Positions 1 through 64,000 of a DNA stretch of 64,000 nt are shown here, in pieces; the first letter of the stretch is position 1, and each line of letters starts with the position of its first letter. The position numbers and the translations under genes are program-made. The notes beneath the pieces are model-generated. The model saw nothing but the letters and a program-made list of their open reading frames with translations, made no database searches and had not been told where the DNA came from. The stretch comes from Neoroseomonas soli (GTDB lineage Bacteria > Pseudomonadota > Alphaproteobacteria > Acetobacterales > Acetobacteraceae), in NCBI RefSeq assembly GCF_018129065.1, contig NZ_JAAEDM010000015.1:1-64000 (forward strand), given 5' to 3'.

Positions 1-125
1 CCGCGCCCGCCCTGCCGCAGATGGATGCGGCCCCGCCGCCCCCGCCGCCGGCGGAACTGCTCGCCCCCGGCGCCGCGCCGCCGGCGCTGCCATCCCCCGA
101 CCTGCTTGCGCCCCGGACCCGCTGA
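1..125 (+). CDS. 3' end of an upstream gene, Pro/Ala-rich C-terminus (partial)
   Basis: An open frame enters from the left edge (first full codon at position 3) and stops with TGA at 123-125. The visible 40 residues are Ala/Pro/Leu-rich with a run of six prolines, typical of a disordered C-terminal tail. The product cannot be named. The codon pattern fits a GC-rich coding region, and the stop lies 68 bp before the next gene, which favours a real gene end over chance. Confidence 0.5.
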   Translation, partial: APALPQMDAAPPPPPPAELLAPGAAPPALPSPDLLAPRTR

Positions 126-193
126 ACGCGGCGATACACAGGGGGCGGCCCTTGATCTATGGTCCGCGCCCCTCTCACCCACGGATCCCGAGA

Positions 194-1414
194 ATGACCG
201 AGGACTTCCACCGCATCCGCCGCCTGCCGCCCTATGTCTTCGCCGAAGTGAACGCGGCGAAGGCGAAGGCGCGCGCGGCAGCGGAGGACATCGTGGACCT
301 CGGCATGGGCAATCCGGACAGCCCGACGCCGCCGCACATCGTCGCCAAGCTGATCGAGGCGGTGCAGGACCCGCGGACGCACCGCTATTCGGTGTCCAAG
401 GGCATCCCGGGCCTGCGCAGGGCGTTGGCCGGTTACTACGACCGCCGCTTCGGCGTGAAGCTCGACCCCGAAACGGAAGTCGTCGCGACGCTGGGCTCCA
501 AGGAGGGACTCGCCAACCTCGCCCAGGCAATCAGCAGCCCGGGCGACACCATCCTGGTGCCGAACCCGTCCTATCCGATCCACCAGTTCGGCTTCATCAT
601 CGCCGGCGCCTCGGTGCGCAGCATCCCGTACACGCCGGATGATTCGATGCTGGCGGCGATCGACCGCGCGGTGCGCCATTCCGTGCCCAAGCCGACCGCG
701 GTGATCGTCAACTTCCCGTCCAATCCGACCGCGCTCGTCGCGTCGATCGAGTTCTATCGCGAGCTCGTGGCGCTCTGCCGCAGGCACGAGCTCTTCATCC
801 TGTCGGACCTCGCCTACGCCGAACTCTACTACGGCGACGTGCCGCCGCCCTCCGTGCTGGAAGTGCCGGGGGCGAAGGACATCACGGTCGAATTCACCTC
901 GATGTCCAAGACCTACAACATGCCGGGCTGGCGCATGGGCTTCGCGGCGGGCAACCCGCGGCTGATCGCCGCACTCGCGCGGGTGAAGTCCTATCTCGAC
1001 TACGGCGCCTTCACGCCGATCCAGGTCGCCGCCACCGCCGCGCTGAACGGCCCGCAGGACTGCATCGCGGAGATGCGCGCGCTCTACAAGGACCGCCGCG
1101 AGGTGCTGGTGAAGGGCCTGCGCGCCGTGGGGTGGGACGTGCCGGCGCCGGAGGCGTCGATGTTCCTCTGGGCGCCGATCCCGGAGCGTTTCCGCCATCT
1201 CGGCTCGGTCGGCTTCTCCAAGCTGCTGCTCGAGAAGGCGAAGGTCGCCGTCGCACCGGGCCTCGGCTTCGGCGAACATGGCGACGAACACGTGCGCATC
1301 GCGCTGGTGGAGAACAACCACCGCATCCGCCAGGCGCTGCGCGGCATCAAATCCTTCCTCGCCGGCGACAATGCCGCGCCGGCCGAAGCGCAGCAGGAAC
1401 TGACCAACGCATGA
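194..1414 (+). CDS. alaC: PLP-dependent class I/II aminotransferase (AlaC-like)
   Basis: 406 aa, fold-type I aminotransferase of the alanine/LL-diaminopimelate group. The N-terminal substrate loop (GMGNPD), the NPSYPIH segment and the PLP lysine in SMSKTYNMPGWR (K239) are visible. It would exchange an amino group between an amino acid such as alanine or glutamate and a 2-oxo acid in the cytoplasm. The ATG at 194 is chosen because the 14 codons upstream of it do not look conserved. The stop overlaps the start of hom by 4 bp, so the two are translationally coupled, suggesting a shared role in aspartate-family amino acid metabolism. The exact substrate cannot be read from the sequence. Confidence 0.85.
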   Translation: MTEDFHRIRRLPPYVFAEVNAAKAKARAAAEDIVDLGMGNPDSPTPPHIVAKLIEAVQDPRTHRYSVSKGIPGLRRALAGYYDRRFGVKLDPETEVVATLGSKEGLANLAQAISSPGDTILVPNPSYPIHQFGFIIAGASVRSIPYTPDDSMLAAIDRAVRHSVPKPTAVIVNFPSNPTALVASIEFYRELVALCRRHELFILSDLAYAELYYGDVPPPSVLEVPGAKDITVEFTSMSKTYNMPGWRMGFAAGNPRLIAALARVKSYLDYGAFTPIQVAATAALNGPQDCIAEMRALYKDRREVLVKGLRAVGWDVPAPEASMFLWAPIPERFRHLGSVGFSKLLLEKAKVAVAPGLGFGEHGDEHVRIALVENNHRIRQALRGIKSFLAGDNAAPAEAQQELTNA

Positions 1415-2703
1415 ACCGTCCGCTTGCCATTGCGGTCGCCGGCCTGGGAACGGTCGGCGCCGGGGTCGTCAACGTGCTGCGCGCGAATGCGGACATCATC
1501 GCCGCGCGCGCGGGGCGGCCGATCGCCGTCACCGCCATCTCCGCCCGCGACCGCTCCCGCGACCGCGGCATCCCGCTGTCGGGCCTGCGCTGGTACGAGG
1601 ACCCCGTGGCACTCGCCGCCGACCCGCAGGTCGAGGTGGTGGTGGAGTGCATCGGCGGCTCCGACGGCCCGGCCAAGGCGCTGGTGGAAGCGGCGCTCGC
1701 CGCGGGCAAGCACGTCGTCACCGCCAACAAGGCGCTGCTCGCGGTGCATGGCGCGGCGCTCGCCCAGGCCGCCGAGGCCAAGGGCGTGGCACTCGCCTTC
1801 GAGGCATCGGTCGCCGGCGGCATCCCCGCGATCAAGGCGGTGCGGGAAGGGCTCGCGGCCAACCGCATCCAGCGCGTCGCCGGCATCCTGAACGGCACCT
1901 GCAACTACATCCTGACGACGATGCGGACCGAGCGGCGCGAATTCGCCGAGGTGCTGCACGAGGCGCAGAAGCTCGGCTACGCCGAGGCCGATCCCTCCTT
2001 CGACATCGACGGCATCGACGCGGCGCACAAGCTGGCGATCCTCGCGGCGCTCGCCTTCGGGCGGCCGGTGGATTTCTCCGCCGTGCACGTGGAAGGCATC
2101 CGCGACGTCTCCGCGCTCGACATCGCGCTCGCCGAGGAACTCGGCTACCGCATCAAGCTGCTCGGCATCGCCAAGCGCGAGGAAGGCGGCATCTCGACCC
2201 GCGTGCATCCCTGCATGGTGCCGGTCGGCGCGCCGATCGCGCGGGTGGACGGCGTGTTCAACGCCGTGGTCGCGGAAGGCGATTTCGTCGGCCGCGTGAT
2301 GATGGAAGGCCGCGGCGCCGGGGCGGGGCCGACGGCCTCGGCCGTGGTGGCGGACCTGGTGGACATCGCCCGCGGGCGCTTCACCCCGGTCTGGGGCGCG
2401 GCCTCCGCCGCGCTGAAGCCGGAGCCGTCGCTGCCGATGGACCGCCATGTCGGCGCCTATTACCTGCGCCTGATGGTGGTGGACCGGCCCGGCGTGATCG
2501 CCGACGTGACGGGCGTGCTGCGCGACCACGCGATCAGCCTCGAATCCATGCTCCAGCGCGGTCGCGCGCCGGGCGAGGCGGTGCCGGTGGTGCTGACCAC
2601 CCACGAGACGAGCGAGGCCTCCGTGCGCGCCGCCCTCGCGCGCATCGCCGCACTCGATGCGGTAGTGGAAAGGCCGGCGCTGATCCGCATCGAGGCACTT
2701 TAG
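1411..2703 (+). CDS. hom: Homoserine dehydrogenase
   Basis: 430 aa. NAD(P)H-dependent reduction of aspartate semialdehyde to homoserine, the branch point to threonine and methionine. The N-terminal Rossmann motif (AGLGTVGAGVVNVL), the VTANKALL segment, the catalytic-region motif GILNGTCNYILT and a C-terminal ACT domain (from about residue 350, YYLRLMVVDRPGVIADVTG) are all present and in the usual order. The ACT domain implies allosteric feedback, classically by threonine. Length is normal. The ATGA overlap with the upstream aminotransferase shows coupling, and a strong GC hairpin follows the stop. Confidence 0.95.
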   Translation: MNRPLAIAVAGLGTVGAGVVNVLRANADIIAARAGRPIAVTAISARDRSRDRGIPLSGLRWYEDPVALAADPQVEVVVECIGGSDGPAKALVEAALAAGKHVVTANKALLAVHGAALAQAAEAKGVALAFEASVAGGIPAIKAVREGLAANRIQRVAGILNGTCNYILTTMRTERREFAEVLHEAQKLGYAEADPSFDIDGIDAAHKLAILAALAFGRPVDFSAVHVEGIRDVSALDIALAEELGYRIKLLGIAKREEGGISTRVHPCMVPVGAPIARVDGVFNAVVAEGDFVGRVMMEGRGAGAGPTASAVVADLVDIARGRFTPVWGAASAALKPEPSLPMDRHVGAYYLRLMVVDRPGVIADVTGVLRDHAISLESMLQRGRAPGEAVPVVLTTHETSEASVRAALARIAALDAVVERPALIRIEAL

Positions 2704-2710
2704 CCCCGGG

Positions 2711-2742
2711 GCGGCCGGGGGGGGGGCTCTGCCCCTGGCCGC
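2711..2742 (+). terminator. Stem-loop after hom
   Basis: GCGGCCGGGG (2711-2720) pairs with CCCCTGGCCGC (2732-2742), with one bulge, in the 90-bp gap between hom and glpX. There is no T-tract, so it may be an attenuator or processing structure rather than a classical intrinsic terminator. Confidence 0.45.
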
Positions 2743-2793
2743 GCGAATCCAGGCACTGGTATAGACTGGGGTGGAATCACAGGAGAACGCCCC

Positions 2794-3804
2794 ATGCCCG
2801 AGACCGCCACCCCGCCCGGAATGGTCGTGGACCGCAACCTGGCCCTGGAACTGGTGCGCGTCACCGAGGCCGCGGCGCTTGCCGCCTCCCGGTGGATCGG
2901 GCGCGGCGACAAGAACTCCGCCGACGGCGCGGCGGTCGAGGCGATGCGCAAGGCCTTCGACACCGTCGCCATCACCGGCACCGTCGTCATCGGCGAGGGC
3001 GAGATGGACGAGGCGCCGATGCTCTACATCGGCGAGAAGGTCGGCCTCTACGCGCGCGCCGGCGGCGGGCCGGAAGTCGATATCGCGGTCGATCCGCTCG
3101 AAGGCACCTCCATCACCGCCAAGGGCGGGCCGAACGCCATCGCCACGGTCGCGCTGGCCGAGAAGGGTGGCTTCCTGCACGCCCCCGACATCTACATGGA
3201 CAAGATCGCGGTGGGCCCCGGCCTGCCGGACGGCGTGGTCAACCTCGACGCCTCCCCCGAGGAGAACCTGCGCGAACTCGCCAAGGCCAGGAAGTGCGAC
3301 ATCAGCGACCTGATGGTCTGCACTCTCGATCGCGATCGCCACAAGGAGATGATCAAGGCCTGCCGCGCCGCCGGCGCGCGCATCACCCTGATCGGCGACG
3401 GCGACGTGGCGGGCGTGATCAACGTCAGCCAGCGCGATGCGGGCATCGACATCTACATGGGCTCGGGCGGCGCGCCGGAAGGCGTGCTGGCGGCCGCGGC
3501 GCTGCGCTGCATCGGCGGCCAGATGCAGGGCCGCCTGATGTTCGAGAACGAGGAGCAGATCGCCCGCGCCGCCACCATGGGCGTGACGGACCCGAACCGG
3601 ATCTACGGCGTCGAGGACATGGCCCGGGGCGACGTGATGTTCGCCGCGACCGGCGTGACCTCGGGCGCCATGCTGCGCGGCGTGCGGCGCTTCGCCGGCG
3701 GGGCCTACACGCATTCGATTGTGATGCGCTCGAAGTCCGGCACCGTCCGGTACGTCGAGGGTCACCACAACTTCGCCCGCAAGCCCAGCGCCTTCGTCGC
3801 CTGA
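2794..3804 (+). CDS. glpX: Class II fructose-1,6-bisphosphatase
   Basis: 336 aa, the usual GlpX length. Metal-dependent hydrolysis of fructose-1,6-bisphosphate to fructose-6-phosphate for gluconeogenesis; many alphaproteobacterial GlpX proteins also act on sedoheptulose-1,7-bisphosphate. The metal-binding motifs GEGEMDEAPML and VDPLEGTSITAKGGPNA are intact, as is the C-terminal AFAGGAYTHS-type region. An AGGAG ribosome-binding site lies 8 bp before the ATG. Its TGA overlaps the recJ start. Confidence 0.95.
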   Translation: MPETATPPGMVVDRNLALELVRVTEAAALAASRWIGRGDKNSADGAAVEAMRKAFDTVAITGTVVIGEGEMDEAPMLYIGEKVGLYARAGGGPEVDIAVDPLEGTSITAKGGPNAIATVALAEKGGFLHAPDIYMDKIAVGPGLPDGVVNLDASPEENLRELAKARKCDISDLMVCTLDRDRHKEMIKACRAAGARITLIGDGDVAGVINVSQRDAGIDIYMGSGGAPEGVLAAAALRCIGGQMQGRLMFENEEQIARAATMGVTDPNRIYGVEDMARGDVMFAATGVTSGAMLRGVRRFAGGAYTHSIVMRSKSGTVRYVEGHHNFARKPSAFVA

Positions 3805-5585
3805 TGGATGGCGCGGGGGCGTCAGGGCCTGTCCTCGGGGTCGAGCGCAGCGTGACCGGCCGCCGCTGGCTGTGGCGGCCGGCGGATGCGCGAACGGGGC
3901 TCGGCATCGCCCAGCGCCTTGGCCTGCCGGAAATGGTCGGCCGGCTGCTCGCCGCGCGCGGCATCGGGCTCGACCACGCCGCCGACTTCCTCGAACCGAC
4001 GCTGCGCGTGCTGATGCCGGACCCCTCGGCGCTCGCGGACATGGACGCGGCGGCGGACCGGCTCGCGGCGGCGGTGCGCAGCGGGGAGCACGTCGCGGTC
4101 TTCGGCGACTACGACGTGGACGGGGCCTGCTCCGGCGCGCTGATGTCGCGTTTCCTGCGCGACCTCGGCTGCGAGGTGACGCCCTATGTCCCCGACAGGC
4201 TGAAGGAGGGCTACGGCCCGAACGCGCCGGCGATCGCCGGGCTTTGCGACGGCGGCGCCTCCCTGCTCGTCTGCGTGGATTGCGGCATCGCGGCGGGCGA
4301 GGCGCTTGCCGCCGCCGAGAACCGCGCCGATGTGGTGGTGCTGGACCATCACAAGGCGGAAGGGCCGCTGCCGCGCATCCTCGCGGCGGTGAACCCGAAC
4401 CGGCTCGACTGCGGCTCGGGCCTGCATCACGTCTGCGCGGCGGCGGTCGCCTTCCTCGCCGCCGCGGCGACGGTGCGCGTGCTGCGCAAGGCCGGCTGGT
4501 TCGCGCGCCGGCCCGAGCCTGATCTGCTCGGGCTGCTCGACCTGGTGGCGCTTGCCACCGTCTGCGACGTCATGCCTCTGACCGGCTTCAACCGTGCGCT
4601 TGTCGCGCAGGGGCTGAAGGTGATGGGGCGGCGGGGCAGGGCGGGGATCGCCGCGCTGCTCGAGGTGACCGGGGCGCGGGATGCGCCCTCGGCCCATACG
4701 CTCGGCTTCCTGCTCGGGCCGCGGATCAACGCTTCCGGGCGCATCGGGGAGCCCGATCTCGGCCTGCGCCTGTTGCTCTGCGAGGACGCCGTCGAGGCGC
4801 GCGTCATCGCCGAGAAGCTCGACGCCGTGAACCGCCGGCGGCAGGAGGTGGAGGGCGAGGTCCTCGCCGCCGCCCACGCCATGGCCGAAGCCCAGGCCGC
4901 CGAGGGCCGCGCCGTGCTGCTGCTGGTCGGCGAGGGCTGGCACCCCGGCGTGGTCGGCATCGTCGCCGGCCGCATGAAGGAACGCTTCAACCGCCCGGCC
5001 TGCGTCGCCGGGCTCGCGGATGGGCTGGCCAAGGGCTCGGGCCGCTCGGTGCCGGGGGTGGACCTGGGTGCGGCGGTGATCGCGGCGCGCCAGGCCGGGT
5101 TGCTGGAGACGGGCGGCGGGCACGCGATGGCCGCCGGCTTCTCCTTCCGCGCCGGGCGGCACGAGGAAGTGCACGCCTATCTCGAGGAACGCCTCCAGCA
5201 CGCGGCGTTGCTGCCTGCCGCGGCCGACCTGCTGGTGGAGGGCACGCTGAACGTCCTCGCCGCGCAGGCGGACCTGGCGAAGGACGTGGCACGCCTCGCG
5301 CCCTTCGGGCCGGGCAACGAGGAGCCGATCTTCGTCATCCAGCGCGCCCGGGTGGTCAAGGCCGATCGCGTCGGCAAGGAGGGCGCGACGGTGCGCGCCA
5401 TCGTGGAAGGCGAGGGTGGCGGCCGGCTCAAGACCATCTGCTTCCGCGCCAAGGACGGGCCGCTCGCGCAGACCCTGCTGGCCGCGGACAGGGTGCCGCT
5501 GCACCTTTGCGGCCACCTGCGCGCGGAACAGTGGAACGGGGAGGTCAGCGCCTCCCTGCAGGTGGTGGACGCCGCGCCGGCTTAG
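3804..5585 (+). CDS. recJ: Single-stranded-DNA-specific exonuclease RecJ
   Basis: 593 aa. A 5'-3' ssDNA exonuclease acting in recombination, mismatch repair and restart. DHH-family motifs appear in order: FGDYDVDGACSGAL (motif I), VCVDCGI, VVLDHHKAEG (the DHH motif), and the DHHA1 motif GGGHAMAAGF near residue 440, followed by the OB-fold C-terminus. The start at 3804 shares bases with the glpX stop (TGATG), so translation is probably coupled. The reading frame stays open far upstream, but that region is antisense to or out of frame with hom and glpX. Confidence 0.95.
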   Translation: MDGAGASGPVLGVERSVTGRRWLWRPADARTGLGIAQRLGLPEMVGRLLAARGIGLDHAADFLEPTLRVLMPDPSALADMDAAADRLAAAVRSGEHVAVFGDYDVDGACSGALMSRFLRDLGCEVTPYVPDRLKEGYGPNAPAIAGLCDGGASLLVCVDCGIAAGEALAAAENRADVVVLDHHKAEGPLPRILAAVNPNRLDCGSGLHHVCAAAVAFLAAAATVRVLRKAGWFARRPEPDLLGLLDLVALATVCDVMPLTGFNRALVAQGLKVMGRRGRAGIAALLEVTGARDAPSAHTLGFLLGPRINASGRIGEPDLGLRLLLCEDAVEARVIAEKLDAVNRRRQEVEGEVLAAAHAMAEAQAAEGRAVLLLVGEGWHPGVVGIVAGRMKERFNRPACVAGLADGLAKGSGRSVPGVDLGAAVIAARQAGLLETGGGHAMAAGFSFRAGRHEEVHAYLEERLQHAALLPAAADLLVEGTLNVLAAQADLAKDVARLAPFGPGNEEPIFVIQRARVVKADRVGKEGATVRAIVEGEGGGRLKTICFRAKDGPLAQTLLAADRVPLHLCGHLRAEQWNGEVSASLQVVDAAPA

Positions 5586-5716
5586 AGACCGTTTGAGAAT
5601 GCCGGCACCGGCCCGCATCCCCACGCGGCCATCCAACGACAGTATCCTGGATGGGTGGCCGGGTGGGCGGTGCCGGAGTTGAGCATGCGCCATCCGGCGC
5701 ATTCTCAAGCGGTCTC
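5585..5716. repeat. Long imperfect hairpin between convergent recJ and kdgK
   Basis: GAGACCGTTTGAGAATGC (5585-5602) is matched by its reverse complement at 5699-5716 with a single change that still allows a G-U pair. Inside are further complementary blocks: CCGGCACCG against CGGTGCCGG, and GGCCATCCA against TGGATGG...GGCC. The whole 132-nt stretch can fold into one long hairpin. It lies between two genes that point at each other, so it could be a bidirectional terminator or a mobile palindromic repeat. Confidence 0.6.
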
Positions 5717-5753
5717 CCAGGCCATTCCGCCGGCAACAGCGCCGCCGCCTGCC

Positions 5754-6683
5754 TCAGGCCGGCGTGGCGGCGAGCAGGGCGCGGACCTGCTCCGCGCGAG
5801 GGATCGGCGCCACCGCCCCATACCCGGTCGTCGACAGGGCGGCGGCGGCATTGGCGTAGCGTGCGGCCTCCTCCGGCGCGTCGCCGGTCAGCAGGCGCGC
5901 CAGGAAGGCGCCCGCGAAGGTATCCCCCGCGCCCGTCGCATCCACCGAGGCGACGCGATGGGCCGGGATGCGCGTTCGCCTGTCCCGCGTCGCGACCAGG
6001 CAGCCCGCCGCGCCGCATTTCAGCAGCACCAGCGGGCAGAGGCGCAGGTAGTAGTCCGCCACCGAATCCGGATTGGTAAGCCCGGTCAGCGTCGTGGCGT
6101 CGTCGAGGGAGGGCAGGGCAATGTCCGCCATCCCGATCGCTGCGTGGATCACCGCCGCCGCCCGCGCCGTGGGCCAGAGCCGAAGCCGCAGGTTGGTGTC
6201 GTATGAAACGCGCACACCGGCGGCGCGCGCGATCCCGATCGCGCGGAAGGCTGCATCGCAGGCGCTCTCCGAGATGGCCTGGCTGATGCCCGAGAGATGC
6301 AGGACGCGCGTGGCCCGGATGGCGTCTTCCGGCACCTCCTCGGGCAGATAGCGCGCGGCGGCGCTGCCGCTGCGGTAGAAGGTGAAATGGTGCCCTGCGG
6401 CGTCATGGGAGACGAAGTAGATGCCGGTCGGCGCCTCTGCACGGCGGATCACCGTCGCGGTGTCCACGCCTTCGCGTGCCCAGAGCGCCATGAAGGAATC
6501 CCCCGGCCCGTCGCGCCCCACCGCGGTGACGTAGCCGACCGAGGCGCCGGAGCGCGCTGCGGCGATGGCGGCGTTGGACGTATCCCCGCCGTGCCCTTCC
6601 AGGTAGAGCATCCGCCCATCCGCTCCGGGCGGCTGCTGGTTGAACTCCAGCATGGGCTCGCCCATGCAGAGCAGGTCCGGCAT
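5754..6683 (-). CDS. kdgK: 2-dehydro-3-deoxygluconokinase (PfkB family)
   Basis: 309 aa PfkB/ribokinase-fold sugar kinase. It phosphorylates 2-keto-3-deoxygluconate to KDPG with ATP. The N-terminal GGDTSNAAIAAARSG substrate motif and the C-terminal signature DATGAGDTFAGAF (around residues 246-258, containing the catalytic Asp and anion hole) are intact. It begins 1 bp after the stop of the KDPG aldolase gene, so the two consecutive Entner-Doudoroff steps are in one operon. The specific substrate is inferred from the neighbour; a generic PfkB kinase is the fallback. Confidence 0.88.
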   Translation of the reverse strand: MPDLLCMGEPMLEFNQQPPGADGRMLYLEGHGGDTSNAAIAAARSGASVGYVTAVGRDGPGDSFMALWAREGVDTATVIRRAEAPTGIYFVSHDAAGHHFTFYRSGSAAARYLPEEVPEDAIRATRVLHLSGISQAISESACDAAFRAIGIARAAGVRVSYDTNLRLRLWPTARAAAVIHAAIGMADIALPSLDDATTLTGLTNPDSVADYYLRLCPLVLLKCGAAGCLVATRDRRTRIPAHRVASVDATGAGDTFAGAFLARLLTGDAPEEAARYANAAAALSTTGYGAVAPIPRAEQVRALLAATPA

Positions 6684-6684
6684 C

Positions 6685-7311
6685 TCAGGCCCTCATGATG
6701 CCGAGGGCCGCCTCGGCGGCCTTCTGCACGGCAGCGCGGTCGCCCGCGGCGATCAGCGCCTCGTCCACCAGGCGGCCGCCGATGCCGACGAAGGCGGCCC
6801 CGGCGGCGAGGTAGGCGGGCGTGTTGTCCGGATCGACCCCGCCGGTCGGGCAGAAGACGACGTCCGGAAAGACTGAGCGCAGCGACCTGATATGCCCAGG
6901 GCCCCCGGTCGAGCTCGCCGGGAAGATCTTCACCACGTCGGCCCCGGCGGCCAGTGCCGAGCGCACCTCCGTGGGCGTCAGCGCACCGAGCATCAGGCAG
7001 GCCCCGGCATCCTGCACCGTGTCGGCAAGTGAAGGATCCACCCAGGGCGCCACGACGAAGCGCGCCCCGGCCTCGAGGCATGCCTCTGCCGTCCGCGCAT
7101 CCGGCACGGTGCCGGCCCCGATCAGCAGTTCGGGGTCGGCGGCCAGCGCGCGGATCAGCGCAGGCGCTTCCGGCACGGTCATGGTGATCTCGAACACGCG
7201 CAGCCCGGCTTCCTGAAGCCAGGCGACGGCGGTGGCCGCGCGGGCGGCGGAGGAGGCGCGCACCACCGGGATGATGCGTGCTTCCTTCAGGCGGGGGATC
7301 AGCGGGTGCAT
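6685..7311 (-). CDS. eda: KDPG / 4-hydroxy-2-oxoglutarate aldolase
   Basis: 208 aa class I aldolase that splits KDPG to pyruvate and glyceraldehyde-3-phosphate. The catalytic Glu (FEITMTV), the substrate loop GAGTV and the Schiff-base lysine in DVVKIFPAS (about residue 128) are in place, and the phosphate-binding PTGGVDPDN follows. It is the first gene of a two-gene operon with kdgK (1-bp gap). No edd (dehydratase) is in the window, so the pair may serve galacturonate or ketodeoxygluconate catabolism. Confidence 0.92.
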   Translation of the reverse strand: MHPLIPRLKEARIIPVVRASSAARAATAVAWLQEAGLRVFEITMTVPEAPALIRALAADPELLIGAGTVPDARTAEACLEAGARFVVAPWVDPSLADTVQDAGACLMLGALTPTEVRSALAAGADVVKIFPASSTGGPGHIRSLRSVFPDVVFCPTGGVDPDNTPAYLAAGAAFVGIGGRLVDEALIAAGDRAAVQKAAEAALGIMRA

Positions 7312-7375
7312 GGCAGCCTCGGACTTGGCGACACCATGCTCGGGGCGCCTCGCACCGGAGGCAAGGGGCGGGCGG

Positions 7376-7675
7376 TCAGACCGCCATGCGATCGGCGGTT
7401 GCCTGCAGGGTGCGGGCGGCGGCGAGGGCGCGCTCGATCTCGGCCGCGGTCGTATCGAGGGCGCCGCGATAGCCGGCCACGCCTTCCCCGAGCCGCGCCA
7501 TGGTGCAGGAGAGGTCGCCGATGGCCGAGCGCAGCCCCTTCGTGGCTTCGGACTGCTCGCCGATGGCCTGCTCCAGGCGACGGAGCGCGAGGCGGAGCCG
7601 ATCCTCGGGCCGCAGCGGGAGGGTCGTGACGTTCGTCTCGGTTGCGGGGGATTCGCTGGGGACGGGCGCGGACAT
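7376..7675 (-). CDS. Small coiled-coil protein of unknown function
   Basis: 99 aa, not recognised. After a disordered 20-residue N-terminus, the rest is a predicted amphipathic helix with heptad-like Leu/Ala spacing (RLRLALRRLEQAIGEQ and onward). There is no signal peptide or membrane segment. A purine-rich GAGG lies upstream of the ATG, and an AT-rich promoter-like stretch with a CtrA-like motif is at 7695-7709. It ends 64 bp upstream of eda in the same direction and may or may not be co-transcribed. Confidence 0.6.
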   Translation of the reverse strand: MSAPVPSESPATETNVTTLPLRPEDRLRLALRRLEQAIGEQSEATKGLRSAIGDLSCTMARLGEGVAGYRGALDTTAAEIERALAAARTLQATADRMAV

Positions 7676-8025
7676 GGGGCCTCGGTGGAGGACGTTAACG
7701 AACGATTAGTGAATCTTCCTGAGGGATGCGAGCAAATTCGTCTTGTTTTTGTTCGCTTGTCGCGAAAATGCGTGAATCATCCTGCGGCCGGATTCACCAC
7801 GGGCGTCACACGATGAACCCGCATTCTCAAACTCTTGCGGGAAGCACGGCTGCTTGGCCGGCCGCTCATGCCGCGTGTCCTGTGTCCGTGCCGGCGCCGC
7901 GCCACAATCGCTGGTGGCGTGGCCGGCTCCGATACATCCCCACGCGCGCCTTTCGGCCTGCCGGCACGCCGAATTCCAACCACAGCCCCGATGCTCTATG
8001 ACGCAGCCCGGAGGTGGCTTACCCC
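7676..8025. other. AT-rich intergenic region, divergent promoters
   Basis: A 350-bp gap between the minus-strand coiled-coil gene and the plus-strand CNNM-family gene. Positions 7690-7780 are clearly AT-richer than the surroundings. They contain TTAA-N7-TTAG at 7695-7709 (one mismatch from the CtrA consensus TTAA-N7-TTAA) and an imperfect inverted repeat GCGAGCAAA/TTTGTTCGC around 7728-7755. A small CCCGCA/TGCGGG hairpin is at 7818-7841. No convincing coding sequence is seen. Minus-strand promoter hexamers TTGCTC and CACTAA with 18-bp spacing are possible. Confidence 0.4.
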
Positions 8026-9324
8026 ATGGGCCTGGCCCTAGAGATCGGCGTTATCCTTGTTCTCGTGCTGTTGAACGGCGCCTTCGCCATGAGCGAATTG
8101 GCGATCGTGTCGTCGCGGCGTTCCCGCCTGATGGCGCTGCAGCGCCAGGGCAGCGTGGGGGCCGAGGCCGCACTCGCCCTCGCCGACGACCCGCAGCGCT
8201 TCCTGCCGACGGTGCAGGTGGGCATCACCATGGTCGGCATCATCGCCGGCGCCTTCGGCGGCGCGCGCCTCTCGGGCACGGTGGGGGAGGCCTTCAACGC
8301 CATACCGGGCGTGGCGCCCTACGGTGTCGAGATCGGCTTCGCCCTGGTCGTCATCCTCATCACCTATCTCAGCCTCATCCTGGGCGAACTGGTCCCGAAG
8401 CAGGTGGCGCTCCGCAACCCGGAGCGGGTCGCGGTGGCCGTATCCCGCCCGCTCGCGGCGCTGGCGCGCTATTCCGCGCCCGTCGTCTGGGTCCTGGGGA
8501 AGTCCTCGGCCTTCGTGCTGAGGTTCTTCGGCCCAGCCGTCCCCGGCGAGCAGTCGGTCACGGAAGAGGAGGTCAAGGCCGTGGTCGCCGAGGGCGCCCA
8601 GGCCGGTGCGCTCGAGACCGAGGAGCAGCACATGATCGAGCGCGTGCTGCGCCTGGCCGACAAGCCGGTGCGCGCGCTGATGACGCCGCGCAACGACCTG
8701 GCCTGGCTCGATCGCTCCGACCCGCCGGAGGAGAGCGCCGCGCGCCTGCGCGCTTCGGACGTGACGCGCTTCGTGGTTGCCGACAAGCGCGTGGACAATG
8801 TCGTCGGCGTGGTGGTTGCGAAGGATCTGCTGGACCAGATGCTGGAAGGCAAGCCGATGTCGCTTGCCGCCGTGATGCGCCAGCCGCTGGTGCTGCCGGA
8901 CACGCTGACCGCGCTCGATGCGCTGGAGCGGCTGCGCGGCGACCGTCTCGGCATGGCGCTGGTGATGGACGAGTACGGATCCTTCGAGGGCGTCGTCACT
9001 GCCTCGGACCTGCTCGAGGCCATTGTCGGCGACCTCGGCCCTGTCGAACTCCCGCGGGACGGCGTGGCGGTGGAGCGTGCGGATGGTTCGCTGCTGCTCG
9101 ACGGCTCCATGCCGTCGGACGAGTTGCGGGCGCGGCTTGAACTCCCGGAACTGCCGGGTGCGGGCACCTACCACACGGTGGCGGGGCTGATGCTGGCGCT
9201 GCTCAAGCGCGTGCCGAAGGAAGGCGACCGCATCGTCTGGGCCGGCTGGCGGTTCGAGGTCGTCGACATGGACGGCCGCCGCGTGGACAAGGTGCTGGCG
9301 ATGCGCGAGGAGGCGGCCACCTGA
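8026..9324 (+). CDS. CNNM/CBS-domain membrane protein (HlyC/CorC family)
   Basis: 432 aa. Four N-terminal hydrophobic segments form a CNNM (DUF21) domain with NGAFAMSELAIVSSRR near the start. A CBS pair follows at about 200-330 (ALMTPRNDLAWLD, YGSFEGVVTASDLLEAIVGD), then a C-terminal CorC_HlyC transporter-associated domain (about 350-425). Members are linked to Mg2+ or Co2+ transport and tolerance; 'hemolysin' is an old misnomer. The ATG at 8026 is preferred over the GTG at 8014 because the GGAGG site (8010-8014) lies 11 bp before it and overlaps the GTG. Confidence 0.9.
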   Translation: MGLALEIGVILVLVLLNGAFAMSELAIVSSRRSRLMALQRQGSVGAEAALALADDPQRFLPTVQVGITMVGIIAGAFGGARLSGTVGEAFNAIPGVAPYGVEIGFALVVILITYLSLILGELVPKQVALRNPERVAVAVSRPLAALARYSAPVVWVLGKSSAFVLRFFGPAVPGEQSVTEEEVKAVVAEGAQAGALETEEQHMIERVLRLADKPVRALMTPRNDLAWLDRSDPPEESAARLRASDVTRFVVADKRVDNVVGVVVAKDLLDQMLEGKPMSLAAVMRQPLVLPDTLTALDALERLRGDRLGMALVMDEYGSFEGVVTASDLLEAIVGDLGPVELPRDGVAVERADGSLLLDGSMPSDELRARLELPELPGAGTYHTVAGLMLALLKRVPKEGDRIVWAGWRFEVVDMDGRRVDKVLAMREEAAT

Positions 9325-9328
9325 CTGC

Positions 9329-9805
9329 TCACCTCGTCGCGGTCTTGGCGATCGGCGCGACGAACTGCGGCTCGGTGTCCCAGGGGAACAGGATCCAGGT
9401 GTCCTGGGAGACCTCGGTGATGAAGGTATCCACGGTCGGCTTGCCTGCGGGCTTCGCATAGACGGTCGCGAAATGCGCCTTGGGCAGCAGGGCGCGGACC
9501 ACGCGCGCCGTGGTGCCGGTGTCCACCAGGTCATCCACGATCAGCCAACCCTCGCCGTCACCGGCGGCGACCGGCGGCTTGGCCACGCGGGGCTGGCCGC
9601 GCTTCTCCTCGTCGTAGGTGACGATGGACACGCTCTCGATGAGGCGGCAGTCAAGTTCGCGCGCGATGATCGCGGCCGGGATCAGCCCGCCGCGGGTGAT
9701 GGCGACGATGCCGCGATAGGGGCCCCTGTCCAGCAGGCGCCAGGCGAGGGCCTTGCTGTCCCGGTGCAGCTGGTCCCACGTCACCGTGTAGTATTTCTGC
9801 GTCAT
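9329..9805 (-). CDS. gpt: Xanthine-guanine phosphoribosyltransferase
   Basis: 158 aa type I phosphoribosyltransferase, cytoplasmic or membrane-associated. It makes XMP/GMP from xanthine/guanine and PRPP. The PRPP-binding loop [14 protein letters not shown] and the ITRGGLIPA segment are intact, and the Trp-rich C-terminus ([13 protein letters not shown]) is typical of Gpt. The ATG at 9805 overlaps the csaA stop by 4 bp; the open frame further upstream is antisense to other genes. Confidence 0.92.
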
Positions 9806-10146
9806 CAGTACATCTTTCCCCCGTCCGGGACCCGCATGTCGGGTTTGAGAAGCACAACCTCGCCGTTCTCGTCCGGCACGCCGAGGGTCAGGACCTCGCT
9901 CTCGAAGCCGGCGATGCTGCGCGGCGGGAAGTTCACCACCGCCAGCACCTGCCGGCCGATCAGCCGGTCGGTCGGATAGTGCACGGTGATCTGCGCCGAG
10001 GACCGCTTGACCCCGAGCGTGCCGCCGAAGTCGATCCAAAGCCGGATCGATGGCTTGCGTGCCTCCGGGAAGGGCTGCGCGTCCACGACGGTGCCGACGC
10101 GGATATCGAGGCGGAGGAAGTCGTCGAGCGTGGCGAGGCTGTCCAT
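9805..10146 (-). CDS. csaA: CsaA-type tRNA-binding domain protein
   Basis: 113 aa single OB-fold domain homologous to the C-terminus of methionyl-tRNA synthetase (Trbp111/CsaA). The family is reported to bind tRNA and to have secretion-related chaperone activity. The conserved [20 protein letters not shown] start, the [20 protein letters not shown] core and the VLLKPD end are all visible. It is the first gene of a coupled pair with gpt. Confidence 0.9.
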
Positions 10147-10273
10147 GGTCAGCGTCTAGAGCAGGTTGCAGGGGGCTGGGAATGCCCTTCGGCATGGCCG
10201 GGGGGCTTTCCCCCGCGCCCGCGCCGTTGCATGGAGGGGACCAAGCACACCCCCCAACGGAAACGGACAAGCA

Positions 10274-11884
10274 ATGCGCGACTTCCACCTTCCCGGCCGC
10301 AGCGCCGCCTATGGCACCAATGGCATGGCCGCGACCTCGATGCCGCAGGCGACGCTCGCCGCGCTCGACATCCTGCGCGCCGGCGGCAATGCGATGGACG
10401 CCGCCATCGCCGCCTGCGCCGTGCAATGCGTGATCGAGCCCGCCTCGACCGGCATCGGCGGGGATTGCTTCTGCCTCTACGTGCCGGCGGGTTCGTCGAA
10501 GGTCGTCGCGCTGAACGGCTCGGGCCGCGCGCCGGGGGCGGCGACGCCGGAGGCGCTGCGCGCCGCGGGCCTGACCGCGATGGTCAACACCTCCGCCCAT
10601 TCCGTGACCGTCCCCGGCGCGATCAGCGCCTGGGAACTCCTGAACCGGACGCATGGCAAGCTCGGCCTCGACGTCATCCTGCAGGCGGCCATCCGCTATG
10701 CGGAGGAAGGCTTCGCCGTCTCCCCGCGGGTGGCCAGCGACTGGCAGGGCCTGGTCGGCAAGCTGTCGAAGCATCCGGCCTCGGCGCGCCGCTTCCTGAA
10801 GGACGGCGAGGCGCCGGCCCTCGGCAGCCGCTTCGTGCAGCCCGAACTCGCGCGCACGCTCCGCGCCATCGCGGCCAAGGGCAAGAAGGCCTTCTACGAG
10901 GGCGAGGTCGCGGCCGACATGGTCGCCACCCTGCGCGCCGCCGGCGGCCTGCACACGGAAGAGGACTTCGCCCGCGGCGCCGACGTGGCCGAGTTCGTCG
11001 AGCCGATCTCGATCAAGTGGCGCGGCATGGAGGTGTTCCAGTGCCCGCCGAACGGCGTCGGGATGCATGTGCTGCAGATCCTGGGCACGCTTGGCAACCT
11101 CGAGACGCCGGAAGGCGGGCCGGGCTCGGCGCTGCGCTACCATCGCCACATCGAGGCCGCCCGCTTCGCCTATCGCGACCGCGACGCCTTCCTCGCCGAC
11201 CCGTCGCAGGTCGATGTGCCGGTCGCGAAGCTGCTGAACGCCGACTACCTGAAGCGCGTCGCAGGCGCCATCCGCGACGACGCTGCGATGACCGAGGCGG
11301 AACTACCGCCCGCGGGCGAGAGCGACCTCGCGAAGCACAAGGACACGGTCTATCTCTGCGTGGTGGACAAGGACGGCAACGCCTGTTCCTTCATCAACTC
11401 GCTCTTCGAGGGCTTCGGCACCGGCATCCTCGCCGAGAAGGCGGGCGTGATGCTCCAGAACCGCGGCTTCGGCTTCCGCATCCAGGAAGGCCACCCCAAC
11501 TGCATCGCGCCGAACAAGCGGCCGCTGCACACCATCATCCCCGGCATGGTGATGAAGGACGGCCAGGCGATCATGCCCTATGGCGTCATGGGCGGCCGCT
11601 TCCAGCCGATGGGCCATAGCCTGTTCCTGACCAACCACTTCGAGTTCGGCCTCGACGTGCAGGAGGCGATCGACTTCCCGCGCCTGATGCCGCAGGGCGG
11701 CAATGTGCAGGTCGAGCGCGGCATCCCCGGCAGCGTCGTGGACCAGCTGAACCGGATGGGCCATGTCTGCGAACTGGTCGACAAGCCGCATGGCGGCGGG
11801 CAGGCCATCTTCATCGACCGGAAGAACGGCTGTCTGGTCGGCGGGTCGGACCCGCGCAAGGACGGGTGCGCGATGGGCTACTAG
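10274..11884 (+). CDS. Gamma-glutamyltransferase family protein
   Basis: 536 aa Ntn-hydrolase precursor of the GGT/YwrD family. The N-terminal half has [20 protein letters not shown] and the [12 protein letters not shown] motif. The autoprocessing nucleophile is the Thr at residue 358 ([15 protein letters not shown]), where the proenzyme would be cut into large and small chains. [10 protein letters not shown] follows. No signal peptide is evident, unlike periplasmic GGTs, so a cytoplasmic acylase or hydrolase role is possible. The ATG at 10274 is preferred; the frame is open to 10166. Confidence 0.88.
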
Positions 11885-12037
11885 CGTAGCCTCGCTACGT
11901 CTACCTTGCCCTCAGACGTCGGGCGGGCCGCATCCGCGGCCCTTGGCTTCGCCGGGCAACCGGCGGGCCGCATTCGCGGCCTCGGCGCGCCAGGGAGGCG
12001 CGCCGCAGGTCGCGCTCGCCAGATGAGGGAGGGAAGG

Positions 12038-12541
12038 ATGCCGCTCCATGCCATCCGCGCCGACATCACGACGCTTTCTGTGGATGCGATCGTGAACGCG
12101 GCGAATGAACGCCTCGCCCAGGGCGGCGGCGTCTGCGGTGCGATCTTCCGGGCTGCGGGCGCGGCGGAACTCGCCGAGGCCTGCGACCGCGTCGCCCCGT
12201 GCCCGACCGGGGAGGCGCGCATCACCCCGGGTTTCGCGCTGCCCGCGAAGCACGTGATCCACGCCGTCGGCCCGGTCTGGTACGGCGGCGACCGCGGGGA
12301 GCCTGCGCTGCTCGCCGCCTGCTACCGCGAATCCCTGCGCCTGCTGCGGGAGGCGGGCGGCCGTTCGATCGCCTTCCCCGCCATCTCCACCGGCATCTTC
12401 GGCTACCCGCTCGACCAGGCGACGCGGATTGCCGTCGCGACGGTGCGGGAGGAGATTGCCCGCCACGGCGAGGTGGACGTCACCTTCGCCTGCTTCGACC
12501 AGCACACGCTCGACACCTACGTGAAGGAAATCGGTCCATGA
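12038..12541 (+). CDS. Macro domain protein (ADP-ribose / O-acetyl-ADP-ribose deacetylase family)
   Basis: 167 aa, one complete MacroD-type domain. VNAANERLAQGGGVCGAIFRAAG binds the distal ribose, and PAISTGIFGYP the phosphate. Members remove O-acetyl or ADP-ribose groups. A GAGGGAGGG ribosome-binding site at 12025-12033 points to the ATG at 12038 rather than 12023. Its last 4 bp overlap the amidase start, so the two are coupled. Confidence 0.9.
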   Translation: MPLHAIRADITTLSVDAIVNAANERLAQGGGVCGAIFRAAGAAELAEACDRVAPCPTGEARITPGFALPAKHVIHAVGPVWYGGDRGEPALLAACYRESLRLLREAGGRSIAFPAISTGIFGYPLDQATRIAVATVREEIARHGEVDVTFACFDQHTLDTYVKEIGP

Positions 12542-14034
12542 CGGAACCCTGCGATCTCTCCGCGGTCGAGGCGCGGCGCCTGATCGGGCGCAAGGCGCTT
12601 TCCCCGGTCGAATTGCTGGAGTCCTGCCTGGCGCGCATCGGCGAGGTGAACCACGCGGTGAACGCGATGGTCGCGATGGACGAGCCCGCCGCCCGCGCCG
12701 GCGCCAAGGCCGCCGAGCAGGCGGTGATGAAGGGCGAGACGCTCGGCGCGCTGCATGGCCTGCCGGTCGGCATCAAGGACCTCGAGGAGACCAAGGGGCT
12801 GCGCACCACCTATGGCAGCCCGATCTTCGCCGACTTCGTGCCCGAGGCCGATTGCGGCATGGTCGCCAACCTGCGCAAGGCCGGCGCCATCGTCATCGGC
12901 AAGACCAACACGCCGGAATTCGGCGCCGGCGCGAACACGCGGAACGCTGTCTATGGCGTGACGGGCAATCCATTCGATCCCACGAAGTCCGCGGCGGGTT
13001 CCTCGGGCGGGTCGGGCGTGGCGCTGGCCTGCGGCATGGCGCCGATCTGCTCGGGTTCCGACACCGGCGGTTCGCTGCGCAACCCGGCGGCGTTCAACGG
13101 CATCGTCGGCTACCGGCCCTCGCCGGGGCTGGTGCCGTCCGAAAAGCGCGGGCATGGCTGGTCCGGCCTGCCGGTGCTCGGGCCGATGGCGCGGAACATG
13201 CAGGACACGGCGCTGATGCTCTCGGCGATGGCATCGGACGATGCCCAGGACCCGCTGGCCTATACGCTGCATGGCGCGGTGGGGCGCGGCGTGGCGGACA
13301 TGTATTATCCGGTGAAGCCGATCGACCTCGGCTCGCTGCGCCTCGCGGTCAGCGCGGATTTCGGCCAGGCGCCGGTCGAGAAGCACATCCGCGAGGTCTT
13401 CGCGACCCGCGCCCGCGCCATCGCCCCGATGTTCGGCGCGGCGGATGAAGCCAGCCCCGATTGCCGCGGCGGCGACGAGGCCTTCGAGGTGCTGCGCGCC
13501 ACCGGCTTCCTCACCTCCCACCTCGAGAAGGCGCGCACGCGCCCGCAGGATGTTGGTCCGAACGTGCGTGCCAATGTCGAGGAAGGCCTGCGCTACACGA
13601 TCGAGGACGCGGCGCGTGCCGCGGCGCAGCAGACGCGCATGTACCGGGCCTGGCAGCATTTCTTCGCGCGCCACGACATCCTGATCACGCCGGCCATCAC
13701 CGTCTCCCCGCGGCCGTGGAAGGAACTCTACCCCGCGGAGATCGACGGCCAGCCGACCCGCACCTACTTCCACTGGCTGGCGATGGCCTACTACGTGACG
13801 CTGTGCGGCCACCCGGCGGTGTCGATCCCGATGGGCGTCGACCGCAACGGCATGCCCTTCGGCCTGCAGGTGGTCGGCCCGCGCGGCGGCGACGCACTCC
13901 TGCTGCGCGTCGCGGCGGCGATCGAGGAGGCCTTCGTGAACGACCCGGAACTGCGCCGCCCGGTCCCGGACCTCGCCGCGCTGAAGGCGGCACCGCCGGT
14001 CAAGGAGATGCCGGGCGCGGTGGGCTGGGACTGA
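12538..14034 (+). CDS. Amidase (amidase signature family)
   Basis: 498 aa. The amidase-signature catalytic triad Ser-cisSer-Lys can be placed: Lys in PVGIKDLEE, cis-Ser in the AGSSGGSG loop, and the nucleophile Ser in SDTGGSLRNPAA. The C-terminal HPAVSIPMG and FGLQVVGP segments are typical. It hydrolyses an amide bond of an unknown small substrate. GatA is unlikely because gatC and gatB are absent and the gene is coupled to a macro-domain gene. Confidence 0.9.
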   Translation: MTEPCDLSAVEARRLIGRKALSPVELLESCLARIGEVNHAVNAMVAMDEPAARAGAKAAEQAVMKGETLGALHGLPVGIKDLEETKGLRTTYGSPIFADFVPEADCGMVANLRKAGAIVIGKTNTPEFGAGANTRNAVYGVTGNPFDPTKSAAGSSGGSGVALACGMAPICSGSDTGGSLRNPAAFNGIVGYRPSPGLVPSEKRGHGWSGLPVLGPMARNMQDTALMLSAMASDDAQDPLAYTLHGAVGRGVADMYYPVKPIDLGSLRLAVSADFGQAPVEKHIREVFATRARAIAPMFGAADEASPDCRGGDEAFEVLRATGFLTSHLEKARTRPQDVGPNVRANVEEGLRYTIEDAARAAAQQTRMYRAWQHFFARHDILITPAITVSPRPWKELYPAEIDGQPTRTYFHWLAMAYYVTLCGHPAVSIPMGVDRNGMPFGLQVVGPRGGDALLLRVAAAIEEAFVNDPELRRPVPDLAALKAAPPVKEMPGAVGWD

Positions 14035-14040
14035 TCGGGT

Positions 14041-14307
14041 TCACCAGCCGCGGTAGTAGCCCGACGGCGGACCGTAATAGTACCGGGGCGCCGGGGCATA
14101 GTAGCGCGGCGCCGGCGCGTAGTAGCGCGGGCTGTCGTCGTAATAGCGGTAGCGCGGCTGGGACGCGGCGGCGACGCCGAGCCCCGCCGCCGCACCAACG
14201 CCGGCGCCGAGCAGCGCCGTGCGCGCGGGGTCGACGCGGCCGTAGGCGTCGTAGCATCCCGCAGTGAGAAGCGCGGCCCCGAGGGCCAGGATCGGCATGG
14301 CTCGCAT
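14041..14307 (-). CDS. Small lipoprotein with Tyr/Pro-rich tail
   Basis: 88 aa, no known family. A type II signal peptide ends in LLTAGC, giving a lipidated Cys at about residue 18. A Gly/Ala-rich hydrophobic stretch (about 32-48) follows, then three tandem APxPRYYxPAPRYY units ending in GYYRGW. GAGGAG sits 7 bp before the chosen ATG. It shares architecture with the gene at 14426-14689, pointing to a duplicated cell-envelope protein. Confidence 0.7.
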   Translation of the reverse strand: MRAMPILALGAALLTAGCYDAYGRVDPARTALLGAGVGAAAGLGVAAASQPRYRYYDDSPRYYAPAPRYYAPAPRYYYGPPSGYYRGW

Positions 14308-14425
14308 GGCGGGTCTCCTCTTTTCCATTGGGCCTGTCGTCACCCTGTAAGAAGACGCGCTCAGCGTGAAAGTTGCGGGGCTGAATCAAGGCCGGGGTGC
14401 GGCGGTTTGTAACGCGCCGTCGCTC

Positions 14426-14689
14426 TCACCAGCGTGAGCGATAGGGCCGGTCCCAGCCGCTCGCATAGCGGTCGTAGCCGCGCTGGCGGTAGCCGCCTTG
14501 GCGCCTGTAGTCGCGCCGATAGTACCGGTCGTTGTCGCTGTTGTTCGCCGCGACTGCCGCCAGGCCGACCAGGGCCGCCGCTCCGATGCCGAGCGCGGCC
14601 GTGCTGCCCCAGTCGGTGCTGCCATCCGGATGCTGGCAGGCGCCGAGGGCGATGCTCGCGGAAAGGGCGAGGGTGGGAAGAAGACGCAT
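14426..14689 (-). CDS. Small lipoprotein with Arg/Tyr-rich tail
   Basis: 87 aa. Lipobox IALGAC, then an Ala/Gly-rich hydrophobic segment (about residues 32-50), an NNSDND linker and a tail of YRR, QGGYRQRGYDRY repeats. The layout (lipid anchor, possible membrane or glycine-zipper segment, basic aromatic tail) matches the next minus-strand gene. A GGAGGATC ribosome-binding site precedes the ATG. Function unknown; an outer-membrane-associated role is an inference. Confidence 0.7.
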   Translation of the reverse strand: MRLLPTLALSASIALGACQHPDGSTDWGSTAALGIGAAALVGLAAVAANNSDNDRYYRRDYRRQGGYRQRGYDRYASGWDRPYRSRW

Positions 14690-14802
14690 GGCGGAGATCC
14701 TCCTGGCACCTCGGAGGATCGCCGCGGCTCATGGCCCGGCGGCGGCCGGGCGGCGGCATCGCGGCGGCACCATTGCGGCGGGCCGCCACGATTCAGCGGG
14801 CT

Positions 14803-15057
14803 TCAGCCCCGCGTGCCGGAGAAGGCGTTGAAGGTCTGCAGCGTGTAGGTGTCCTTCACGCCGGACACGGTCTGCACCTTCTCCACGACGAAGAGGCCGA
14901 TGTCCCGGTCCGGCTCGAGGTAGAACTTCCCCAGCAGGTCGTACTGGCCGGAGATGGAGTGCATCTCCGAGAGTTCCTCGATGCTGTCGGCCATTTCCCG
15001 GGCAACCCGGTAGGCCTGCCCCATGTCGCATTTGATCATTACGAAGATCGCGCGCAT
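14803..15057 (-). CDS. Stand-alone Lrp/AsnC ligand-binding (RAM) domain
   Basis: 84 aa with no helix-turn-helix. It matches only the AsnC effector-binding alpha/beta sandwich (MRAIFVMIKCDMG start, ISGQYDLLGKFYLE, VSGVKDTYTLQTFN end). Such short proteins bind amino acids or other small ligands and may form mixed oligomers with full-length Lrp regulators. Length is normal for the stand-alone family. Confidence 0.88.
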   Translation of the reverse strand: MRAIFVMIKCDMGQAYRVAREMADSIEELSEMHSISGQYDLLGKFYLEPDRDIGLFVVEKVQTVSGVKDTYTLQTFNAFSGTRG

Positions 15058-15096
15058 CGCCGGTCCATCTGCTGCGGCGCCGCGCGGATCGGGCGC

Positions 15097-15780
15097 CTAC
15101 TTAGCCGGCTTGTACATCATGCAGCGGTCCAAGGCCCAGAAGAGGTGGTGGTTGAACCACTGCACGGCTTCGGTCCCGCGCCGCCCGTCGTCACCGCCGA
15201 TCCGGTCGTCCGGATCGTTGAGGCGCAGCGTGTCACCGTCGATTCCGGTCAGCACGATCACATGGCCGAGGCCATACCAGTCGCCGGCCGCCCGGACGGG
15301 GCCGTAGAGCGTCAGCCAGCGGACGCGCGGGGGTTGTGGGTGCCGGAGGGCAGCGGCACGGGTTCCAGCCCCTCGACGGCGGCGGGGCGGGTGAAGCCCT
15401 GCTCGGTGATGCCTTCATTCGCATTCCATTCGACCGGAATGGCCGAGGCGCGGCCCGGCCTCCCGGCAATAGGCGACCATGCAGGCGGCCGCGTGCCAGC
15501 AGTCCATGGAGCGACCTGCCCGACCAGCGGCTCGTGAGCAGCAGCGAAGGCCCGGTCGACGAAAGGGCGTTCGAGCGGCTGCGGCCGGGGAAGCGGTGGG
15601 CACCGATCAGCGTGGGATGCCTCTCGAGCGGAAGCGGGCAGATGCCTCCAGACTTCGTGGATTTGCTGCCACGAAGCTTCGATGAGCGTCGCGTGGCGCA
15701 CGGGTGGGCGGCAGTGCCCAAGCGCTGGGCAGGTGGCGTCCGCGGCTGGCGGGAGCAGGGGGGGGACGACACGCGGCATG
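15097..15780 (-). pseudogene. Papain-like cysteine protease, multiply frameshifted
   Basis: A cysteine-peptidase sequence is spread over two frames. Frame A carries EASWQQIHEVWRHLP (about 15670) to HEPLVGQV (about 15530). Frame B then gives the catalytic segment MDCWHAAACMVAYCREAG (about 15510-15455). Frame A resumes with EWNANEGITEQGF (about 15430-15390), and frame B finishes with RWLTLYGPV, GLGHVIVLTGIDGDTLRLNDPD (the catalytic-His region) and FNHHLFWALDRCMMYKPAK before TAG at 15097. At least three frameshifts are needed, so the gene appears dead. Its original role was probably a secreted or injected C39/papain-like peptidase. Confidence 0.65.
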
Positions 15781-15801
15781 GTGGTTGCTAGCCTCCCGGG
15801 C

Positions 15802-16854
15802 ATGACCGCACTCTCCCAGGCCCCTGATCGGGGCGGACCTGCGCAGCCACTGCTCGAGGTGACCGGCCTCGTGAAGCATTTCCCCATTCACGGTGGGCTC
15901 CTCGGCCGCCAGGTCGCGACGGTGCGCGCCGTGGACGGCGTGGACCTGACGATCCTGAAGGGCGAGACCCTTGGCATCGTCGGCGAGAGCGGCTGCGGCA
16001 AATCCACCACCGCCCGCCTGCTGATGCGCCTGCTCGACCCCGATGCCGGCCGGATGGTCTTCGACGGCGAGACGGTCGGCGGCAGCGACCAGGCCGGCGG
16101 CATCGCGCTGCGCGACTACCGACGCCAGGTGCAGATGGTGTTCCAGGATTCCTACGCCTCTCTGAACCCGCGCCTGACCATCGAGGAAACCATCGCCTTC
16201 GCGCCCAAGGTGCATGGCGTGCCCGCGCAGGAAGCGCGGGAGAGGGCGCATGACCTGCTCGCCGCCGTCGGCCTCGCCCCCGGCCAGTTCGCCCGGCGCT
16301 ACCCGCATGAGCTCTCGGGCGGCCAGCGCCAGCGCATCAACATCGCCCGCGCGCTGGCGCTGCAGCCGCGGCTCGTGATCCTGGACGAGCCGGTCTCGGC
16401 GCTCGACAAGTCGGTCGAGGCGCAGGTGCTGAACCTTCTCGTGGACCTCAAGGAGAAGTTCGGCCTGACCTACGCCTTCATCAGCCACGACCTGAATGTG
16501 GTGCAGTACATCAGCGACCGCGTGCTGGTGATGTACCTCGGCAAGGTGGCCGAGCACGGTCCGGTCGGGGAGATCTACGAACACCCGGCGCATCCCTATA
16601 CCCGCGCGCTGCTCGCTTCCCGTCCCTCGATGGACCCCGGCCAGCGCCGTACCGAGCCGCCATTGACGGGCGACCCGCCGAATCCGGTGAATCCTCCCTC
16701 CGGCTGCCGTTTCCGCACGCGCTGCACGATGGCCGAGGCCGTGTGCGCCGAGCGCGAGCCGGCCCCCGCCACCCTGATGAACGGCCACGAGGCCGCCTGC
16801 CACGCCGCGATGGCCGGCAGCGGCCATTCCGCCGCGCCGAGGATCGCCGCATGA
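15802..16854 (+). CDS. Peptide/nickel ABC transporter ATP-binding protein (DppF/OppF type)
   Basis: 350 aa. Walker [10 protein letters not shown] (about residue 60), Q-loop [12 protein letters not shown], signature LSGGQRQR (about 171), Walker [13 protein letters not shown] and H-loop ISHD are intact. A C-terminal oligopeptide-ABC extension contains the CRFRTRC cluster. It would energise uptake of peptides or similar solutes. The start codon could also be 15778. It is coupled to the next gene, but no permease or binding protein is adjacent. Confidence 0.88.
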
Positions 16855-17843
16855 GCGCCGCCCTGAAGCCCGAGGCGCCCGCGCCGCTGGTCCGCGCGCG
16901 CGACCTGACCGTGCGCTTCGTCTCCCGCGACTCAACGGTGCATGCGGTGAACGGCGTCGACCTCGACCTCGCGCAGGGGGAGGTGCTGTGCCTGCTCGGC
17001 GAATCCGGCTCCGGCAAGTCGGTGACGCTGCGCGCGCTGATGAAGCTGCTGCCGAAGCGCGCCCAGGTCGGCGGGACGATCGAGGTCGCCGGCCGCGACG
17101 TGCAGGCGATGAGCGAACGCCAGCTCGCCGACTTCCGCGGCGGCGATGTGGCGATGATCTTCCAGGAACCGATGACCGCGCTCGACCCGGTCTTCACCAT
17201 CGGGCGCCAGATCGCCGAGGCGGTGCAGCGGCATGAGGGTGCCTCCCGCGCTGCGGCGGATGCGCGCGCGCTGGAACTGCTGGAACTGGTGCATATCCCA
17301 TCGGCCAAGCGCCGGCTCGCCGCCTACCCGCATGAGTTGTCCGGCGGCCTGCGCCAGCGCGCGATGATTGCGGTGGCGCTCGCCTGCAAGCCCAAGGTTC
17401 TGCTGGCGGACGAGCCGACGACGGCGCTCGACGCGACAGTGCAGATCCAGGTGCTGCTGCTGCTGCGCGAATTGCAGGAAAAGCTCGGGATGGGCGTCAT
17501 CTTCGTCACGCACGACCTCGGCGTGGCGGGCGAGATCGCCGACCGCGTCGCGGTCATGTACGCCGGGCGCGTGGTGGAGGAAGGCCCTGTCGGCCCCTTC
17601 ATGGCGGGGCCGCTGCACCCCTATCCACAGGGATTGCTGGGCGCGACCGTGCATGCCGGCATGCGTGGCAAGCGGCTGACCACCATCCCCGGCGCACCGC
17701 CGAGCCTGGAGCGGTTGCCGGAAGGTTGTGCCTTCGCTCCGCGATGCAACCTCGCCGAACCTGCCTGCACGGCCGCCATGCCGGAGGCCCGCCACGCCGG
17801 GCCAGGCCGCATGGCGCGCTGCATCAAGGTTCCGGGCATGTGA
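16851..17843 (+). CDS. Peptide ABC transporter ATP-binding protein (DppD/OppD type)
   Basis: 330 aa. Walker A GESGSGKSVT (about residue 50), MIFQEPMTALDPVF, signature LSGGLRQR (about 163), Walker B VLLADEPTTALD, and a C-terminal CAFAPRCNLAEPAC peptide-transporter motif. It pairs with the upstream ATPase by a 4-bp overlap. The partner genes for membrane and periplasmic components are not in the window. Confidence 0.88.
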   Translation: MSAALKPEAPAPLVRARDLTVRFVSRDSTVHAVNGVDLDLAQGEVLCLLGESGSGKSVTLRALMKLLPKRAQVGGTIEVAGRDVQAMSERQLADFRGGDVAMIFQEPMTALDPVFTIGRQIAEAVQRHEGASRAAADARALELLELVHIPSAKRRLAAYPHELSGGLRQRAMIAVALACKPKVLLADEPTTALDATVQIQVLLLLRELQEKLGMGVIFVTHDLGVAGEIADRVAVMYAGRVVEEGPVGPFMAGPLHPYPQGLLGATVHAGMRGKRLTTIPGAPPSLERLPEGCAFAPRCNLAEPACTAAMPEARHAGPGRMARCIKVPGM

Positions 17844-17916
17844 ATCCCGTCCGCCCGAAGCCTTGTGGAAACGGCAGGCTGGCGTCACATATTCGCGACG
17901 GCAGGGCGGACGACGT

Positions 17917-19035
17917 ATGCGGACCATAACCCAGGTGGCGGTGCTGGCCTTGATTGGTGGCGCCGGCGCTGCCTGGCACTTCTACGGCGACAAGGTGGGT
18001 CTCCCGCCGCCGCTGGAACTGCTCGGCATGCAGGTCGGCTCGCAGCAGGGCGGCGGGCGGGGCGGCGGCGCGGGCGGTCCCGTCGGCGTGATCGTGCAGC
18101 CCGTGCGCGTCGCGCCGGTCGTCGAACGGGTCGAGAGCGTCGGCACTGTCCGCGCGCGGGAAGCCGTGACGATCACCAGCAAGGTCGCGGGCATCGTCGA
18201 ACAGATCCGCTTCACGGAAGGCGAGCGCGTCGAGATGGGCACGACGCTGGTGCAGCTCGATGCCGCTGCCTTGCGTGCGGAACTCGACCAGGCGCGCGCA
18301 ATGCTGGATGACGCGCGCAACCAGTTGGTGCGGGCGCGGCAGCTGCAGGCCGGCCAGACCATCGCCGCCCAGCGGCTCGAGACGCTGGAGGCGCTCTCCC
18401 GCCAGTCCGAGGGCCGCGTCCGCCAGGCCGAGGCGCGACTCGAGGAACTGCGCGTGACCGCGCCCTTCTCCGGCCGCGTCGGGCTGCGACAGGTCAGCCC
18501 CGGCGCCCTGATCCAACCCGGTACGACGATCACGACGCTCGACGACACGGCGCGCGTGCGCGTCGAGTTCTCGATCCCGGAGGTGTATCTCGCGCGAATC
18601 CGCGTCGGCAGCGGCGTCACCGCGCGCAGCAGCGCCTACGGCACCCGGCGCTTCCAGGGCACCGTCGCGGTCATCGACACCCGCATCGACCCGGCGACGC
18701 GCTCGATCCGCGTCATCAGCGAGTTCGACAACTCGGATGAGGCCTTGCGCCCGGGCCTGTTCCTGACCGTGGAACTGGTGCTCGAGGAACGCGAGCGCGC
18801 CCTGCTGGTCGCCGAGGAGGCGATCGACCCGGTGGGCGATCGCGCCTTCGTGTTCGTCGTCCGCGACGGGCGCGCACGGCGGCAGGAAGTGAAGCTCGGC
18901 CTGCGCCTGCCCGGCGAGGTCGAGGTGCGCGAGGGCCTGAACGCCGGCGAGCCGGTGGTGGTCCGCGGCGTGCAGAGGCTGAGGAACGACCTGCCGGTGC
19001 GCGTGGTCGAGACGCTGGCGCGGCCGACGAGCTGA
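17917..19035 (+). CDS. RND efflux periplasmic adaptor (membrane fusion protein)
   Basis: 372 aa. N-terminal signal/anchor (TQVAVLALIGGAGAAW), a Gly-rich linker, a biotinyl-lipoyl-like domain (VTITSKVAGIVEQIRFTEGERVEMGT), a short helical hairpin (about 125-180), a beta-barrel (VSPGALIQPG, VEFSIPEVYL) and a membrane-proximal domain. It bridges the RND pump to an outer-membrane channel. It lies 5 bp upstream of the pump gene. No lipobox is seen, so it is held by the N-terminal anchor. Confidence 0.92.
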   Translation: MRTITQVAVLALIGGAGAAWHFYGDKVGLPPPLELLGMQVGSQQGGGRGGGAGGPVGVIVQPVRVAPVVERVESVGTVRAREAVTITSKVAGIVEQIRFTEGERVEMGTTLVQLDAAALRAELDQARAMLDDARNQLVRARQLQAGQTIAAQRLETLEALSRQSEGRVRQAEARLEELRVTAPFSGRVGLRQVSPGALIQPGTTITTLDDTARVRVEFSIPEVYLARIRVGSGVTARSSAYGTRRFQGTVAVIDTRIDPATRSIRVISEFDNSDEALRPGLFLTVELVLEERERALLVAEEAIDPVGDRAFVFVVRDGRARRQEVKLGLRLPGEVEVREGLNAGEPVVVRGVQRLRNDLPVRVVETLARPTS

Positions 19036-19040
19036 CGGGC

Positions 19041-22000
19041 ATGGTTCTCTCGGACACCTCGATCAAGCGTCCGGTCTTCGCGGCCGTCATCAGCCTCATG
19101 CTGACCGTGCTCGGCATCTTCGCGCTCATGCGCATGCCGATCCGCGAATACCCGGCCATCGACCCGCCCATCATCCAGATCACCACGACCTATACGGGCG
19201 CCTCCGCCCCGGTGGTGGACAGCCAGATCACCGAGATCCTCGAGGCCGCCGTCGCGGGCATCGAGGGGATCAAGACCATCTCCTCCCAGTCGCGCGACGA
19301 GCGCAGCCAGATCACCCTGGAATTCCGGCTGACGCGCAACGTGGACGCCGCGGCGAACGACGTGCGCGACAAGGTGGCACGCGCCCTGGCGCGCCTGCCG
19401 GAGCAGGCGGACACGCCGGTGGTGGCGAAGGTCGATGGCGACAGCCGGCCCATCCTCTGGATCGCGCTCGCCTCCGACCGGCTCTCGCCGCTGGACCTGA
19501 CGGACCTTGCGCGGCGGCGGATCGTCGATCGCCTCGCGATCGTCGAGGGGGTCGCCCAGGTGCTGATCCAGGGCGAGCGGCGCTTTTCCATGCGCATCTG
19601 GCTCGACCGCCAGGCCATGGCGGCGCGCGGGCTGACCGTGCAGGACATCGAGGACGCGATCCGGCGCGAGAACGTCGAACTCCCGGGCGGCCGCATCGAG
19701 AGCCTCCAGCGCGAGCTGACCGTGCGCACCGACACGCGCATGAGCCGGCCGGAGCAGTTCCGCGAGGTGGTGGTCAGCCGGAACGCGAGCGGCGCGCAGG
19801 TGCTGCTCGGCGAGATCGCGAGCATCGAGATCGGCGCCGAGGACACGCGCGGCGCCTACCGGATCAACGGTCGCCCCGCCATCGGCCTTGGCGTCCTTCG
19901 CCAGTCAACCGCCAACACGCTGTCCGTCGCCAACGGCGTGAAGGCGGAGATGGAACTCATCCGCCCCTCCCTGCCCGAGGGCGTGGACACCATCATCGGC
20001 TACGACGAGAGCCTGTTCATCAGCCAGTCCATCTATGAGGTGGAGCATGCGCTGATGATCGCGCTGGCGCTGGTCGTCGGCGTCATCTTCCTGTTCCTGC
20101 GCAGCGTGCGGGCGACGATCATCCCGGCGGTCGCGATCCCGGTCTCGATCGTCGCATCCTTCATCGTCATGGCCGCGCTCGGCTTCTCGGTGAACGTGCT
20201 GACGCTGCTCGGCCTGGTGCTCGCCATCGGGCTTGTCGTGGACGACGCCATCGTGGTGCTCGAGAACATCCACCGCCGGATCGAGGAGGGTGAACCCGTC
20301 CTGCTCGCCTCGGTCTATGGCGCGCGGGAGATCGCCTTCGCGGTCATCGCGACGACGCTGGTGCTGATCTCGGTCTTCGTGCCGCTCTCCTTCATGGGGG
20401 GCAACACCGGGCGGCTGTTCACGGAATTCGGCCTGGCGCTGGCGGCCTCGGTGCTGTTCTCAGGCCTCGTCGCGCTGACGCTGACGCCGATGATGTGCTC
20501 GAAGCTGCTCAAGCCGCATGAGGGCGAGACCTGGCTGATCCGGCTGACGGAGCCCTTCTTCGTCGGCCTCAACAACTCGCTGCGCTGGACGCTCGACCGC
20601 GCCCTGCGGGCGCCGCTGCTGGTGCTTGGCGGCGCGGCCCTGCTCTCGGCCTTCGCGGTGGTGTTCTACACCGTGCTGCCCAAGGAGTTCGCGCCGACCG
20701 AGGATCGCGGCGTCGTCATCATCCCGACCACGGGGCCGGAGGGCGCGTCCTTCAACTACACGATGGAGCACGTGACGCAGATCGAGCGCCTGCTCCAGCG
20801 CTATGTCGACAATGGCGAGGCGGCCGCGGTCTTCGCCACCGTCGGCGGCTTCCAGCGGCCCGCGGTCGGTAATGTCGCCAATGTCTTCATCCGCCTCGCG
20901 CCCTGGGCGGAACGCAGCCGCAAGCAGCAGGAGATCGCCGCCGAGGTCTTCCCGCAGATCGCCGCCATCCCGGGGGTGCGCGGCTTCGCGCTCAACCCGC
21001 CCTCGCTCGGCGCGCGCGGCTTCCAGCCGCCGGTGCAGTTCGTCATCGGCGGGCCGGACTACGATACGCTGATCCAGTGGCGCGACCGCTTCCTCGAGCG
21101 CGCGCGGGAGAACACGCGCCTGCTCAACCTCGACCACAACTTCAAGGAGACGAAGCCCGAGGTCCGTGTCGAGATCGATCGGCGCAAGGCCGCCGACCTC
21201 GGCATCTCCATCGCCGCGGTGGGCCGCACCATCGAGACGATGATGGGCTCGCGCGAGGTCACGACCTACGTGGTGGGCGGGCAGGAATACAAGGTGCTGC
21301 TGCAGGCGCCCGACTCCGCGCGGCTTTCGCCCTACGACCTGCAGAACGTCTTCGTGCGCACCTCCTCCGGGGGGCTGGTGCCGCTGTCCAACGTCGTCAC
21401 GCTCTCCGAACGTGCCCGCGCGCAGACCCTGGCGCGGGAGGACCGGGTGCGCGCCATCACCATCACGGCCTCGCTGGCGCCGGGCTATTCGCTCGGCGAT
21501 GCGCTGGGTTTCCTCGACGGCGTGGCGCGGGAAGTGCTGCCGGCCGAGGCGCGCATCTCCTACCGGGGGCAGTCGCTGGAGTTCAAGGAATCCTCCGGCG
21601 CGCTCTACGTCACCTTCGCCATGGCGCTGCTGGTGGTGTTCCTGGTGCTGGCCGCACAGTTCGAGAGCTTCGTCCACCCCTTCGTCATCCTGCTCTCGAC
21701 GCCGCTGGCGGTGACGGGCGGGCTGCTCGCGCTCTGGTGGACCGGGCAGTCCCTCAACGTCTTCAGCCAGATCGGCATGATCCTGCTGATCGGCCTGATG
21801 GCGAAGAACGGCATCCTGGTCGTCGAATTCGCCAACCAGTTGCGCGACCGCGGCATGAGCGTGCGGGATGCGGTGCTGGAGGCTTCCGTCGTCCGCCTGC
21901 GGCCGATCCTGATGACCTCGATCGCCACCGTGCTGGGCGCGGTTCCGCTCGCCGCCGCGACCGGGGCGGGGGCGGAAAGCCGGATGGCGCTGGGCGTGGT

Positions 22001-22184
22001 GATCGTGGGCGGCATCACGCTTTCCACCTTCGTCACCCTCTATGCCGTGCCCGCGCTCTACCTGCTGCTGGCACCCTTCACCCGGCCGATCGGGGCGATC
22101 GCGGCGAAGCTCGCCGTGCTGGAGGCGGAACAGGGGACGGGCGGCGGGAAGGGCCACGGGCACGGCCCTCAGCCGGCGGAGTGA
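19041..22184 (+). CDS. RND family efflux transporter permease (AcrB/MexB-like)
   Basis: 1047 aa, the standard hydrophobe/amphiphile efflux (HAE1) length. It starts with the cytoplasmic SDTSIKRPVFAAVISLMLTV helix and keeps the proton-relay Asp pair in GLVVDDAIVVLEN (about residues 395-407). The porter-domain repeats and the second six-TM block (LLIGLMAKNGILVVEFANQLRDRG) are intact. It exports drugs or other amphiphiles with its adaptor. No outer-membrane factor gene is adjacent, so a TolC-like protein encoded elsewhere is implied. Confidence 0.93.
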   Translation: MVLSDTSIKRPVFAAVISLMLTVLGIFALMRMPIREYPAIDPPIIQITTTYTGASAPVVDSQITEILEAAVAGIEGIKTISSQSRDERSQITLEFRLTRNVDAAANDVRDKVARALARLPEQADTPVVAKVDGDSRPILWIALASDRLSPLDLTDLARRRIVDRLAIVEGVAQVLIQGERRFSMRIWLDRQAMAARGLTVQDIEDAIRRENVELPGGRIESLQRELTVRTDTRMSRPEQFREVVVSRNASGAQVLLGEIASIEIGAEDTRGAYRINGRPAIGLGVLRQSTANTLSVANGVKAEMELIRPSLPEGVDTIIGYDESLFISQSIYEVEHALMIALALVVGVIFLFLRSVRATIIPAVAIPVSIVASFIVMAALGFSVNVLTLLGLVLAIGLVVDDAIVVLENIHRRIEEGEPVLLASVYGAREIAFAVIATTLVLISVFVPLSFMGGNTGRLFTEFGLALAASVLFSGLVALTLTPMMCSKLLKPHEGETWLIRLTEPFFVGLNNSLRWTLDRALRAPLLVLGGAALLSAFAVVFYTVLPKEFAPTEDRGVVIIPTTGPEGASFNYTMEHVTQIERLLQRYVDNGEAAAVFATVGGFQRPAVGNVANVFIRLAPWAERSRKQQEIAAEVFPQIAAIPGVRGFALNPPSLGARGFQPPVQFVIGGPDYDTLIQWRDRFLERARENTRLLNLDHNFKETKPEVRVEIDRRKAADLGISIAAVGRTIETMMGSREVTTYVVGGQEYKVLLQAPDSARLSPYDLQNVFVRTSSGGLVPLSNVVTLSERARAQTLAREDRVRAITITASLAPGYSLGDALGFLDGVAREVLPAEARISYRGQSLEFKESSGALYVTFAMALLVVFLVLAAQFESFVHPFVILLSTPLAVTGGLLALWWTGQSLNVFSQIGMILLIGLMAKNGILVVEFANQLRDRGMSVRDAVLEASVVRLRPILMTSIATVLGAVPLAAATGAGAESRMALGVVIVGGITLSTFVTLYAVPALYLLLAPFTRPIGAIAAKLAVLEAEQGTGGGKGHGHGPQPAE

Positions 22185-22248
22185 CGCGGTGCGCGGGACG
22201 CGATAGGTTCCCGCCCATTACTGCCATGACCACGAGAAGGATGGCCGG

Positions 22249-24012
22249 ATGACCGAGCGACGGAGCGCCCCTGCCGGGCGCACGGGGGGAAAGCTGCTGG
22301 CGGATGCGCTGGTCGCGCAGGGTGTGACGCACGCCTTCTGCGTGCCGGGCGAATCCTACCTGGATCTGCTCGACGGCCTCTATTCGGTGCGCAACCGCCT
22401 CCAGCTCGTGACCTGCCGCTTCGAGGCCGGCGCCGTTCACATGGCCGAGGCCCATGGCAAGCTGACCGGCAAGCCGGGCGTCGCCATCGTCACCCGCGGG
22501 CCGGGCGCCTGCCACGCCGCGATCGGCGTGCACGTCGCCTTCCAGGATTCGACCCCGCTCGTGCTGCTGGTCGGCCAGATCCCGGTCGATGAAACCGACC
22601 GCGAGACCTTCCAGGAGGTCGACTACCGCCAGATGTTCGGCCCGCTCGCCAAGTGGGTGACGCAGATCGACGACGAGAAGCGCATCCCCGAGCTGATGGC
22701 CCACGCCTTCGACGTCGCGACCTCCGGCCGCCCCGGCCCGGTGGTGGTGGCGATCAGCGAGGAAATGCAGAAGCGCCTCGCGACCGTGCCCGACATCGGC
22801 CCGGCCGAGGTGCTGCCCGCGCACCCGGCGCCGGATGCGCTGCCGCGGCTGATGGACATGCTCGGCAAGGCGAAGAAGCCGCTCGCGATCCTCGGCGGGT
22901 CGCGCTGGACGGAACAGGGCAGGGCGGACATCCGCGATTGGCTCCTGGCCAATGACCTCCCGGTTGCCGTCGCCTTCCGCCGCATGGGGCTGTTCGACGG
23001 AACCTCGCCGAACTACGTCGGCGACCTCGGCGTCGGCGCCGATGCCGGGCTCGTGGCCAAGGCGAAGGAAAGCGACCTCATCATCGCCATCGGCACCCGC
23101 ATCGGGGAGCCGGTGAGCCAGGGCTACACCCTCTTCGACATGGCCGGCGCGACGCCGATCGTGCATGTCTATCCGGACCAGGCGGAGATCGGGCGCGTGT
23201 ATCGCCCGGCGCTCGGCGTCGTGTCCGAGGTCAACGCCTTCGCCGCCGCGGCCAAGGCCGCCGGCGCCGTGAAGAAGCCGGCCTGGTCCGCCTGGACCAA
23301 GGATCTGCGCGCGGCCCGCGTCGCCCAGGCTGCGCCGCAGGACTACGAAGGCCCGCTGAACCTCGCGACCGCGCTGCAGGAACTGGAGAAGGTCCTGCCG
23401 AAGGACACGATCTTCACGACCGACGCCGGCAACTTCGCGACCTGGCCGAACCGCTTCATGCATTTCAGCGAGAAGCAGGATTTCCTCGGCCCGACCAACG
23501 GCGCCATGGGCTACTCGGTGCCGGCCGCGATCGGGGCCAAGATCACCCATCCTGACCGTGCCGTGATCGCCTTCGTTGGCGACGGCGGCTTCATGATGAC
23601 GGGGCAGGAGATCGCGACGGCGTTCCACCACTCCGTGAACCCGGTGATCCTGGTCTTCAACAACCAGATGTACGGCACGATCCGGATGTACCAGGAGCGG
23701 ACCTACCCGCACCGCGTCTCCGGCACCGCGCTGACCAACCCGGACTTCGCCAAGTTCATCGACGCCTTCGGCGGCCATGGCGAGATCGTCGAGCGCACCG
23801 AGGAACTGGTGCCGGCGGTGCAGCGGGCGCTCGCTTCCGGCAAGCCCGCAATCGTGGAGGTCCGCACCAACCCCGAGCAGGTGACCAATCGCGCCACCAT
23901 CGCGGATCTGCGCGCCCAGGCGGCGACGGCGGCAGCCGGGGTGGCGAACCCCGTGCCGGCGCAGGCAAGTCGCGTCCCCGCACCGCGCCGCACCGGGCCG
24001 CGGACGCGCTGA
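22249..24012 (+). CDS. Thiamine diphosphate-dependent enzyme (acetolactate synthase large-subunit-like)
   Basis: 587 aa with three ThDP domains. The Glu that activates ThDP is in TCRFEAGAVHMAEAHGK, the central FAD/Rossmann-like domain spans about 190-330, and the ThDP/Mg motif GDGGFMMTGQEI...NN is near residue 445. It is IlvB-like, but there is no small subunit, and the family also includes glyoxylate carboligase-type and oxalyl-CoA-type enzymes. A general ThDP decarboxylase/carboligase is the safe call. Confidence 0.85.
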   Translation: MTERRSAPAGRTGGKLLADALVAQGVTHAFCVPGESYLDLLDGLYSVRNRLQLVTCRFEAGAVHMAEAHGKLTGKPGVAIVTRGPGACHAAIGVHVAFQDSTPLVLLVGQIPVDETDRETFQEVDYRQMFGPLAKWVTQIDDEKRIPELMAHAFDVATSGRPGPVVVAISEEMQKRLATVPDIGPAEVLPAHPAPDALPRLMDMLGKAKKPLAILGGSRWTEQGRADIRDWLLANDLPVAVAFRRMGLFDGTSPNYVGDLGVGADAGLVAKAKESDLIIAIGTRIGEPVSQGYTLFDMAGATPIVHVYPDQAEIGRVYRPALGVVSEVNAFAAAAKAAGAVKKPAWSAWTKDLRAARVAQAAPQDYEGPLNLATALQELEKVLPKDTIFTTDAGNFATWPNRFMHFSEKQDFLGPTNGAMGYSVPAAIGAKITHPDRAVIAFVGDGGFMMTGQEIATAFHHSVNPVILVFNNQMYGTIRMYQERTYPHRVSGTALTNPDFAKFIDAFGGHGEIVERTEELVPAVQRALASGKPAIVEVRTNPEQVTNRATIADLRAQAATAAAGVANPVPAQASRVPAPRRTGPRTR

Positions 24013-24018
24013 CATCGG

Positions 24019-24079
24019 CGGCGGGCCTGCCCGCCGACGGCACGCACTGGCAGGATCGGGGGGAGGCAGATCCCCCCGA
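24019..24079 (+). terminator. Two tandem GC hairpins after the ThDP enzyme gene
   Basis: The first hairpin is CGGCGGGC/GCCCGCCG (24019-24036), a perfect 8-bp arm pair. The second is TCGGGGGGA/TCCCCCCGA (24056-24079), a perfect 9-bp stem with loop GGCAGA. They separate the ThDP gene from the sensor kinase gene. There is no T-tract. Confidence 0.5.
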
Positions 24080-24170
24080 GACCCGCCGGGCGCCCGACCC
24101 GGCGTATTCGGCCCTGGGTGGTCCCGTCCGGTTTCGTTAGGCTGGCGGGCGGTTCTGTCGGGTATCCGCC

Positions 24171-26294
24171 GTGCACGTCTGGCCCCCGCCGCATCATCTG
24201 CCCCGCCTCGCGCCTGCACTGCTGCTGGCCTGGGTGATGCTTGCGGCCGTGGCGTTCTGGGGCGGCGAGGCCTATCTGGCCGACCAGCGCAGGATCGCCG
24301 TCGCCGAGGGCTACGCCGAGGCGGACGCGGATGTGCGCGCCGCGGAGCAATACCTGCTGCGCATCATCGACCATGTGCAGGGGCTCCATGCCCTGGCGAG
24401 GACGCGCGAACTCCTCCGCGCGCAGCGGGAATCCGAGGACGCCGTCGCGGCGATCGAACGCCACCTGATGGAGGTCGCCGGCGCCCGCGCCAGCCTGGTC
24501 CTGCAGGTTGCCGTCATCGATCCCGAGGGGTGGCTCTCCTATTCCACGACACCGGGCTGGCGCCCGCTCTACCTCGGTGACCGCGAGCATTTCCTTGTCC
24601 ATCTGGGGGGAGTGGAACAAGGCCTCCATATCAGTGAGCCGCTGATCGGGCGCACCTCCGGCCGTGCGAGCGTGCAGACCACCCGCGCCATCGCCGATGC
24701 CGATGGCGGGCTCCGGGGTGTCAGCGTGGTTTCGCTCGACCCGGTGGTGCTTTCCCGTGGCCTCGCCGCGCTCGGATCGGTGCCGGCCGCGCAGGCCAAC
24801 CTCATCACCCTGCTGCGCAGGGAAGACGGCAGGGTGCTGGCCCGCACGCGCGACCCCGAACTGCACCTCGGCCGGCCGGCCGCCGACCGCTCGGCCGCCG
24901 GCCGCGCGGCCATCGAGTCAGGTGAGCGGAGCGGGACCGCCGACGGGCTGACCCTGGACGGGAAGGAGGTCCTGCTCGCCTTCCGGGTCGTGGAGGGCAC
25001 GTCCATCATCGCGACCTCGGCGGTGGATCGCTCGGCGCATCTGGCGCGCGTCGCGCAGGAGGCGTCGCGGCTGCGCGTTGCGGTCGCGGGCCTGCTGTTC
25101 CTGCTGTTCCTGGTCGGCGTGGCCGCTTCCCTCTGGAGCGCGCGGCGGCGCGCGGCGGCGACGCTCGAGGAACTCGACCGGACGCTGAGCAGCATTCCCT
25201 TCGTCGTCTATCGCGGCGCGATCGGGGCGGACGGCGCGCTTTCCCTGCTCTACCTGAGCCCCAGCGTGGAGGACGTGACCGGCTGGCCGCGCGATCCGTC
25301 GGGCTGGACGCCCGCCGCCTGGAAGCAACGCGCCGATGCCGGGGCGCGGGACGGTGCCGCCGCCTTCGCCACGCGGCTGGCCGCCCACGGCGCGGCGGAA
25401 CGCGAGTACCGGATGACACGCCGCGACGGCGGCACGATGCTGGTGATGGAGCGCGCCCGCGTGCTGCGGCGGCGCACCGAGGGCACGCTGGAGATCGTCG
25501 GCTCGCTGACCGACGTCTCGGCGGCGCGGGAGGTCGAGGCGAAGACCGCCGTGGCCGCCAAGCTCGCAACCCTCGGCGAGATGGCGGCGGGCATGGCGCA
25601 TGAGCTGAACCAGCCACTCGCGGCCATGCTGCTGGCGGCGGAGAACGCGCAGAACGCCCTGCGGCGCGGCGATGCGCCGGCTGTCGATGCCCGGCTCGAG
25701 ATCATCGCCGGCGAGGCCGAGCGTGCCCGCGACATCATCGACCACCTCCGGATCTTCGCCCGCGGCGACGAGGGCGCGCCGCTCGGCGCCGTCGATCCCG
25801 CGGCGGCGGTGCGCGACGCGCTGCTGCTCGTCCGTGCCGCGCTGCGTGAGGCGGGTATCACGGTCACCGTGGACCTGCCCGGCCACCTCCCCGCCGTGCG
25901 CGGCCGCCAGGTGCAGCTCGAGCAGGTGCTGCTGAACCTGCTGATCAATGCACGCGATGCGCTGCAGGAACGGCCGCCCGCCGCGGAAGGCCGCAGGCTT
26001 GCCATCACCGGCCGTGTTACGGCGGAAGGCGGGGTGGAACTCGGCGTGCGGGACAATGGGGGCGGCGTCCCGCCGGCGCTGATCGCCCGCGTCTTCGACC
26101 CCTTCTTCACGACCAAGCCGCCGGGGGTGGGGACCGGCATCGGCTTGTCGATCTGCCATGGGATCATTCTCGGCTTCGGCGGCACGATCGCGTGCCGCAA
26201 CGCCGACGGCGGGGCCGAGTTCACCATTGCCCTGCCGGCGGCGGACCCTGCCGGCGCCGCGCAGGACCCGGTGCAGCCGGCGCTCCAGGCGTGA
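24171..26294 (+). CDS. Membrane sensor histidine kinase (Cache-PAS-HisKA-HATPase)
   Basis: 707 aa, GTG start. One N-terminal TM (about 11-38), a large periplasmic Cache-like sensor (about 40-300), a second TM (about 302-325), a PAS domain (about 335-450) and a HisKA H-box AHELNQPLAAM with the phospho-His near residue 475. The HATPase_c N-box (NLLINARDAL) and G-boxes (DNGGGV, GTGIGLSI) follow. The family is close to DctB-type C4-dicarboxylate sensors. It converges on a receiver-only gene 9 bp away, its likely partner. Confidence 0.88.
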   Translation: MHVWPPPHHLPRLAPALLLAWVMLAAVAFWGGEAYLADQRRIAVAEGYAEADADVRAAEQYLLRIIDHVQGLHALARTRELLRAQRESEDAVAAIERHLMEVAGARASLVLQVAVIDPEGWLSYSTTPGWRPLYLGDREHFLVHLGGVEQGLHISEPLIGRTSGRASVQTTRAIADADGGLRGVSVVSLDPVVLSRGLAALGSVPAAQANLITLLRREDGRVLARTRDPELHLGRPAADRSAAGRAAIESGERSGTADGLTLDGKEVLLAFRVVEGTSIIATSAVDRSAHLARVAQEASRLRVAVAGLLFLLFLVGVAASLWSARRRAAATLEELDRTLSSIPFVVYRGAIGADGALSLLYLSPSVEDVTGWPRDPSGWTPAAWKQRADAGARDGAAAFATRLAAHGAAEREYRMTRRDGGTMLVMERARVLRRRTEGTLEIVGSLTDVSAAREVEAKTAVAAKLATLGEMAAGMAHELNQPLAAMLLAAENAQNALRRGDAPAVDARLEIIAGEAERARDIIDHLRIFARGDEGAPLGAVDPAAAVRDALLLVRAALREAGITVTVDLPGHLPAVRGRQVQLEQVLLNLLINARDALQERPPAAEGRRLAITGRVTAEGGVELGVRDNGGGVPPALIARVFDPFFTTKPPGVGTGIGLSICHGIILGFGGTIACRNADGGAEFTIALPAADPAGAAQDPVQPALQA

Positions 26295-26303
26295 CGGCCG
26301 CCC

Positions 26304-26777
26304 TCAGCAGTCGTGGGCGCTCGCCGCGCCGCGCCGGGCTGCGGCGCGGTGATGGGCACGCTCCACCGCGGCCCCGATCTCCTTCAGCCGAAACGGCTTG
26401 CGGACAAGTTCGGCATCGCCGCCGGGCATTGCGCGCGCCAGTTCCTCCGGAGTCGCATGGCCGGTGATCAGCACCACCGAGATCGCCCTGCCGGCCTCGC
26501 GCCCCGCAGTGGCAGCGTGCGCGAGGGCGATGCCGTCCGTGCCGGGCATGCGTATGTCCGTGACAAGCACGGTGATCTCCGGCCTCGCCGCCAGGATCTC
26601 CATGGCGCGCGCGGCGCCGAGTGCATGCGCCGTCGCATACCCCATGTCCGCCAGGCCGGCGGCGAGTTCGGCGGCGACGACCGGCTCGTCGTCCACCACC
26701 AGGACGAAGCCGCCCGGCGGGGCGGGGGTCATCCCCGGACCTGCGGGCAGGTTGGCGACAGGCTTATGGCGATCCAT
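26304..26777 (-). CDS. Single-domain response regulator (CheY-like receiver)
   Basis: 157 aa with no output domain. The acidic pocket (LVVDDEPV), the phospho-Asp in VLVTDIRMPGTDGIALA, the Thr/Ser switch (LITGHA) and the Lys (VRKPF) are present. It ends 9 bp from the end of the upstream kinase gene on the opposite strand and probably takes phosphate from it or from its paralog. The start is uncertain: ATG 26777 or ATG 26732. Confidence 0.82.
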   Translation of the reverse strand: MDRHKPVANLPAGPGMTPAPPGGFVLVVDDEPVVAAELAAGLADMGYATAHALGAARAMEILAARPEITVLVTDIRMPGTDGIALAHAATAGREAGRAISVVLITGHATPEELARAMPGGDAELVRKPFRLKEIGAAVERAHHRAAARRGAASAHDC

Positions 26778-27035
26778 GTCGACGGGTGAAGCGGTCGGCA
26801 CACCATGCTCCGGATGTCTGGAGGGCCCCCTCTCCGACGGGCGAAGGTCGCACGGGGCATGCACCCGGGGCAAGCAAGCCGGTCCGCGGCCGACAAAACT
26901 CAACCTTCACCGCCGGCCGCTTCCGCGTGACAAATGCGGCATGATGCTTCCACGCGCGCCGCATCGCGCCGCACCGGGGCCCGCTGCCCGCCCGGTGGCG
27001 GTGCATGCCCGCCGCGCGGGCCTGGGGCCGCCGCC

Positions 27036-29159
27036 GTGAGGGCCCGGCCACCGGAGGAGGCCTCCCGCCATCCGCCCTGGTGGCGGAGCAGGGTGGTGCT
27101 GCTCGCCCTCGTCGCCGTCCTGCCTCTCGGCCTCCTGTCCGGCTTCATGAGCCTGGAGACGCTACGGTCCTACCGGGCCGCCGATGAGGCGCGGCTGCGC
27201 GACACCGCCCGCGCCCTGGCCGCGGCGGTGGATGCGCAGTTCGGGGCGATGCTGATGACCGCGATGGCCATCGCCGAATCGTCCCGGCTCGACCGCATGG
27301 AGGACATCTCCGTCTTCGAGCGCCTCGCCGCCCGCCAGGCGGCGCATGTCGACGGCTGGATCGCGGTGTTCGGCGCGCCGCCGGAGAACCGGGTGTTCGC
27401 CATGTCGCGGCGCGGGCCGGAGGAACCCCTGCCGCAGACACTTTCCCCGGAGACCGTCGTCGGGCTGGCCGGCGCCCTCGAGGATGTCTTCGCGCGCGGC
27501 ATGCCGAGCGTCTCCGACCTTTTCATGGGCACGATGGTGCGGCGCCCGATCCTCTCGGTCCTGGTGCCGGTCGATCGGGACGGCCAGCCGCGGCGGGCCC
27601 TGTCCCTGAGCGTGGAGCCGGAGATCATGCGCGCGATCCTGGCGCGGCAGGAACTCGCGCGCGGCACTTTTGCCGCCATCGCCGACAGCGGGCTGCGCAT
27701 CGTCGCGCATACGCTCGATCCGCATGGCGACCGGGTGGGGGCGTCGGCGCCGGCATGGGTGCGTGACGCCATCGTCGGCCGGCAGCGGGCGGTCTTCGTC
27801 GGACCTGGCTGGTCCGGCGAGGACAATGTCTATGCCATGGAACGCCTGGTCAATGCGCCGGGCTGGACCGTCGTCGTCGCGCAGCCGGTGGGCGAGCAGG
27901 CGCGCGATGCGTGGCGCGCGGTCGGCTGGCTCGCCGCCGGCTTCCTCGCCCTCGGGCTCGGCCTCGCGGCCCTGGCCTGGGTCAGCCGGCGCGAGGCCCT
28001 GGAGGATGCGCAGCGGGAGGCCGAGGCCCTGCGCCGCGGCCGCGCCCAGGTGGAGCGCCTGCATGGCGCGCTGCCCGCCGTGCTCTTCCTGCGGCATGCG
28101 AACGCCGACGGCACCTCCCGGCTACTATACCGCGGCGGCGACATCGCTTCGGTCACCGGCTGGCCTGTGGAGCACTTCTCCGCCCATGCCGACCTCAGCG
28201 AGTTCGTCCACCCTGACCATCCGCCGCTGTCGCATGCGCTCGCGCGCACGCTGCGGACCGGGGCGGAGGAGGAGGAATGGCGCCTTCGCCAGCCGGACGG
28301 CAGCTGGCGCTGGATGCGCACGCATTTCCGCTGCCTGACGCGGGAGCCGGACGGCGGTGGCGACGTCGTCGGCTACATCCTCAACATCACCGCCGAGCGG
28401 GAGGCGCGCGGCCGGGCCCTGACCGGCGCACGGCTGGCGTCGCTGGGGGAGATGGCCGCCGGCCTCGCGCACGAGCTGAAGCAGCCGCTCCAGGCGATCT
28501 CCCTTGCCGCCGAGAACGCCCAGTTCGCGGCGCGGGCGCTCGGCGCGGCGGACATCGACCGCCGGCTCGAGCGCATCATCGGGCAGGCGCACCGCGCCGG
28601 CGACATCATCGAGCATCTCCGCCGCTTCGCGCGCGGTGCCGGGGACATGACACGCCAGGTCGAGGTCGGCCTGGACGGCGTGGTGGACGCCGTGCTGGCG
28701 ATGGTCGGCCCGAGCCTGCGCGATGCAGCCATCGACATCGGGATCGACCTCGGCACCCCGCCGCTCCGCGTCATGGGGGACCGGATCGCGCTCGAGCAGG
28801 TGCTGACCAACCTGCTGCTCAATGCCCGCGATGCCTTTGTCCAGCACGCGCCGGAGGGCAGGCGCCGCACCATCGCCATATCGGCCTCGCCTGCCCCGGG
28901 CGGACAGGTCGCGCTGCGGGTCGCCGACACCGGGGGCGGCATTGCGCCGCAGGTCATGGACCGCGTCTTCGAGCCCTTCGTGACGACGAAGGACCTCGAG
29001 AAGGGCACCGGCCTGGGCCTCGCCGTCTGCCATGGCCTCGTCATGTCCATGGGCGGGACCATCGCGGCGGAGAACGGGCCCTATGGCGCGACCTTCACCG
29101 TGAGGCTGCCGGGGGTGGCCCTCGCTCAGCCCGCCAGCGGGAAGCCCGTGAAGGCATAG
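27036..29159 (+). CDS. Membrane sensor histidine kinase, paralog of the 24171 kinase
   Basis: 707 aa from GTG 27036 (a longer frame starts at 26934, but the extra residues look non-coding). TM1 is at about 17-38, followed by an extracytoplasmic sensor domain (about 40-290) and TM2 (about 293-317). A PAS/PAC domain ends in the YILNIT segment, and the HisKA H-box AHELKQPLQAI carries the phospho-His near 478. HATPase boxes are NLLLNARDAF and GTGLGLAV. The kinase cores of the two proteins match closely while the sensor domains differ. It overlaps the convergent OmpR-type regulator by 34 bp. Confidence 0.86.
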   Translation: MRARPPEEASRHPPWWRSRVVLLALVAVLPLGLLSGFMSLETLRSYRAADEARLRDTARALAAAVDAQFGAMLMTAMAIAESSRLDRMEDISVFERLAARQAAHVDGWIAVFGAPPENRVFAMSRRGPEEPLPQTLSPETVVGLAGALEDVFARGMPSVSDLFMGTMVRRPILSVLVPVDRDGQPRRALSLSVEPEIMRAILARQELARGTFAAIADSGLRIVAHTLDPHGDRVGASAPAWVRDAIVGRQRAVFVGPGWSGEDNVYAMERLVNAPGWTVVVAQPVGEQARDAWRAVGWLAAGFLALGLGLAALAWVSRREALEDAQREAEALRRGRAQVERLHGALPAVLFLRHANADGTSRLLYRGGDIASVTGWPVEHFSAHADLSEFVHPDHPPLSHALARTLRTGAEEEEWRLRQPDGSWRWMRTHFRCLTREPDGGGDVVGYILNITAEREARGRALTGARLASLGEMAAGLAHELKQPLQAISLAAENAQFAARALGAADIDRRLERIIGQAHRAGDIIEHLRRFARGAGDMTRQVEVGLDGVVDAVLAMVGPSLRDAAIDIGIDLGTPPLRVMGDRIALEQVLTNLLLNARDAFVQHAPEGRRRTIAISASPAPGGQVALRVADTGGGIAPQVMDRVFEPFVTTKDLEKGTGLGLAVCHGLVMSMGGTIAAENGPYGATFTVRLPGVALAQPASGKPVKA

Positions 29160-29902
29160 CCCTTGTTCCGCACCGTGGTGATGATGGCCGCGCCGCGCCG
29201 GGCGCCGAACTTCAGCCGGATGTTGTGGACGAGGTTGTCGATCGCGCGGTCCTCCGGCCGGTAGGGGCGCTGGAGGATCCGCAGCGACAGCACGTCGCGG
29301 TCCACCGGCTCGCCGGGCGTCTGCATCAGGAGCATCAGGAGGTCGAATTCCGTCCCGGTCAGCGGCACCGCCTTTCCGCCGGGGCCGAGGATGCGGCGCG
29401 CACCCTCCGCGACGTGCCACCGGGTCGCAGCGGGGACTTCGGGGGCGGGCGGCGGGGTCGGGCCGTGCCGCCGCAGGCGCGCCCTGACACGGGCGACGAG
29501 TTCCCGCCCGGAAATCGGCTTCTGCAGGAAATCGTCCGCGCCGACCTCCAGCCCCACGATGCGGTCGGTCTCGGCCCTGTTGCCGGTGAGGATGACGATG
29601 TGCGCTGCCGTCGCGGCCCGCATCCGCGGCAGCAGCGTCAGCGCGTCCAGCCGGCCGAGCCATTGGTCCAGGATGACCAGGTCCACGGGTTCGGCAGCGA
29701 TGGCCGCCATCGCGGCATCCCAGCCGGCGACGCGGGTCGCGCTCATGCCATACGTGGTCAGTATGCTGACGAGTTCCTCGCCGATCGCATCGTCATCCTC
29801 GACGACGAGGATGCGTGGCGCCCCGGCGCCACCACCCCGGCCACCATCCGGCGCCTGGATCATGGAGCCCAGAGACGGGGCGCTGTCCTCGTTCAGGTCC
29901 AT
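29126..29902 (-). CDS. OmpR/PhoB-family response regulator
   Basis: 258 aa. Receiver domain (about 30-145: ILVVEDDDA, phospho-Asp in LVILDQWLG, LQKPI) and a C-terminal winged helix (about 165-250: LTGTEFDLLMLLMQ, RPEDRAIDNLVHNIRLKF). The start at 29902 has a GGAAG site. Its 3' end overlaps the kinase gene on the other strand, so the pair may regulate each other through antisense transcription as well as phosphotransfer. Confidence 0.88.
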   Translation of the reverse strand: MDLNEDSAPSLGSMIQAPDGGRGGGAGAPRILVVEDDDAIGEELVSILTTYGMSATRVAGWDAAMAAIAAEPVDLVILDQWLGRLDALTLLPRMRAATAAHIVILTGNRAETDRIVGLEVGADDFLQKPISGRELVARVRARLRRHGPTPPPAPEVPAATRWHVAEGARRILGPGGKAVPLTGTEFDLLMLLMQTPGEPVDRDVLSLRILQRPYRPEDRAIDNLVHNIRLKFGARRGAAIITTVRNKGYAFTGFPLAG

Positions 29903-29992
29903 TCTCGCTTCCGCACCATCGCCGGACGTTCCGCGCGCCACGATGCGCGGCCGGCTCAGGCCCGACCGCTTTCGTAATGTAACACGGGGACT

Positions 29993-30427
29993 TCAGGAAT
30001 CATCCCCTTCTGCGGGGGATTTCGCGGGTGGTGGCGTGGCGCCGGCCTCCCGCAACACCTCCTCGGCCGTCCGCAGGGCGGCGATGGCGTAGGGGAAGCC
30101 GACATAGGCCGAGGAATGGGTGAACACTTCCGCGATCTCCTCGGGCGTGCAGCCGTTGTTGAGCGCGCCGACCAGATGACCGCGCAACTCGTGGTGCTGG
30201 TTCAGCGCGGACAGGATGCCGAGCGTCACCAGGCTGCGTTCCCGCCGCGTCAGCGTGCCGCGCGTCCAGAGCGAGGCGTAGGGGAATTCCTCCGAAAGGT
30301 GGCGCAGCGCCTGGTTCAGCGGCGTCGTGCTTGCGTCGCGGCGGGCCATGTAGGTGTCGCCCAGCACCTCCCGCATCGCCTGCCGTCCCTTGCTGCGCAG
30401 TGCCTCGTGCGCCGACTCGTCATCCAT
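29993..30427 (-). CDS. Carboxymuconolactone decarboxylase family protein
   Basis: 144 aa CMD/AhpD-like fold. The core LWTRGTLTRRERSLVTLGILSALN followed by ELRGHLVGALNNGCTPEEIAEVFTH is the gamma-carboxymuconolactone decarboxylase (PcaC) pattern, with the His used in catalysis. No other protocatechuate genes are nearby, so the aromatic-ring role is uncertain. GGGAG precedes the ATG at 30427. Confidence 0.85.
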   Translation of the reverse strand: MDDESAHEALRSKGRQAMREVLGDTYMARRDASTTPLNQALRHLSEEFPYASLWTRGTLTRRERSLVTLGILSALNQHHELRGHLVGALNNGCTPEEIAEVFTHSSAYVGFPYAIAALRTAEEVLREAGATPPPAKSPAEGDDS

Positions 30428-30477
30428 GCGTCCCGCTCCCATGATGCGTCGGGGCGATCCTATGCGCGGTGAGGGCG

Positions 30478-30969
30478 ATGACGAAGACGCTGCTGGTCGT
30501 CTTCCATTCCATGACGGGCGGCACGCGGCAGATGGCGGAGGCGGCGGCGCTTGCCGCGGCGGGGCAGGGCGTGCGCGTGCGGCTGCTGACGGCGGGCGAG
30601 GCGGTGGCCGAGGACGTCCTCGCCGCCGACGGCTTCGTCTTCGCCACGCCCGAGAACCTCGCCGCCATCGCCGGCGTGATGAAGGCCTTCTTCGACCGCA
30701 CCTATTACGCGGCGCTGGGGCGCATCGAGGGCCGGCCCTATGCCCTGATGGTCTGCGCCGGCAGCGACGGCACGAACGCCGCCCGCCAGGTGGCGCGAAT
30801 CGCCACGGGCTGGCGGCTGCGCGCGGTGGCGGAGCCGCTGATCGTCTGCACCCACGCCCAGACGCCGGAGGCGATCCTCGCGCCGAAGGTCATCGGCGCC
30901 GAGGACATCGCGCGCTGCAAGGAACTGGGCGCGACGCTCGCCGCTGGCATGGCGATCGGGATGTTCTAG
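30478..30969 (+). CDS. Flavodoxin/NAD(P)H-dependent FMN reductase-like protein
   Basis: 163 aa flavodoxin fold. The phosphate-binding loop is at VVFHSMTGGTRQMAEAA (about 8-24), and FATPENLAAIAGVMKAFFDRTYY forms the usual FMN-binding loop and helix. An FMN-dependent oxidoreductase role is inferred; the substrate is unknown. GAGGG is just upstream of the ATG at 30478. Confidence 0.82.
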   Translation: MTKTLLVVFHSMTGGTRQMAEAAALAAAGQGVRVRLLTAGEAVAEDVLAADGFVFATPENLAAIAGVMKAFFDRTYYAALGRIEGRPYALMVCAGSDGTNAARQVARIATGWRLRAVAEPLIVCTHAQTPEAILAPKVIGAEDIARCKELGATLAAGMAIGMF

Positions 30970-31029
30970 CGGCCTCCGTTCGCCGGGGCTCCGGGACGCC
31001 GCGCCGGCTCCTCGTTCTTGCGAGCGTCT

Positions 31030-31043
31030 TCGCCCGATCGGGC
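31030..31043. terminator. Perfect 14-bp palindrome between convergent genes
   Basis: CGCCCGATCGGGCG is fully self-complementary. It is followed by further GATCGGG copies (to about 31060) in the gap between the flavodoxin and amidohydrolase genes, which point at each other. It is a candidate bidirectional terminator; a protein site is also possible. Confidence 0.4.
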
Positions 31044-31067
31044 GATCCTGCCTGATCGGGATCCGTT

Positions 31068-31892
31068 TCAGGCGAAGGGCCGCTGCCAGCCGATCCAGTC
31101 GCAGACGGCGCGGCCCATCACGCGTTCAAGCTGCGGTCCCTGGAGCCAGGGCAGTTCCTCGGTGAAGAGCGTGATGCACTGCGTCCAGGAACACGGCATG
31201 CGCGTGATGTCGGTGCCCCAAAAGAATCGGTCCGGCCCGAAGGCGTCGTAGAGGCGGTGCAGCCCGTCATGGATGTCGCGGAAGGGATAGGGTTCCAGCG
31301 AATAGGCCGGCGCGCCGGTCGCCTTGAGCGCGACATTCGGGAAGCGGGCCAATGCCGTGACCGCATCGAGGTTGGCGAAGGCGGCCTTCCCCTTCTCGTG
31401 CCGGATCAGTCCGCAATGATCGATGATCAGGCGCAGCCGCGGATGGCGTTCCGCGATGCGGGCGAATTCCGGCAGGAAGCGCCAGGCCATGGTGGCGACG
31501 GGCAAGCCGGCCTCCTCCGCCGCCGGCCAGAGCCAGTCCAGCGTGCCGTCGAAGGGCCAGGATTGCTGGTCGGCGCGCACCAGCGGGTAGCGCAGGCCGC
31601 ACTGGCCGGGGCGCTCGCGCCAGCGCGCGAGAAGGGGGCGGCTCGCCTCCGGCGCGTCGAGCGGCACCTGGCCGAGCACGGCGAAGCGGTCCGGGTATGA
31701 CGCGGCGGCTGCTTCCGCGATCGCGTTGGCACCGGGGTCCCAGGAGACGGGCGGGTGGATGAGCGCGGCATCCACGCCGGCGGCGTCCATCTCCGCGAGC
31801 ATCTGCTCCGCGGTCAGTATGGAAACCTGGCGATGGTCGCCGCTCGGCGTGCCGCTGCCCCAGATATGCACCTGGGCGTCGATGATCTTCAT
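31068..31892 (-). CDS. Amidohydrolase (PDC lactonase-like metal-dependent hydrolase)
   Basis: 274 aa TIM-barrel hydrolase of the amidohydro_2 family. The N-terminal DAQVHIW metal motif, the LIIDHCGL His and the FFWGTDITRMP Asp are in order. Members open lactones of dicarboxylates (for example 2-pyrone-4,6-dicarboxylate), but the substrate here is unknown. Confidence 0.85.
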   Translation of the reverse strand: MKIIDAQVHIWGSGTPSGDHRQVSILTAEQMLAEMDAAGVDAALIHPPVSWDPGANAIAEAAAASYPDRFAVLGQVPLDAPEASRPLLARWRERPGQCGLRYPLVRADQQSWPFDGTLDWLWPAAEEAGLPVATMAWRFLPEFARIAERHPRLRLIIDHCGLIRHEKGKAAFANLDAVTALARFPNVALKATGAPAYSLEPYPFRDIHDGLHRLYDAFGPDRFFWGTDITRMPCSWTQCITLFTEELPWLQGPQLERVMGRAVCDWIGWQRPFA

Positions 31893-31944
31893 GGCGCGTT
31901 TCCCTCTCGCGCCAGTCTCGGCCCGCGGCGCATGCCGCGCAATC

Positions 31945-32787
31945 TCACGCCCGCGGCAGCGTCATGCCCGAGAAGCGGCTGTCGAGATGTTCGATCTCGA
32001 GGAATCCGGCATCGGGGCCGAAGGCCTTGTAGATCGGGAAGGTCTTCATCACGCCGAGCGTCGCAGCACTTTCGAGCGGCGAAATGAAGGAGGCATCGCC
32101 GTCGTTGAAATGCGGCTGGCGGATCCAGTGGGCCAATTGCGTCGCCGTGACCGCGTGGAAGCCGCTGTGGGGGTTGAGCGCGCGCCGGAAGGTGGTGGGG
32201 CCGAGGCGCAGGAACTCCTCGTCCGGCAGCGGGTCCCGCCAGCGTTCCGTCGCGCCGGGGCGCAGGTCCCCGTCGATCCAGGTCTTGATGGTCGGGCCCT
32301 TGGGGTTCCACTCGAAGCGGTTCGGCATGAGCAGGCGGCGCCAGCCGAAGGCGTCCTGGAATGCCATGATCTTCGCGACGAAGCCGGCATCCGCGATGCG
32401 CAGGTCGTCCTCGGAGAAACAGAAGAGGTCATAGGCGTTGCGCGCCTCGGCAAAGAGCCGCCGGGCGGAGAAGCCAAGCATGCGCGGGTTTTCCATGGCC
32501 ACGGCCACGTGGCGCACGCCGCGCGCCTTGGCGTGCTCCTCGTCGAGCAGGTGGTCCCTGCCGTTGGTCAGCACGACGATGTCGAGCGCGTCCACGGCGC
32601 CGCGCACGCGCTCGAACCGCTTGTTCTCGATGTTGAGCACCGTCGTCGCGCCGAGGGTGCCGCGCCAGGAATCGATCGCCAGCCGCAGCGTGGCGGCGCG
32701 CTGCTCGCGCCGGTGGGAGTCGGTGGAGGAATGGGTCGAGCCTTCCTCCGCCTTGAAGTAGTGGACGATGGCGAGCAGGACGCGCAT
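31945..32787 (-). CDS. Uncharacterised protein, possible glycosyltransferase
   Basis: 280 aa. The start MRVLLAIVHYFK and the central CFSEDDLRI segment (DxD-like) followed by a FGWRRLLMPNRFEW stretch suggest a glycosyltransferase-A-like fold, but no known family is certain. There is no signal peptide. Its ATG overlaps the stop of the upstream gamma-glutamyltransferase gene by 4 bp, so the two are coupled. Confidence 0.6.
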   Translation of the reverse strand: MRVLLAIVHYFKAEEGSTHSSTDSHRREQRAATLRLAIDSWRGTLGATTVLNIENKRFERVRGAVDALDIVVLTNGRDHLLDEEHAKARGVRHVAVAMENPRMLGFSARRLFAEARNAYDLFCFSEDDLRIADAGFVAKIMAFQDAFGWRRLLMPNRFEWNPKGPTIKTWIDGDLRPGATERWRDPLPDEEFLRLGPTTFRRALNPHSGFHAVTATQLAHWIRQPHFNDGDASFISPLESAATLGVMKTFPIYKAFGPDAGFLEIEHLDSRFSGMTLPRA

Positions 32788-34625
32788 CAGCGGCCCACCG
32801 CGTATCCTTGCATGCCGCGGGGGTTGGCGCCGGCGCGGATGGTGCCGTCAGGCTCCCGCCGCGCGCCGGTCAGCCGGCCTTCGGACCACTCGCCGCCCAT
32901 CTCGGCGGCGTGGCCGCGCGCCTGGAGGTCTGCCAGCACTTCCGGGGCATAGCGCCCTTCGATCACCACCTTCCCCGGCTTCGCGCCGCGCGGCCAGAAG
33001 GAAGAGATCCAGTGCTCCGAGTGGAAGGAGGGCAGGTCGATCGCCTGCTGGATGTTCATGCCGTGGTGGATCATGCGCATCAGCATGATCGGCTGCCACT
33101 GGTCCTGCTGCTCTCCGCCCGGCGTGCCGAAGGACATCCAGGGCTGGCCGTCGCGCAGCACCATCGAGGGCGAGAGCGTCGTGCGCGGCCGCTTGCCGGG
33201 CTTGAGGCCGTTCGGCAGCGTCTCGTCCAGCCAGAACATCTGGCAGCGGGAACCGAGGCAGAAGCCGAGTTCCGGTATGGCGGGCGAGGATTGCAGCCAG
33301 CCGGCCGAGGGCGTGGCGCTGACCATGTTGCCGTCCTTGTCGATCACATCGACATGGCAGGTGTCGCCGCCCGAGGCGCCGAGGCGCGAGACGGTCGGCT
33401 CCCCCGAGCCCATCGCGGCGGCGAGTTCCTGCGCGCGGCGGATGGCGGCGTCGTAGTCCGTGCGCGGCGCGCGGCCGTCGGGGCTGCCGGGACGGAACTC
33501 GAGCGAGGCGCGGTCGGTGATGAGCGCCCGCCGCGCATCGCTGTAGGCCGGCGAGAGCAGCGTCGCCAGCGGCACGTCCACGAAGTCCGGGTCGCCGTAG
33601 AAGGCCTCGCGGTCGGCAAAGGCGAGCTTCTGCGCCTCGATGACGAGGTGGATGAAGTCGGCGCCGACCGGGTCCATGGCGTTCACGTCGAAGCCCGCCA
33701 TCAGGGCGAGCGTCTGCAGCATCGCCGGGCCCTGGCTCCAGGGGCCGCACTTGAGGACGGTGTGGCCGTGATAGTCGAGCGTGACCGGCGCCTCGACGCC
33801 CGCCGACCAGCGGGCAATGTCGTCGGCGGTGATCACGCCGCGATGGCGGCGGCCGGAAGTGTCCATCGCTTCCGTCGTGGCGGCGAAGCGGCCGATCGCC
33901 TCGGCGACGAAGCCGCGATACCAGGCGGCGCGGGCGGCATCGACCTGCTTCTCGCGGCTGCCGCCGGCCGCCTCGGCTTCCTTCACGACGCGCTCGTAGG
34001 TGTCGGCCAGCACCGGGTTGGCATAGAGGCCATTCGGCTCCGGCCCGCCATTGCGCAGCCAGAGCGCCGCGGAGGTCGTCCATTCGGATTCGAAGAGCGG
34101 GCGGACGCTCTCGATGGTCGCGCGGATGCGCGGCACCATCGGCGCGCCGTGCCGGGCATAGCCGATGGCGTAGGAGAGCACGTCCCGCACCGACCAGGTG
34201 CCGTGGTCGCGCAGCATCACCATCCAGGCGTCGAAAGCGCCGGGAACCGGCGTCGCGAGCAGGCCGGTGCCGGGCATGATGTCGTGGCCATGCGCGCGCA
34301 TGTGCGCGACGGTCAGCCCCGCCGGCGCCGGCCCCTGGCCGCAGATGACCTGCTGCGTGCCGGTGCGCGCGCTGTGGAGGATGATTGGGCAATCGCCGCC
34401 GGGGCCGTTCAGGTGCGGCTCGACGATCTGCAGCGTGAAGCCTGCCGCCACCGCCGCGTCGAAAGCGTTGCCGCCGCGTTCGAGCACCGCCATCCCGACC
34501 TGGCTCGCCAGCCAGTGGGTGGAGGCGACGGCGCCGAAGGTGCCGATGATCTCTGGACGGGTCGTGAACATGCGGGGCGGTTCCTTCGCGGGGAAGCCGA
34601 TCATTTCCGGCGAGACGGCGGACAT
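32787..34625 (-). CDS. Gamma-glutamyltransferase family protein (second copy)
   Basis: 612 aa Ntn-hydrolase. GGNAFDAAVAAGFTLQIVEPHLNGPGGDCP is the N-terminal signature, and the processing nucleophile is Thr 422 (GGDTCHVDVIDKDGN). It belongs to the same superfamily as the protein at 10274 but is clearly divergent, so this is not a recent duplication. No signal peptide is seen. The substrate is unknown. Confidence 0.87.
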   Translation of the reverse strand: MSAVSPEMIGFPAKEPPRMFTTRPEIIGTFGAVASTHWLASQVGMAVLERGGNAFDAAVAAGFTLQIVEPHLNGPGGDCPIILHSARTGTQQVICGQGPAPAGLTVAHMRAHGHDIMPGTGLLATPVPGAFDAWMVMLRDHGTWSVRDVLSYAIGYARHGAPMVPRIRATIESVRPLFESEWTTSAALWLRNGGPEPNGLYANPVLADTYERVVKEAEAAGGSREKQVDAARAAWYRGFVAEAIGRFAATTEAMDTSGRRHRGVITADDIARWSAGVEAPVTLDYHGHTVLKCGPWSQGPAMLQTLALMAGFDVNAMDPVGADFIHLVIEAQKLAFADREAFYGDPDFVDVPLATLLSPAYSDARRALITDRASLEFRPGSPDGRAPRTDYDAAIRRAQELAAAMGSGEPTVSRLGASGGDTCHVDVIDKDGNMVSATPSAGWLQSSPAIPELGFCLGSRCQMFWLDETLPNGLKPGKRPRTTLSPSMVLRDGQPWMSFGTPGGEQQDQWQPIMLMRMIHHGMNIQQAIDLPSFHSEHWISSFWPRGAKPGKVVIEGRYAPEVLADLQARGHAAEMGGEWSEGRLTGARREPDGTIRAGANPRGMQGYAVGR

Positions 34626-34703
34626 GTGGGCGGTTCCTCGGTCTTGCTTCCTTCGTCGTCGCGCAGCACAGGGTGCGCGTCAATCCTGCGGGAGCGAATG
34701 CGG

Positions 34704-35255
34704 ATGCTGGTGGCGGTGGTGGGGCCTTCGGGCGCGGGCAAGGACACGCTGATGGGCCTGGCGCGTGCGCGGCTGGAGGGCGACGACCGCTTCCGTTTCG
34801 TGCAGCGCGCGATCACCCGCCCCGCCGAGGCCGGCGGAGAGGCGCACCGGGCGCTGGACCTGACCACCTTCGAGGCCGAACGCGACGCCGGCGGCTTCGC
34901 CCTGTGGTGGCGCGCGCATGGGCTGCTCTACGGCATCCCGCGCGACATCGAGGCCGACATGGCCGCGCGGCGCGTGGTGGTGGCGAACCTGTCCCGCGGC
35001 GTGCTGGCGGAAGCCGCGGCGCGCTACCGCCTGCGCGTGCTGCAGGTGACGGCACCGACGGAGTTGCTGGCCGCACGCCTCGCCGCGCGGGGGCGCGAGA
35101 GCGCGCAGGACATCGCCGCGCGCCTCAGGCGGGAAGCCGCGCTGCCGCCCCGCCTCGACGTCGCGACGGTGATGAACGACGCGACCCCCGAGGAAGGCGC
35201 CGCGCGCGTGATCGAGACGCTCAGCCGCGCAGCGGAAGACGCTCGGCGATCGTGA
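34704..35255 (+). CDS. phnN: Ribose 1,5-bisphosphate phosphokinase
   Basis: 183 aa P-loop kinase of the guanylate-kinase-like fold. Walker A is GPSGAGKDTL at the N-terminus. In the C-P lyase pathway it converts ribose 1,5-bisphosphate to PRPP. The ATG at 34704 is favoured because GGAG (34691-34694) is 9 bp away; ATG 34698 is the alternative. It converges on the DUF1045 gene with a 35-bp 3' overlap and closes the phn locus. Confidence 0.88.
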   Translation: MLVAVVGPSGAGKDTLMGLARARLEGDDRFRFVQRAITRPAEAGGEAHRALDLTTFEAERDAGGFALWWRAHGLLYGIPRDIEADMAARRVVVANLSRGVLAEAAARYRLRVLQVTAPTELLAARLAARGRESAQDIAARLRREAALPPRLDVATVMNDATPEEGAARVIETLSRAAEDARRS

Positions 35256-35901
35256 AGGGCTCGCCGGGGGCGGGCTGTACGAACAGCGAGATCGCGCCGA
35301 CGCGGCGCGCGATGCCCGGCGCATCCCCCAGATGCTCCGTCACGGCCGGCAGGATCACGGCCTTTTCCTCGGGCTCCAGGCGCCGTGTCAGCGTGACGTG
35401 GAAGCGCCATTCCTCGAAGACATAGGGGTAGCCCCAGCGGTCGAGATGCGCCCGCTGGCGCGCCGGGAGTCGTTCCGGCCGGCGGCGGGCGATCTCGGCC
35501 TCGGTTGCCGGGGCGCGGTGGGCGTCGAGCGCCTCCACGCAGGTATCGGCGAAGGCGTGCAGGGCCGGGCAGGGGGCGGTTTCCCGCAACGCCAGGAAGC
35601 CATCGAGGTCGTGCACCGCGAGCGGCGGCAGGTCGAAGGGCGCGATCCGCGCCGCCAGCGCCGCGGTCGCGTCGCGTGCGGCCGCGTAGCCGTTCGCTAG
35701 CCGGAAGGGCGGCTTCAGCGTGGCGTGCAGGCCGTAGCCGCGCGGATCGGCGGTGGCCTCGGCGAGGTCCAACCCCGGCAGCGGCGGCTGCGGCAGCGCG
35801 TCACCCGTTGCCGCATCGCGGCCCAGCCAGGCGCTGCCCGCCGCGTGCAGTGGGTCGTCCGTATCCGGCGCCCAGTAGAGCGCGACGCGGTAGGGCGTCA
35901 T
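35221..35901 (-). CDS. DUF1045 phosphonate-metabolism protein (2H phosphoesterase-like)
   Basis: 226 aa. It belongs to the DUF1045/TIGR03223 family found in phn operons, related to 2H phosphoesterases. The two His-containing strands are GYGLHATLKPPF (about residue 57) and WRFHVTLTRRL (about 170), i.e. the HxT pair of that superfamily. phnP, which opens the cyclic ribose phosphate, is not in the window. A plausible role for this protein is that step (inference). It is coupled to phnM by a 4-bp overlap. Confidence 0.85.
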   Translation of the reverse strand: MTPYRVALYWAPDTDDPLHAAGSAWLGRDAATGDALPQPPLPGLDLAEATADPRGYGLHATLKPPFRLANGYAAARDATAALAARIAPFDLPPLAVHDLDGFLALRETAPCPALHAFADTCVEALDAHRAPATEAEIARRRPERLPARQRAHLDRWGYPYVFEEWRFHVTLTRRLEPEEKAVILPAVTEHLGDAPGIARRVGAISLFVQPAPGEPFTIAERLPLRG

Positions 35902-37040
35902 GCGACGCGCTTGCCCTCGCGCCACACGCGGCGCACCACCGGGATGCCGTGGACGGCACGCAGTTGCACGAGGTCCGCGCGCAGCCCCACCTCCAGCCGG
36001 CCGCGATCCGCCAGCCGCGCCATCCGCGCCGGGCGATCGGTGATCATCGCGACGGCCTTCGGCAGGCTGATCCCGGTTTCCTCCACCGTCCGCCAGGCGG
36101 CTTCGACCATCGAGGCCGGGACGTAGTCGGAGGCGAAGGCATCCGCCGCGCCCGCGCGCACCAGGTCGGCCGCCGAGACGTTGCCGGAATGGCTGCCGCC
36201 GCGGACGATGTTCGGCGCGCCGGCGATGACCTCGACCTTCGCGTCGCGCGCGGCCTCGGCGGCCGCCATCGTCACCGGGAACTCGCTGATGGTGATGCCG
36301 TCGGCGAGGTTGCGGCGCACTTCCTCCGGCGTCTCGTCGTCATGGGATGCGATCGGCAGGTCGCGGTGGCGGATGCGGTCCATCAGCCAGGCGCGCTGCG
36401 GTTCGCGCAGCCGTTCCCGCTGGTCGAGCAGGAAGGCGATCCGGTCCTCCACCTGCTCCACCGTCATCTGCGTCTGCTTGCGGCGCATCGCGACGTAGCG
36501 TTCGACGTCGCGGTACTGCCCGACACCGGGCGAGTGGTCCATCAGGCTGACCATCTGCACGCGCGGATGGTCGGCGACCGGGTCCATCGCCGGCTTCATG
36601 TCCGGGGCTGGCAGTTCGCAGCGCAGGTGCAGGAAGTGCTCCGAGCGCAGGAGGCCGGTCTCCGCCATGGCATCGAGATCGGCGACGCCGTCGAGGAAGG
36701 TCTGCCCGCGCCCGGCATCGAAGCCGAGGTCGCCGAGGCAGAGCGCGTCGAATACCGTCGTCACGCCCGCCGCCGCGCATTGCGCGTCATGCGCGACCAT
36801 CGCCGAGCGCGAGGGCCAGCGGGCGTTCTGCCGTGGCTGCACCTGGCGCTCGAGGTTGTCGGTGTGAACGTCCACCACGCCGGGGATCAGGTGGTCGCCC
36901 TCCAGGTCGCGCGCGGCGGCGACATGGCTACGGCCCGGCTGGATCTCGGCGATGCGGCCGTCGCGGATTACCAGCGTGCCGGGTAGCGTTTCCTCCGGCA
37001 GGACGAGGATGGCATTGGTGAGGATGGTCTCTGCGGTCAT
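35898..37040 (-). CDS. phnM: Alpha-D-ribose 1-methylphosphonate 5-triphosphate diphosphatase
   Basis: 380 aa amidohydrolase. It removes diphosphate from the ribose-phosphonate triphosphate before C-P cleavage. The metal motif DVHTDNLERQVQPR, the DHSPG loop and IASHDDET are present, and the C-terminal ASDYVPASM Asp completes the site. The start is set by the ATGA overlap with phnL. A second, divergent phnM is at 42313. Confidence 0.93.
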   Translation of the reverse strand: MTAETILTNAILVLPEETLPGTLVIRDGRIAEIQPGRSHVAAARDLEGDHLIPGVVDVHTDNLERQVQPRQNARWPSRSAMVAHDAQCAAAGVTTVFDALCLGDLGFDAGRGQTFLDGVADLDAMAETGLLRSEHFLHLRCELPAPDMKPAMDPVADHPRVQMVSLMDHSPGVGQYRDVERYVAMRRKQTQMTVEQVEDRIAFLLDQRERLREPQRAWLMDRIRHRDLPIASHDDETPEEVRRNLADGITISEFPVTMAAAEAARDAKVEVIAGAPNIVRGGSHSGNVSAADLVRAGAADAFASDYVPASMVEAAWRTVEETGISLPKAVAMITDRPARMARLADRGRLEVGLRADLVQLRAVHGIPVVRRVWREGKRVA

Positions 37041-37735
37041 GCGGCGTCCTGGTGCGGGAGAACGTCGAAGAGGCGGTCGGCGACGGCTTCGCGCACCTCG
37101 GCATCGTGGAAGATGCCGACGATGGCGGTGCCCTGTGCCTTGGCCTCGTTGATCAGGGAAATCACGATGGCGCGGTTCGCGGCGTCGAGGCTCGCGGTGG
37201 GCTCGTCCAACAGGAGCACGGGGTAGCCCGGGGCGAAGCCGCGGGCAAGGTTCACGCGCTGCTGCTCGCCGCCCGAGAAGGTGGCCGGCGGCAGGCTGTG
37301 GAGGCGTTCGGGCAGGTTGAGCCGGTTCAGCAGGGCGGTGGCGCGGGCCAGCGCTTCCTCCTTCGGCACGCCGCGGGCGATCATCGGCTCGGCGACGATG
37401 TCGCGCGTGGCGACACGTGGAATGACGCGCAGGAACTGGGAGACATAGCCCAGCGTCTCCCGTCGCGCCTCGATCACCGCGCGCGGGTCGGCGGTGACGA
37501 GGTCGAGATCCTCCCCGCGATGACGCAGGACGATCCGCCCCGCCCCGGCGCCGTAATTGCCGTAGAGGCAGCGCATCAGCGTGGACTTGCCCGCGCCCGA
37601 CGGGCCCCAGAGCGCGACGCATTCCCCGGCATGGACGACGAGATCGACGCCCCCGAGCACGGGAATATGCGTGCCGCCCTGCAGGTGCAGCGTGAAGGCC
37701 TTGGACAGGCCCTCTGTCCGAAGAGCGGGGGTCAT
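37037..37735 (-). CDS. phnL: C-P lyase ABC-type ATPase PhnL
   Basis: 232 aa. Walker A GPSGAGKST, signature FSGGEQQR and Walker B VLLLDEPTASLD. PhnL is not a transporter: with PhnI and its partners it is needed to form the ribose-phosphonate triphosphate. Coupled by 4-bp overlaps on both sides. Confidence 0.93.
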   Translation of the reverse strand: MTPALRTEGLSKAFTLHLQGGTHIPVLGGVDLVVHAGECVALWGPSGAGKSTLMRCLYGNYGAGAGRIVLRHRGEDLDLVTADPRAVIEARRETLGYVSQFLRVIPRVATRDIVAEPMIARGVPKEEALARATALLNRLNLPERLHSLPPATFSGGEQQRVNLARGFAPGYPVLLLDEPTASLDAANRAIVISLINEAKAQGTAIVGIFHDAEVREAVADRLFDVLPHQDAA

Positions 37736-38490
37736 GCGGCGAGCACCGAGGAAACCAGGAGTTGCGTATAGGGATGCTGCGGATCGTCGAGCACACGGTC
37801 CGTCAGCCCCTGTTCCACCACGCGCCCGCGGCGCATCACCAGGATGCGGTCCGCGAGCAGCCGCGCGGCGGCGATGTCGTGCGTGACGATCAGCACGGAC
37901 AGGCCGAGTTCGCGCGACAGCGAGCGGATCAGGTCGAGCAGCCGCGCCTGCACGGACACGTCCAGCCCGCCCGTGGGCTCGTCCATGAACACGAGGCGCG
38001 GGTGCGTGACCAGCGTGCGCGCGATCTGCAACCGCTGCTGCATGCCGCCCGAGAAGGTGCGCGGCAGGTCGTCGATGCGCGCGGCATCAATCTCGACCTT
38101 GGCGAGCCAGGACAGCGCCTCGGTGCGGATATTGCCATAGTGCCGGGCGCCGACGGCCATCAGCCGCTCGCCGACATTGCCGCCGGCCGAGACGTTCAGC
38201 CGCAGCCCGTCGCGCGGGTTCTGGTGCACGAAGCCCCATTCGGTGCGCATCAGGCGGCGGCGCGCGGCCTCGCCCATGGCGTGCACTTCCTCGCCGAGCC
38301 AGCGCACCGTGCCGGCATCCGGCGTCATCATGCCGGAGAGCACGCGCAGCAGCGTCGTCTTGCCGGATCCGGATTCGCCGACGATGGCGACGACCTCGCC
38401 CTCGGACACGTCGATCGCGACGTCGAGCAGCGCGGGAATGGCGCCGAAGCGGAGCGTCAGCCCCTCGGCGGTGAGAAGGGGCTTGGTCAT
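37732..38490 (-). CDS. phnK: C-P lyase ABC-type ATPase PhnK
   Basis: 252 aa. Walker A GESGSGKTT, signature FSGGMQQR and Walker B LVFMDEPTGGLD, with a short C-terminal extension. PhnK binds the PhnGHIJ core as an ATPase subunit. Coupled to phnJ and phnL by 4-bp overlaps. Confidence 0.93.
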   Translation of the reverse strand: MTKPLLTAEGLTLRFGAIPALLDVAIDVSEGEVVAIVGESGSGKTTLLRVLSGMMTPDAGTVRWLGEEVHAMGEAARRRLMRTEWGFVHQNPRDGLRLNVSAGGNVGERLMAVGARHYGNIRTEALSWLAKVEIDAARIDDLPRTFSGGMQQRLQIARTLVTHPRLVFMDEPTGGLDVSVQARLLDLIRSLSRELGLSVLIVTHDIAAARLLADRILVMRRGRVVEQGLTDRVLDDPQHPYTQLLVSSVLAA

Positions 38491-39374
38491 TCGGCGGCCT
38501 CCTGCGCGGTCGCGGCCTGGCGCTCGGCGCAGAAATCGGTGTCGGAGCAGACGAACATCCGCCCGCCCGCATCGTCGGTGATCACCTCATCCAGGTAGGT
38601 GTCCGTGCTACGGCAGAGCGCGCAGGCGTGCGGCGCGCGGATCGGGCGGAAGGGATGGTCCTCGAAGTCCAGGCTGCGGACCTCGGTGTAGGGCGGGATG
38701 GCGTAGATGCGCTTCTCGCGTCCCGCGCCGAACAATTGCAGCGCTGCCATGCGGTGCATCTTCGGATTGTCGAAGGCCGGGATGGGGGAAGGCGACATCA
38801 GGTAGCGCCCGTTCACCATCACCGGATAGTCGTAGGCCTTCGCGATGTGCCCGAGCCGCGCGATGTCCTCGTACAGCCGCACATGCATCAGCCCGTAATC
38901 GGCCAGCGCATGCAGGCGCTTCGTCTCGGCCCGGCGCGGTTCCAGCCTGAACAGCGGCTCCGGCTGCGGGACCTGGTAGACCATGATCTGGTCCTCGCGC
39001 AGCGTCCGTTCCGGGATGCGGTGGCGGGTCTGGATCACGCTCGCTTCCGCCGTGTGCTCGGTCGTCGCCACCCCGGCGACGCGGCGGAAGAAGCGGCGGA
39101 TCGAGATGGCGTTGGTGGTGTCGTCCGAACCCTGGTCGATCACCTTCAGCGTGTCGGCCGGACCCAGGATCGAGGCCGTGACCTGGATGCCGCCCGTGCC
39201 CCAGCCATAGGGCAGCGGCATCTCGCGCGCGCCGAAGGGGATCTGATGGCCGGGGATCGCCACAGCCTTGAGGATCGCGCGGCGGATCATCCGCTTCGTC
39301 GCCTCGTCGAGATAGGCGAAGTTGTAGCCTTCCATGGTCGCACCTTCGGCGCGCGGGCTTTCGAGTGCGCTCAT
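38487..39374 (-). CDS. phnJ: Carbon-phosphorus lyase PhnJ
   Basis: 295 aa radical-SAM-type enzyme that cleaves the C-P bond. The cluster ligands are present as CALC and, about 22 residues later, CSDTDFC, the C-x2-C ... C-x5-C pattern of known PhnJ. The glycine-radical region GTGGIQVTAS is intact. This is the catalytic core subunit of the membrane-free PhnGHIJ complex. Coupled to phnI and phnK. Confidence 0.95.
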   Translation of the reverse strand: MSALESPRAEGATMEGYNFAYLDEATKRMIRRAILKAVAIPGHQIPFGAREMPLPYGWGTGGIQVTASILGPADTLKVIDQGSDDTTNAISIRRFFRRVAGVATTEHTAEASVIQTRHRIPERTLREDQIMVYQVPQPEPLFRLEPRRAETKRLHALADYGLMHVRLYEDIARLGHIAKAYDYPVMVNGRYLMSPSPIPAFDNPKMHRMAALQLFGAGREKRIYAIPPYTEVRSLDFEDHPFRPIRAPHACALCRSTDTYLDEVITDDAGGRMFVCSDTDFCAERQAATAQEAAE

Positions 39375-40456
39375 TCCGCGGCCTCCGGCAGCGCCTGTTC
39401 CGCGCTCTTGCGGATGGTGCGCAGGTTCTCAAGTTCGGACTGGAAATCGACGTAGTGTGGCAGCTTCAGGTGCTCGACGAAGCCGGTCGCCTCGATGTTG
39501 TCCGAATGGTACAGGACGAATTCCTCGTCCTGCGCCGGGGCGGTGACGTCCTCGCCGAGTTCGCGCGCACGCAGGCCGCGATCGACGAGCGCCATCGCCA
39601 TGGCGCGGCGCTCTCCGTGCCCGAAGACCAGCCCGTAGCCGCGGGTGAACTGCGCGGGCTCGGTCCGGCTACCCTTGAACTGGTTCACCATCTGGCATTC
39701 GGTGATGCCGATCTCGCCCAGTTCGATCGGGAAGCCGAGTTCCGGCGGGGTGAATTCCACCGTCACATGGCCGACGCGGATCTCGCCCACGAAGGGATGC
39801 GCATTGCCGTAGCCGCGCTGCGTCGAATAGCCGAGGGCGAGCAGGAACCCCTCGTCGCCTCGCGCGAGGTTCTGCAGCCGGACGGGGCGCTCGGCGGGGA
39901 AGGCGAGCGGCTGGCGCGTCAGGTCGCCAGGCTCCGCCTCGTCGTCCCGCTCGCGCTGCATCAGCCCTTCGCGCGCCAGGAGTTCGGTGACGCGCGGCGC
40001 CTCGCCGACAGGCGCGGATGCCTCGGGCCCGGTTGCGCGTTCCTCGCCTTCCGCCGCCAGCGCGAAATCGAGCAGCCGGTGCGTATAGTCGAAGGTCGGC
40101 CCAAGGACCTGCCCGCCGGGCAGGTCCTTGTAGGTCGCGCTGATGCGGCGGCGCAGGCGCATGCGCGCCGTCTCCAGCGGCTCGGAAGCGCCGAAGCGGG
40201 GCAGGGTGGTGCGGTAGGCGCGCAGCAGGAAGGCGGCCTCGATCAGGTCGCCCTTGGCCTGCTTGATCGCCAGCGCGGCGAGGAAGCGGTCGTGGCACGA
40301 TCCTTCCGCCATCACGCGGTCCACCGCGAGGGGCATCTGCTGCTCGATCTGCGCAACCGCAAGTTCGGGCACCGACGCATCACCGCGCCGCGTCTCCTCG
40401 AGCCAGGCATGGGCGGCGCTGATCGCGCGTTCGCCGCCCTTCACTGCGACATACAT
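39371..40456 (-). CDS. phnI: C-P lyase core subunit PhnI
   Basis: 361 aa with the MYVAVKGGERAI start typical of PhnI. It is the nucleosidase subunit that, with PhnGHL, attaches ribose triphosphate to the phosphonate. It keeps the LPHYVDFQSELENL motif near the C-terminus. It is separated from phnH by 4 bp. Confidence 0.95.
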   Translation of the reverse strand: MYVAVKGGERAISAAHAWLEETRRGDASVPELAVAQIEQQMPLAVDRVMAEGSCHDRFLAALAIKQAKGDLIEAAFLLRAYRTTLPRFGASEPLETARMRLRRRISATYKDLPGGQVLGPTFDYTHRLLDFALAAEGEERATGPEASAPVGEAPRVTELLAREGLMQRERDDEAEPGDLTRQPLAFPAERPVRLQNLARGDEGFLLALGYSTQRGYGNAHPFVGEIRVGHVTVEFTPPELGFPIELGEIGITECQMVNQFKGSRTEPAQFTRGYGLVFGHGERRAMAMALVDRGLRARELGEDVTAPAQDEEFVLYHSDNIEATGFVEHLKLPHYVDFQSELENLRTIRKSAEQALPEAAE

Positions 40457-40460
40457 CGGT

Positions 40461-41036
40461 TCAGCCCTCCGCGATCATGACGGTGCGCGGCAGCGCCGTG
40501 AGGCGGTCCCCGGCGCAGAGCACCACGTCCACGCCGCAGGGGAAGCCGGCGCGGTTCGCCACCCAGGCGGAGAGGAAGCCCTCGGGCGCGCCGGTCACGC
40601 GCAGCCGGTGTTCATGCTCGATGCCGGGGCCGGTCAGGTGCCAGCCTTCACCTTCGGCAAGGTCCGAGACCTGCAGCACCAGCGTCGCGCCGCCCTGAGG
40701 TTCTTCCTCGGTGCCCTGGGCGAGGGCTGCCAGCGCGGGTGGCATTCCCGTCGCCAGCGCGAAGGCGGCCGCGCCCGGTTGCGCGACGACCGGCGCGCCG
40801 CAATGGAAGCGCAGCCACGCCTCCGCGGCCGACCCGCCATCGAGCCAGAGTGGCGTATCGGCATCGGCCAGCGTCAGCAGCACCGCCGCGGCGGCCTGGT
40901 TCAGAGGTGCAGGAGGGTTCAGCGCGCCGCCCGCGCGCTGGATGCGCCCGGGGCGGCTCACCGCCTCCAGCACCGCGCGGAAGGTGGCCTGGGCGTCGAG
41001 GACGGGATCGGCGAAGCCGGCGGTCAGCATGGTCAT
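40461..41036 (-). CDS. phnH: C-P lyase core subunit PhnH
   Basis: 191 aa, subunit of the PhnGHIJ core. The start LTAGFADPVLDAQATFRAVL and the GIEHEHRLRV region match the family. It is a structural/scaffold subunit with a PLP-transferase-like fold lacking the cofactor site. Coupled to phnG by 4 bp. Confidence 0.93.
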   Translation of the reverse strand: MTMLTAGFADPVLDAQATFRAVLEAVSRPGRIQRAGGALNPPAPLNQAAAAVLLTLADADTPLWLDGGSAAEAWLRFHCGAPVVAQPGAAAFALATGMPPALAALAQGTEEEPQGGATLVLQVSDLAEGEGWHLTGPGIEHEHRLRVTGAPEGFLSAWVANRAGFPCGVDVVLCAGDRLTALPRTVMIAEG

Positions 41037-41488
41037 CGGGTCGTCTGCATGGCGAAGAAATCCACGCGCGTGGCGGCGGCCTTGCGCGCCTCGGCGTCCC
41101 GCGCCGCCTGCTGGCGGGTGGCGAGCGGCGCGATCACGCCTTCCATCAGGGCATCGCGCCGCGCCGGGTCCTGGAGAGCGGCGTCGAGCAATGCGGCGAG
41201 TTCCGCCTGACGCTTGTCCCGCCCGGCCACATAGCCATGCCCCACGGCATCGCCGAGCCGCACGGCGCAGCGTGTCACCGTCATCTCGCCGAGGTTGAAG
41301 GGTGCGCCATCCCCGCCCGCGCGGCCGCGCACCATCACCAGCCCCGTCTCCGGCGCGCGCAGGCGTTCATGGGCGGGAAGGGGGGGCAGGGTGGCGAGCA
41401 GGCCGGCGATCTCGTCGGCGGCTGCGCGTGCGAGCACCGCCATCCAGCGGCGTCGCTTCTCGGTGTCGGCGGTGATCATGTGGTCCAT
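41033..41488 (-). CDS. phnG: C-P lyase subunit PhnG
   Basis: 151 aa, first gene of the minus-strand operon. RRRWMAVLARAAADEI and the PETGLVMVRGRAGGDGAPFNLGEM core match PhnG. A later start at 41479 is possible. The start codon lies 7 bp from a palindrome that matches a GntR-type operator (41495-41512), so transcription is probably controlled by PhnF. Confidence 0.93.
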   Translation of the reverse strand: MDHMITADTEKRRRWMAVLARAAADEIAGLLATLPPLPAHERLRAPETGLVMVRGRAGGDGAPFNLGEMTVTRCAVRLGDAVGHGYVAGRDKRQAELAALLDAALQDPARRDALMEGVIAPLATRQQAARDAEARKAAATRVDFFAMQTTR

Positions 41489-41494
41489 CGAATT

Positions 41495-41512
41495 TGTCTA
41501 GACAGTTAGACA
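41495..41512. promoter_or_regulatory. Candidate PhnF (GntR/HutC) operator
   Basis: TGTCTA-N6-TAGACA, a perfect 6-bp inverted repeat. It also contains the internal palindrome TGTCTAGACA, whose core GTCTAGAC fits the GntR-family consensus GT-N-TA-N-AC. On the minus strand TGTCTA can serve as a -10, with TTGTCG as -35 at 17-bp spacing, so binding would block the phnG promoter. Confidence 0.65.
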
Positions 41513-41526
41513 TCCGCCGCGCGACA

Positions 41527-41553
41527 AAGTCCATGCGGATATCTCATGGACTT
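41527..41553. promoter_or_regulatory. Second inverted repeat in the phnG/phnF gap
   Basis: AAGTCCATG (41527-41535) and CATGGACTT (41545-41553) are perfect 9-bp arms around a 9-bp AT-richer spacer. It is closer to phnF and has a different core from the first site. It could be an autoregulatory or second-regulator site, for example for the phosphate response, though it does not resemble a Pho box. Confidence 0.5.
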
Positions 41554-41561
41554 GGTCAGGC

Positions 41562-42308
41562 ATGGTTGAAGTTTCGATGACAGACGCGCCGCTGGCGCGC
41601 GGGCAGGGCATCGCCCTCTGGCGGCAGATCGCGGCCACGATCGAGGGCGAGATCTCCCGTGGCGGCAAGGCCGGCGGTGAGCGCCTGTCGACCGAGGCGG
41701 TGCTGACGAAGCGTTTCGGCGTGAACCGCCATACCGTCCGCCGTGCGCTCGAGGACCTGGAGGCGCGCGGCCTCATCCGCGTGGAGCAGGGCCGCGGCGC
41801 TTTCGTCGCCGAGGACGTGGTGGATTACCGCCTTGGGGCCCGCACGCGCTTTTCCGAACTCGTGCGAGGACAGAACCGCGAACCGGCGGGGCGCATCCTG
41901 CGCATCTCGGAGATCCAGGCGGAGACGCAGCTCGCCGAGGCGCTCGGCATCCGTCGCGGCAGGCTCGTGCTGCGGGTGGATCGGCTGGGCCTGGCGGACG
42001 GGCGGCCGGTGGTGCTCGGCGCGCATTACCTTCCCCTACCGCGCTGCGCGGCCGCACCGGAGGCGCTGGAGCGCAGCGGCTCCATCACCGCGGCGCTCGA
42101 GGCTTGCGGAATCCCCGACTACCGGCGGCGCGCCTCGCGCATCACCGCCCGGCTGCCGACGCCGGAGGAGGCGGAACTGCTGCAGCAGTCGCGCTCGCGC
42201 CCGGTGCTCGTCGCCGAATCCCTCAATGTCGATCCGGCCGGGCAGCCGGTGGACTGGACCCAGTCCGTCTATGCCGCGGGTCGCGTGCAACTCGTGGTGG
42301 AGCCCTGA
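41562..42308 (+). CDS. phnF: GntR/HutC-family regulator PhnF
   Basis: 248 aa. N-terminal winged helix (GERLSTEAVLTKRFGVNRHTVRRALEDLEARGLI, residues about 35-75) and C-terminal UTRA effector-binding domain (about 95-245). It is divergent from phnG and sits next to the operators described above. It is expected to repress phn genes without phosphonate or under high phosphate. ATG 41577 is an alternative start. Confidence 0.92.
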   Translation: MVEVSMTDAPLARGQGIALWRQIAATIEGEISRGGKAGGERLSTEAVLTKRFGVNRHTVRRALEDLEARGLIRVEQGRGAFVAEDVVDYRLGARTRFSELVRGQNREPAGRILRISEIQAETQLAEALGIRRGRLVLRVDRLGLADGRPVVLGAHYLPLPRCAAAPEALERSGSITAALEACGIPDYRRRASRITARLPTPEEAELLQQSRSRPVLVAESLNVDPAGQPVDWTQSVYAAGRVQLVVEP

Positions 42309-42312
42309 CGGC

Positions 42313-43455
42313 ATGGACTGGACACTGACCGACGGCACCGTCCTCAAGGACGGGGCCTTGGCGAAGGATGCACTCGCGCTGGCGGGCGGACTGGTGACGG
42401 AGGCGCCCGCGCCCGGCGCGGCGCGGTTCGATGCCTCCGGACTGCTGGTGCTCCCCGGCCTCGTCGACATCCATGGCGACGCGCATGAACGGCAGTTGCA
42501 ACCGCGGCCGGGCGTTGACCTGCCGGTTCCGCTCGCGCTGCGCGATTCGGCGGCGCAGCTCATCGCCTGCGGCATCACCACGGCCTATCTCGGCGTGACG
42601 CTGTCCTGGGAGCCGGGGCTGCGCTCGCTGGGCGCCTGGCGCGCGCTGAAGGCGGCGCTGCCCACCGCGCGCGCGCACGCGGCGACGGACCTCCGCGTGC
42701 ACCTGCGCTTCGAGGCCGACAATCTCGATGCGCTCGAGGAGGCGCTCGAGGGCATCGCGGATGGCAGCGTTCACCTGCTCGGCTTCAACGACCACACGCC
42801 GGCGATCGTGAAGAAGCTCGGCGACCCCGTGCAGGTCGCGAAGTATGCCGGCCGCGCCGGGGTGAAGGCGGAAGCCTATCGCGCGCTTGCCGACTCGGTC
42901 ATCGCGCGGCGCTACGAGGTCCCGGCCGCGCGCGCGCGCCTTTCCGCCGCGGCGCAGGCGGCGGGCATCCCGATGCTCAGCCACGACGATGCGACGCTCG
43001 ATGACCGCGCGCATTACCGCGCGCATGGCGCAACCATCTGCGAGTTCCCGATGGCCGAGGAGGTCGCCGCCGATGCGCGCGCGGCCGGCGAGCATGTCGT
43101 GATGGGCGCGCCGAACGTGGTGCGCGGCGGCAGCCATCTCGGCTGGGCCTCGGCCGCGCCACTCGCCGAGCGTGGCCTCGTGACGGTGCTTGCCTCCGAC
43201 TACGTCTGGCCGGCGATGCTGGAAGCCGCCTTCGCCATGGTCCGGCGGGGCGTGCTGGACCTGCCGCGGGCCTGGGCGCTGGTGTCGGCGAATCCGGCCG
43301 AGGCCTGCGGCCTGGCGGATCGCGGGCGGCTGGCGCCTGGCCTGCGCGGGGATGTGGTGGTCGTGGATCCGGCGACGGCGGCGCCGGTCGCGGTCTTCGC
43401 CGGCGGCGGCCTGGCCTGGCTGGCGCCTGGAGCGGCGGTTCGGCTGCGGCGCTGA
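42313..43455 (+). CDS. PhnM-like diphosphatase (second paralog)
   Basis: 380 aa amidohydrolase of the PhnM family. The metal motif reads DIHGDAHERQLQPRP where the other paralog has DVHTDNLERQVQPR. It keeps LLGFNDHTP, MLSHDDAT and ASDYVWPAM. The overall match to the 35898 protein is only moderate, so its substrate may differ. It lies 4 bp downstream of phnF, a likely bicistronic unit. Confidence 0.82.
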   Translation: MDWTLTDGTVLKDGALAKDALALAGGLVTEAPAPGAARFDASGLLVLPGLVDIHGDAHERQLQPRPGVDLPVPLALRDSAAQLIACGITTAYLGVTLSWEPGLRSLGAWRALKAALPTARAHAATDLRVHLRFEADNLDALEEALEGIADGSVHLLGFNDHTPAIVKKLGDPVQVAKYAGRAGVKAEAYRALADSVIARRYEVPAARARLSAAAQAAGIPMLSHDDATLDDRAHYRAHGATICEFPMAEEVAADARAAGEHVVMGAPNVVRGGSHLGWASAAPLAERGLVTVLASDYVWPAMLEAAFAMVRRGVLDLPRAWALVSANPAEACGLADRGRLAPGLRGDVVVVDPATAAPVAVFAGGGLAWLAPGAAVRLRR

Positions 43456-43468
43456 GCGCCGGAACGCG

Positions 43469-43505
43469 CGTCGGGGGCGGCGCATCGCTGCGACCGCCCC
43501 CGGCG
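43469..43505. terminator. Strong GC hairpin after the second phnM
   Basis: CGTCGGGGGCGG (43469-43480) pairs with CCGCCCCCGGCG (43494-43505); one pair is G-U. A 13-nt loop separates them. It is placed between the stop of the phnM paralog and the tRNA-like remnant at 43532, so it may also have ended the tRNA transcript coming from the other side. Confidence 0.6.
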
Positions 43506-43531
43506 TGATCTCCCGATCGGAAGGATGGGCT

Positions 43532-43547
43532 TGGCTCCCCGAGTAGG
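43532..43547 (-). other. tRNA-Asn 3'-end remnant, candidate attL of the element
   Basis: Read on the minus strand this is CCTACTCGGGGAGCCA: the 3' half of a T-stem, a seven-base acceptor strand, discriminator G and CCA. It matches the 3' end expected for an alphaproteobacterial tRNA-Asn (acceptor start TCCCCGA). The match stops abruptly after 16 bp, and no tRNA body continues. It lies 177 bp before an integrase gene, as expected when an element inserts in a tRNA gene's 3' end. The intact tRNA should then be at the far right end. Confidence 0.6.
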
Positions 43548-43633
43548 CGCGCAGCGGGCGTCCCGATGGTTCCCATAATGTGCCAACGCATCCCTGAAAT
43601 CCCTTGAATTCCGCGGCATAGGCGGCCAACTGG

Positions 43634-43698
43634 CGGCCCCATCCATCCCAAGCCATCCCGCCGCATCCCGGCGCGGCCAATGGGGCCGGATGGGGCCG
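43634..43698. repeat. 11-bp inverted repeat and CATCCC direct repeats upstream of the integrase
   Basis: CGGCCCCATCC (43634-43644) and GGATGGGGCCG (43688-43698) are perfect inverted copies. Between them are several CATCCC units and a further TGGGGCC copy. The block ends about 25 bp before the integrase start. It could be integrase or excisionase arm-type sites, or an operator for integrase expression. Confidence 0.45.
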
Positions 43699-43723
43699 CT
43701 CAGGAAGGAAAGCCCCGCCCGAA

Positions 43724-44995
43724 ATGCTCACTGAAGTCCAGATCAAGGCCGCGCGACCCGGCCGCTACTCCGATGGCCGCGGCGACGGCCTCATGCTGTT
43801 CGTCAGTCCCACCGGCGCGAAGAAGTGGGTGCAGCGCATCAAGGTCGGCGCGCGCTACCGCGAGATCGGACACGGCGGTCACCCCGAGGTCGGCTTGGCC
43901 GAAGCCCGGCGGCGCGCCGCGGAGGCGAAGTTGCAGGTCGCCGCCGGCGTGGACCCGATTGAAGCGCGGCGTCAGGTGCAGGCCGTCAAGGCCGCGCCGC
44001 TGGGCCGGACACTGAAGGATGCGGTCGAGGGCTACATCGCCGCGCATGGCCCGGCATGGCGAAGCCCGAAGACGGCGACCCTGTTTCGCAGGAGCCTTGA
44101 GGATCATGCGGCAGGGCTGCTGGCGCGCGATCCCGCCGGCATCACCCTCGATGATGTGCATTCGGTCCTGGCGCCGATCTGGTCCTCGAAGCCGGTCCTC
44201 GCGCAGAAGGTCCGAAGCAGGCTTGAGCACTCTCTCGAATGGTCCATGGCGGCGGGTTGGCGTCCGCATGGGCTGAACCCCGCCGCGTGGCGGGGGGCGA
44301 TCCGGACGCTGCTCGCCAAGCCCGGAAAGGTGACGCGGAACAGGCACCATCCGGCGCTGCCCTGGTCGCGCATCCCGGAATTCATCGCGGCGCTCCGGGA
44401 TGAGGTTGGCAACGCCGCGCGATGCCTCGAATGGGTGGTGTTGACGGCCAGCAGGAGCGGCGAAGCGCGCGGTGCGACTTGGTCCGAGATCGACCTTGAT
44501 TCGGCGATATGGGCGATACCGGCGGCGCGCATGAAGGCGGGCCGGGCGCACCGTGTTCCGCTATCCGCGCCGGCCGTCGCCCTGCTTCGCGCCATGCTGC
44601 CAAAGGGCGGCGTGAAGCCGGCGCAGGGCCTGATCTTCCCGAACAGCCGGACGGGCGCGGAATTCTCGGATGCGGCGCTGCTGGCGCTGCTGACCCGGAT
44701 GGATGCCGGCTCGACCAAGGCGGGCGGCGTCGGCTGGCGGGATGAAGCCGGCCAGAAGGCGACGCCCCATGGGATGCGGTCGGCCTTCCGAGATTGGTGT
44801 GGCGATGCCGGCCATCCGCGGGAGATCGCGGAAGCCGCGCTGGCTCATGCCATGGGAAGCGCGACCGAGCGGGCTTATGCGCGGTCCGACCTGTTCGAGC
44901 GGCGGCGCGTGCTGATGGATGCCTGGGCGATCACCTGCGATGGCGCGGCGCAGCCCGGTGGCAATGTCGTCCAGATCGCGCGGGGCGCGGCGTGA
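43724..44995 (+). CDS. Tyrosine recombinase/integrase
   Basis: 423 aa phage-type integrase. An N-terminal Arm-binding (DUF4102-like) domain (about 1-85) is followed by a SAM-like core-binding domain and the catalytic domain. The active residues can be assigned: R244 (TASRSGEARG), H349 and R352 (TPHGMRSAFRDW), H375 (LAHAMG) and the nucleophile Y385 (RAYARSDL). It should insert the element at a tRNA 3' end. Its stop overlaps the start of the next gene. Confidence 0.95.
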   Translation: MLTEVQIKAARPGRYSDGRGDGLMLFVSPTGAKKWVQRIKVGARYREIGHGGHPEVGLAEARRRAAEAKLQVAAGVDPIEARRQVQAVKAAPLGRTLKDAVEGYIAAHGPAWRSPKTATLFRRSLEDHAAGLLARDPAGITLDDVHSVLAPIWSSKPVLAQKVRSRLEHSLEWSMAAGWRPHGLNPAAWRGAIRTLLAKPGKVTRNRHHPALPWSRIPEFIAALRDEVGNAARCLEWVVLTASRSGEARGATWSEIDLDSAIWAIPAARMKAGRAHRVPLSAPAVALLRAMLPKGGVKPAQGLIFPNSRTGAEFSDAALLALLTRMDAGSTKAGGVGWRDEAGQKATPHGMRSAFRDWCGDAGHPREIAEAALAHAMGSATERAYARSDLFERRRVLMDAWAITCDGAAQPGGNVVQIARGAA

Positions 44996-45618
44996 TGCTG
45001 ACCGCGTGGGACGCGATGTGGTCGCTTGCATCGGCCGAGGAAGCAGGGGAGTGGCGGGCGGCGGAGAATCTCGCGCCATCGGAGGATAATCCGGCGCCTT
45101 GTTGGATGGCACGGCAAGGTATCGAGGACTCCCTTCGGTTCCGGCTTCATGCCGCGCTGGCTGAGGGTGCGATGCTTGCGGAAGGCTGGCCGGATGATGG
45201 CGGCGACCGGCGGATGATCCCCCCGCCGGCATGGGCGGGCATGGGGCTTGATGTGGAAGCCGGCAGGGCCGAGGGCGGGGGGCGCGCTTGGGCTGGGTTG
45301 CGCTTCCGCCCGGCGGCGGCCCAGGCGGCGCTTATGGCGGCCCCGGCGGCGGCCCCGGCGGCGCCATCCCGGCCGGCCCGCGGAAGGCCGCGGCGGGGGG
45401 AGGACGATCTATCGCTAGCGGAAGGGCGGGCCGCCTACTTGGCGTGGTGCCGCCGCATCAAGCGCGACCCCCGCGACCCAGATGCGCGGTCGCCCTCGTG
45501 GCAGGAGGTATGGTCAAAATTCCGCGGGTTGATGAAGCGCGAGACGATCCGCGCCATCCATCAGCAGGCGTGGGGGCCGAAGGCATCCGAGAAGGGGCGG
45601 AAGGGCGGCCCGGCGTGA
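44995..45618 (+). CDS. Unknown protein with AT-hook-like motif
   Basis: 207 aa, not recognised. The N-terminal half is acidic and Trp-rich (WDAMWSLASAEEAGEW). The middle is an Ala/Pro-rich linker followed by RPARGRPRRGE, whose GRP core is typical of AT-hook DNA-binding motifs. The C-terminus is a basic helix (EVWSKFRGLMKRETIRAIHQQAW). It is coupled to the integrase and ends in the first iteron, so a role in recombination or regulation of the element is plausible. Confidence 0.7.
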   Translation: MLTAWDAMWSLASAEEAGEWRAAENLAPSEDNPAPCWMARQGIEDSLRFRLHAALAEGAMLAEGWPDDGGDRRMIPPPAWAGMGLDVEAGRAEGGGRAWAGLRFRPAAAQAALMAAPAAAPAAPSRPARGRPRRGEDDLSLAEGRAAYLAWCRRIKRDPRDPDARSPSWQEVWSKFRGLMKRETIRAIHQQAWGPKASEKGRKGGPA

Positions 45619-45723
45619 GTGTTCCCGGCGTGAGTATTCCCGCGCGGGCGGAATTTCGGGAACACTCAGAGCCGCGGAAATCTGCCGTTTTTGCCCCCTG
45701 AGTATTCCCGCTGAGTGTTCCTC
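45616..45723. repeat. Array of five 12-bp iterons, consensus TGAGTRTTCCCG
   Basis: Copies: 45616-45627 (TGAGTGTTCCCG), 45631-45642 (TGAGTATTCCCG), 45657-45668 (inverted, exact), 45699-45710 (TGAGTATTCCCG) and 45712-45723 (TGAGTGTTCCTC). The first copy overlaps the upstream stop codon. The stretch from 45670 to 45745 is AT-richer than its surroundings. Such an array is typical of an operator cluster or a replication/excision site. Confidence 0.85.
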
Positions 45724-45748
45724 GAAAGTTGTTTTCGGTACACTTACG

Positions 45749-46198
45749 ATGCCTAGAATGGGGGGCCTTGAAGCATCGAAGCGGAAGGGCATTCCCCCAA
45801 TGTCGAAGCAGGCGCCAAGCGCCACCACCAGCACGCCGGCGGGCGGCGCGATGCCGTCCGGCCTGCGAATACTCCGAGGCGAGGATGTTTACGGGAAAGA
45901 GGGGCGGACGGGCTGTAGTCGAAGCCAGTGGTATCGCCACATTGCGGAAGGTCGTGCGCCGCCTGGATTTATGATCTCGCCGCAGGCGCGCGGATGGCTG
46001 GAGCACGATATCGACGCATGGATCATCGCGCGCGTCGAGAAAGGTGGAATCGACAAGGCGCCGCCCGCCACGCCTGAACCTTATGCGTCCATGGTCGGGC
46101 ACAACGGCGGCCCGCCGATGAAGCGCCGTCGGGGAAGGCCGCGAAAGAACGCGACCCCGCCCGGCGTGTTCGGCGGCCCCGCGGAGGGCGGAGCATGA
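45749..46198 (+). CDS. AlpA-family regulator/excisionase with C-terminal AT-hook
   Basis: 149 aa (132 from ATG 45800). An AlpA/MerR-like winged helix (GRTGCSRSQWYRHIAEGRAP, then RGWLEHDIDAWI) is at about 50-95. The C-terminus carries MKRRRGRPRKN, a canonical AT-hook. It lies directly downstream of the five iterons, which are its most likely binding sites. AlpA proteins control integrase expression or act as excisionases. It is coupled to the next gene. Confidence 0.8.
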   Translation: MPRMGGLEASKRKGIPPMSKQAPSATTSTPAGGAMPSGLRILRGEDVYGKEGRTGCSRSQWYRHIAEGRAPPGFMISPQARGWLEHDIDAWIIARVEKGGIDKAPPATPEPYASMVGHNGGPPMKRRRGRPRKNATPPGVFGGPAEGGA

Positions 46199-46515
46199 GC
46201 GCTGCCCGGGTTTCCAGGCGTCCTGTTATCGTCGTGGCTTACGATGCGCGCGACGCCTTTGCCGAAGTAATCTACTTCATCGCGATCCGGCGCCGCGGCC
46301 AACAGCTGCCGCTCGTTGAGATCGGAGACGAGGGGCCTATCGAACCTATTGATCTATTGCGCAGGATGCGGGGCTGCGGCGACATCCTTCCGGGCAGCGT
46401 CGGCGATGCCGTTCATGGCATCCTCGAGGACATCTATCGCGGCGAACCGCCGCGATACAGGAACACGTATGCGGCTGCGGCTCGGCGGCTGATCGAGGCG
46501 GAGGCGCTCGTATGA
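46195..46515 (+). CDS. Hypothetical protein in the element's early operon
   Basis: 106 aa of unknown function. It begins with a short beta-strand-like VIVVAYDARDAFAEVIYFIAIRRRG and continues with mixed helices. No cysteine clusters or membrane segments. Start and stop both overlap neighbours by 4 bp, supporting a real coding unit. Confidence 0.6.
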   Translation: MSAARVSRRPVIVVAYDARDAFAEVIYFIAIRRRGQQLPLVEIGDEGPIEPIDLLRRMRGCGDILPGSVGDAVHGILEDIYRGEPPRYRNTYAAAARRLIEAEALV

Positions 46516-47123
46516 GCGACGCCCCGAAGGCCGCACGCACCATTTGCCTGAACGTCACTAGTGGGACCATCCCGCTGATGGCTTCCGCGTTGCACGTCGC
46601 CGAGGATGATGATGTGGCCGAGCAACGCTGCGTCGCTGTCCACGAGGCTGGGCACGTAGTCGCCGCTCTGGTTTTGGGGATCTCATTTCGGAGCGTCAGC
46701 ATCGTGCCTTGCGCTGATCATGCCGGCATAGTCCGCATGGGAAAGCCTCCCGAATGCCTGGGCGGCGCTGACATGCCAAGCCGCTGGGTGATGGCCCGCG
46801 GCATCGTTTCGATGGCAGGGCCGGCTGCTGAAAAACTATTCTCCGAGCGTGAGCGCTGGCGCACTGATCGGGACCGTTGGGGTGCCGATGAACGAAACGC
46901 TGCTGACTTCGCCGACCGGGCGGCGTGCGGCCATAGGGACACCATGGATGCGTTCGTCGCGCTGTGGCGCGCGCAGTCCTCCGCCCTGGTGGAACGAGAG
47001 GGTTACGCTATCGACGCCGTAGCGCATGCGTTAGCCGAACGCGGCCGGATGAGTGCCGCCGAAGCCCGTCAGGTATGGCATGCCGCTACTTCTGCGCGGA
47101 TTGATGCGGCGAGACGGCCATGA
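46512..47123 (+). CDS. M41-like (FtsH protease domain) metalloprotease protein
   Basis: 203 aa. HEAGH at residues 44-48 with the surrounding VAVHEAGHVVAALVLG matches the peptidase-M41 zinc site; a MARGIVSMAGPAAEKLF helix follows as in FtsH. The AAA ATPase domain and membrane anchor are missing, so it is a stand-alone protease-like domain that may act on host or phage proteins, or only bind. Coupled to the gene before it. Confidence 0.72.
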   Translation: MSDAPKAARTICLNVTSGTIPLMASALHVAEDDDVAEQRCVAVHEAGHVVAALVLGISFRSVSIVPCADHAGIVRMGKPPECLGGADMPSRWVMARGIVSMAGPAAEKLFSERERWRTDRDRWGADERNAADFADRAACGHRDTMDAFVALWRAQSSALVEREGYAIDAVAHALAERGRMSAAEARQVWHAATSARIDAARRP

Positions 47124-47206
47124 ACGCCGCCGTCGATCGGCTGGCGTTTGCGTGCGCGCGATGCCTCGACACAGCGGAAGTCCGCGACCGGGACCGCGGC
47201 GCGTGA
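47120..47206 (+). CDS. Very small ORF with in-frame continuation after TGA
   Basis: 28 codons from an ATG overlapping the previous stop, ending in TGA at 47204-47206. The same frame then stays open for another 26 codons (EAVIDALSGHGSAVDALSQID...) to 47292, with similar composition. It may be a single 56-aa product broken by a point mutation. Low certainty. Confidence 0.35.
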   Translation: MNAAVDRLAFACARCLDTAEVRDRDRGA

Positions 47207-47626
47207 GAGGCGGTCATCGACGCCTTGTCCGGCCATGGCAGCGCGGTCGATGCGCTCTCGCAGATCGATGCGGCGAGGGCGCGCACGCGATGATCGAAAT
47301 GGCGAAAAAGACTGGCTTGCGCGGCCATAGCGGCCACGCGCAAACTGAATACCGGAGAACCCCACAACGCAGATCCGCAAGCAAGCGGGCTGGCCGCCGC
47401 GTCGGAATGGTCCGGCCCGGTAGAAGCGAAGGGGTTTTCCGATGATCCGACAGCACCGCATCCTGCGCCGCGCCTCCGAGCGCGCAGCCACTTGATCCCG
47501 TCTTAACCCGCTGGTGCATCAGCAGGGGAAGAACAGGACCAAGCAAGCGCGATCTTTTCCGGGGATCGCCGCGAGCATAATCCATCCTCTGCCCGAGGCG
47601 CCAGCCGTCCATGAAGGACGCGCGCC
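47207..47626 (+). other. Poorly defined stretch with short or broken ORFs
   Basis: No convincing long gene. A 51-aa frame starts at 47290 (MIEMAKKTGLRG..., to 47445). In another frame a protein-like stretch (NTGEPHNADPQASGL, WSGPVEAKGF) runs from about 47315 to 47510 without a start codon. The region looks like decayed coding sequence in front of the large primase-like gene. Confidence 0.4.
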
Positions 47627-49516
47627 GTGTTCATCGACCTGCAGCAAGGCGTTCCGGCCTATCGCTTGCCATGGAACGCATCGCCTTTCAGTTCCGCCCG
47701 GTCTGGCGGAGGCATCGTCACCGCCATTCGCGCGACCACCCCGGACGTGGTGCAGAAGGTCTTCGCCGTCGATGCGGACGGGCGCGCGACCAAGAAGGCC
47801 GCGGCCACGATCCGGGCCGGCGTCTGTCACCCGATCGAGGTCGCTGATCTGCGCGACATTGGCGAGTTGCTGTCGGAACTGTCAGAGAAGCCCGACCACT
47901 GCCTCATGCTCGACGCCTTCCTCTATGCGCCGGCCTTCGGCACCTTCGATCTGGTCAATCGCTACACCCTACGCCGGATGCTGCCGCGCCTCGGCCCGGA
48001 TGCGCCGCATGGGGTCCATCAAGGGCCGTTCGGCCCGGTTGCCGCCCGCCTCGCCGCTGGCATCGACCATAGCGGGTTTGTCCTGCTCGATGCCGACAAC
48101 TGGCCCGGTATGCCGAGCGAATGGGCGGCGATGACGATGGCCGAGCGCGTGCAATTCCTCGCCGCGGTGGTGCCTGGTCTCGACGCCTGCGAGCGGGTGG
48201 AAGCGCGATCATCCTCTGCCCGCGCCGTCGCGCCCGGCGGCCGGCCCGGCCCGGCCTCGCATGGCTATATCCGCGTCTCGCATCCCGCGCTGGTCGATGC
48301 GCTCCGGCGCCACATCATCCGCGCCACGAAGGCGCGCGGGCTGGCCGCGCCGATGGCGCGCATCGCGCGCGACGGGTCCGGCCGCATGGTCGGCCGGGAA
48401 TGGCGCACCGTGATCGACCTCGCCGTGATGCACCGCGGGCGGCTGATCTTCACCGCCCCGCCATGCGTTGATGGCGCTCCCGGCTGGACCATCGCCGATG
48501 CAGGCGTGCGGCTGGTCAATGAGGGCGGCGGCGACCTCGATCTTGGGTGGCTCGATCAAGAGCGCCCGGCGGTGGCTGGCTGGCGAGGCGATGCCAGCGC
48601 CGCCGAGCCCGCGCCGATGGAATGGGCTGACGCCGCGCCGCCGCATGAAAGCCCCGAGCGTAGCCCGACCCGGCCGAAGGGCGTCGCCGTGCCGCGGACG
48701 CTCCCGGACCCGGCAAGCGCCATGGTCGGCACGCGCAACATGACGATGTTCAACTACGCCCGGTTCAAAGCCTACGCCTGGGCGGATGCGAACGGCACGC
48801 CCAAGGTTCCGTTCGGCCTGGTCCTGTCGTGGTGCCGCGAGGCCATCGCCGGGATGCTGTGCGACACCGCCGAGACGGAGCAGCAGGCCGTCGCCACGGC
48901 GCGGAGCATCACGGACTGGATGCCGTTGAACTATGAGCCGGGCGTCGGCATCCGAAGCGCACCCAAGACCGAGGCGGAAAAGCGCGCCGCGCGAGTTGCG
49001 GGCCGCGCGCAAGGGGCCGCGACGCAGCGGAACAGGACCGACGCAGACGTGGAGGGCGCGATCAAGCGGCTGAACGTGTGGGGCGAGCGCGTGACGGCCG
49101 CGAGCGTGGCAAGGCTGGCGAAGGTGTCGATCAGGACGGCAGCGGGGCGGCTTGCGAAGGCCAGGGCGGCGGCAACGGACCATGCAAACATAGCGCGCCA
49201 TCATATGAATAGCGTGGGCGCGCTTGTCGCCGCCGATGCGCCGCTTCCGGTGCCGCCTTCCGCCGCTCCTGCGCCTGCCCCACTGCGGAAATCTATCGTT
49301 CCTGCCTTCCCCGGAAAAACGCGGCCGAATTGCGCGCCGCGCGCAACGGTGGATCGCGCTGTCGATGCATCGGCGGGGCTTTCGCCCTCCTGGCATGGGG
49401 AGCGGCGCGCCAGCCCGCCACGATGGCCGCCGCCCGATCCGATGGCGGCGGGCCTGCATCGCGGCTGGCATGAGCACCGGGCGCGGCTTCGAGCCGGCGC
49501 GAGGGCGTCGCCATGA
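47627..49516 (+). CDS. Primase-like replication protein of the element
   Basis: 629 aa, GTG start. The N-terminal 300 residues resemble the archaeo-eukaryotic primase group found in alphaproteobacterial phages. They have a YRLPWNASPF start, an acidic FVLLDADNW strand, and the GREWRTVIDLAV...RLIFTAPP segment that occurs in such primases. The middle (about 360-430) is a conserved unknown region, and about 475-520 forms a helix-turn-helix (GERVTAASVARLAKVSIRTAAG). The tail is Pro/Arg-rich. No helicase domain is seen. The assignment is moderate. Confidence 0.55.
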   Translation: MFIDLQQGVPAYRLPWNASPFSSARSGGGIVTAIRATTPDVVQKVFAVDADGRATKKAAATIRAGVCHPIEVADLRDIGELLSELSEKPDHCLMLDAFLYAPAFGTFDLVNRYTLRRMLPRLGPDAPHGVHQGPFGPVAARLAAGIDHSGFVLLDADNWPGMPSEWAAMTMAERVQFLAAVVPGLDACERVEARSSSARAVAPGGRPGPASHGYIRVSHPALVDALRRHIIRATKARGLAAPMARIARDGSGRMVGREWRTVIDLAVMHRGRLIFTAPPCVDGAPGWTIADAGVRLVNEGGGDLDLGWLDQERPAVAGWRGDASAAEPAPMEWADAAPPHESPERSPTRPKGVAVPRTLPDPASAMVGTRNMTMFNYARFKAYAWADANGTPKVPFGLVLSWCREAIAGMLCDTAETEQQAVATARSITDWMPLNYEPGVGIRSAPKTEAEKRAARVAGRAQGAATQRNRTDADVEGAIKRLNVWGERVTAASVARLAKVSIRTAAGRLAKARAAATDHANIARHHMNSVGALVAADAPLPVPPSAAPAPAPLRKSIVPAFPGKTRPNCAPRATVDRAVDASAGLSPSWHGERRASPPRWPPPDPMAAGLHRGWHEHRARLRAGARASP

Positions 49517-49623
49517 GCCGGGAGCAGCGCCGGGCCGTCCGTCAGGCGCTCGCCGATCTGCCGGGCGTCCGCATCGAGGGCGACCGGATCATCACCACCA
49601 CCGAAGGGAGCGCCACGCCATGA
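49513..49623 (+). CDS. Short coupled peptide, unknown
   Basis: 36 aa (MSREQRRAVRQALADLPGVRIEGDR start). Both ends share 4 bp with neighbours (ATGA on each side), a strong sign of translation. It contains one basic helix and a beta-turn region. Function unknown. Confidence 0.5.
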   Translation: MSREQRRAVRQALADLPGVRIEGDRIITTTEGSATP

Positions 49624-50066
49624 GCAAAACACGATTCACATACCACCAGATGTGCGACGCCATCCGCGATGTCTACGAACGCGACGAGATCGCCGCCATC
49701 GCAAAGACCGATCCAATCCGCGCCATTAAGCTCTACTGCGAACAGGCCGCCACTACGGCCCCAGAGGCGATGGCCGTCCGCATCCGCCTTCGCGCCGAGA
49801 AGCGCATCGACTCCCTGATGCGCAAGATGCGAAGCCGCAAGCAGCCGTCGCCCGCGAAGCAGGACGCGCCGCCGCCTATGCCAGCCAATCCCGGCGTATC
49901 CGCGCAGGAGGCAGCCGACTTCATTGCCATGGCCGCCCTGCCGAATGAGCAATTCGAGCAGATGATCGCCCAACCCGGCGCGACCACTGAAGCCGTCGCG
50001 GCGGCTGGTCGAGCGCATCTTTCAGCGACCGCCGGCGCATCGCCGGGCAGCGGAACGAAGCCATGA
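49620..50066 (+). CDS. Hypothetical helical protein of phage-element type
   Basis: 148 aa. The N-terminal 80 residues are helical (KTDPIRAIKLYCEQAATTAPEA, RIRLRAEKRIDSLMRKM), a pattern seen in small phage proteins beside replication or methylase genes. A low-complexity Pro/Ala linker and a short helical tail follow. Not a known domain. Coupled on both sides. Confidence 0.6.
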   Translation: MSKTRFTYHQMCDAIRDVYERDEIAAIAKTDPIRAIKLYCEQAATTAPEAMAVRIRLRAEKRIDSLMRKMRSRKQPSPAKQDAPPPMPANPGVSAQEAADFIAMAALPNEQFEQMIAQPGATTEAVAAAGRAHLSATAGASPGSGTKP

Positions 50067-50308
50067 CCGACGCGACGCGCCTTGGCCTGTTCGGGCTGCC
50101 GCTCGATGATGCGCCGGCGGGTGCGGACGCAGACCTTGTGCTCGACGTGTTTGGCGAGCCGGCAGACCCATCGGCAGCCTTCGCGTGTCCGAAGGCGAGG
50201 CGCAAGGCTTTCGAGCAATGGGTCGCTGGTGGGCGCGATTTCGACCGTCTTCCGGTCGGCCTTCTCGGCGCGATATGCGGCGCGGCGCTCGGGAGCCGGA
50301 AGCAATGA
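50063..50308 (+). CDS. Hypothetical small acidic protein
   Basis: 81 aa. An acidic N-terminus (LPLDDAPAGADADLVLDVFG) is followed by a helix with KARRKAFEQWVAGG. It is coupled to neighbours by 4-bp overlaps at both ends. No known family. Confidence 0.55.
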   Translation: MTDATRLGLFGLPLDDAPAGADADLVLDVFGEPADPSAAFACPKARRKAFEQWVAGGRDFDRLPVGLLGAICGAALGSRKQ

Positions 50309-50745
50309 GCCGCGTCGCCGAGATCGTCTCGCGCCTCGCCCGCTATCCCCGCCCCGGCCATCCAAAAGCCGCCCAGCGGCATTCCCGCGCAGCATGGTCG
50401 GGTTCGCCGCATATGCACGGACTGCATGACCTGATCCGCGCGAGATTTGACCTACGCCAACGCGATGGCGCCGCAGCTGGTGCTACACGGTCGCCGCGGA
50501 TCGCCCCCGGCGCCCTGGCACTTCGCCTGCGTCGCGAGGGCGGGAGGGAAGCGGCCGGAAGCCGCCGCCCTGGCCCTGACGACCGCAACCGGCGCTTGGA
50601 GGCCCCGACACGATGGCTGAGACAACCACACCCCTGCCCGAGGTCGGCGCCAAGCCCGCCGCGACCGCGACGAGGGCCGCGACGTCAATGCGAAAGGAGG
50701 ACAACGTTGGTCTTGCGGCGGAATTTGCCGTCGCCGCCTATCTGA
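50305..50745 (+). CDS. Basic hypothetical protein, possibly frameshifted
   Basis: 146 aa in this frame. The N-terminal 55 residues look real (MSRVAEIVSRLARYP, HMHGLHDLIRARF), but the C-terminal part overlaps the next gene by 133 bp and is Arg/Pro-rich, like out-of-frame translation. A different frame ending at 50620 (through APWHFACVARAGGKRP) overlaps the next start by only 8 bp. A frameshift around 50430-50465 would join the two. Confidence 0.35.
   Translation: MSRVAEIVSRLARYPRPGHPKAAQRHSRAAWSGSPHMHGLHDLIRARFDLRQRDGAAAGATRSPRIAPGALALRLRREGGREAAGSRRPGPDDRNRRLEAPTRWLRQPHPCPRSAPSPPRPRRGPRRQCERRTTLVLRRNLPSPPI
50465..50620 (+). CDS. Possible short ORF or shifted C-terminus before the nuclease gene
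   Basis: 51 aa starting MAPQLVLHGRRGSPPAPWHF. Its TGA lies within the first codons of the PD-(D/E)XK gene (8-bp overlap), a usual coupling geometry. It may be a separate gene or the true end of the 50305 gene. Confidence 0.35.
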   Translation: MAPQLVLHGRRGSPPAPWHFACVARAGGKRPEAAALALTTATGAWRPRHDG

Positions 50746-51188
50746 CCAACGCCGGCTGGTTCGCCGCGATGATGCCATCGTCCACCTTCCCCGGTATCGA
50801 CATCATGGCGCGCAAGGCCGGCTACGAACCTGTCTCCGTTCAGGTGAAGGCGTCGCGGAAGCGCGGGCAGTTTTTCGTGATCGACAGCAGCGCGACACGG
50901 GTCAATGGGGCGGTGCCAGACGTGCCGGCACAGATCTACGTTTTCGGCGCGAACGAAGCCCCCGGCTTCAACAGCGCATGGTCCTTCTCGGTGATGACGC
51001 GGGAGGAGGTTCGCGCATGCATGAAGTGTGATGCTGGCGGCTCCTATGTGCCGGCGGCTGCGGTTCGCGATCCTGCGAATGTCGATGCGTGGTCGAAGAT
51101 GGCGTTGGCCGCGAGGCCCATCGCGGAGACGCGGGCATGCCCCATGCCGTCCCCATCTCCACGAGGATTGGAAGGAACATCGACATGA
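50613..51188 (+). CDS. PD-(D/E)XK nuclease-like protein
   Basis: 191 aa. GLAAEFAVAAYLTNAGW supplies the first acidic residue (E37), TFPGIDIMAR the second (D63), and VSVQVKASRKRG the Q-x-K end (Q77, K79): the restriction-endonuclease-like core. The group includes restriction, Holliday-junction and repair nucleases; which of these cannot be told. It has a GGAGGC leader that recurs at 59271. Its stop overlaps the following gene. Confidence 0.75.
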   Translation: MAETTTPLPEVGAKPAATATRAATSMRKEDNVGLAAEFAVAAYLTNAGWFAAMMPSSTFPGIDIMARKAGYEPVSVQVKASRKRGQFFVIDSSATRVNGAVPDVPAQIYVFGANEAPGFNSAWSFSVMTREEVRACMKCDAGGSYVPAAAVRDPANVDAWSKMALAARPIAETRACPMPSPSPRGLEGTST

Positions 51189-51559
51189 CCTCGCCCGCCA
51201 TCCCGCCCGGCATCAGGCAACTCGCAGAAGCCGTTGCAAACCAAATGCGGGCTGACGATGCCTCGTTCTATTCCTTGTATTCGGATGGCTGCGACGAGGG
51301 CGCTGTTCAACACCTCTCGACACTCATCATCCAGGCGCGCATTCGAGCAGCATCGCGAATCTTCGAGGGCCGATCGACCGTTAATGATCGCGACGCCGCC
51401 ATCGCGGCCGCCGGTCTCCTGTTGGCTGCCGATCGGATAGTTGCTGACCCGGCGACGCTTGAGCCCTTCGTCGCGGCCGCGCTGGCGCCACGGGTGGAAG
51501 ACCGATCGAGCAACGCTTCCGGCCCGGCCCCCATCAAGCCGCCCGACCAATTCGGGTAG
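51185..51559 (+). CDS. Hypothetical helical protein
   Basis: 124 aa, mostly alpha-helical (IRQLAEAVANQMRADD, LIIQARIRAASRIFEG), with a Pro-rich tail. Coupled to the PD-(D/E)XK gene by 4 bp. Not recognised. Confidence 0.6.
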   Translation: MTSPAIPPGIRQLAEAVANQMRADDASFYSLYSDGCDEGAVQHLSTLIIQARIRAASRIFEGRSTVNDRDAAIAAAGLLLAADRIVADPATLEPFVAAALAPRVEDRSSNASGPAPIKPPDQFG

Positions 51560-51594
51560 CGCCGGCCCCCTTCCGCCCCCGCACCAGAAGGCCG

Positions 51595-51613
51595 CTTCCC
51601 GCATGCGGGGAAG
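51595..51613 (+). terminator. Hairpin after the 47.6-51.6 kb operon
   Basis: CTTCCCGC and GCGGGGAAG form a near-perfect stem around AT; the centre CCCGCATGCGGG is fully palindromic. It lies 35 bp after the last gene of the run. The rest of 51560-51850 holds no clear gene. Confidence 0.45.
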
Positions 51614-51850
51614 CCGCCACGCGGCGCCTAGGCATCCCGCCGCCCCGCCGATGCGGGCCGGCCCCCGAAGGCCGCCAGCGCGCGCCCCATGCGTCCATGC
51701 GGGTCGCCCTCGCTTCCCGCGACTTCGCGCTGCGCTACAATCACGGTCGCAACTTGATGCCCGACCGCGCGCAACGCAGTTCAGCGCCCTGAACTATTTA
51801 ACCCCTACGTTGCCCGACGAAGGCGGTTCCAGGGCGGGCCAGCCCGGCAC

Positions 51851-53125
51851 TTATTGCGAGGGGCAATTGCGCAGCAGCAGTTGCTGAGCTTCAGCTAGTT
51901 CTGGTGCTGCAAGTTCGATGTGGGGAAGCGATCTGGAGATAAAGCCGGGGAGTTCGAAAGATAGGTCCATTTTTTCGCCTGCAGCGAGGGCTCTTGCGAC
52001 AGGCGCCGGGAGGCTGACCTCAACCTCGACTTGAGAGCCGTTCCATCGAAACCCGCGCGTCTGAGCCGGCCAGCGTTGAGGTCGCGGGGCGGGATACGGT
52101 TCGCTCCAGATCGCGCCGCCGTAGTTGGATGCGAGGACACGATTTACGTCAGCGGCAGTTCCGCCCCGCGCCAGGTAGCGAAGGTCAGAATTGATCAAGA
52201 GCCGTGCCCTCAACCCGGCCGGATTGCGGTGATCGCACGCGATCTCCGCCACGACGGCTGTCTGGTTAACGATGATCCTGGTTCGGAGGGCAAGTCCGCC
52301 AGCGGAAGGGGTCATGGTCCACGGCGGCGCTGACGCTGGGTCGTTCGCCAGACCGATGCCAAAGGCCTCAGCTCTGGTGAGGGCACGGACAGTGTCAGGG
52401 CTGGTCCGGGCCGCTAAATCAAGAAGTCGGGCGTGAACGCCCATTACCGCGAGATACTCGACGAGTCGGCCGCTGATTTGTTGGGCATCGGACAAGCCGC
52501 GGTCGTAGGTGTCCGCATCTCGCTGTGGACCGCCCCGTCCGGCGCTTGATCCCGGCGTGCCAGGCGACCGGTAGAATTGGTGCACGCCGAGGATCTGTCG
52601 GCTGTAGTCGCTCACGACCCACTGCGGTGATCGGGGAGGGACGCCGCCGACGGGATCGTAATAGCGCCGCACACCACCGGCGAAAGCGAAAACGCACGCG
52701 GACATGCATTCGGCGCCCTGGGCGAAGGCGAACGGGGCACCGTTGGGATCGGTCAGGCGTACAACGTGGCCTACGACGGTATTGACCGCGTTGGCTCGGA
52801 ACTGGCGACCGAGTTCCATGCCGCCGGTGAGCGAGCCACCAGGGCTGTGCAGATACACTGTCACGCCGCTGTAGTTCTGAGGGTTGTCGCTCACAAATCG
52901 GCGGAAATCGGCGGGCGTTTCAGAGGTGATCCGCCCCACGGCGGAGACGAAACTGCAATTCGCACAGTTTCCCCCATTGTGCGCCCATGCGAAGCGCATT
53001 GGTGTTGATGGTGCGGGTGTTGCTGGCGGGTCTGTCTGGGCGGTAGCAGGCAGCACGGTCACCGCCAAAAGGAGAACGGCCGCAACGATACTGCGTGGCA
53101 GGGAGAGCCGCGCGGGTAAGGGCAT
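51851..53125 (-). CDS. Secreted ClpP/SppA-fold (COG3904-like) protein
   Basis: 424 aa. Signal peptide with cleavage near VLPATAQ. The crotonase/ClpP-like core is in the first half: YLHSPGGSLTGGMELGRQ gives the oxyanion loop and GAECMSACVFAFAGG places a Ser at the nucleophile-elbow position. C-terminal half beta-rich, unknown. It would act in the periplasm. It is monocistronic and oriented against the element's main operons, as cargo often is. Confidence 0.7.
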   Translation of the reverse strand: MPLPARLSLPRSIVAAVLLLAVTVLPATAQTDPPATPAPSTPMRFAWAHNGGNCANCSFVSAVGRITSETPADFRRFVSDNPQNYSGVTVYLHSPGGSLTGGMELGRQFRANAVNTVVGHVVRLTDPNGAPFAFAQGAECMSACVFAFAGGVRRYYDPVGGVPPRSPQWVVSDYSRQILGVHQFYRSPGTPGSSAGRGGPQRDADTYDRGLSDAQQISGRLVEYLAVMGVHARLLDLAARTSPDTVRALTRAEAFGIGLANDPASAPPWTMTPSAGGLALRTRIIVNQTAVVAEIACDHRNPAGLRARLLINSDLRYLARGGTAADVNRVLASNYGGAIWSEPYPAPRPQRWPAQTRGFRWNGSQVEVEVSLPAPVARALAAGEKMDLSFELPGFISRSLPHIELAAPELAEAQQLLLRNCPSQ

Positions 53126-53639
53126 TTCACTCTCTCTTAGGCGATCGATGCACGGAGGTAGATAAAGAACTCCGTAGCGCGCAAGCCCAATCGCAGTCCT
53201 CTCAGCCTTTGCGACGGCCAGCTCGCAATTGCGGCTGACCCGCGCAAGGCTCCCGACGGGTGAAGCGCGAGGAAGCGGAGTGTCGGCCTGCGGACGGGAA
53301 ACGGCGCGAGGCGCTGCGAGTTCGGCCGAGGCGCAACGGACAAGCGCGATCGCCCCCCCGCGTGAGTGCTGACGCCGAGCCTACGCAGCCCACCGCGCAG
53401 GACAGCCCATGGACCGCGCCGGCTACCTCGCCGCCTCGCGCATGCGGCGCGCCGTCTGGACGTGTAGCGACGCCTCGCCCCGTCCCTGATCCAGCGACCG
53501 GTTGCAGCCCCATGGACCGGGCCATCCCTTGGGACAGAGGGGGGGATGGGACAGCCGGCGGGTATGCGCCAAACCGGACGCTGGGACCGGATTTTCCTTG
53601 CCCGCGAGATTCCCATTTGCGGGGGCCGCGGGCCTTCGA
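53126..53639. other. Gap without a clear gene
   Basis: 514 bp. All long open frames here are Arg/Pro-rich and look like shadow translation. A CCATCCC/GGGATGG stem around 53522-53550 is a possible terminator for the minus-strand gene that follows. No RNA gene or repeat array is recognised. Confidence 0.4.
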
Positions 53640-54107
53640 TCATCGGCCCTCGGTGATCGCAGCGGCTTGGCGGCGAGTGCGGTATCGCTTCGGCGCGACC
53701 GACAAAGCGCGCGGCAGCGACCAGCCGATGCGGAGGCGGCCCCACACGACGGAAGGATGCAGGCCGGCGGCGAGCGCTGCCTCGCGGATCGCGCCGGGGG
53801 GGCGACCGGAGGGGCGCTTGCCCATGGCGAGCGCGTCGGCGCGGGAAATGCCCCGCGCCATGCGGGCGCGGATGGTGCTTTCGACCAAGCCGGCCGCGGC
53901 GAGCGCCTCCGCGCGCGATGCAAAGACGCGATCTCCGACCTTCACCGGCCTCTCGGGCGAGATCGGCGGCGTGCTGACTGCATGCTCGGGAGTCCAGCCG
54001 CGATGGACGCGGCCCGCGGCGGTGGCGCCGTCGATCCCGGCCGCGCGGGCAGCGGCGTTCAGTGAGCGATGCTCCGGCGGATGCGGAAGGCGAATGCGCT
54101 TCGTCAT
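53640..54107 (-). CDS. Protein with three repeated HTH-like modules
   Basis: 155 aa built of three similar units: LNAAARAAGIDGATAAGRVHRGWT, RAEALAAAGLVESTIRARMARGIS and REAALAAGLHPSVVWGRLRIGWS. Each reads as a short helix-turn-helix that ends in a GW/GI turn, as in NUMOD-like DNA-binding repeats of phage proteins. A DNA-binding role is likely. The start could be 54152. Divergent from the 54202 gene, 94 bp apart. Confidence 0.6.
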   Translation of the reverse strand: MTKRIRLPHPPEHRSLNAAARAAGIDGATAAGRVHRGWTPEHAVSTPPISPERPVKVGDRVFASRAEALAAAGLVESTIRARMARGISRADALAMGKRPSGRPPGAIREAALAAGLHPSVVWGRLRIGWSLPRALSVAPKRYRTRRQAAAITEGR

Positions 54108-54201
54108 GGCGCCGATGATGCCACCGGCCGCACGGCGCTGCGACCGCGGCATGGAAGCCGAAAGGATTCCTTCGCCGCGCTTCCGCGCATATGGTCGCGC
54201 C

Positions 54202-54867
54202 GTGAGCCAACATGCCGCCGCGCCCCGCGATCATGCCGAAGCCGCGCCGCCCCGGCGGATGCGCGCGGGCGCCGATGGGCCGGTCAATTTCGGCAAGGAT
54301 GCGCTTCGGTTGTTCGACCAGGCCGACCAACTCGCGGCCATGATCCACCAGCGCAAGCGTCGGGACTTCCAATCCTGGCTGCTGATCGGCAAAGCCCTCG
54401 CGTCCGCAAAGGCGCAACTGGCCGCGCATCATGGAACATCGCTCACGCACCTTGGCCGGCCGTGGACCGTATGGCTCGACCGGCGTCCGGGCCTTCGTGC
54501 CATCAGCGAGTCCGACCGATCATCGGCGTGCTGGTTGTGGGCGAACCATGAGGACGTGATTGCGTGGCGCGACGCGCTGCCCGAGGCGACCCGCGAGAAG
54601 TTGGTGCACCCGGCGACGAACCGGCAGGCGTGGAATCGGCACGTCCGAATGTTGGTGGCGTCGCCGCTGGCAAAGCCGCCGCAGCCGAAACCGGACCTTC
54701 GGTGTCACGTCACGCGGCTTGAGAAGATCGTGGTCGATCTATCGAGCAGGCACGCTGCGCTTGAAGGCGAGGTCGCCGCGCTGCGGGAGACGGTGAGAAG
54801 CCTCGAAGCCGTCGCGGTCGGGGCGATGAAGCCGAAGGGGAACGGCGTTGCGGCCAGGGCGGCGTGA
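54202..54867 (+). CDS. Hypothetical protein with C-terminal coiled coil
   Basis: 221 aa from GTG 54202 (ATG 54151 possible). Residues about 30-140 form a helical domain (MIHQRKRRDFQSWLLIGKALASAK, TWTVWLDRR-like Trp-rich centre, ANHEDVIAWRDALPE). Residues about 175-210 form a coiled coil (RLEKIVVDLSSRHAALEGEV). The family is unknown but typical of phage or plasmid early genes. Confidence 0.55.
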   Translation: MSQHAAAPRDHAEAAPPRRMRAGADGPVNFGKDALRLFDQADQLAAMIHQRKRRDFQSWLLIGKALASAKAQLAAHHGTSLTHLGRPWTVWLDRRPGLRAISESDRSSACWLWANHEDVIAWRDALPEATREKLVHPATNRQAWNRHVRMLVASPLAKPPQPKPDLRCHVTRLEKIVVDLSSRHAALEGEVAALRETVRSLEAVAVGAMKPKGNGVAARAA

Positions 54868-55024
54868 GCGCGAGGCGGCGCATGAGGCGCTGGTTCGTCA
54901 GGTAGCCGAGCAACGGCGCCGGGCGGATGAAGCCGAGCGCCGCGAGAAGCAGGCGCGGGATGAAGCCGCGCGGATGAAGGCGGCGGCGGCCAGGGCGTTG
55001 GACGCGCTGCGGGCGAGGGGCTGA
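54848..55024 (+). CDS. Possible coiled-coil extension or separate small ORF
   Basis: 58 aa with a TTG start in the +1 frame relative to the 54202 gene, overlapping its last 20 bp. EREAAHEALVRQVAEQRRRAD and following residues form a strongly charged helical heptad pattern. It may be a frameshifted end of that gene. The opposite strand carries the C-terminus of the 54898-55422 gene, and both cannot easily be real over the whole stretch. Confidence 0.3.
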   Translation: MRPGRREREAAHEALVRQVAEQRRRADEAERREKQARDEAARMKAAAARALDALRARG

Positions 55025-55422
55025 ACTTCATCGAGGCTGATGGTGCCGGCCATCACCTGTTCCGCCGTGCCACGCGCCCAGCGCAGGACGGCGCGGGCCT
55101 GTTGCAAAAGGCGCGGCGTAAAATGCGAAGCGGCTTCGCCTTTTGCGGCCTCGTCCTTGTTCCCTCGCCCGCGCTTGGCCTCGGGGAAGTGCATCGCCAG
55201 GGCCATCGCGAGTTGGCCTTTCGACATGTGGCGGCGCGCCGTGTTCTTGCTGACGATCAGCGCGACGATGGCGGCCTCGGCGGTGCCGCGCGACCAACGC
55301 AGGACGGCGCGGGCGCGGGAGAGGCGTTCCGCCGACACGCCTTGATGTTTGGCCGCCAAAGAACCGCTGGAACCCTTGCGCTTGAGCGTGGCCGCGGCGG
55401 GATAGTGCATCGCCAGGGCCAT
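54898..55422 (-). CDS. Two-module phage-type protein (KGQ.AMA..YPE family)
   Basis: 174 aa. A module of the form 'GQ-AMALAMxxPEA ... RLxQARAVLRWxxGTAE' occurs twice. The second is complete (KGQLAMALAMHFPEAKRG to LLQQARAVLRWARGTAEQVMAG), and the first begins abruptly at MALAMHYP and lacks its start, as if by tandem duplication. Such proteins occur in phage and plasmid regulatory regions. The last 40 residues may be spurious. It lies 12 bp downstream of an XRE gene in the same direction. Confidence 0.5.
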   Translation of the reverse strand: MALAMHYPAAATLKRKGSSGSLAAKHQGVSAERLSRARAVLRWSRGTAEAAIVALIVSKNTARRHMSKGQLAMALAMHFPEAKRGRGNKDEAAKGEAASHFTPRLLQQARAVLRWARGTAEQVMAGTISLDEVQPLARSASNALAAAAFIRAASSRACFSRRSASSARRRCSAT

Positions 55423-55434
55423 GGCCTGATGAGA

Positions 55435-55719
55435 TCAGCGCGACACCCATTGCGGCGCATCGCGCAGGTCCGGCCGGGCATCGGGACCAAGCGCCACGCC
55501 GCCAGCATCGAGCGCGGCCAGCACGGCTTCGAGGTCGCGCACCGGCAGCCCGCCATGGTTTGCTTCCAACCGGGCGATGGCCTCGCGGCTGACGCCTGAC
55601 CGCGCGGCGAGTTCGGCTTGCGTGAGGTCGAGCAGCGAGCGTCCCTCGCGCACGAGGTCGGCGAAGCGGAGGCGACCGAGAGCGACGCGCGGCATGGGCG
55701 GCTGCATGACGTGGAGCAT
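55435..55719 (-). CDS. XRE-family helix-turn-helix regulator
   Basis: 94 aa. The Cro/CI-type HTH is clear: LLDLTQAELAARSGVSREAIARLE, residues about 33-57, followed by GLPVRDLEAVLAALDAGG. It is a probable repressor. It is transcribed away from the 55782 operon across a 62-bp gap containing a perfect ACCGCGGT palindrome (55720-55727). The start is uncertain (55719, 55707 or 55695). Confidence 0.75.
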   Translation of the reverse strand: MLHVMQPPMPRVALGRLRFADLVREGRSLLDLTQAELAARSGVSREAIARLEANHGGLPVRDLEAVLAALDAGGVALGPDARPDLRDAPQWVSR

Positions 55720-55727
55720 ACCGCGGT
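55720..55727. promoter_or_regulatory. Palindrome between XRE gene and divergent operon
   Basis: ACCGCGGT, perfect 8-bp palindrome touching the XRE start codon and 55 bp upstream of the divergent ATG. It is a candidate operator for the adjacent regulator. Short, so chance occurrence in GC-rich DNA is possible. Confidence 0.3.
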
Positions 55728-55781
55728 CATCACGCGAACAACATCGCGAGGCGACGCGCCGCGCGGGTCTATCCCGGTCGC

Positions 55782-56558
55782 ATGGACGCCCCGAACGCTG
55801 CTGCTGAAACCGCGCCGCCGCTTGTCGCCACCTTCGGCGCCAACTGCCGGATTCCGCCGCCGCCGGAACTGCTCGACGCGGACACGCGCCAGATGATCGA
55901 GGCGCAGGATCGCATCCTGATGGGCGTGATGCGCGACGTTCTCGGCGTCGCCCAGATCCCGATGCCCGGCCCGGTCCATCGCGCCCGCGTCTGCCCGCCC
56001 GGCTGGTGGGGCAGTAGCGCGATCTTCGGGTCTTGCTCGCCATTCGGCCGCGTCGTGATGATGGCCGCGGGCGCCGAGGGCATGGCGTTGGATCACGTCG
56101 CCGGCCCCGGATCTGACTTCCGCATCCGTGGCCTGTCGCCGGAGGTGTGGGCGGTCATCGCGGGGCATGAAGCCTGCCACGCTGCTCATTGGGCCAGCCT
56201 CGGCCCCGGCGCGGCGGCGGCGCTGGCGACGGACCCGGATCGCCGGCCGGGCGAAGAGCCGGCGGGCTTCGGCGCGTTTGTGCGGGAGTTGCACCACCGA
56301 TGGACGGGGCGGGCGCTGCCGGGCGGCTACGATCCGCTCCGCTGGCCGCAAGACGCGCCGGGCCTCGGTGTATGGACCGCGCTCGTTGCATGCGCTGTCT
56401 CGGCGGTCGCCATCCCGCCCCCGTTGGGTCGGCAGCCCAGCGAGGAGGAATGGATGCGGGCGTGGCGACGGGAGGCGTCCATCAACTGCTGGGAAGACGA
56501 TCAGATGCGCGCGGCCGCCGCCGCATGGCGCGCCGAGCAGGGGCGGGCCGTCGCATGA
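55782..56558 (+). CDS. Hypothetical protein with HExxH zinc-protease motif
   Basis: 258 aa, first gene of a coupled six-gene unit. HEACH at residues 129-133 (WAVIAGHEACHAAHWASL) fits an HExxH zinc site, with a second His three residues on. The rest is not recognised. It also has CxxxW/C-rich stretches (VCPPGWWGSSAIFGSCSPFG). A peptidase role is inferred from the motif alone. Confidence 0.6.
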   Translation: MDAPNAAAETAPPLVATFGANCRIPPPPELLDADTRQMIEAQDRILMGVMRDVLGVAQIPMPGPVHRARVCPPGWWGSSAIFGSCSPFGRVVMMAAGAEGMALDHVAGPGSDFRIRGLSPEVWAVIAGHEACHAAHWASLGPGAAAALATDPDRRPGEEPAGFGAFVRELHHRWTGRALPGGYDPLRWPQDAPGLGVWTALVACAVSAVAIPPPLGRQPSEEEWMRAWRREASINCWEDDQMRAAAAAWRAEQGRAVA

Positions 56559-57145
56559 GCAACGCAGCCGCCGCGCCGCCGACCCTCGGTGAACTGGACG
56601 TCCTGCTCGATGAGGTCGGCGATTGGGCCGCGCTGGAATGGGGCATGGACCGGCCGCTGCTGCCGCGTGAGGCCGAGGCGATCCTTCGCCGGCACGAAGC
56701 GGACCCGGCCAGCACCCGGCCCGGCCAAAGCCGTGAGACCCTTTCCGCGGCCGAGCGGCAACTTCGCCTTCAAGCCGACGCCTTCGCCGCCTGCGCCGCC
56801 GCGCTTCGGGCGGGCGATGCCGCCGCCGTGCCTGCGGGAAACCCCAATGGCAGCGGCCATGCCGAGGTCCGCGAATTGCTGGTCGATGCGGCGGAACTGC
56901 TCCCGCTGCTGACGGGCGACGCGACGGCGGCCGGGATCATCGAGCGCGAGCATGAAGCCCTGGCCGACGCCTTCGCCGCGGCGTCCGTCCGGTGCCTGGG
57001 GATCGCGCGCCACCTTCAGGGCGAGCGTCATCGCATCCACGCCGCGGACTATCGGCGCGTGCTGGTCGACGGGTTGCAGGAAGACGCGGGCGAGGCGCGG
57101 CGGCGGCGGGGCGCGGGCAAGGCCGACAAAGGGGCATCCGCATGA
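56555..57145 (+). CDS. Hypothetical protein, coupled operon gene 2
   Basis: 196 aa, helical and Ala-rich, acidic N-terminal half (LGELDVLLDEVGDWAALEWGMD) and basic C-terminus (EARRRRGAGKADKG). No known domain. It overlaps both neighbours by 4 bp. Confidence 0.6.
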   Translation: MSNAAAAPPTLGELDVLLDEVGDWAALEWGMDRPLLPREAEAILRRHEADPASTRPGQSRETLSAAERQLRLQADAFAACAAALRAGDAAAVPAGNPNGSGHAEVRELLVDAAELLPLLTGDATAAGIIEREHEALADAFAAASVRCLGIARHLQGERHRIHAADYRRVLVDGLQEDAGEARRRRGAGKADKGASA

Positions 57146-57456
57146 GCCAGGATATCGAGCAGTTGGTGATCGCCACGGGAATGCTGGTCCGCGAGACGAA
57201 GCAGCAATTGCGCGGCGAGAGCGAGGCGCTTCTGCAAGCGGTCGGCGCGCTGGCACGCGAGGAACGCAAGCGCGTTGATCGTGCAATCTCCGGGGTCGCG
57301 GCCGTTGTCGCGGCTGGCACGGCGAACGCCGCCGCGCTGGTCGCCCCGGCCGCCACCGCCGCGGAGGCCCGCCGCGATGTTCTTCTCCGGCGCAGGACGG
57401 ACACCATGGCGACACTCCTGCACTGGCTGGAACGGTGCGTCGATGATGACGGCTGA
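57142..57456 (+). CDS. Hypothetical helical protein, coupled operon gene 3
   Basis: 104 aa. A long amphipathic helix at 5-50 (VIATGMLVRETKQQLRGESE), a hydrophobic Ala/Val stretch (ISGVAAVVAAGTANAAALVAP, about 49-69) and a basic helix. The stretch could be membrane-associated. It overlaps the next gene by 14 bp. Confidence 0.55.
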   Translation: MSQDIEQLVIATGMLVRETKQQLRGESEALLQAVGALAREERKRVDRAISGVAAVVAAGTANAAALVAPAATAAEARRDVLLRRRTDTMATLLHWLERCVDDDG

Positions 57457-57892
57457 TCCCGCCGACCTCGCCGGCCTTGCGCCCATCCCGCCCGGCGATT
57501 GCGAACGGTGGTCGCCCGCGGCGCTGGCCGAGGCGGCCTTCATCGCCGAAGCCCTGGGCCTGGACCTCGATGCCGTGGTCGGCGCCACCACGGTTCCGGC
57601 CGGCGGCCTGGACTCCCTGACGCTGCACACGATCGGCGCATTGATCGGGCTGCATCGCGCCCTGGTCGTGGTCCTGGGCGCCGAGCAGGGGCGCGAGTGG
57701 CTTCATCGGCGGAATTCCGGGATCGCCTTCGGGGGAGACGCGCCGGCTGCGATCATGCAGCGGGACGGCCGGCGCGGATTGCTGGCGACGCGCGCTGTCC
57801 TCGATGCGATGCGGGGCGGCACCTTCCCGGCGATGGAAGTGGGCGAGCCTACGCCGGTTCGGCTGGCGCCGGTTCGGCTGGTGATCGCATGA
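57443..57892 (+). CDS. MbcA/ParS/Xre-type antitoxin-like protein
   Basis: 149 aa. The C-terminal half looks like the MbcA/ParS/Xre (DUF2384) toxin-binding domain: GALIGLHRALVVVLGAEQG, EWLHRRNSGIAFGGDAPAAIM, TRAVLDAMRGG. In known systems such a protein pairs with a RES-type toxin. Here the downstream partner (57889) does not show the RES signature. The assignment is by pattern only. Confidence 0.55.
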   Translation: MMTADPADLAGLAPIPPGDCERWSPAALAEAAFIAEALGLDLDAVVGATTVPAGGLDSLTLHTIGALIGLHRALVVVLGAEQGREWLHRRNSGIAFGGDAPAAIMQRDGRRGLLATRAVLDAMRGGTFPAMEVGEPTPVRLAPVRLVIA

Positions 57893-58587
57893 GCGCCGTC
57901 GCCGCCAGCGCCGTCGATCTCGCCCTCCCTCTCGCGGCGCCGGTGGTACGTTCCATCACCCACCCGCTGGTGGACTGGTCGGGCGTGGCCTACCGATTGG
58001 TCGCGGTGCCGGCCGTCGCGAGCCGGGCCAGATCGGTGCCGCAGGCGATCGTGGCTCTGGCCGCCATGTCCTCGCCCCGCGCGCGCCTCGGCCTGACGGA
58101 AACGCCACACGGCCATGCGCGGATTGTCGAGGCCGCCATGGCCGCCGTCGCCTTCATCCCCGGCCTGCCCTGGGTGGCCGATGGCGTCGCGGCCTGGATT
58201 GCCTTTGCCAATCCGGGGGACGCCCTGGCCGCGACCGCCGCCGGGCTTCATGCGCAGGTTCTCGCCGCCGGCATGGCCGAGATTCGGGGCCTATGGCGCG
58301 TGCAGCCGGCCGATGTGCGAGGCCGCTTCCTCGATGCCAGGGAGGCGCGCGACCGTCCGGCCTTGCTCGCCGGCCCCGAGGCCGCGCCCCTATCGCGCCG
58401 GATGGGAGGCCGCATTGCGGCCGCCGGCCGGCTCGATGGCGTCCTGGCGGCTGACGGCCGGATCGTGGTCTTTCGCGCCGCCGCGGTCAGGGTTCACCCG
58501 CTCGGCGCGGCCTACGACCTGGTGGTCGCTCGCGGCGGCGAGGCGACGGCGCGGCGGATAATCATGGGCAAGGAGAGCGAGACATGA
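57889..58587 (+). CDS. Hypothetical protein, partner of the ParS-like protein
   Basis: 232 aa, unknown. Central hydrophobic region (IVEAAMAAVAFIPGLPWVADGVAAWIAF) and a beta-rich C-terminus (RLDGVLAADGRIVVFRAAAVR). It takes the toxin position next to the ParS-like protein, coupled by 4 bp, but no toxin motif can be pointed to. Confidence 0.55.
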   Translation: MSAVAASAVDLALPLAAPVVRSITHPLVDWSGVAYRLVAVPAVASRARSVPQAIVALAAMSSPRARLGLTETPHGHARIVEAAMAAVAFIPGLPWVADGVAAWIAFANPGDALAATAAGLHAQVLAAGMAEIRGLWRVQPADVRGRFLDAREARDRPALLAGPEAAPLSRRMGGRIAAAGRLDGVLAADGRIVVFRAAAVRVHPLGAAYDLVVARGGEATARRIIMGKESET

Positions 58588-58997
58588 ATGGCGAAGTCGA
58601 AGGGCTGCGGCGTCATAGCCGGGAGCAGGCGGCCCACGCGGGCCAGCGGGCGCGAGATTGGGCGGCGCGGCAGGTCGAGGCCGAGCGCGGCCCCGTCCGG
58701 TTCGTCCTGCCGCCCGGCGCGAATGCGGCGCAGGCGGCGGCGTGGCAGCGCGCTGCGGACGAGATCGCGAGCCGCGAGCGTCAGAGCAAGGTCGCCCGCG
58801 GGTGGGAGCGCATCCCGCAGCGGAACGCGCCGCCGGGCTGCATCCCGGTCTGCGCACTGTTCGGCAGCAAGACGGTCATCCTGGTCGTGGATCGCGCCGG
58901 CCGGCTGTGCCTGTCCGAAGGCGGGAAGGCCGGGTCGGTCATCACTGTTAGCGAGGCCGCAGCCATCGCCCGGGGGCTGATCGCCGCCGGTCGCTGA
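58584..58997 (+). CDS. Hypothetical protein, last gene of the coupled operon
   Basis: 137 aa. A basic helical first half (RRHSREQAAHAGQRARDW) and a small mixed domain (CIPVCALFGSKTVILVVDRAGRLCLSEGG) with three cysteines. Unknown. A GAAGGT/ACCTTC hairpin at 59040-59055 may end the transcript. Confidence 0.55.
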   Translation: MNGEVEGLRRHSREQAAHAGQRARDWAARQVEAERGPVRFVLPPGANAAQAAAWQRAADEIASRERQSKVARGWERIPQRNAPPGCIPVCALFGSKTVILVVDRAGRLCLSEGGKAGSVITVSEAAAIARGLIAAGR

Positions 58998-59039
58998 CGG
59001 CCGCGCTGCCTCGTCCTGCAGGGCCGTCCCGTTTACTAG

Positions 59040-59055
59040 GAAGGTCGCTACCTTC
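59040..59055. terminator. Short hairpin after the coupled operon
   Basis: GAAGGT-CGCT-ACCTTC, a perfect 6-bp stem with a 4-nt loop, 43 bp after the stop of the last gene. No T-tract. The gap 58998-59286 otherwise contains no clear gene. Confidence 0.4.
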
Positions 59056-59286
59056 GGCGATCCTCGGTCGCATCGCCCGCAAGGCCAGGATCGCCCGCCA
59101 GCCGGCTTGATGCTCGCGCATATCATGCAGCGCGTGCATCTGGAACATCGCCATGTCACGCCAACGGATTGATCGGGCGCCACGCATTCGCCGCGGCGCT
59201 GGTGCTAGGAGACGTAGGGATTGGGGAGCGGTGGAACCGCCGCCTGTCACCTTACTCCCACCCGGCGCGATGGAGGCGCCGACACG

Positions 59287-60000
59287 ATGGCTTTCACCAC
59301 CACAACCCAGTCCGGGGCCGCGGGAAAGGCCGACGCGCCGAATCCTGCGCTGGTCAACGCTCTGGCCCCTGCCTATGGACCGTGTCCGCACTTCTGCACC
59401 CAGGGCGGACGGTGCAAGGATGCAGTCTGGAATCCGGCCCGAGGGCACATTCCGCGCGGCTTTCTCGGCGCGACAGGCGCGCTTGAGGAGGTGCGCCTCG
59501 TGATGGTGTTCGCAGAGCCGGGCCATCCCTACGCCGACATGGACTTCAGCGGCGCGACGACGCCCGCGGCCCTGATCGCGGCCACCACGGCCCATTCAGC
59601 CAGCCGCCGCAGCGGCGCAAACGAGAAGGGATTCGCCGGTGATCGTTTCCACCGAAACGTGGAATGGTTCATCGAGCAATGCTTCCCCGGCGCTTCGTCT
59701 GAGGAAAAGGCGCGGCGGGTTTGGCAGACCGAGGCGCGGCTTTGCTCGGTCCCTGAGGAGATCGGTAAGTCGGACAGCAACCCGTGCGCGGAAACATACC
59801 TGACGCGCCAGTTTCACCTTCTGTCGCATGCCACATGGGTTGCCTTCGGCTCTAAGGCGCAGCGAACCATGCGCAGGCTCCGCCTCCCGCATGTCGCGGC
59901 CTACGCGTTGGCACCGCCGGGCTGCAACCACATCCCTGCGCGCCCGTCTTGGGAAGCGGCGATTGCGAAGGTGCGCGCTGTGCACGAAAGCGGGGGCTGA
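59287..60000 (+). CDS. Uracil-DNA glycosylase-like protein
   Basis: 237 aa. RLVMVFAEPGHPY may correspond to UDG motif 1 and ATWVAFGSKAQRTMR to the central strand-helix. APPGCNHIPARPSWE near the C-terminus may match the HPSP-like motif. Four N-terminal Cys/His positions (PCPHFCTQGGRC) could hold a metal or cluster, as in family 4 and 5 UDGs. Motif-level assignment only. Its leader matches that of the 50613 gene. Confidence 0.5.
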   Translation: MAFTTTTQSGAAGKADAPNPALVNALAPAYGPCPHFCTQGGRCKDAVWNPARGHIPRGFLGATGALEEVRLVMVFAEPGHPYADMDFSGATTPAALIAATTAHSASRRSGANEKGFAGDRFHRNVEWFIEQCFPGASSEEKARRVWQTEARLCSVPEEIGKSDSNPCAETYLTRQFHLLSHATWVAFGSKAQRTMRRLRLPHVAAYALAPPGCNHIPARPSWEAAIAKVRAVHESGG

Positions 60001-60003
60001 CGC

Positions 60004-60108
60004 ATGGAAGCCCTGGCCGTCCAGGCGCTGTTGCTGATCCTGGCCCGAGCCGTGCGCAGGGCGGGCCGCGCATCCCTCGACATGGCCGCAGCCTGCGCCG
60101 GCCTGTAG
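60004..60108 (+). CDS. Very short hypothetical ORF
   Basis: 34 aa, hydrophobic N-terminal helix (ALAVQALLLILARAVRRAG), starting 3 bp after the previous stop. It could be a small membrane peptide. Not certain to be translated. Confidence 0.35.
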   Translation: MEALAVQALLLILARAVRRAGRASLDMAAACAGL

Positions 60109-60154
60109 ATAAACCGGGCGCGCGCTTCATGCGCGTCCAAGAGAAAATCGCGCC

Positions 60155-60739
60155 ATGCCGCACCGTCGATCCATTTCAACCGCGCCTGTAGTTGTCGCTT
60201 TCCTGCTCGGGCTGAATGCGTGCGGGTCTCCAGCCGAACGGCACTTGCCGCTTGAAGCCGACGAATTCCACATTCCAAGGCCGGCCCAGACCATCACGCC
60301 AAGCCTTCGATCAATCGAACTCTACGGCGCGCGGCAATACGTGCTGCCGGCAAGCCTTGGGGGCGCTTATCGAATTGTGGAGCACCGCCAGGCCAGCGGC
60401 CTCGATCATGTCATCCTGCGCTGGCGGCCGACCAGCCTCGACAGTGTGTTCCTTCGTGGCGACAAGCCCGACACGGAGTTGCGCGAATATCAGGTCTGGA
60501 CCTTCGATTGCGCGAAGTCCTCGTGGACATTCAACGGGTTCGGCCCGTCGCTGGATCGCGCGCGTATGGCCGCGCAGGCAAATCGCGGCGCGCTCCGAGC
60601 CCGAGACGATGCGCGCGATTTGCAGGTAACGCGGGCGATCTGCGCCCGAATAGCGGCCGCCCCGGCGGCGGCGCCCGTTGAGGCCAGTTCGGAGAATGCC
60701 CGCGTCAGCCCGACCGTGCCGGTGTCGAGGGGCCGGTAA
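60155..60739 (+). CDS. Lipoprotein of unknown function
   Basis: 194 aa. Signal peptide VVVAFLLGLNAC ends in a lipobox-like LNAC. The mature part has no known domain, contains a DxxxSxWTFNGFGP segment and a disordered tail. It is an element-encoded envelope protein, possibly lysogenic-conversion-like (inference). Confidence 0.6.
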   Translation: MPHRRSISTAPVVVAFLLGLNACGSPAERHLPLEADEFHIPRPAQTITPSLRSIELYGARQYVLPASLGGAYRIVEHRQASGLDHVILRWRPTSLDSVFLRGDKPDTELREYQVWTFDCAKSSWTFNGFGPSLDRARMAAQANRGALRARDDARDLQVTRAICARIAAAPAAAPVEASSENARVSPTVPVSRGR

Positions 60740-60819
60740 TCCGCGCCGCGATCCTTCGGGCGGACAATGGCACCATGGGGCACCACAACCGCGCCGCAGT
60801 CGCCGGGGAGATTTGCGAC

Positions 60820-61149
60820 ATGGAAGTCCTCCTTATCACCGCCATCGCTCTCTGGATCATCGGCAGGGTCGCCAAAGCGCGCCGCCGCGCCCGCGCCGTG
60901 GCGGAACTGACGCGGGCCTTCGATGAGGCACATCGGGCGCTGGCCGAGCAGTCGGCGTGCATCGAGGCGGCGCGGGCGGAACTCGCCGATATGGTGAGTA
61001 CGGTCGCCGGCATGCGGGACCTGTTGCGTCGGCATGGCGGGGGTGGCGGTGATGAAGGCCGGGACGATCCTCCGCCTTCCGGCCCGCTGCCCGACCCGCT
61101 GCGCGATCTCATGGCCCGGCGGGCGAAGACCGGGGCGGGGAGGGCGTAG
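60820..61149 (+). CDS. Small membrane protein with coiled coil
   Basis: 109 aa. One N-terminal TM (VLLITAIALWIIGRVA), a coiled coil (about 25-75: ELTRAFDEAHRALAEQS), then a Gly/Pro tail. A GGGAG site supports ATG 60820 over 60775. The layout (TM, coil, disordered end) is seen in phage spanin or holin-accessory proteins, but no lysis genes are seen nearby. Confidence 0.5.
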   Translation: MEVLLITAIALWIIGRVAKARRRARAVAELTRAFDEAHRALAEQSACIEAARAELADMVSTVAGMRDLLRRHGGGGGDEGRDDPPPSGPLPDPLRDLMARRAKTGAGRA

Positions 61150-61152
61150 GCC

Positions 61153-61704
61153 ATGGCCCGACTGCCCGAGGCGGAAGGCTGGCGCTGCATCGGCGAGGTG
61201 AGATCGACCGGCCGCGCCAATCACGGAAGCAAACTTCGCCTCCCCGACGCCCCGCCGCCCGTCGCCTTCACGCTCTACGCTGCGTGCGATCCGCGAGACC
61301 TCGATTGCTTCTATGTCGGCAGCGCCGCGACCATCGGCCGGCTTCGCGAGGCTTGGCGCATCGGCCCGCGCCGGGGGCAAAGCGGTGAGCATCACACGAC
61401 CAAGCGCGGGCCGCGCATCTTCGCCGAGTGCGGACGCTTCCTGCTTTTCGAGAAGGTGGCGCGCTGCCATGCCGACCCCGGCGGGCCGACCAAGCCGGCG
61501 CTCATCGCGGAGGAATTGGAATGGCTCGCGCGGATGGATGCCGCTGGCCCCTTCCTCCTCGACAACGTGTTTGGGATGGGCGCCATCCGCGCGGGGCGCG
61601 GGCTCGACATTCGAGGGCGCCCGCTCGCCGAGCGCCGGGCTGTCAACCGGCTTCGCTCGGGCGCGACCGCCGGGCCGCCTGATCCCCGCCACACGCGCGA
61701 CTGA
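61153..61704 (+). CDS. GIY-YIG-like protein
   Basis: 183 aa. The FTLYAAC...CFYVGSA segment followed by Arg and the downstream basic block resembles the GIY...YIG core of the nuclease family, with an Arg (R69 region) where expected. The rest (FLLFEKVARCHADPG, EELEWLARMDAAG) is family-unknown. Treat as possible homing- or repair-type nuclease. Confidence 0.45.
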   Translation: MARLPEAEGWRCIGEVRSTGRANHGSKLRLPDAPPPVAFTLYAACDPRDLDCFYVGSAATIGRLREAWRIGPRRGQSGEHHTTKRGPRIFAECGRFLLFEKVARCHADPGGPTKPALIAEELEWLARMDAAGPFLLDNVFGMGAIRAGRGLDIRGRPLAERRAVNRLRSGATAGPPDPRHTRD

Positions 61705-61930
61705 CGCGCCCCGTCGCTCTCGCCGGCGCCATCCTGCTGTGCGCCGCCTGGGTCGAGCAGCCTCGGTCGCTGCCGGCGACGCCGTAGTCAGGCCGGGTGG
61801 CGCCACGGCGGCCCCGCGTGCAGCATCCGATGCGCCGCGCGCATACCGATCGTGCACCGAGAACCGCTGGCGCCAGTGGCCGCATATCGGCCAACAGACG
61901 GCGCAGCGCCCAGGAGAACCGCCGCCATGA
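61705..61930 (+). other. Short gap with a broken secreted-peptide-like frame
   Basis: One frame encodes LTRPVALAGAILLCAAWVEQ, a signal-peptide-like stretch. It has no usual start codon and stops at about 61785. Another frame continues with a plausible SCTENRWRQWPHIG tail up to 61930. It may be a frameshifted small secreted protein. Confidence 0.3.
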
Positions 61931-62437
61931 ATGAGCCGTGACGCCGTGCGCTGGCTGATACTTGGCGCCGCGGCGCTCGCCCTCTTCGTTGGCCTCGGCC
62001 TCCGGGAGCCGGCACGCATCCAGCCCATGCCGCGGGTGGTCTATGGCCCGGCCTATGCTCCGGGTGCCACCGCAGTGCCGGCCACGTCTGCCGCGTCGCC
62101 CCGCGGCGTCTGGACCGAGCCGCCCCGCTCCATGTCTGCCGAGCCGATGCGGTGCACCGCTACCGCCTGGGCCGATGGCGACACCCTGACCGTCATCTGC
62201 GGCGGATCGCAGCATCGCATCCGCGTCCGCTCCGTCGATACGGTCGAGCGCGGCGAGCCGGGATACGCGGCGGCACGAGAGGAATTGCGGCGCCGCACGC
62301 AGGGCTGCCCGCTCGTGCTGGTCCCGCACCATCGCTCCTATGACCGCATCGTCGCCGATGTGATCTGCAACGGCGTCGATGTGGGTCGGGCGATGGATGC
62401 GGCCGGCTGGTCGAAGCCGGTCGGGGCGCGGCGGTGA
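61931..62437 (+). CDS. SNase/thermonuclease-like secreted protein
   Basis: 168 aa. An N-terminal TM/signal (WLILGAAALALFVGLGL) and a Pro-rich linker lead to an SNase-like OB-fold from about residue 72 (ATAWADGDTLTV, HRIRVRSVDTVE). SYDRIVADVICNGVDVG matches the C-terminal strands. Catalytic Arg/Glu positions seem partly conserved (R98, R139). It likely acts outside or at the membrane. Confidence 0.6.
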   Translation: MSRDAVRWLILGAAALALFVGLGLREPARIQPMPRVVYGPAYAPGATAVPATSAASPRGVWTEPPRSMSAEPMRCTATAWADGDTLTVICGGSQHRIRVRSVDTVERGEPGYAAAREELRRRTQGCPLVLVPHHRSYDRIVADVICNGVDVGRAMDAAGWSKPVGARR

Positions 62438-62453
62438 CGATGCGGCCTCCGGG

Positions 62454-63038
62454 TCACAAAGGCCGGCGCGGGATGATGGCGCGCAAGACCTCCGACTGCT
62501 CGTGCGTCATGCGTTTGGCCAGCGCCGCTAGGTAGTCTCGCTCCTTTTGTAGGTCCGCAAGATAGAACCGTTGGCGCTTATCCCGTAGCCGGGCCTCGTC
62601 ACCATTCGACCGCGGCATGTGCCCGAGGGGGACGCCCGGCTGCTGATACTCGCGGAACATCTCCATGCGCTCGTGGGTCGCCGATGGGTCGTCCTCGACT
62701 TCATCGACCAGCCTCCGTTCCCGCCAGACGCCATGGACGATCCGGTTGCGCGATGTGGTCGCCCGATCCAAAGCCGCGAGCAGGTCTTCAACTTGTTCCT
62801 GCCCGGCGGGGGTCAGTGTGATTTCGGCAAGCGCCGTGAGCATCCGTCGCAGACGTTCCGATCCGCCCGCTGCGTGGAAGATCGCCCATGTGCAGTTGAA
62901 GTCGCGGATGCCAGCGAGGTTGCCGAGCAGGATCATCGCCTGGTGCTCGACCTTATCCCATTGCTCCATGAACTCGCCGAAAGCGATGAACAGCGCCTCG
63001 CGGGGCGGGTCGAAGGGCGGGTGCGGCAGAGGGTTCAC
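62454..63038 (-). CDS. HEPN-like protein of a two-gene minus-strand unit
   Basis: 194 aa. A helical domain with FGEFMEQWDKVEHQAMILLGNL at 20-41 and SRNRIVHGVW at 96-105, so R97-x4-H102 fits the RX4-6H motif of HEPN ribonuclease domains. The C-terminus is helical. It is coupled by 4 bp to a membrane coiled-coil protein upstream. HEPN proteins often work in defence or toxin systems; here that is an inference from the motif and setting. Confidence 0.5.
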   Translation of the reverse strand: MNPLPHPPFDPPREALFIAFGEFMEQWDKVEHQAMILLGNLAGIRDFNCTWAIFHAAGGSERLRRMLTALAEITLTPAGQEQVEDLLAALDRATTSRNRIVHGVWRERRLVDEVEDDPSATHERMEMFREYQQPGVPLGHMPRSNGDEARLRDKRQRFYLADLQKERDYLAALAKRMTHEQSEVLRAIIPRRPL

Positions 63039-64000
63039 GAGTTTGGTCGTTCGGCGTTGCTCGTGCCACCGCTCGGCGGACCATCCACGGGTGGCGCGTC
63101 GGTCGTGGCGTTCGAGAACGAATTGACCAAGTCATCCATGTGGGAAAGTAGGCCAAGCGCCTTCGCCGTATTCCGTTCCAGATCCTCTCGAAGCGATGCC
63201 GTCAGCCGGGCTTCGTCCGTTGCCACTCCAAGATCCTTTCGGATCGCAATGATCGCCTCGATGACAACGGGCTCGCACTTTTTGGCCGCATCCAAGATGG
63301 CGTGGGCGACCGCCGCAAGCACCTTGAAGGACTCCCCCTGAGCAGCCAGAAGCAAGTCCTGTTGGCGCATGTCTGCGGCGTCCAGGTTTCTGACGCGCTC
63401 TTGCAGCCTCTGCACCACTGGGTCGCGGGGGTCACGGATCATGGTTGGGTCTTGAAGCCAGCGCAGGTAGGTCGCCCGCTCGGAGCGCAGCCGATCAAGC
63501 CCATCCTGGAGGGTCCGCACGGCGCTGTCCTTGCCGCGCGCATAGATGCGATGCCGAATGACGACCTCGCCGCTCGCGAGGGTCAACGCGGCTTGGGCGC
63601 GATGCAGGGTCAGGAAGGTCTGGTCGCTCGCAACCGCGTAAGCCCGTGCGAGACTGGCACTTTGCTTCTTGGTCAGCGTGATGATCTGCATTTCGGACAC
63701 GTCCATGCGCGCCGCCGTGCCGAGGGCGACCAGTCGAGCCTGGAGCGTCTCTGCGGATTGCAGCAATGCCTCGCGCCTGAGATCGTAGGCTTGCGTCCGC
63801 TCGGCAGATTTCCGTTCGTGATCGAACTGCAAGCGTGCGCGATCCGCGCTGGCCTTGTTGGTCAGAAGGATGCCGAGAATGGTGGCGAAGGCAGTTACCA
63901 GCACCGTGATCAAGGCGGCGCCTGCCTCGTCGCCCTTCGTGCGAACCCAGGTCAGGATGCTGGTTCGTGCCTCTGGAAAGTGCAGCGCCAGACCCGCCGC
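63035..64000 (-). CDS. Membrane coiled-coil protein, 5' end beyond the window (partial)
   Basis: At least 321 aa. The frame stays open to the right edge (a TTG at 63911-63913 is possible but not required). A TM (ALITVLVTAFATILGILLTN) is followed by a long coiled-coil/helical domain to about residue 255 of the visible part, ending with a Pro/Ser tail. Unknown family. It is the upstream partner of the HEPN-like gene. Confidence 0.6.
   Translation of the reverse strand, partial: AAGLALHFPEARTSILTWVRTKGDEAGAALITVLVTAFATILGILLTNKASADRARLQFDHERKSAERTQAYDLRREALLQSAETLQARLVALGTAARMDVSEMQIITLTKKQSASLARAYAVASDQTFLTLHRAQAALTLASGEVVIRHRIYARGKDSAVRTLQDGLDRLRSERATYLRWLQDPTMIRDPRDPVVQRLQERVRNLDAADMRQQDLLLAAQGESFKVLAAVAHAILDAAKKCEPVVIEAIIAIRKDLGVATDEARLTASLREDLERNTAKALGLLSHMDDLVNSFSNATTDAPPVDGPPSGGTSNAERPNS

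Follow-up and report, generated by a model that had tools for sequence, protein, structure and literature searches.

What is the function of five strict sequence boxes, packed into 108 bp directly before an alpA gene, in a genome that has next to no other copies? The question bears on how satellite-like islands sense the moment for leaving the chromosome, a matter raised by earlier work, as the authors of the PICMI study ask how the helper activates the alpA regulon (PMC10803314), and the inducer had not been identified by the authors of the PICI study (PMC6092414). With somewhat better than even confidence, the array can be read as an operator for the alpA promoter of a satellite-like element integrated in the chromosome, where a protein that sets the time of the element's activation probably binds. 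Positions are those of the window, the whole stretch of 64,000 nucleotides that was analysed, unless given as contig positions, and the boxes and adjoining DNA are as follows.

45616 to 45627, plus strand: box 1, TGAGTGTTCCCG, its start inside the stop codon of the 208-aa gene
45631 to 45642, plus strand: box 2, TGAGTATTCCCG
45657 to 45668, minus strand: box 3, TGAGTGTTCCCG, the exact inverted partner of box 1
45699 to 45710, plus strand: box 4, TGAGTATTCCCG
45712 to 45723, plus strand: box 5, TGAGTGTTCCTC, with the 10-mer core unbroken
45724 to 45799, plus strand: presumed alpA promoter and leader, 53% GC versus 69% GC for the element, the promoter being proposed by eye

These positions agree with an earlier note on this DNA, which had described four exact copies and one copy with two changes, in both orientations, within 108 bp. 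The 12-mer TGAGTRTTCCCG is found exactly at 45616+, 45631+, 45657- and 45699+, with the two-change copy at 45712+, and the 10-mer TGAGTRTTCC is the core common to all five boxes, in both orientations, between 45616 and 45723. Because box 1 begins in the TGA stop codon of the upstream gene (45616-45618), the array is not wholly intergenic. The starts of the plus-strand boxes are spaced 15, 68 and 13 bp, with one copy, box 3, inverted. From the end of box 5 to the start of alpA there are 25 bp if the gene starts at 45749, or 76 bp if it starts at 45800, the latter start being better placed for a ribosome-binding site, as judged by eye.

In the whole genome (5,241,929 bases, 216 contigs), TGAGTRTTCC occurs only six times, with five copies in the array and the sixth at position 3482 of contig 74, directly before a gene that by eye is LysR-like. 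The longer TGAGTRTTCCC has four genome copies, all in the array. When one mismatch is allowed on both strands, the element maximum is five copies of the 10-mer family within 110 bp, whereas the maximum in 30 dinucleotide-shuffled versions of the element was three (26/30) or four (4/30), and never five. The two-mismatch count across the 64-kb window, at 7 matches versus 5.9 expected, is not significant, and the significance of the boxes rests on their clustering and exact core, the loose count aside. No other 11-mer family (at least four copies, one mismatch, within 300 bp) was found in the element, except for a very G+C-rich one at 58474. An Rfam search over 43400-51000 gave no match above gathering scores, and the element has no site of the form GTTC-N7-GTTC, which is that of alphaproteobacterial LexA sites. 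The 11-mers TGAGTATTCCC and TGAGTGTTCCC were found in 7 and 4 papers, respectively, and judging by title no such paper deals with bacterial mobile elements.

The mobile element suggested by the earlier note is indeed present, and both of its ends can be mapped. It is integrated in tRNA-Asn(GTT), spans 43527-66046 (22,520 bp, or 22.5 kb) with a 21-bp direct repeat, and has its right end beyond the window.

43527 to 43547, plus strand: attL core, the 21-bp direct repeat GGGCTTGGCTCCCCGAGTAGG, a truncated 3' end of tRNA-Asn(GTT)
43634 to 43698: left-end copies of ATGGGGCCG at 43634-, 43680+ and 43690+, candidate integrase arm or excisionase sites (predicted function)
contig 65979+ and 65991+ (L139:1979-1999): right-end copies of ATGGGGCCG, likewise candidate integrase arm or excisionase sites (predicted function)
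contig 66047 to 66067: attR core, the second copy of GGGCTTGGCTCCCCGAGTAGG, beyond the window

The ends were placed at these positions because of the GGGCTTGGCTCCCCGAGTAGG repeat at an intact tRNA-Asn gene and the order of the flanks in relatives. The attR copy overlaps the 3' end of the intact tRNA-Asn(GTT) gene at c66052-66127. In three relatives with the same left-flank DNA (of 34 matching genomes in the genus, the own not counted), tRNA-Asn lies about 300 bp on (G003), directly adjoining (G004), or about 4.5 kb off (G010). Five of the six copies of ATGGGGCCG on the 81.9-kb contig are no more than about 150 bp away from one of the two cores. Neighbouring copies are 10 and 12 bp apart, and these repeats would be better candidates than the array boxes for integrase arm or excisionase sites. 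The array itself lies 2.07 kb inside the attL core, and a contig scan with the box 12-mer (at most two mismatches) found no copy near either att end and none elsewhere in the element. Since no box lies near the att ends and a different motif, ATGGGGCCG, is found there, the boxes probably serve a role other than recombination, which argues against the earlier suggestion that the array is an excision site.

The genes around and behind the array are listed below.

43724 to 44995, plus strand: tyrosine integrase (int), 423 aa, with Arm-DNA-bind_3, Phage_int_M and Phage_integrase domains
44992 to 45618, plus strand: 208-aa protein of no known family, the positional counterpart of PICMI 'iolg'
45749 to 46198, plus strand: AlpA-family HTH protein of up to 149 aa (start at 45749 or 45800), with an AT-hook-like C-terminus
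46195 to 46515, plus strand: 106-aa protein, weakly similar to the BRA0787 family (30 bits against a cut-off of 65)
46512 to 47123, plus strand: 203-aa protein, weakly similar to M41/M50 metallopeptidases (21 bits, under both cut-offs)
47627 to 49516, plus strand: 629-aa protein of no known family, with no informative Pfam match

The int gene starts 176 bp after the attL core, placing the integrase at one end of the element. The 208-aa gene overlaps the int stop codon, either by 4 nucleotides in the arrangement GTGA, or by a single nucleotide if the ATG at 44995 is used (GTGATG). Its product has no match in Pfam, PHROGs or NCBIfam, and 397 genomes yielded five more weak matches (E 1e-4 to 7e-4), four of which are broken by stops. 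In the structure archive this protein matched a designed protein at E 1.4e-4, but the match was set aside because it falls in an Ala/Pro-rich part. The identification of the next gene as alpA holds, with PF05930 scoring 30.6 bits over a cut-off of 21. The AT-hook-like motifs that had been ascribed to both proteins flanking the array fared less evenly: an RGRP core is present in both, whereas the AT-hook profile stays below threshold on AlpA (13.8 bits versus a cut-off of 17.4, E 0.053) and has no match on the 208-aa protein. The 629-aa protein is suspected to be primase-like from motifs seen by eye, although no profile supports this guess, and among 299 genomes of the family it was matched only in its own. 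Searches for close relatives of AlpA and of the 629-aa and 208-aa proteins in viral contigs gave no match, nor did AlpA or the 629-aa protein match plasmids.

To the earlier note this combination was unrecognised, yet it has published counterparts. PICMI satellites of the Vibrionaceae carry the genes int, iolg, alpA, up1 and prim in that order, with an overlap of 1, 4 or 13 nucleotides between the int stop and the next gene in 21 of 35 subfamilies (PMC10803314). The present element shares with them the integrase at one end, an alpA gene (PF05930 or PF12728), the gene between the two that overlaps the int stop, and further genes behind, and alpA is the switch in the PICMI system as described (PMC10803314). 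The differences are that the element is 22.5 kb long versus about 6 kb, is inserted in tRNA-Asn and not next to fis as in the prototype, has no known helper phage, and has no recognised DUF3987/DUF5906 primase among the element proteins scanned; moreover, the word 'iteron' is absent from the main text of the PICMI report (PMC10803314). Gram-negative PICIs such as EcCICFT073 also combine int with alpA, have the alpA promoter as a control point and show self-activation by AlpA, but in the account given of these islands two iteron sets lie 3' of pri-rep and flank an A+T-rich stretch, whereas the present array is 5' of alpA (PMC6092414). No PICI-type pri-rep was recognised here, and a regulator of the alpA or merR type is present. 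By the features tested, the element is neither a PICMI nor a PICI, although its front end has the layout of one.

Operators of small phage and island regulators offer a second comparison. The operators of 186 Apl and P2 Cox likewise consist of a short site repeated several times next to early regulatory genes, but the Apl sites, which are also found at att, are direct repeats of 6 bp at intervals of 10-11 bp (PMC7498355). The boxes of the present array are 10 bp long, lie 13-68 bp apart with one of them inverted, and are absent from att. RdfS of ICEMlSymR7A, a directionality factor of the HTH type, is autoregulatory and binds the promoter of its own gene. Its sites have no apparent consensus in the published description and include attP, unlike the strict box motif here, which is not at att (PMC11963761). 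For the excisionase-type proteins characterised so far, the bound sites are direct repeats spaced by about one helix turn (PMC7498355), and neither such spacing nor sites within the att region, both features of excisionase (RDF) arrays, were found for the boxes.

The reading of the array as an alpA operator comes from its placement where control of alpA should act, beside a stretch of 53% GC. A sequence-specific DNA-binding protein would occupy the five TGAGTRTTCC boxes upstream of the presumed promoter at 45724-45799, and occupancy of the boxes would set transcription of alpA and the genes behind it. AlpA would then drive excision together with the integrase, and probably also with the product of the overlapping gene. 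In support of the operator can be counted that five of six genome copies lie here, and that no other cluster of like quality was found in the element. The strict sequence of the five boxes, their spacing of 13-68 bp and the inversion of one of them are more suggestive of separate sites for a specific regulator. On the other side, a consensus scan of the region upstream of alpA found no sigma-70-like promoter, repeat arrays are not general before alpA-like genes, and the second alpA locus of the genome is without boxes.

As to which protein might bind, the most plausible putative candidate is AlpA acting on its own promoter, favoured because AlpA activates its own promoter, and not the int promoter, in the known E. 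coli island EcCICFT073 (PMC6092414). Autoregulation by AlpA is disfavoured, however, by the observation that AlpA expressed from a plasmid left gene expression of the PICMI115 satellite unchanged (PMC10803314). In addition, binding by AlpA would break the spacing rule of the characterised excisionases, although, as a conjecture, an AlpA with an AT-hook-like tail might behave unlike its relatives. Because the box spacing departs from the one-helix-turn rule, another regulator is possible, such as the 208-aa protein, another protein of the element, or a regulator from a helper phage.

Conservation of the repeats in related elements, whose absence the earlier note had named as one of two grounds against its own reading, was not found. 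The sequence TGAGTRTTCC occurs in none of 75 related loci, a set that does not hold all relatives and in which L086-L089 duplicate parts of L115-L118. A strict direct pair of boxes was found in the own genome only among 146 genomes (1/146), and with a direct pair one base longer the own genome was again the sole find in 385 genomes from the class (1/385), both counts including the own genome and the two sets overlapping. Since the boxes are absent from the 75 related loci, the array looks specific to this element.

With the five best candidates scored in each of 299 genomes of the family, the own included, an integrase match was present in 120, and loci were fetched for 30 matches; 430 plasmid records hold distant relatives of the integrase, all below 60% identity. 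The nearest integrase among these candidates, that of G210, is 55% identical. In this case the element starts with int, a gene that overlaps int by ATGA and a gene for an HTH_17 protein, with Toprim and D5_N/DUF5906 proteins further on. The overlapping gene of G210 encodes a product with weak similarity to the 208-aa protein (E 1e-5 in a single comparison, 26% over 58 aa), the HTH_17 protein gives no alignment with AlpA, and the element has no boxes. Thus, the boxes have not been kept with the integrase, as would be expected if they are paired with another protein.

Two aspects of the arrangement can be followed across further loci. A frame of at least 60 codons (70 to 372 codons) starts inside the int end in 11 of 42 loci, with four more starting at most 30 bp downstream of it; a frame of this kind does not prove a gene, and the 42 loci, own included, are those with a complete integrase and enough downstream DNA once six short ones and four duplicates are omitted. 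Upstream of alpA-like genes, significant short repeats (p < 0.05) were found in 7 of 46 regions, own included and with three duplicates and one short region omitted, versus about 2 expected, which amounts at most to a mild tendency for repeats before such genes. The second AlpA locus of the genome (L144) consists of int, another gene, AlpA and, by eye, an M41-type peptidase-like gene, with none of the boxes.

The array is apparently confined to this element, and it would be an example of a known arrangement in which repeats govern the switch gene of an integrated element. Taken alone, in one element and with no conserved copies, it is a modest finding. A strict array of five boxes right before alpA, with near-zero genome background, is also an unusually clean handle for the regulator.

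Several other functions can be proposed for the boxes. The array may consist of replication iterons, at which an initiator encoded by the element would bind and open the neighbouring A+T-richer stretch after excision, a role also proposed in the earlier note and here considered unlikely. Several exact short repeats in both orientations, beside a stretch of 53% GC in an element of 69% GC, are suggestive of such an origin, as are the absence of another such array found in the element and the folding of the DNA strand, which is better than that of 200/200 shuffles (z -3.5). However, the element proteins scanned, which are a subset of the ORFs, included no recognisable replication protein, and the genome gave no DUF5906 match. 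The nearby gene to be considered for a cognate initiator is that of the 629-aa protein, which belongs to no known family. Exact DnaA boxes are absent from the element, and its five one-mismatch DnaA boxes all lie outside 45300-46300. A DnaA box beside iterons is common but not universal. The 30-bp gap between boxes 3 and 4 is 63% GC by hand count, and the origins of PICIs are described 3' of pri-rep, not before alpA (PMC6092414). An origin is considered less likely because of the missing recognised Rep protein and exact DnaA box.

A somewhat more doubtful proposal is that boxes 1 and 3 form the two arms of a terminator at the end of the int operon, with the other copies being incidental. These two boxes are exact 12-bp inverted partners 29 bp apart, and they make up the main stem of the predicted RNA (z -2.36, with 4/200 shuffles folding equally well), which is followed by GTTTTTG. 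An inverted repeat is found at the same place in several relatives; G210 has a different inverted repeat between its overlapping gene and its HTH gene. Against this, a terminator scan found none here, and boxes 2, 4 and 5, which would play no part in the hairpin, carry the same sequence.

Control from outside the element has also to be considered, with the boxes bound by the lysogeny repressor of a helper phage that would hold alpA off until induction of the helper releases it. In EcCICFT073 and PICMI115, alpA is switched on by the helper (PMC6092414, PMC10803314). Of 28 viral stretches found with a direct box pair, 21 have the two TGAGTRTTCCC copies starting 24 bp apart (23 in one) and sharing flanks. 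One viral example with a family-typed neighbourhood has the pair between a CI-like gene (HTH_3 above cut-off, Peptidase_S24 and Phage_CI_repr below theirs) and a Cro-like gene (P22_Cro and YdaS above cut-offs). The settings listed for the viral loci inspected (seven of the 28, plus L010) include cI/cro-type regions, the inside of a gene that by eye is replication-like, and a gap between phage head genes. However, the viral stretches were retrieved by searching with this very sequence, and by rough reckoning a few families would be expected by chance. Because of this, a chance match to one operator family is unsurprising, and the proposal is given little weight, below that of the terminator. 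No phage with such an operator was found in the genome, where the copy on contig 74 is the only other 10-mer, and no inverted box pair was found in viral contigs. A narrower version, in which boxes copied from the helper would wire the element directly into the helper's lysogeny circuit, is for that reason rated slightly lower again; its basis is the coincidence that pairs of this 11-mer are carried by a family of phage cI/cro control regions.

The viral direct pairs were also considered as evidence of conservation and rejected, as the stored stretches encode no relative of int, AlpA or the 208-aa protein (E 1e-3). A search of phages with the array region gave no match, and plasmids gave three short matches at E 0.7. 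As a separate observation, three of the viral contigs (L054, L062 and L066) carry tandem 11-bp repeats of the GGGAACACTCA type, which in L054 and L066 lie inside a frame that by eye resembles a replication gene. The arrangement is reminiscent of an origin inside a gene, as in lambda O.

It is very improbable that the boxes are arm-type sites of the element's own integrase, which has the Arm-DNA-bind_3 domain of proteins that bind short repeats, given the 2.07 kb to the attL core, the absence of boxes from the right end, the ATGGGGCCG repeats that mark both ends, and the lack of any box in G210 with its 55% identical integrase.

Two further genes in the remainder of the element can be recognised. 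An Xre/MbcA/ParS antitoxin C-terminal domain at 57275-57892 (27.9 bits, cut-off 24.5) may belong to a toxin-antitoxin pair, and a gene for an SRAP (SOS-associated peptidase) protein lies near the right end of the element, at contig 64290-65030 (L139:290-1030).
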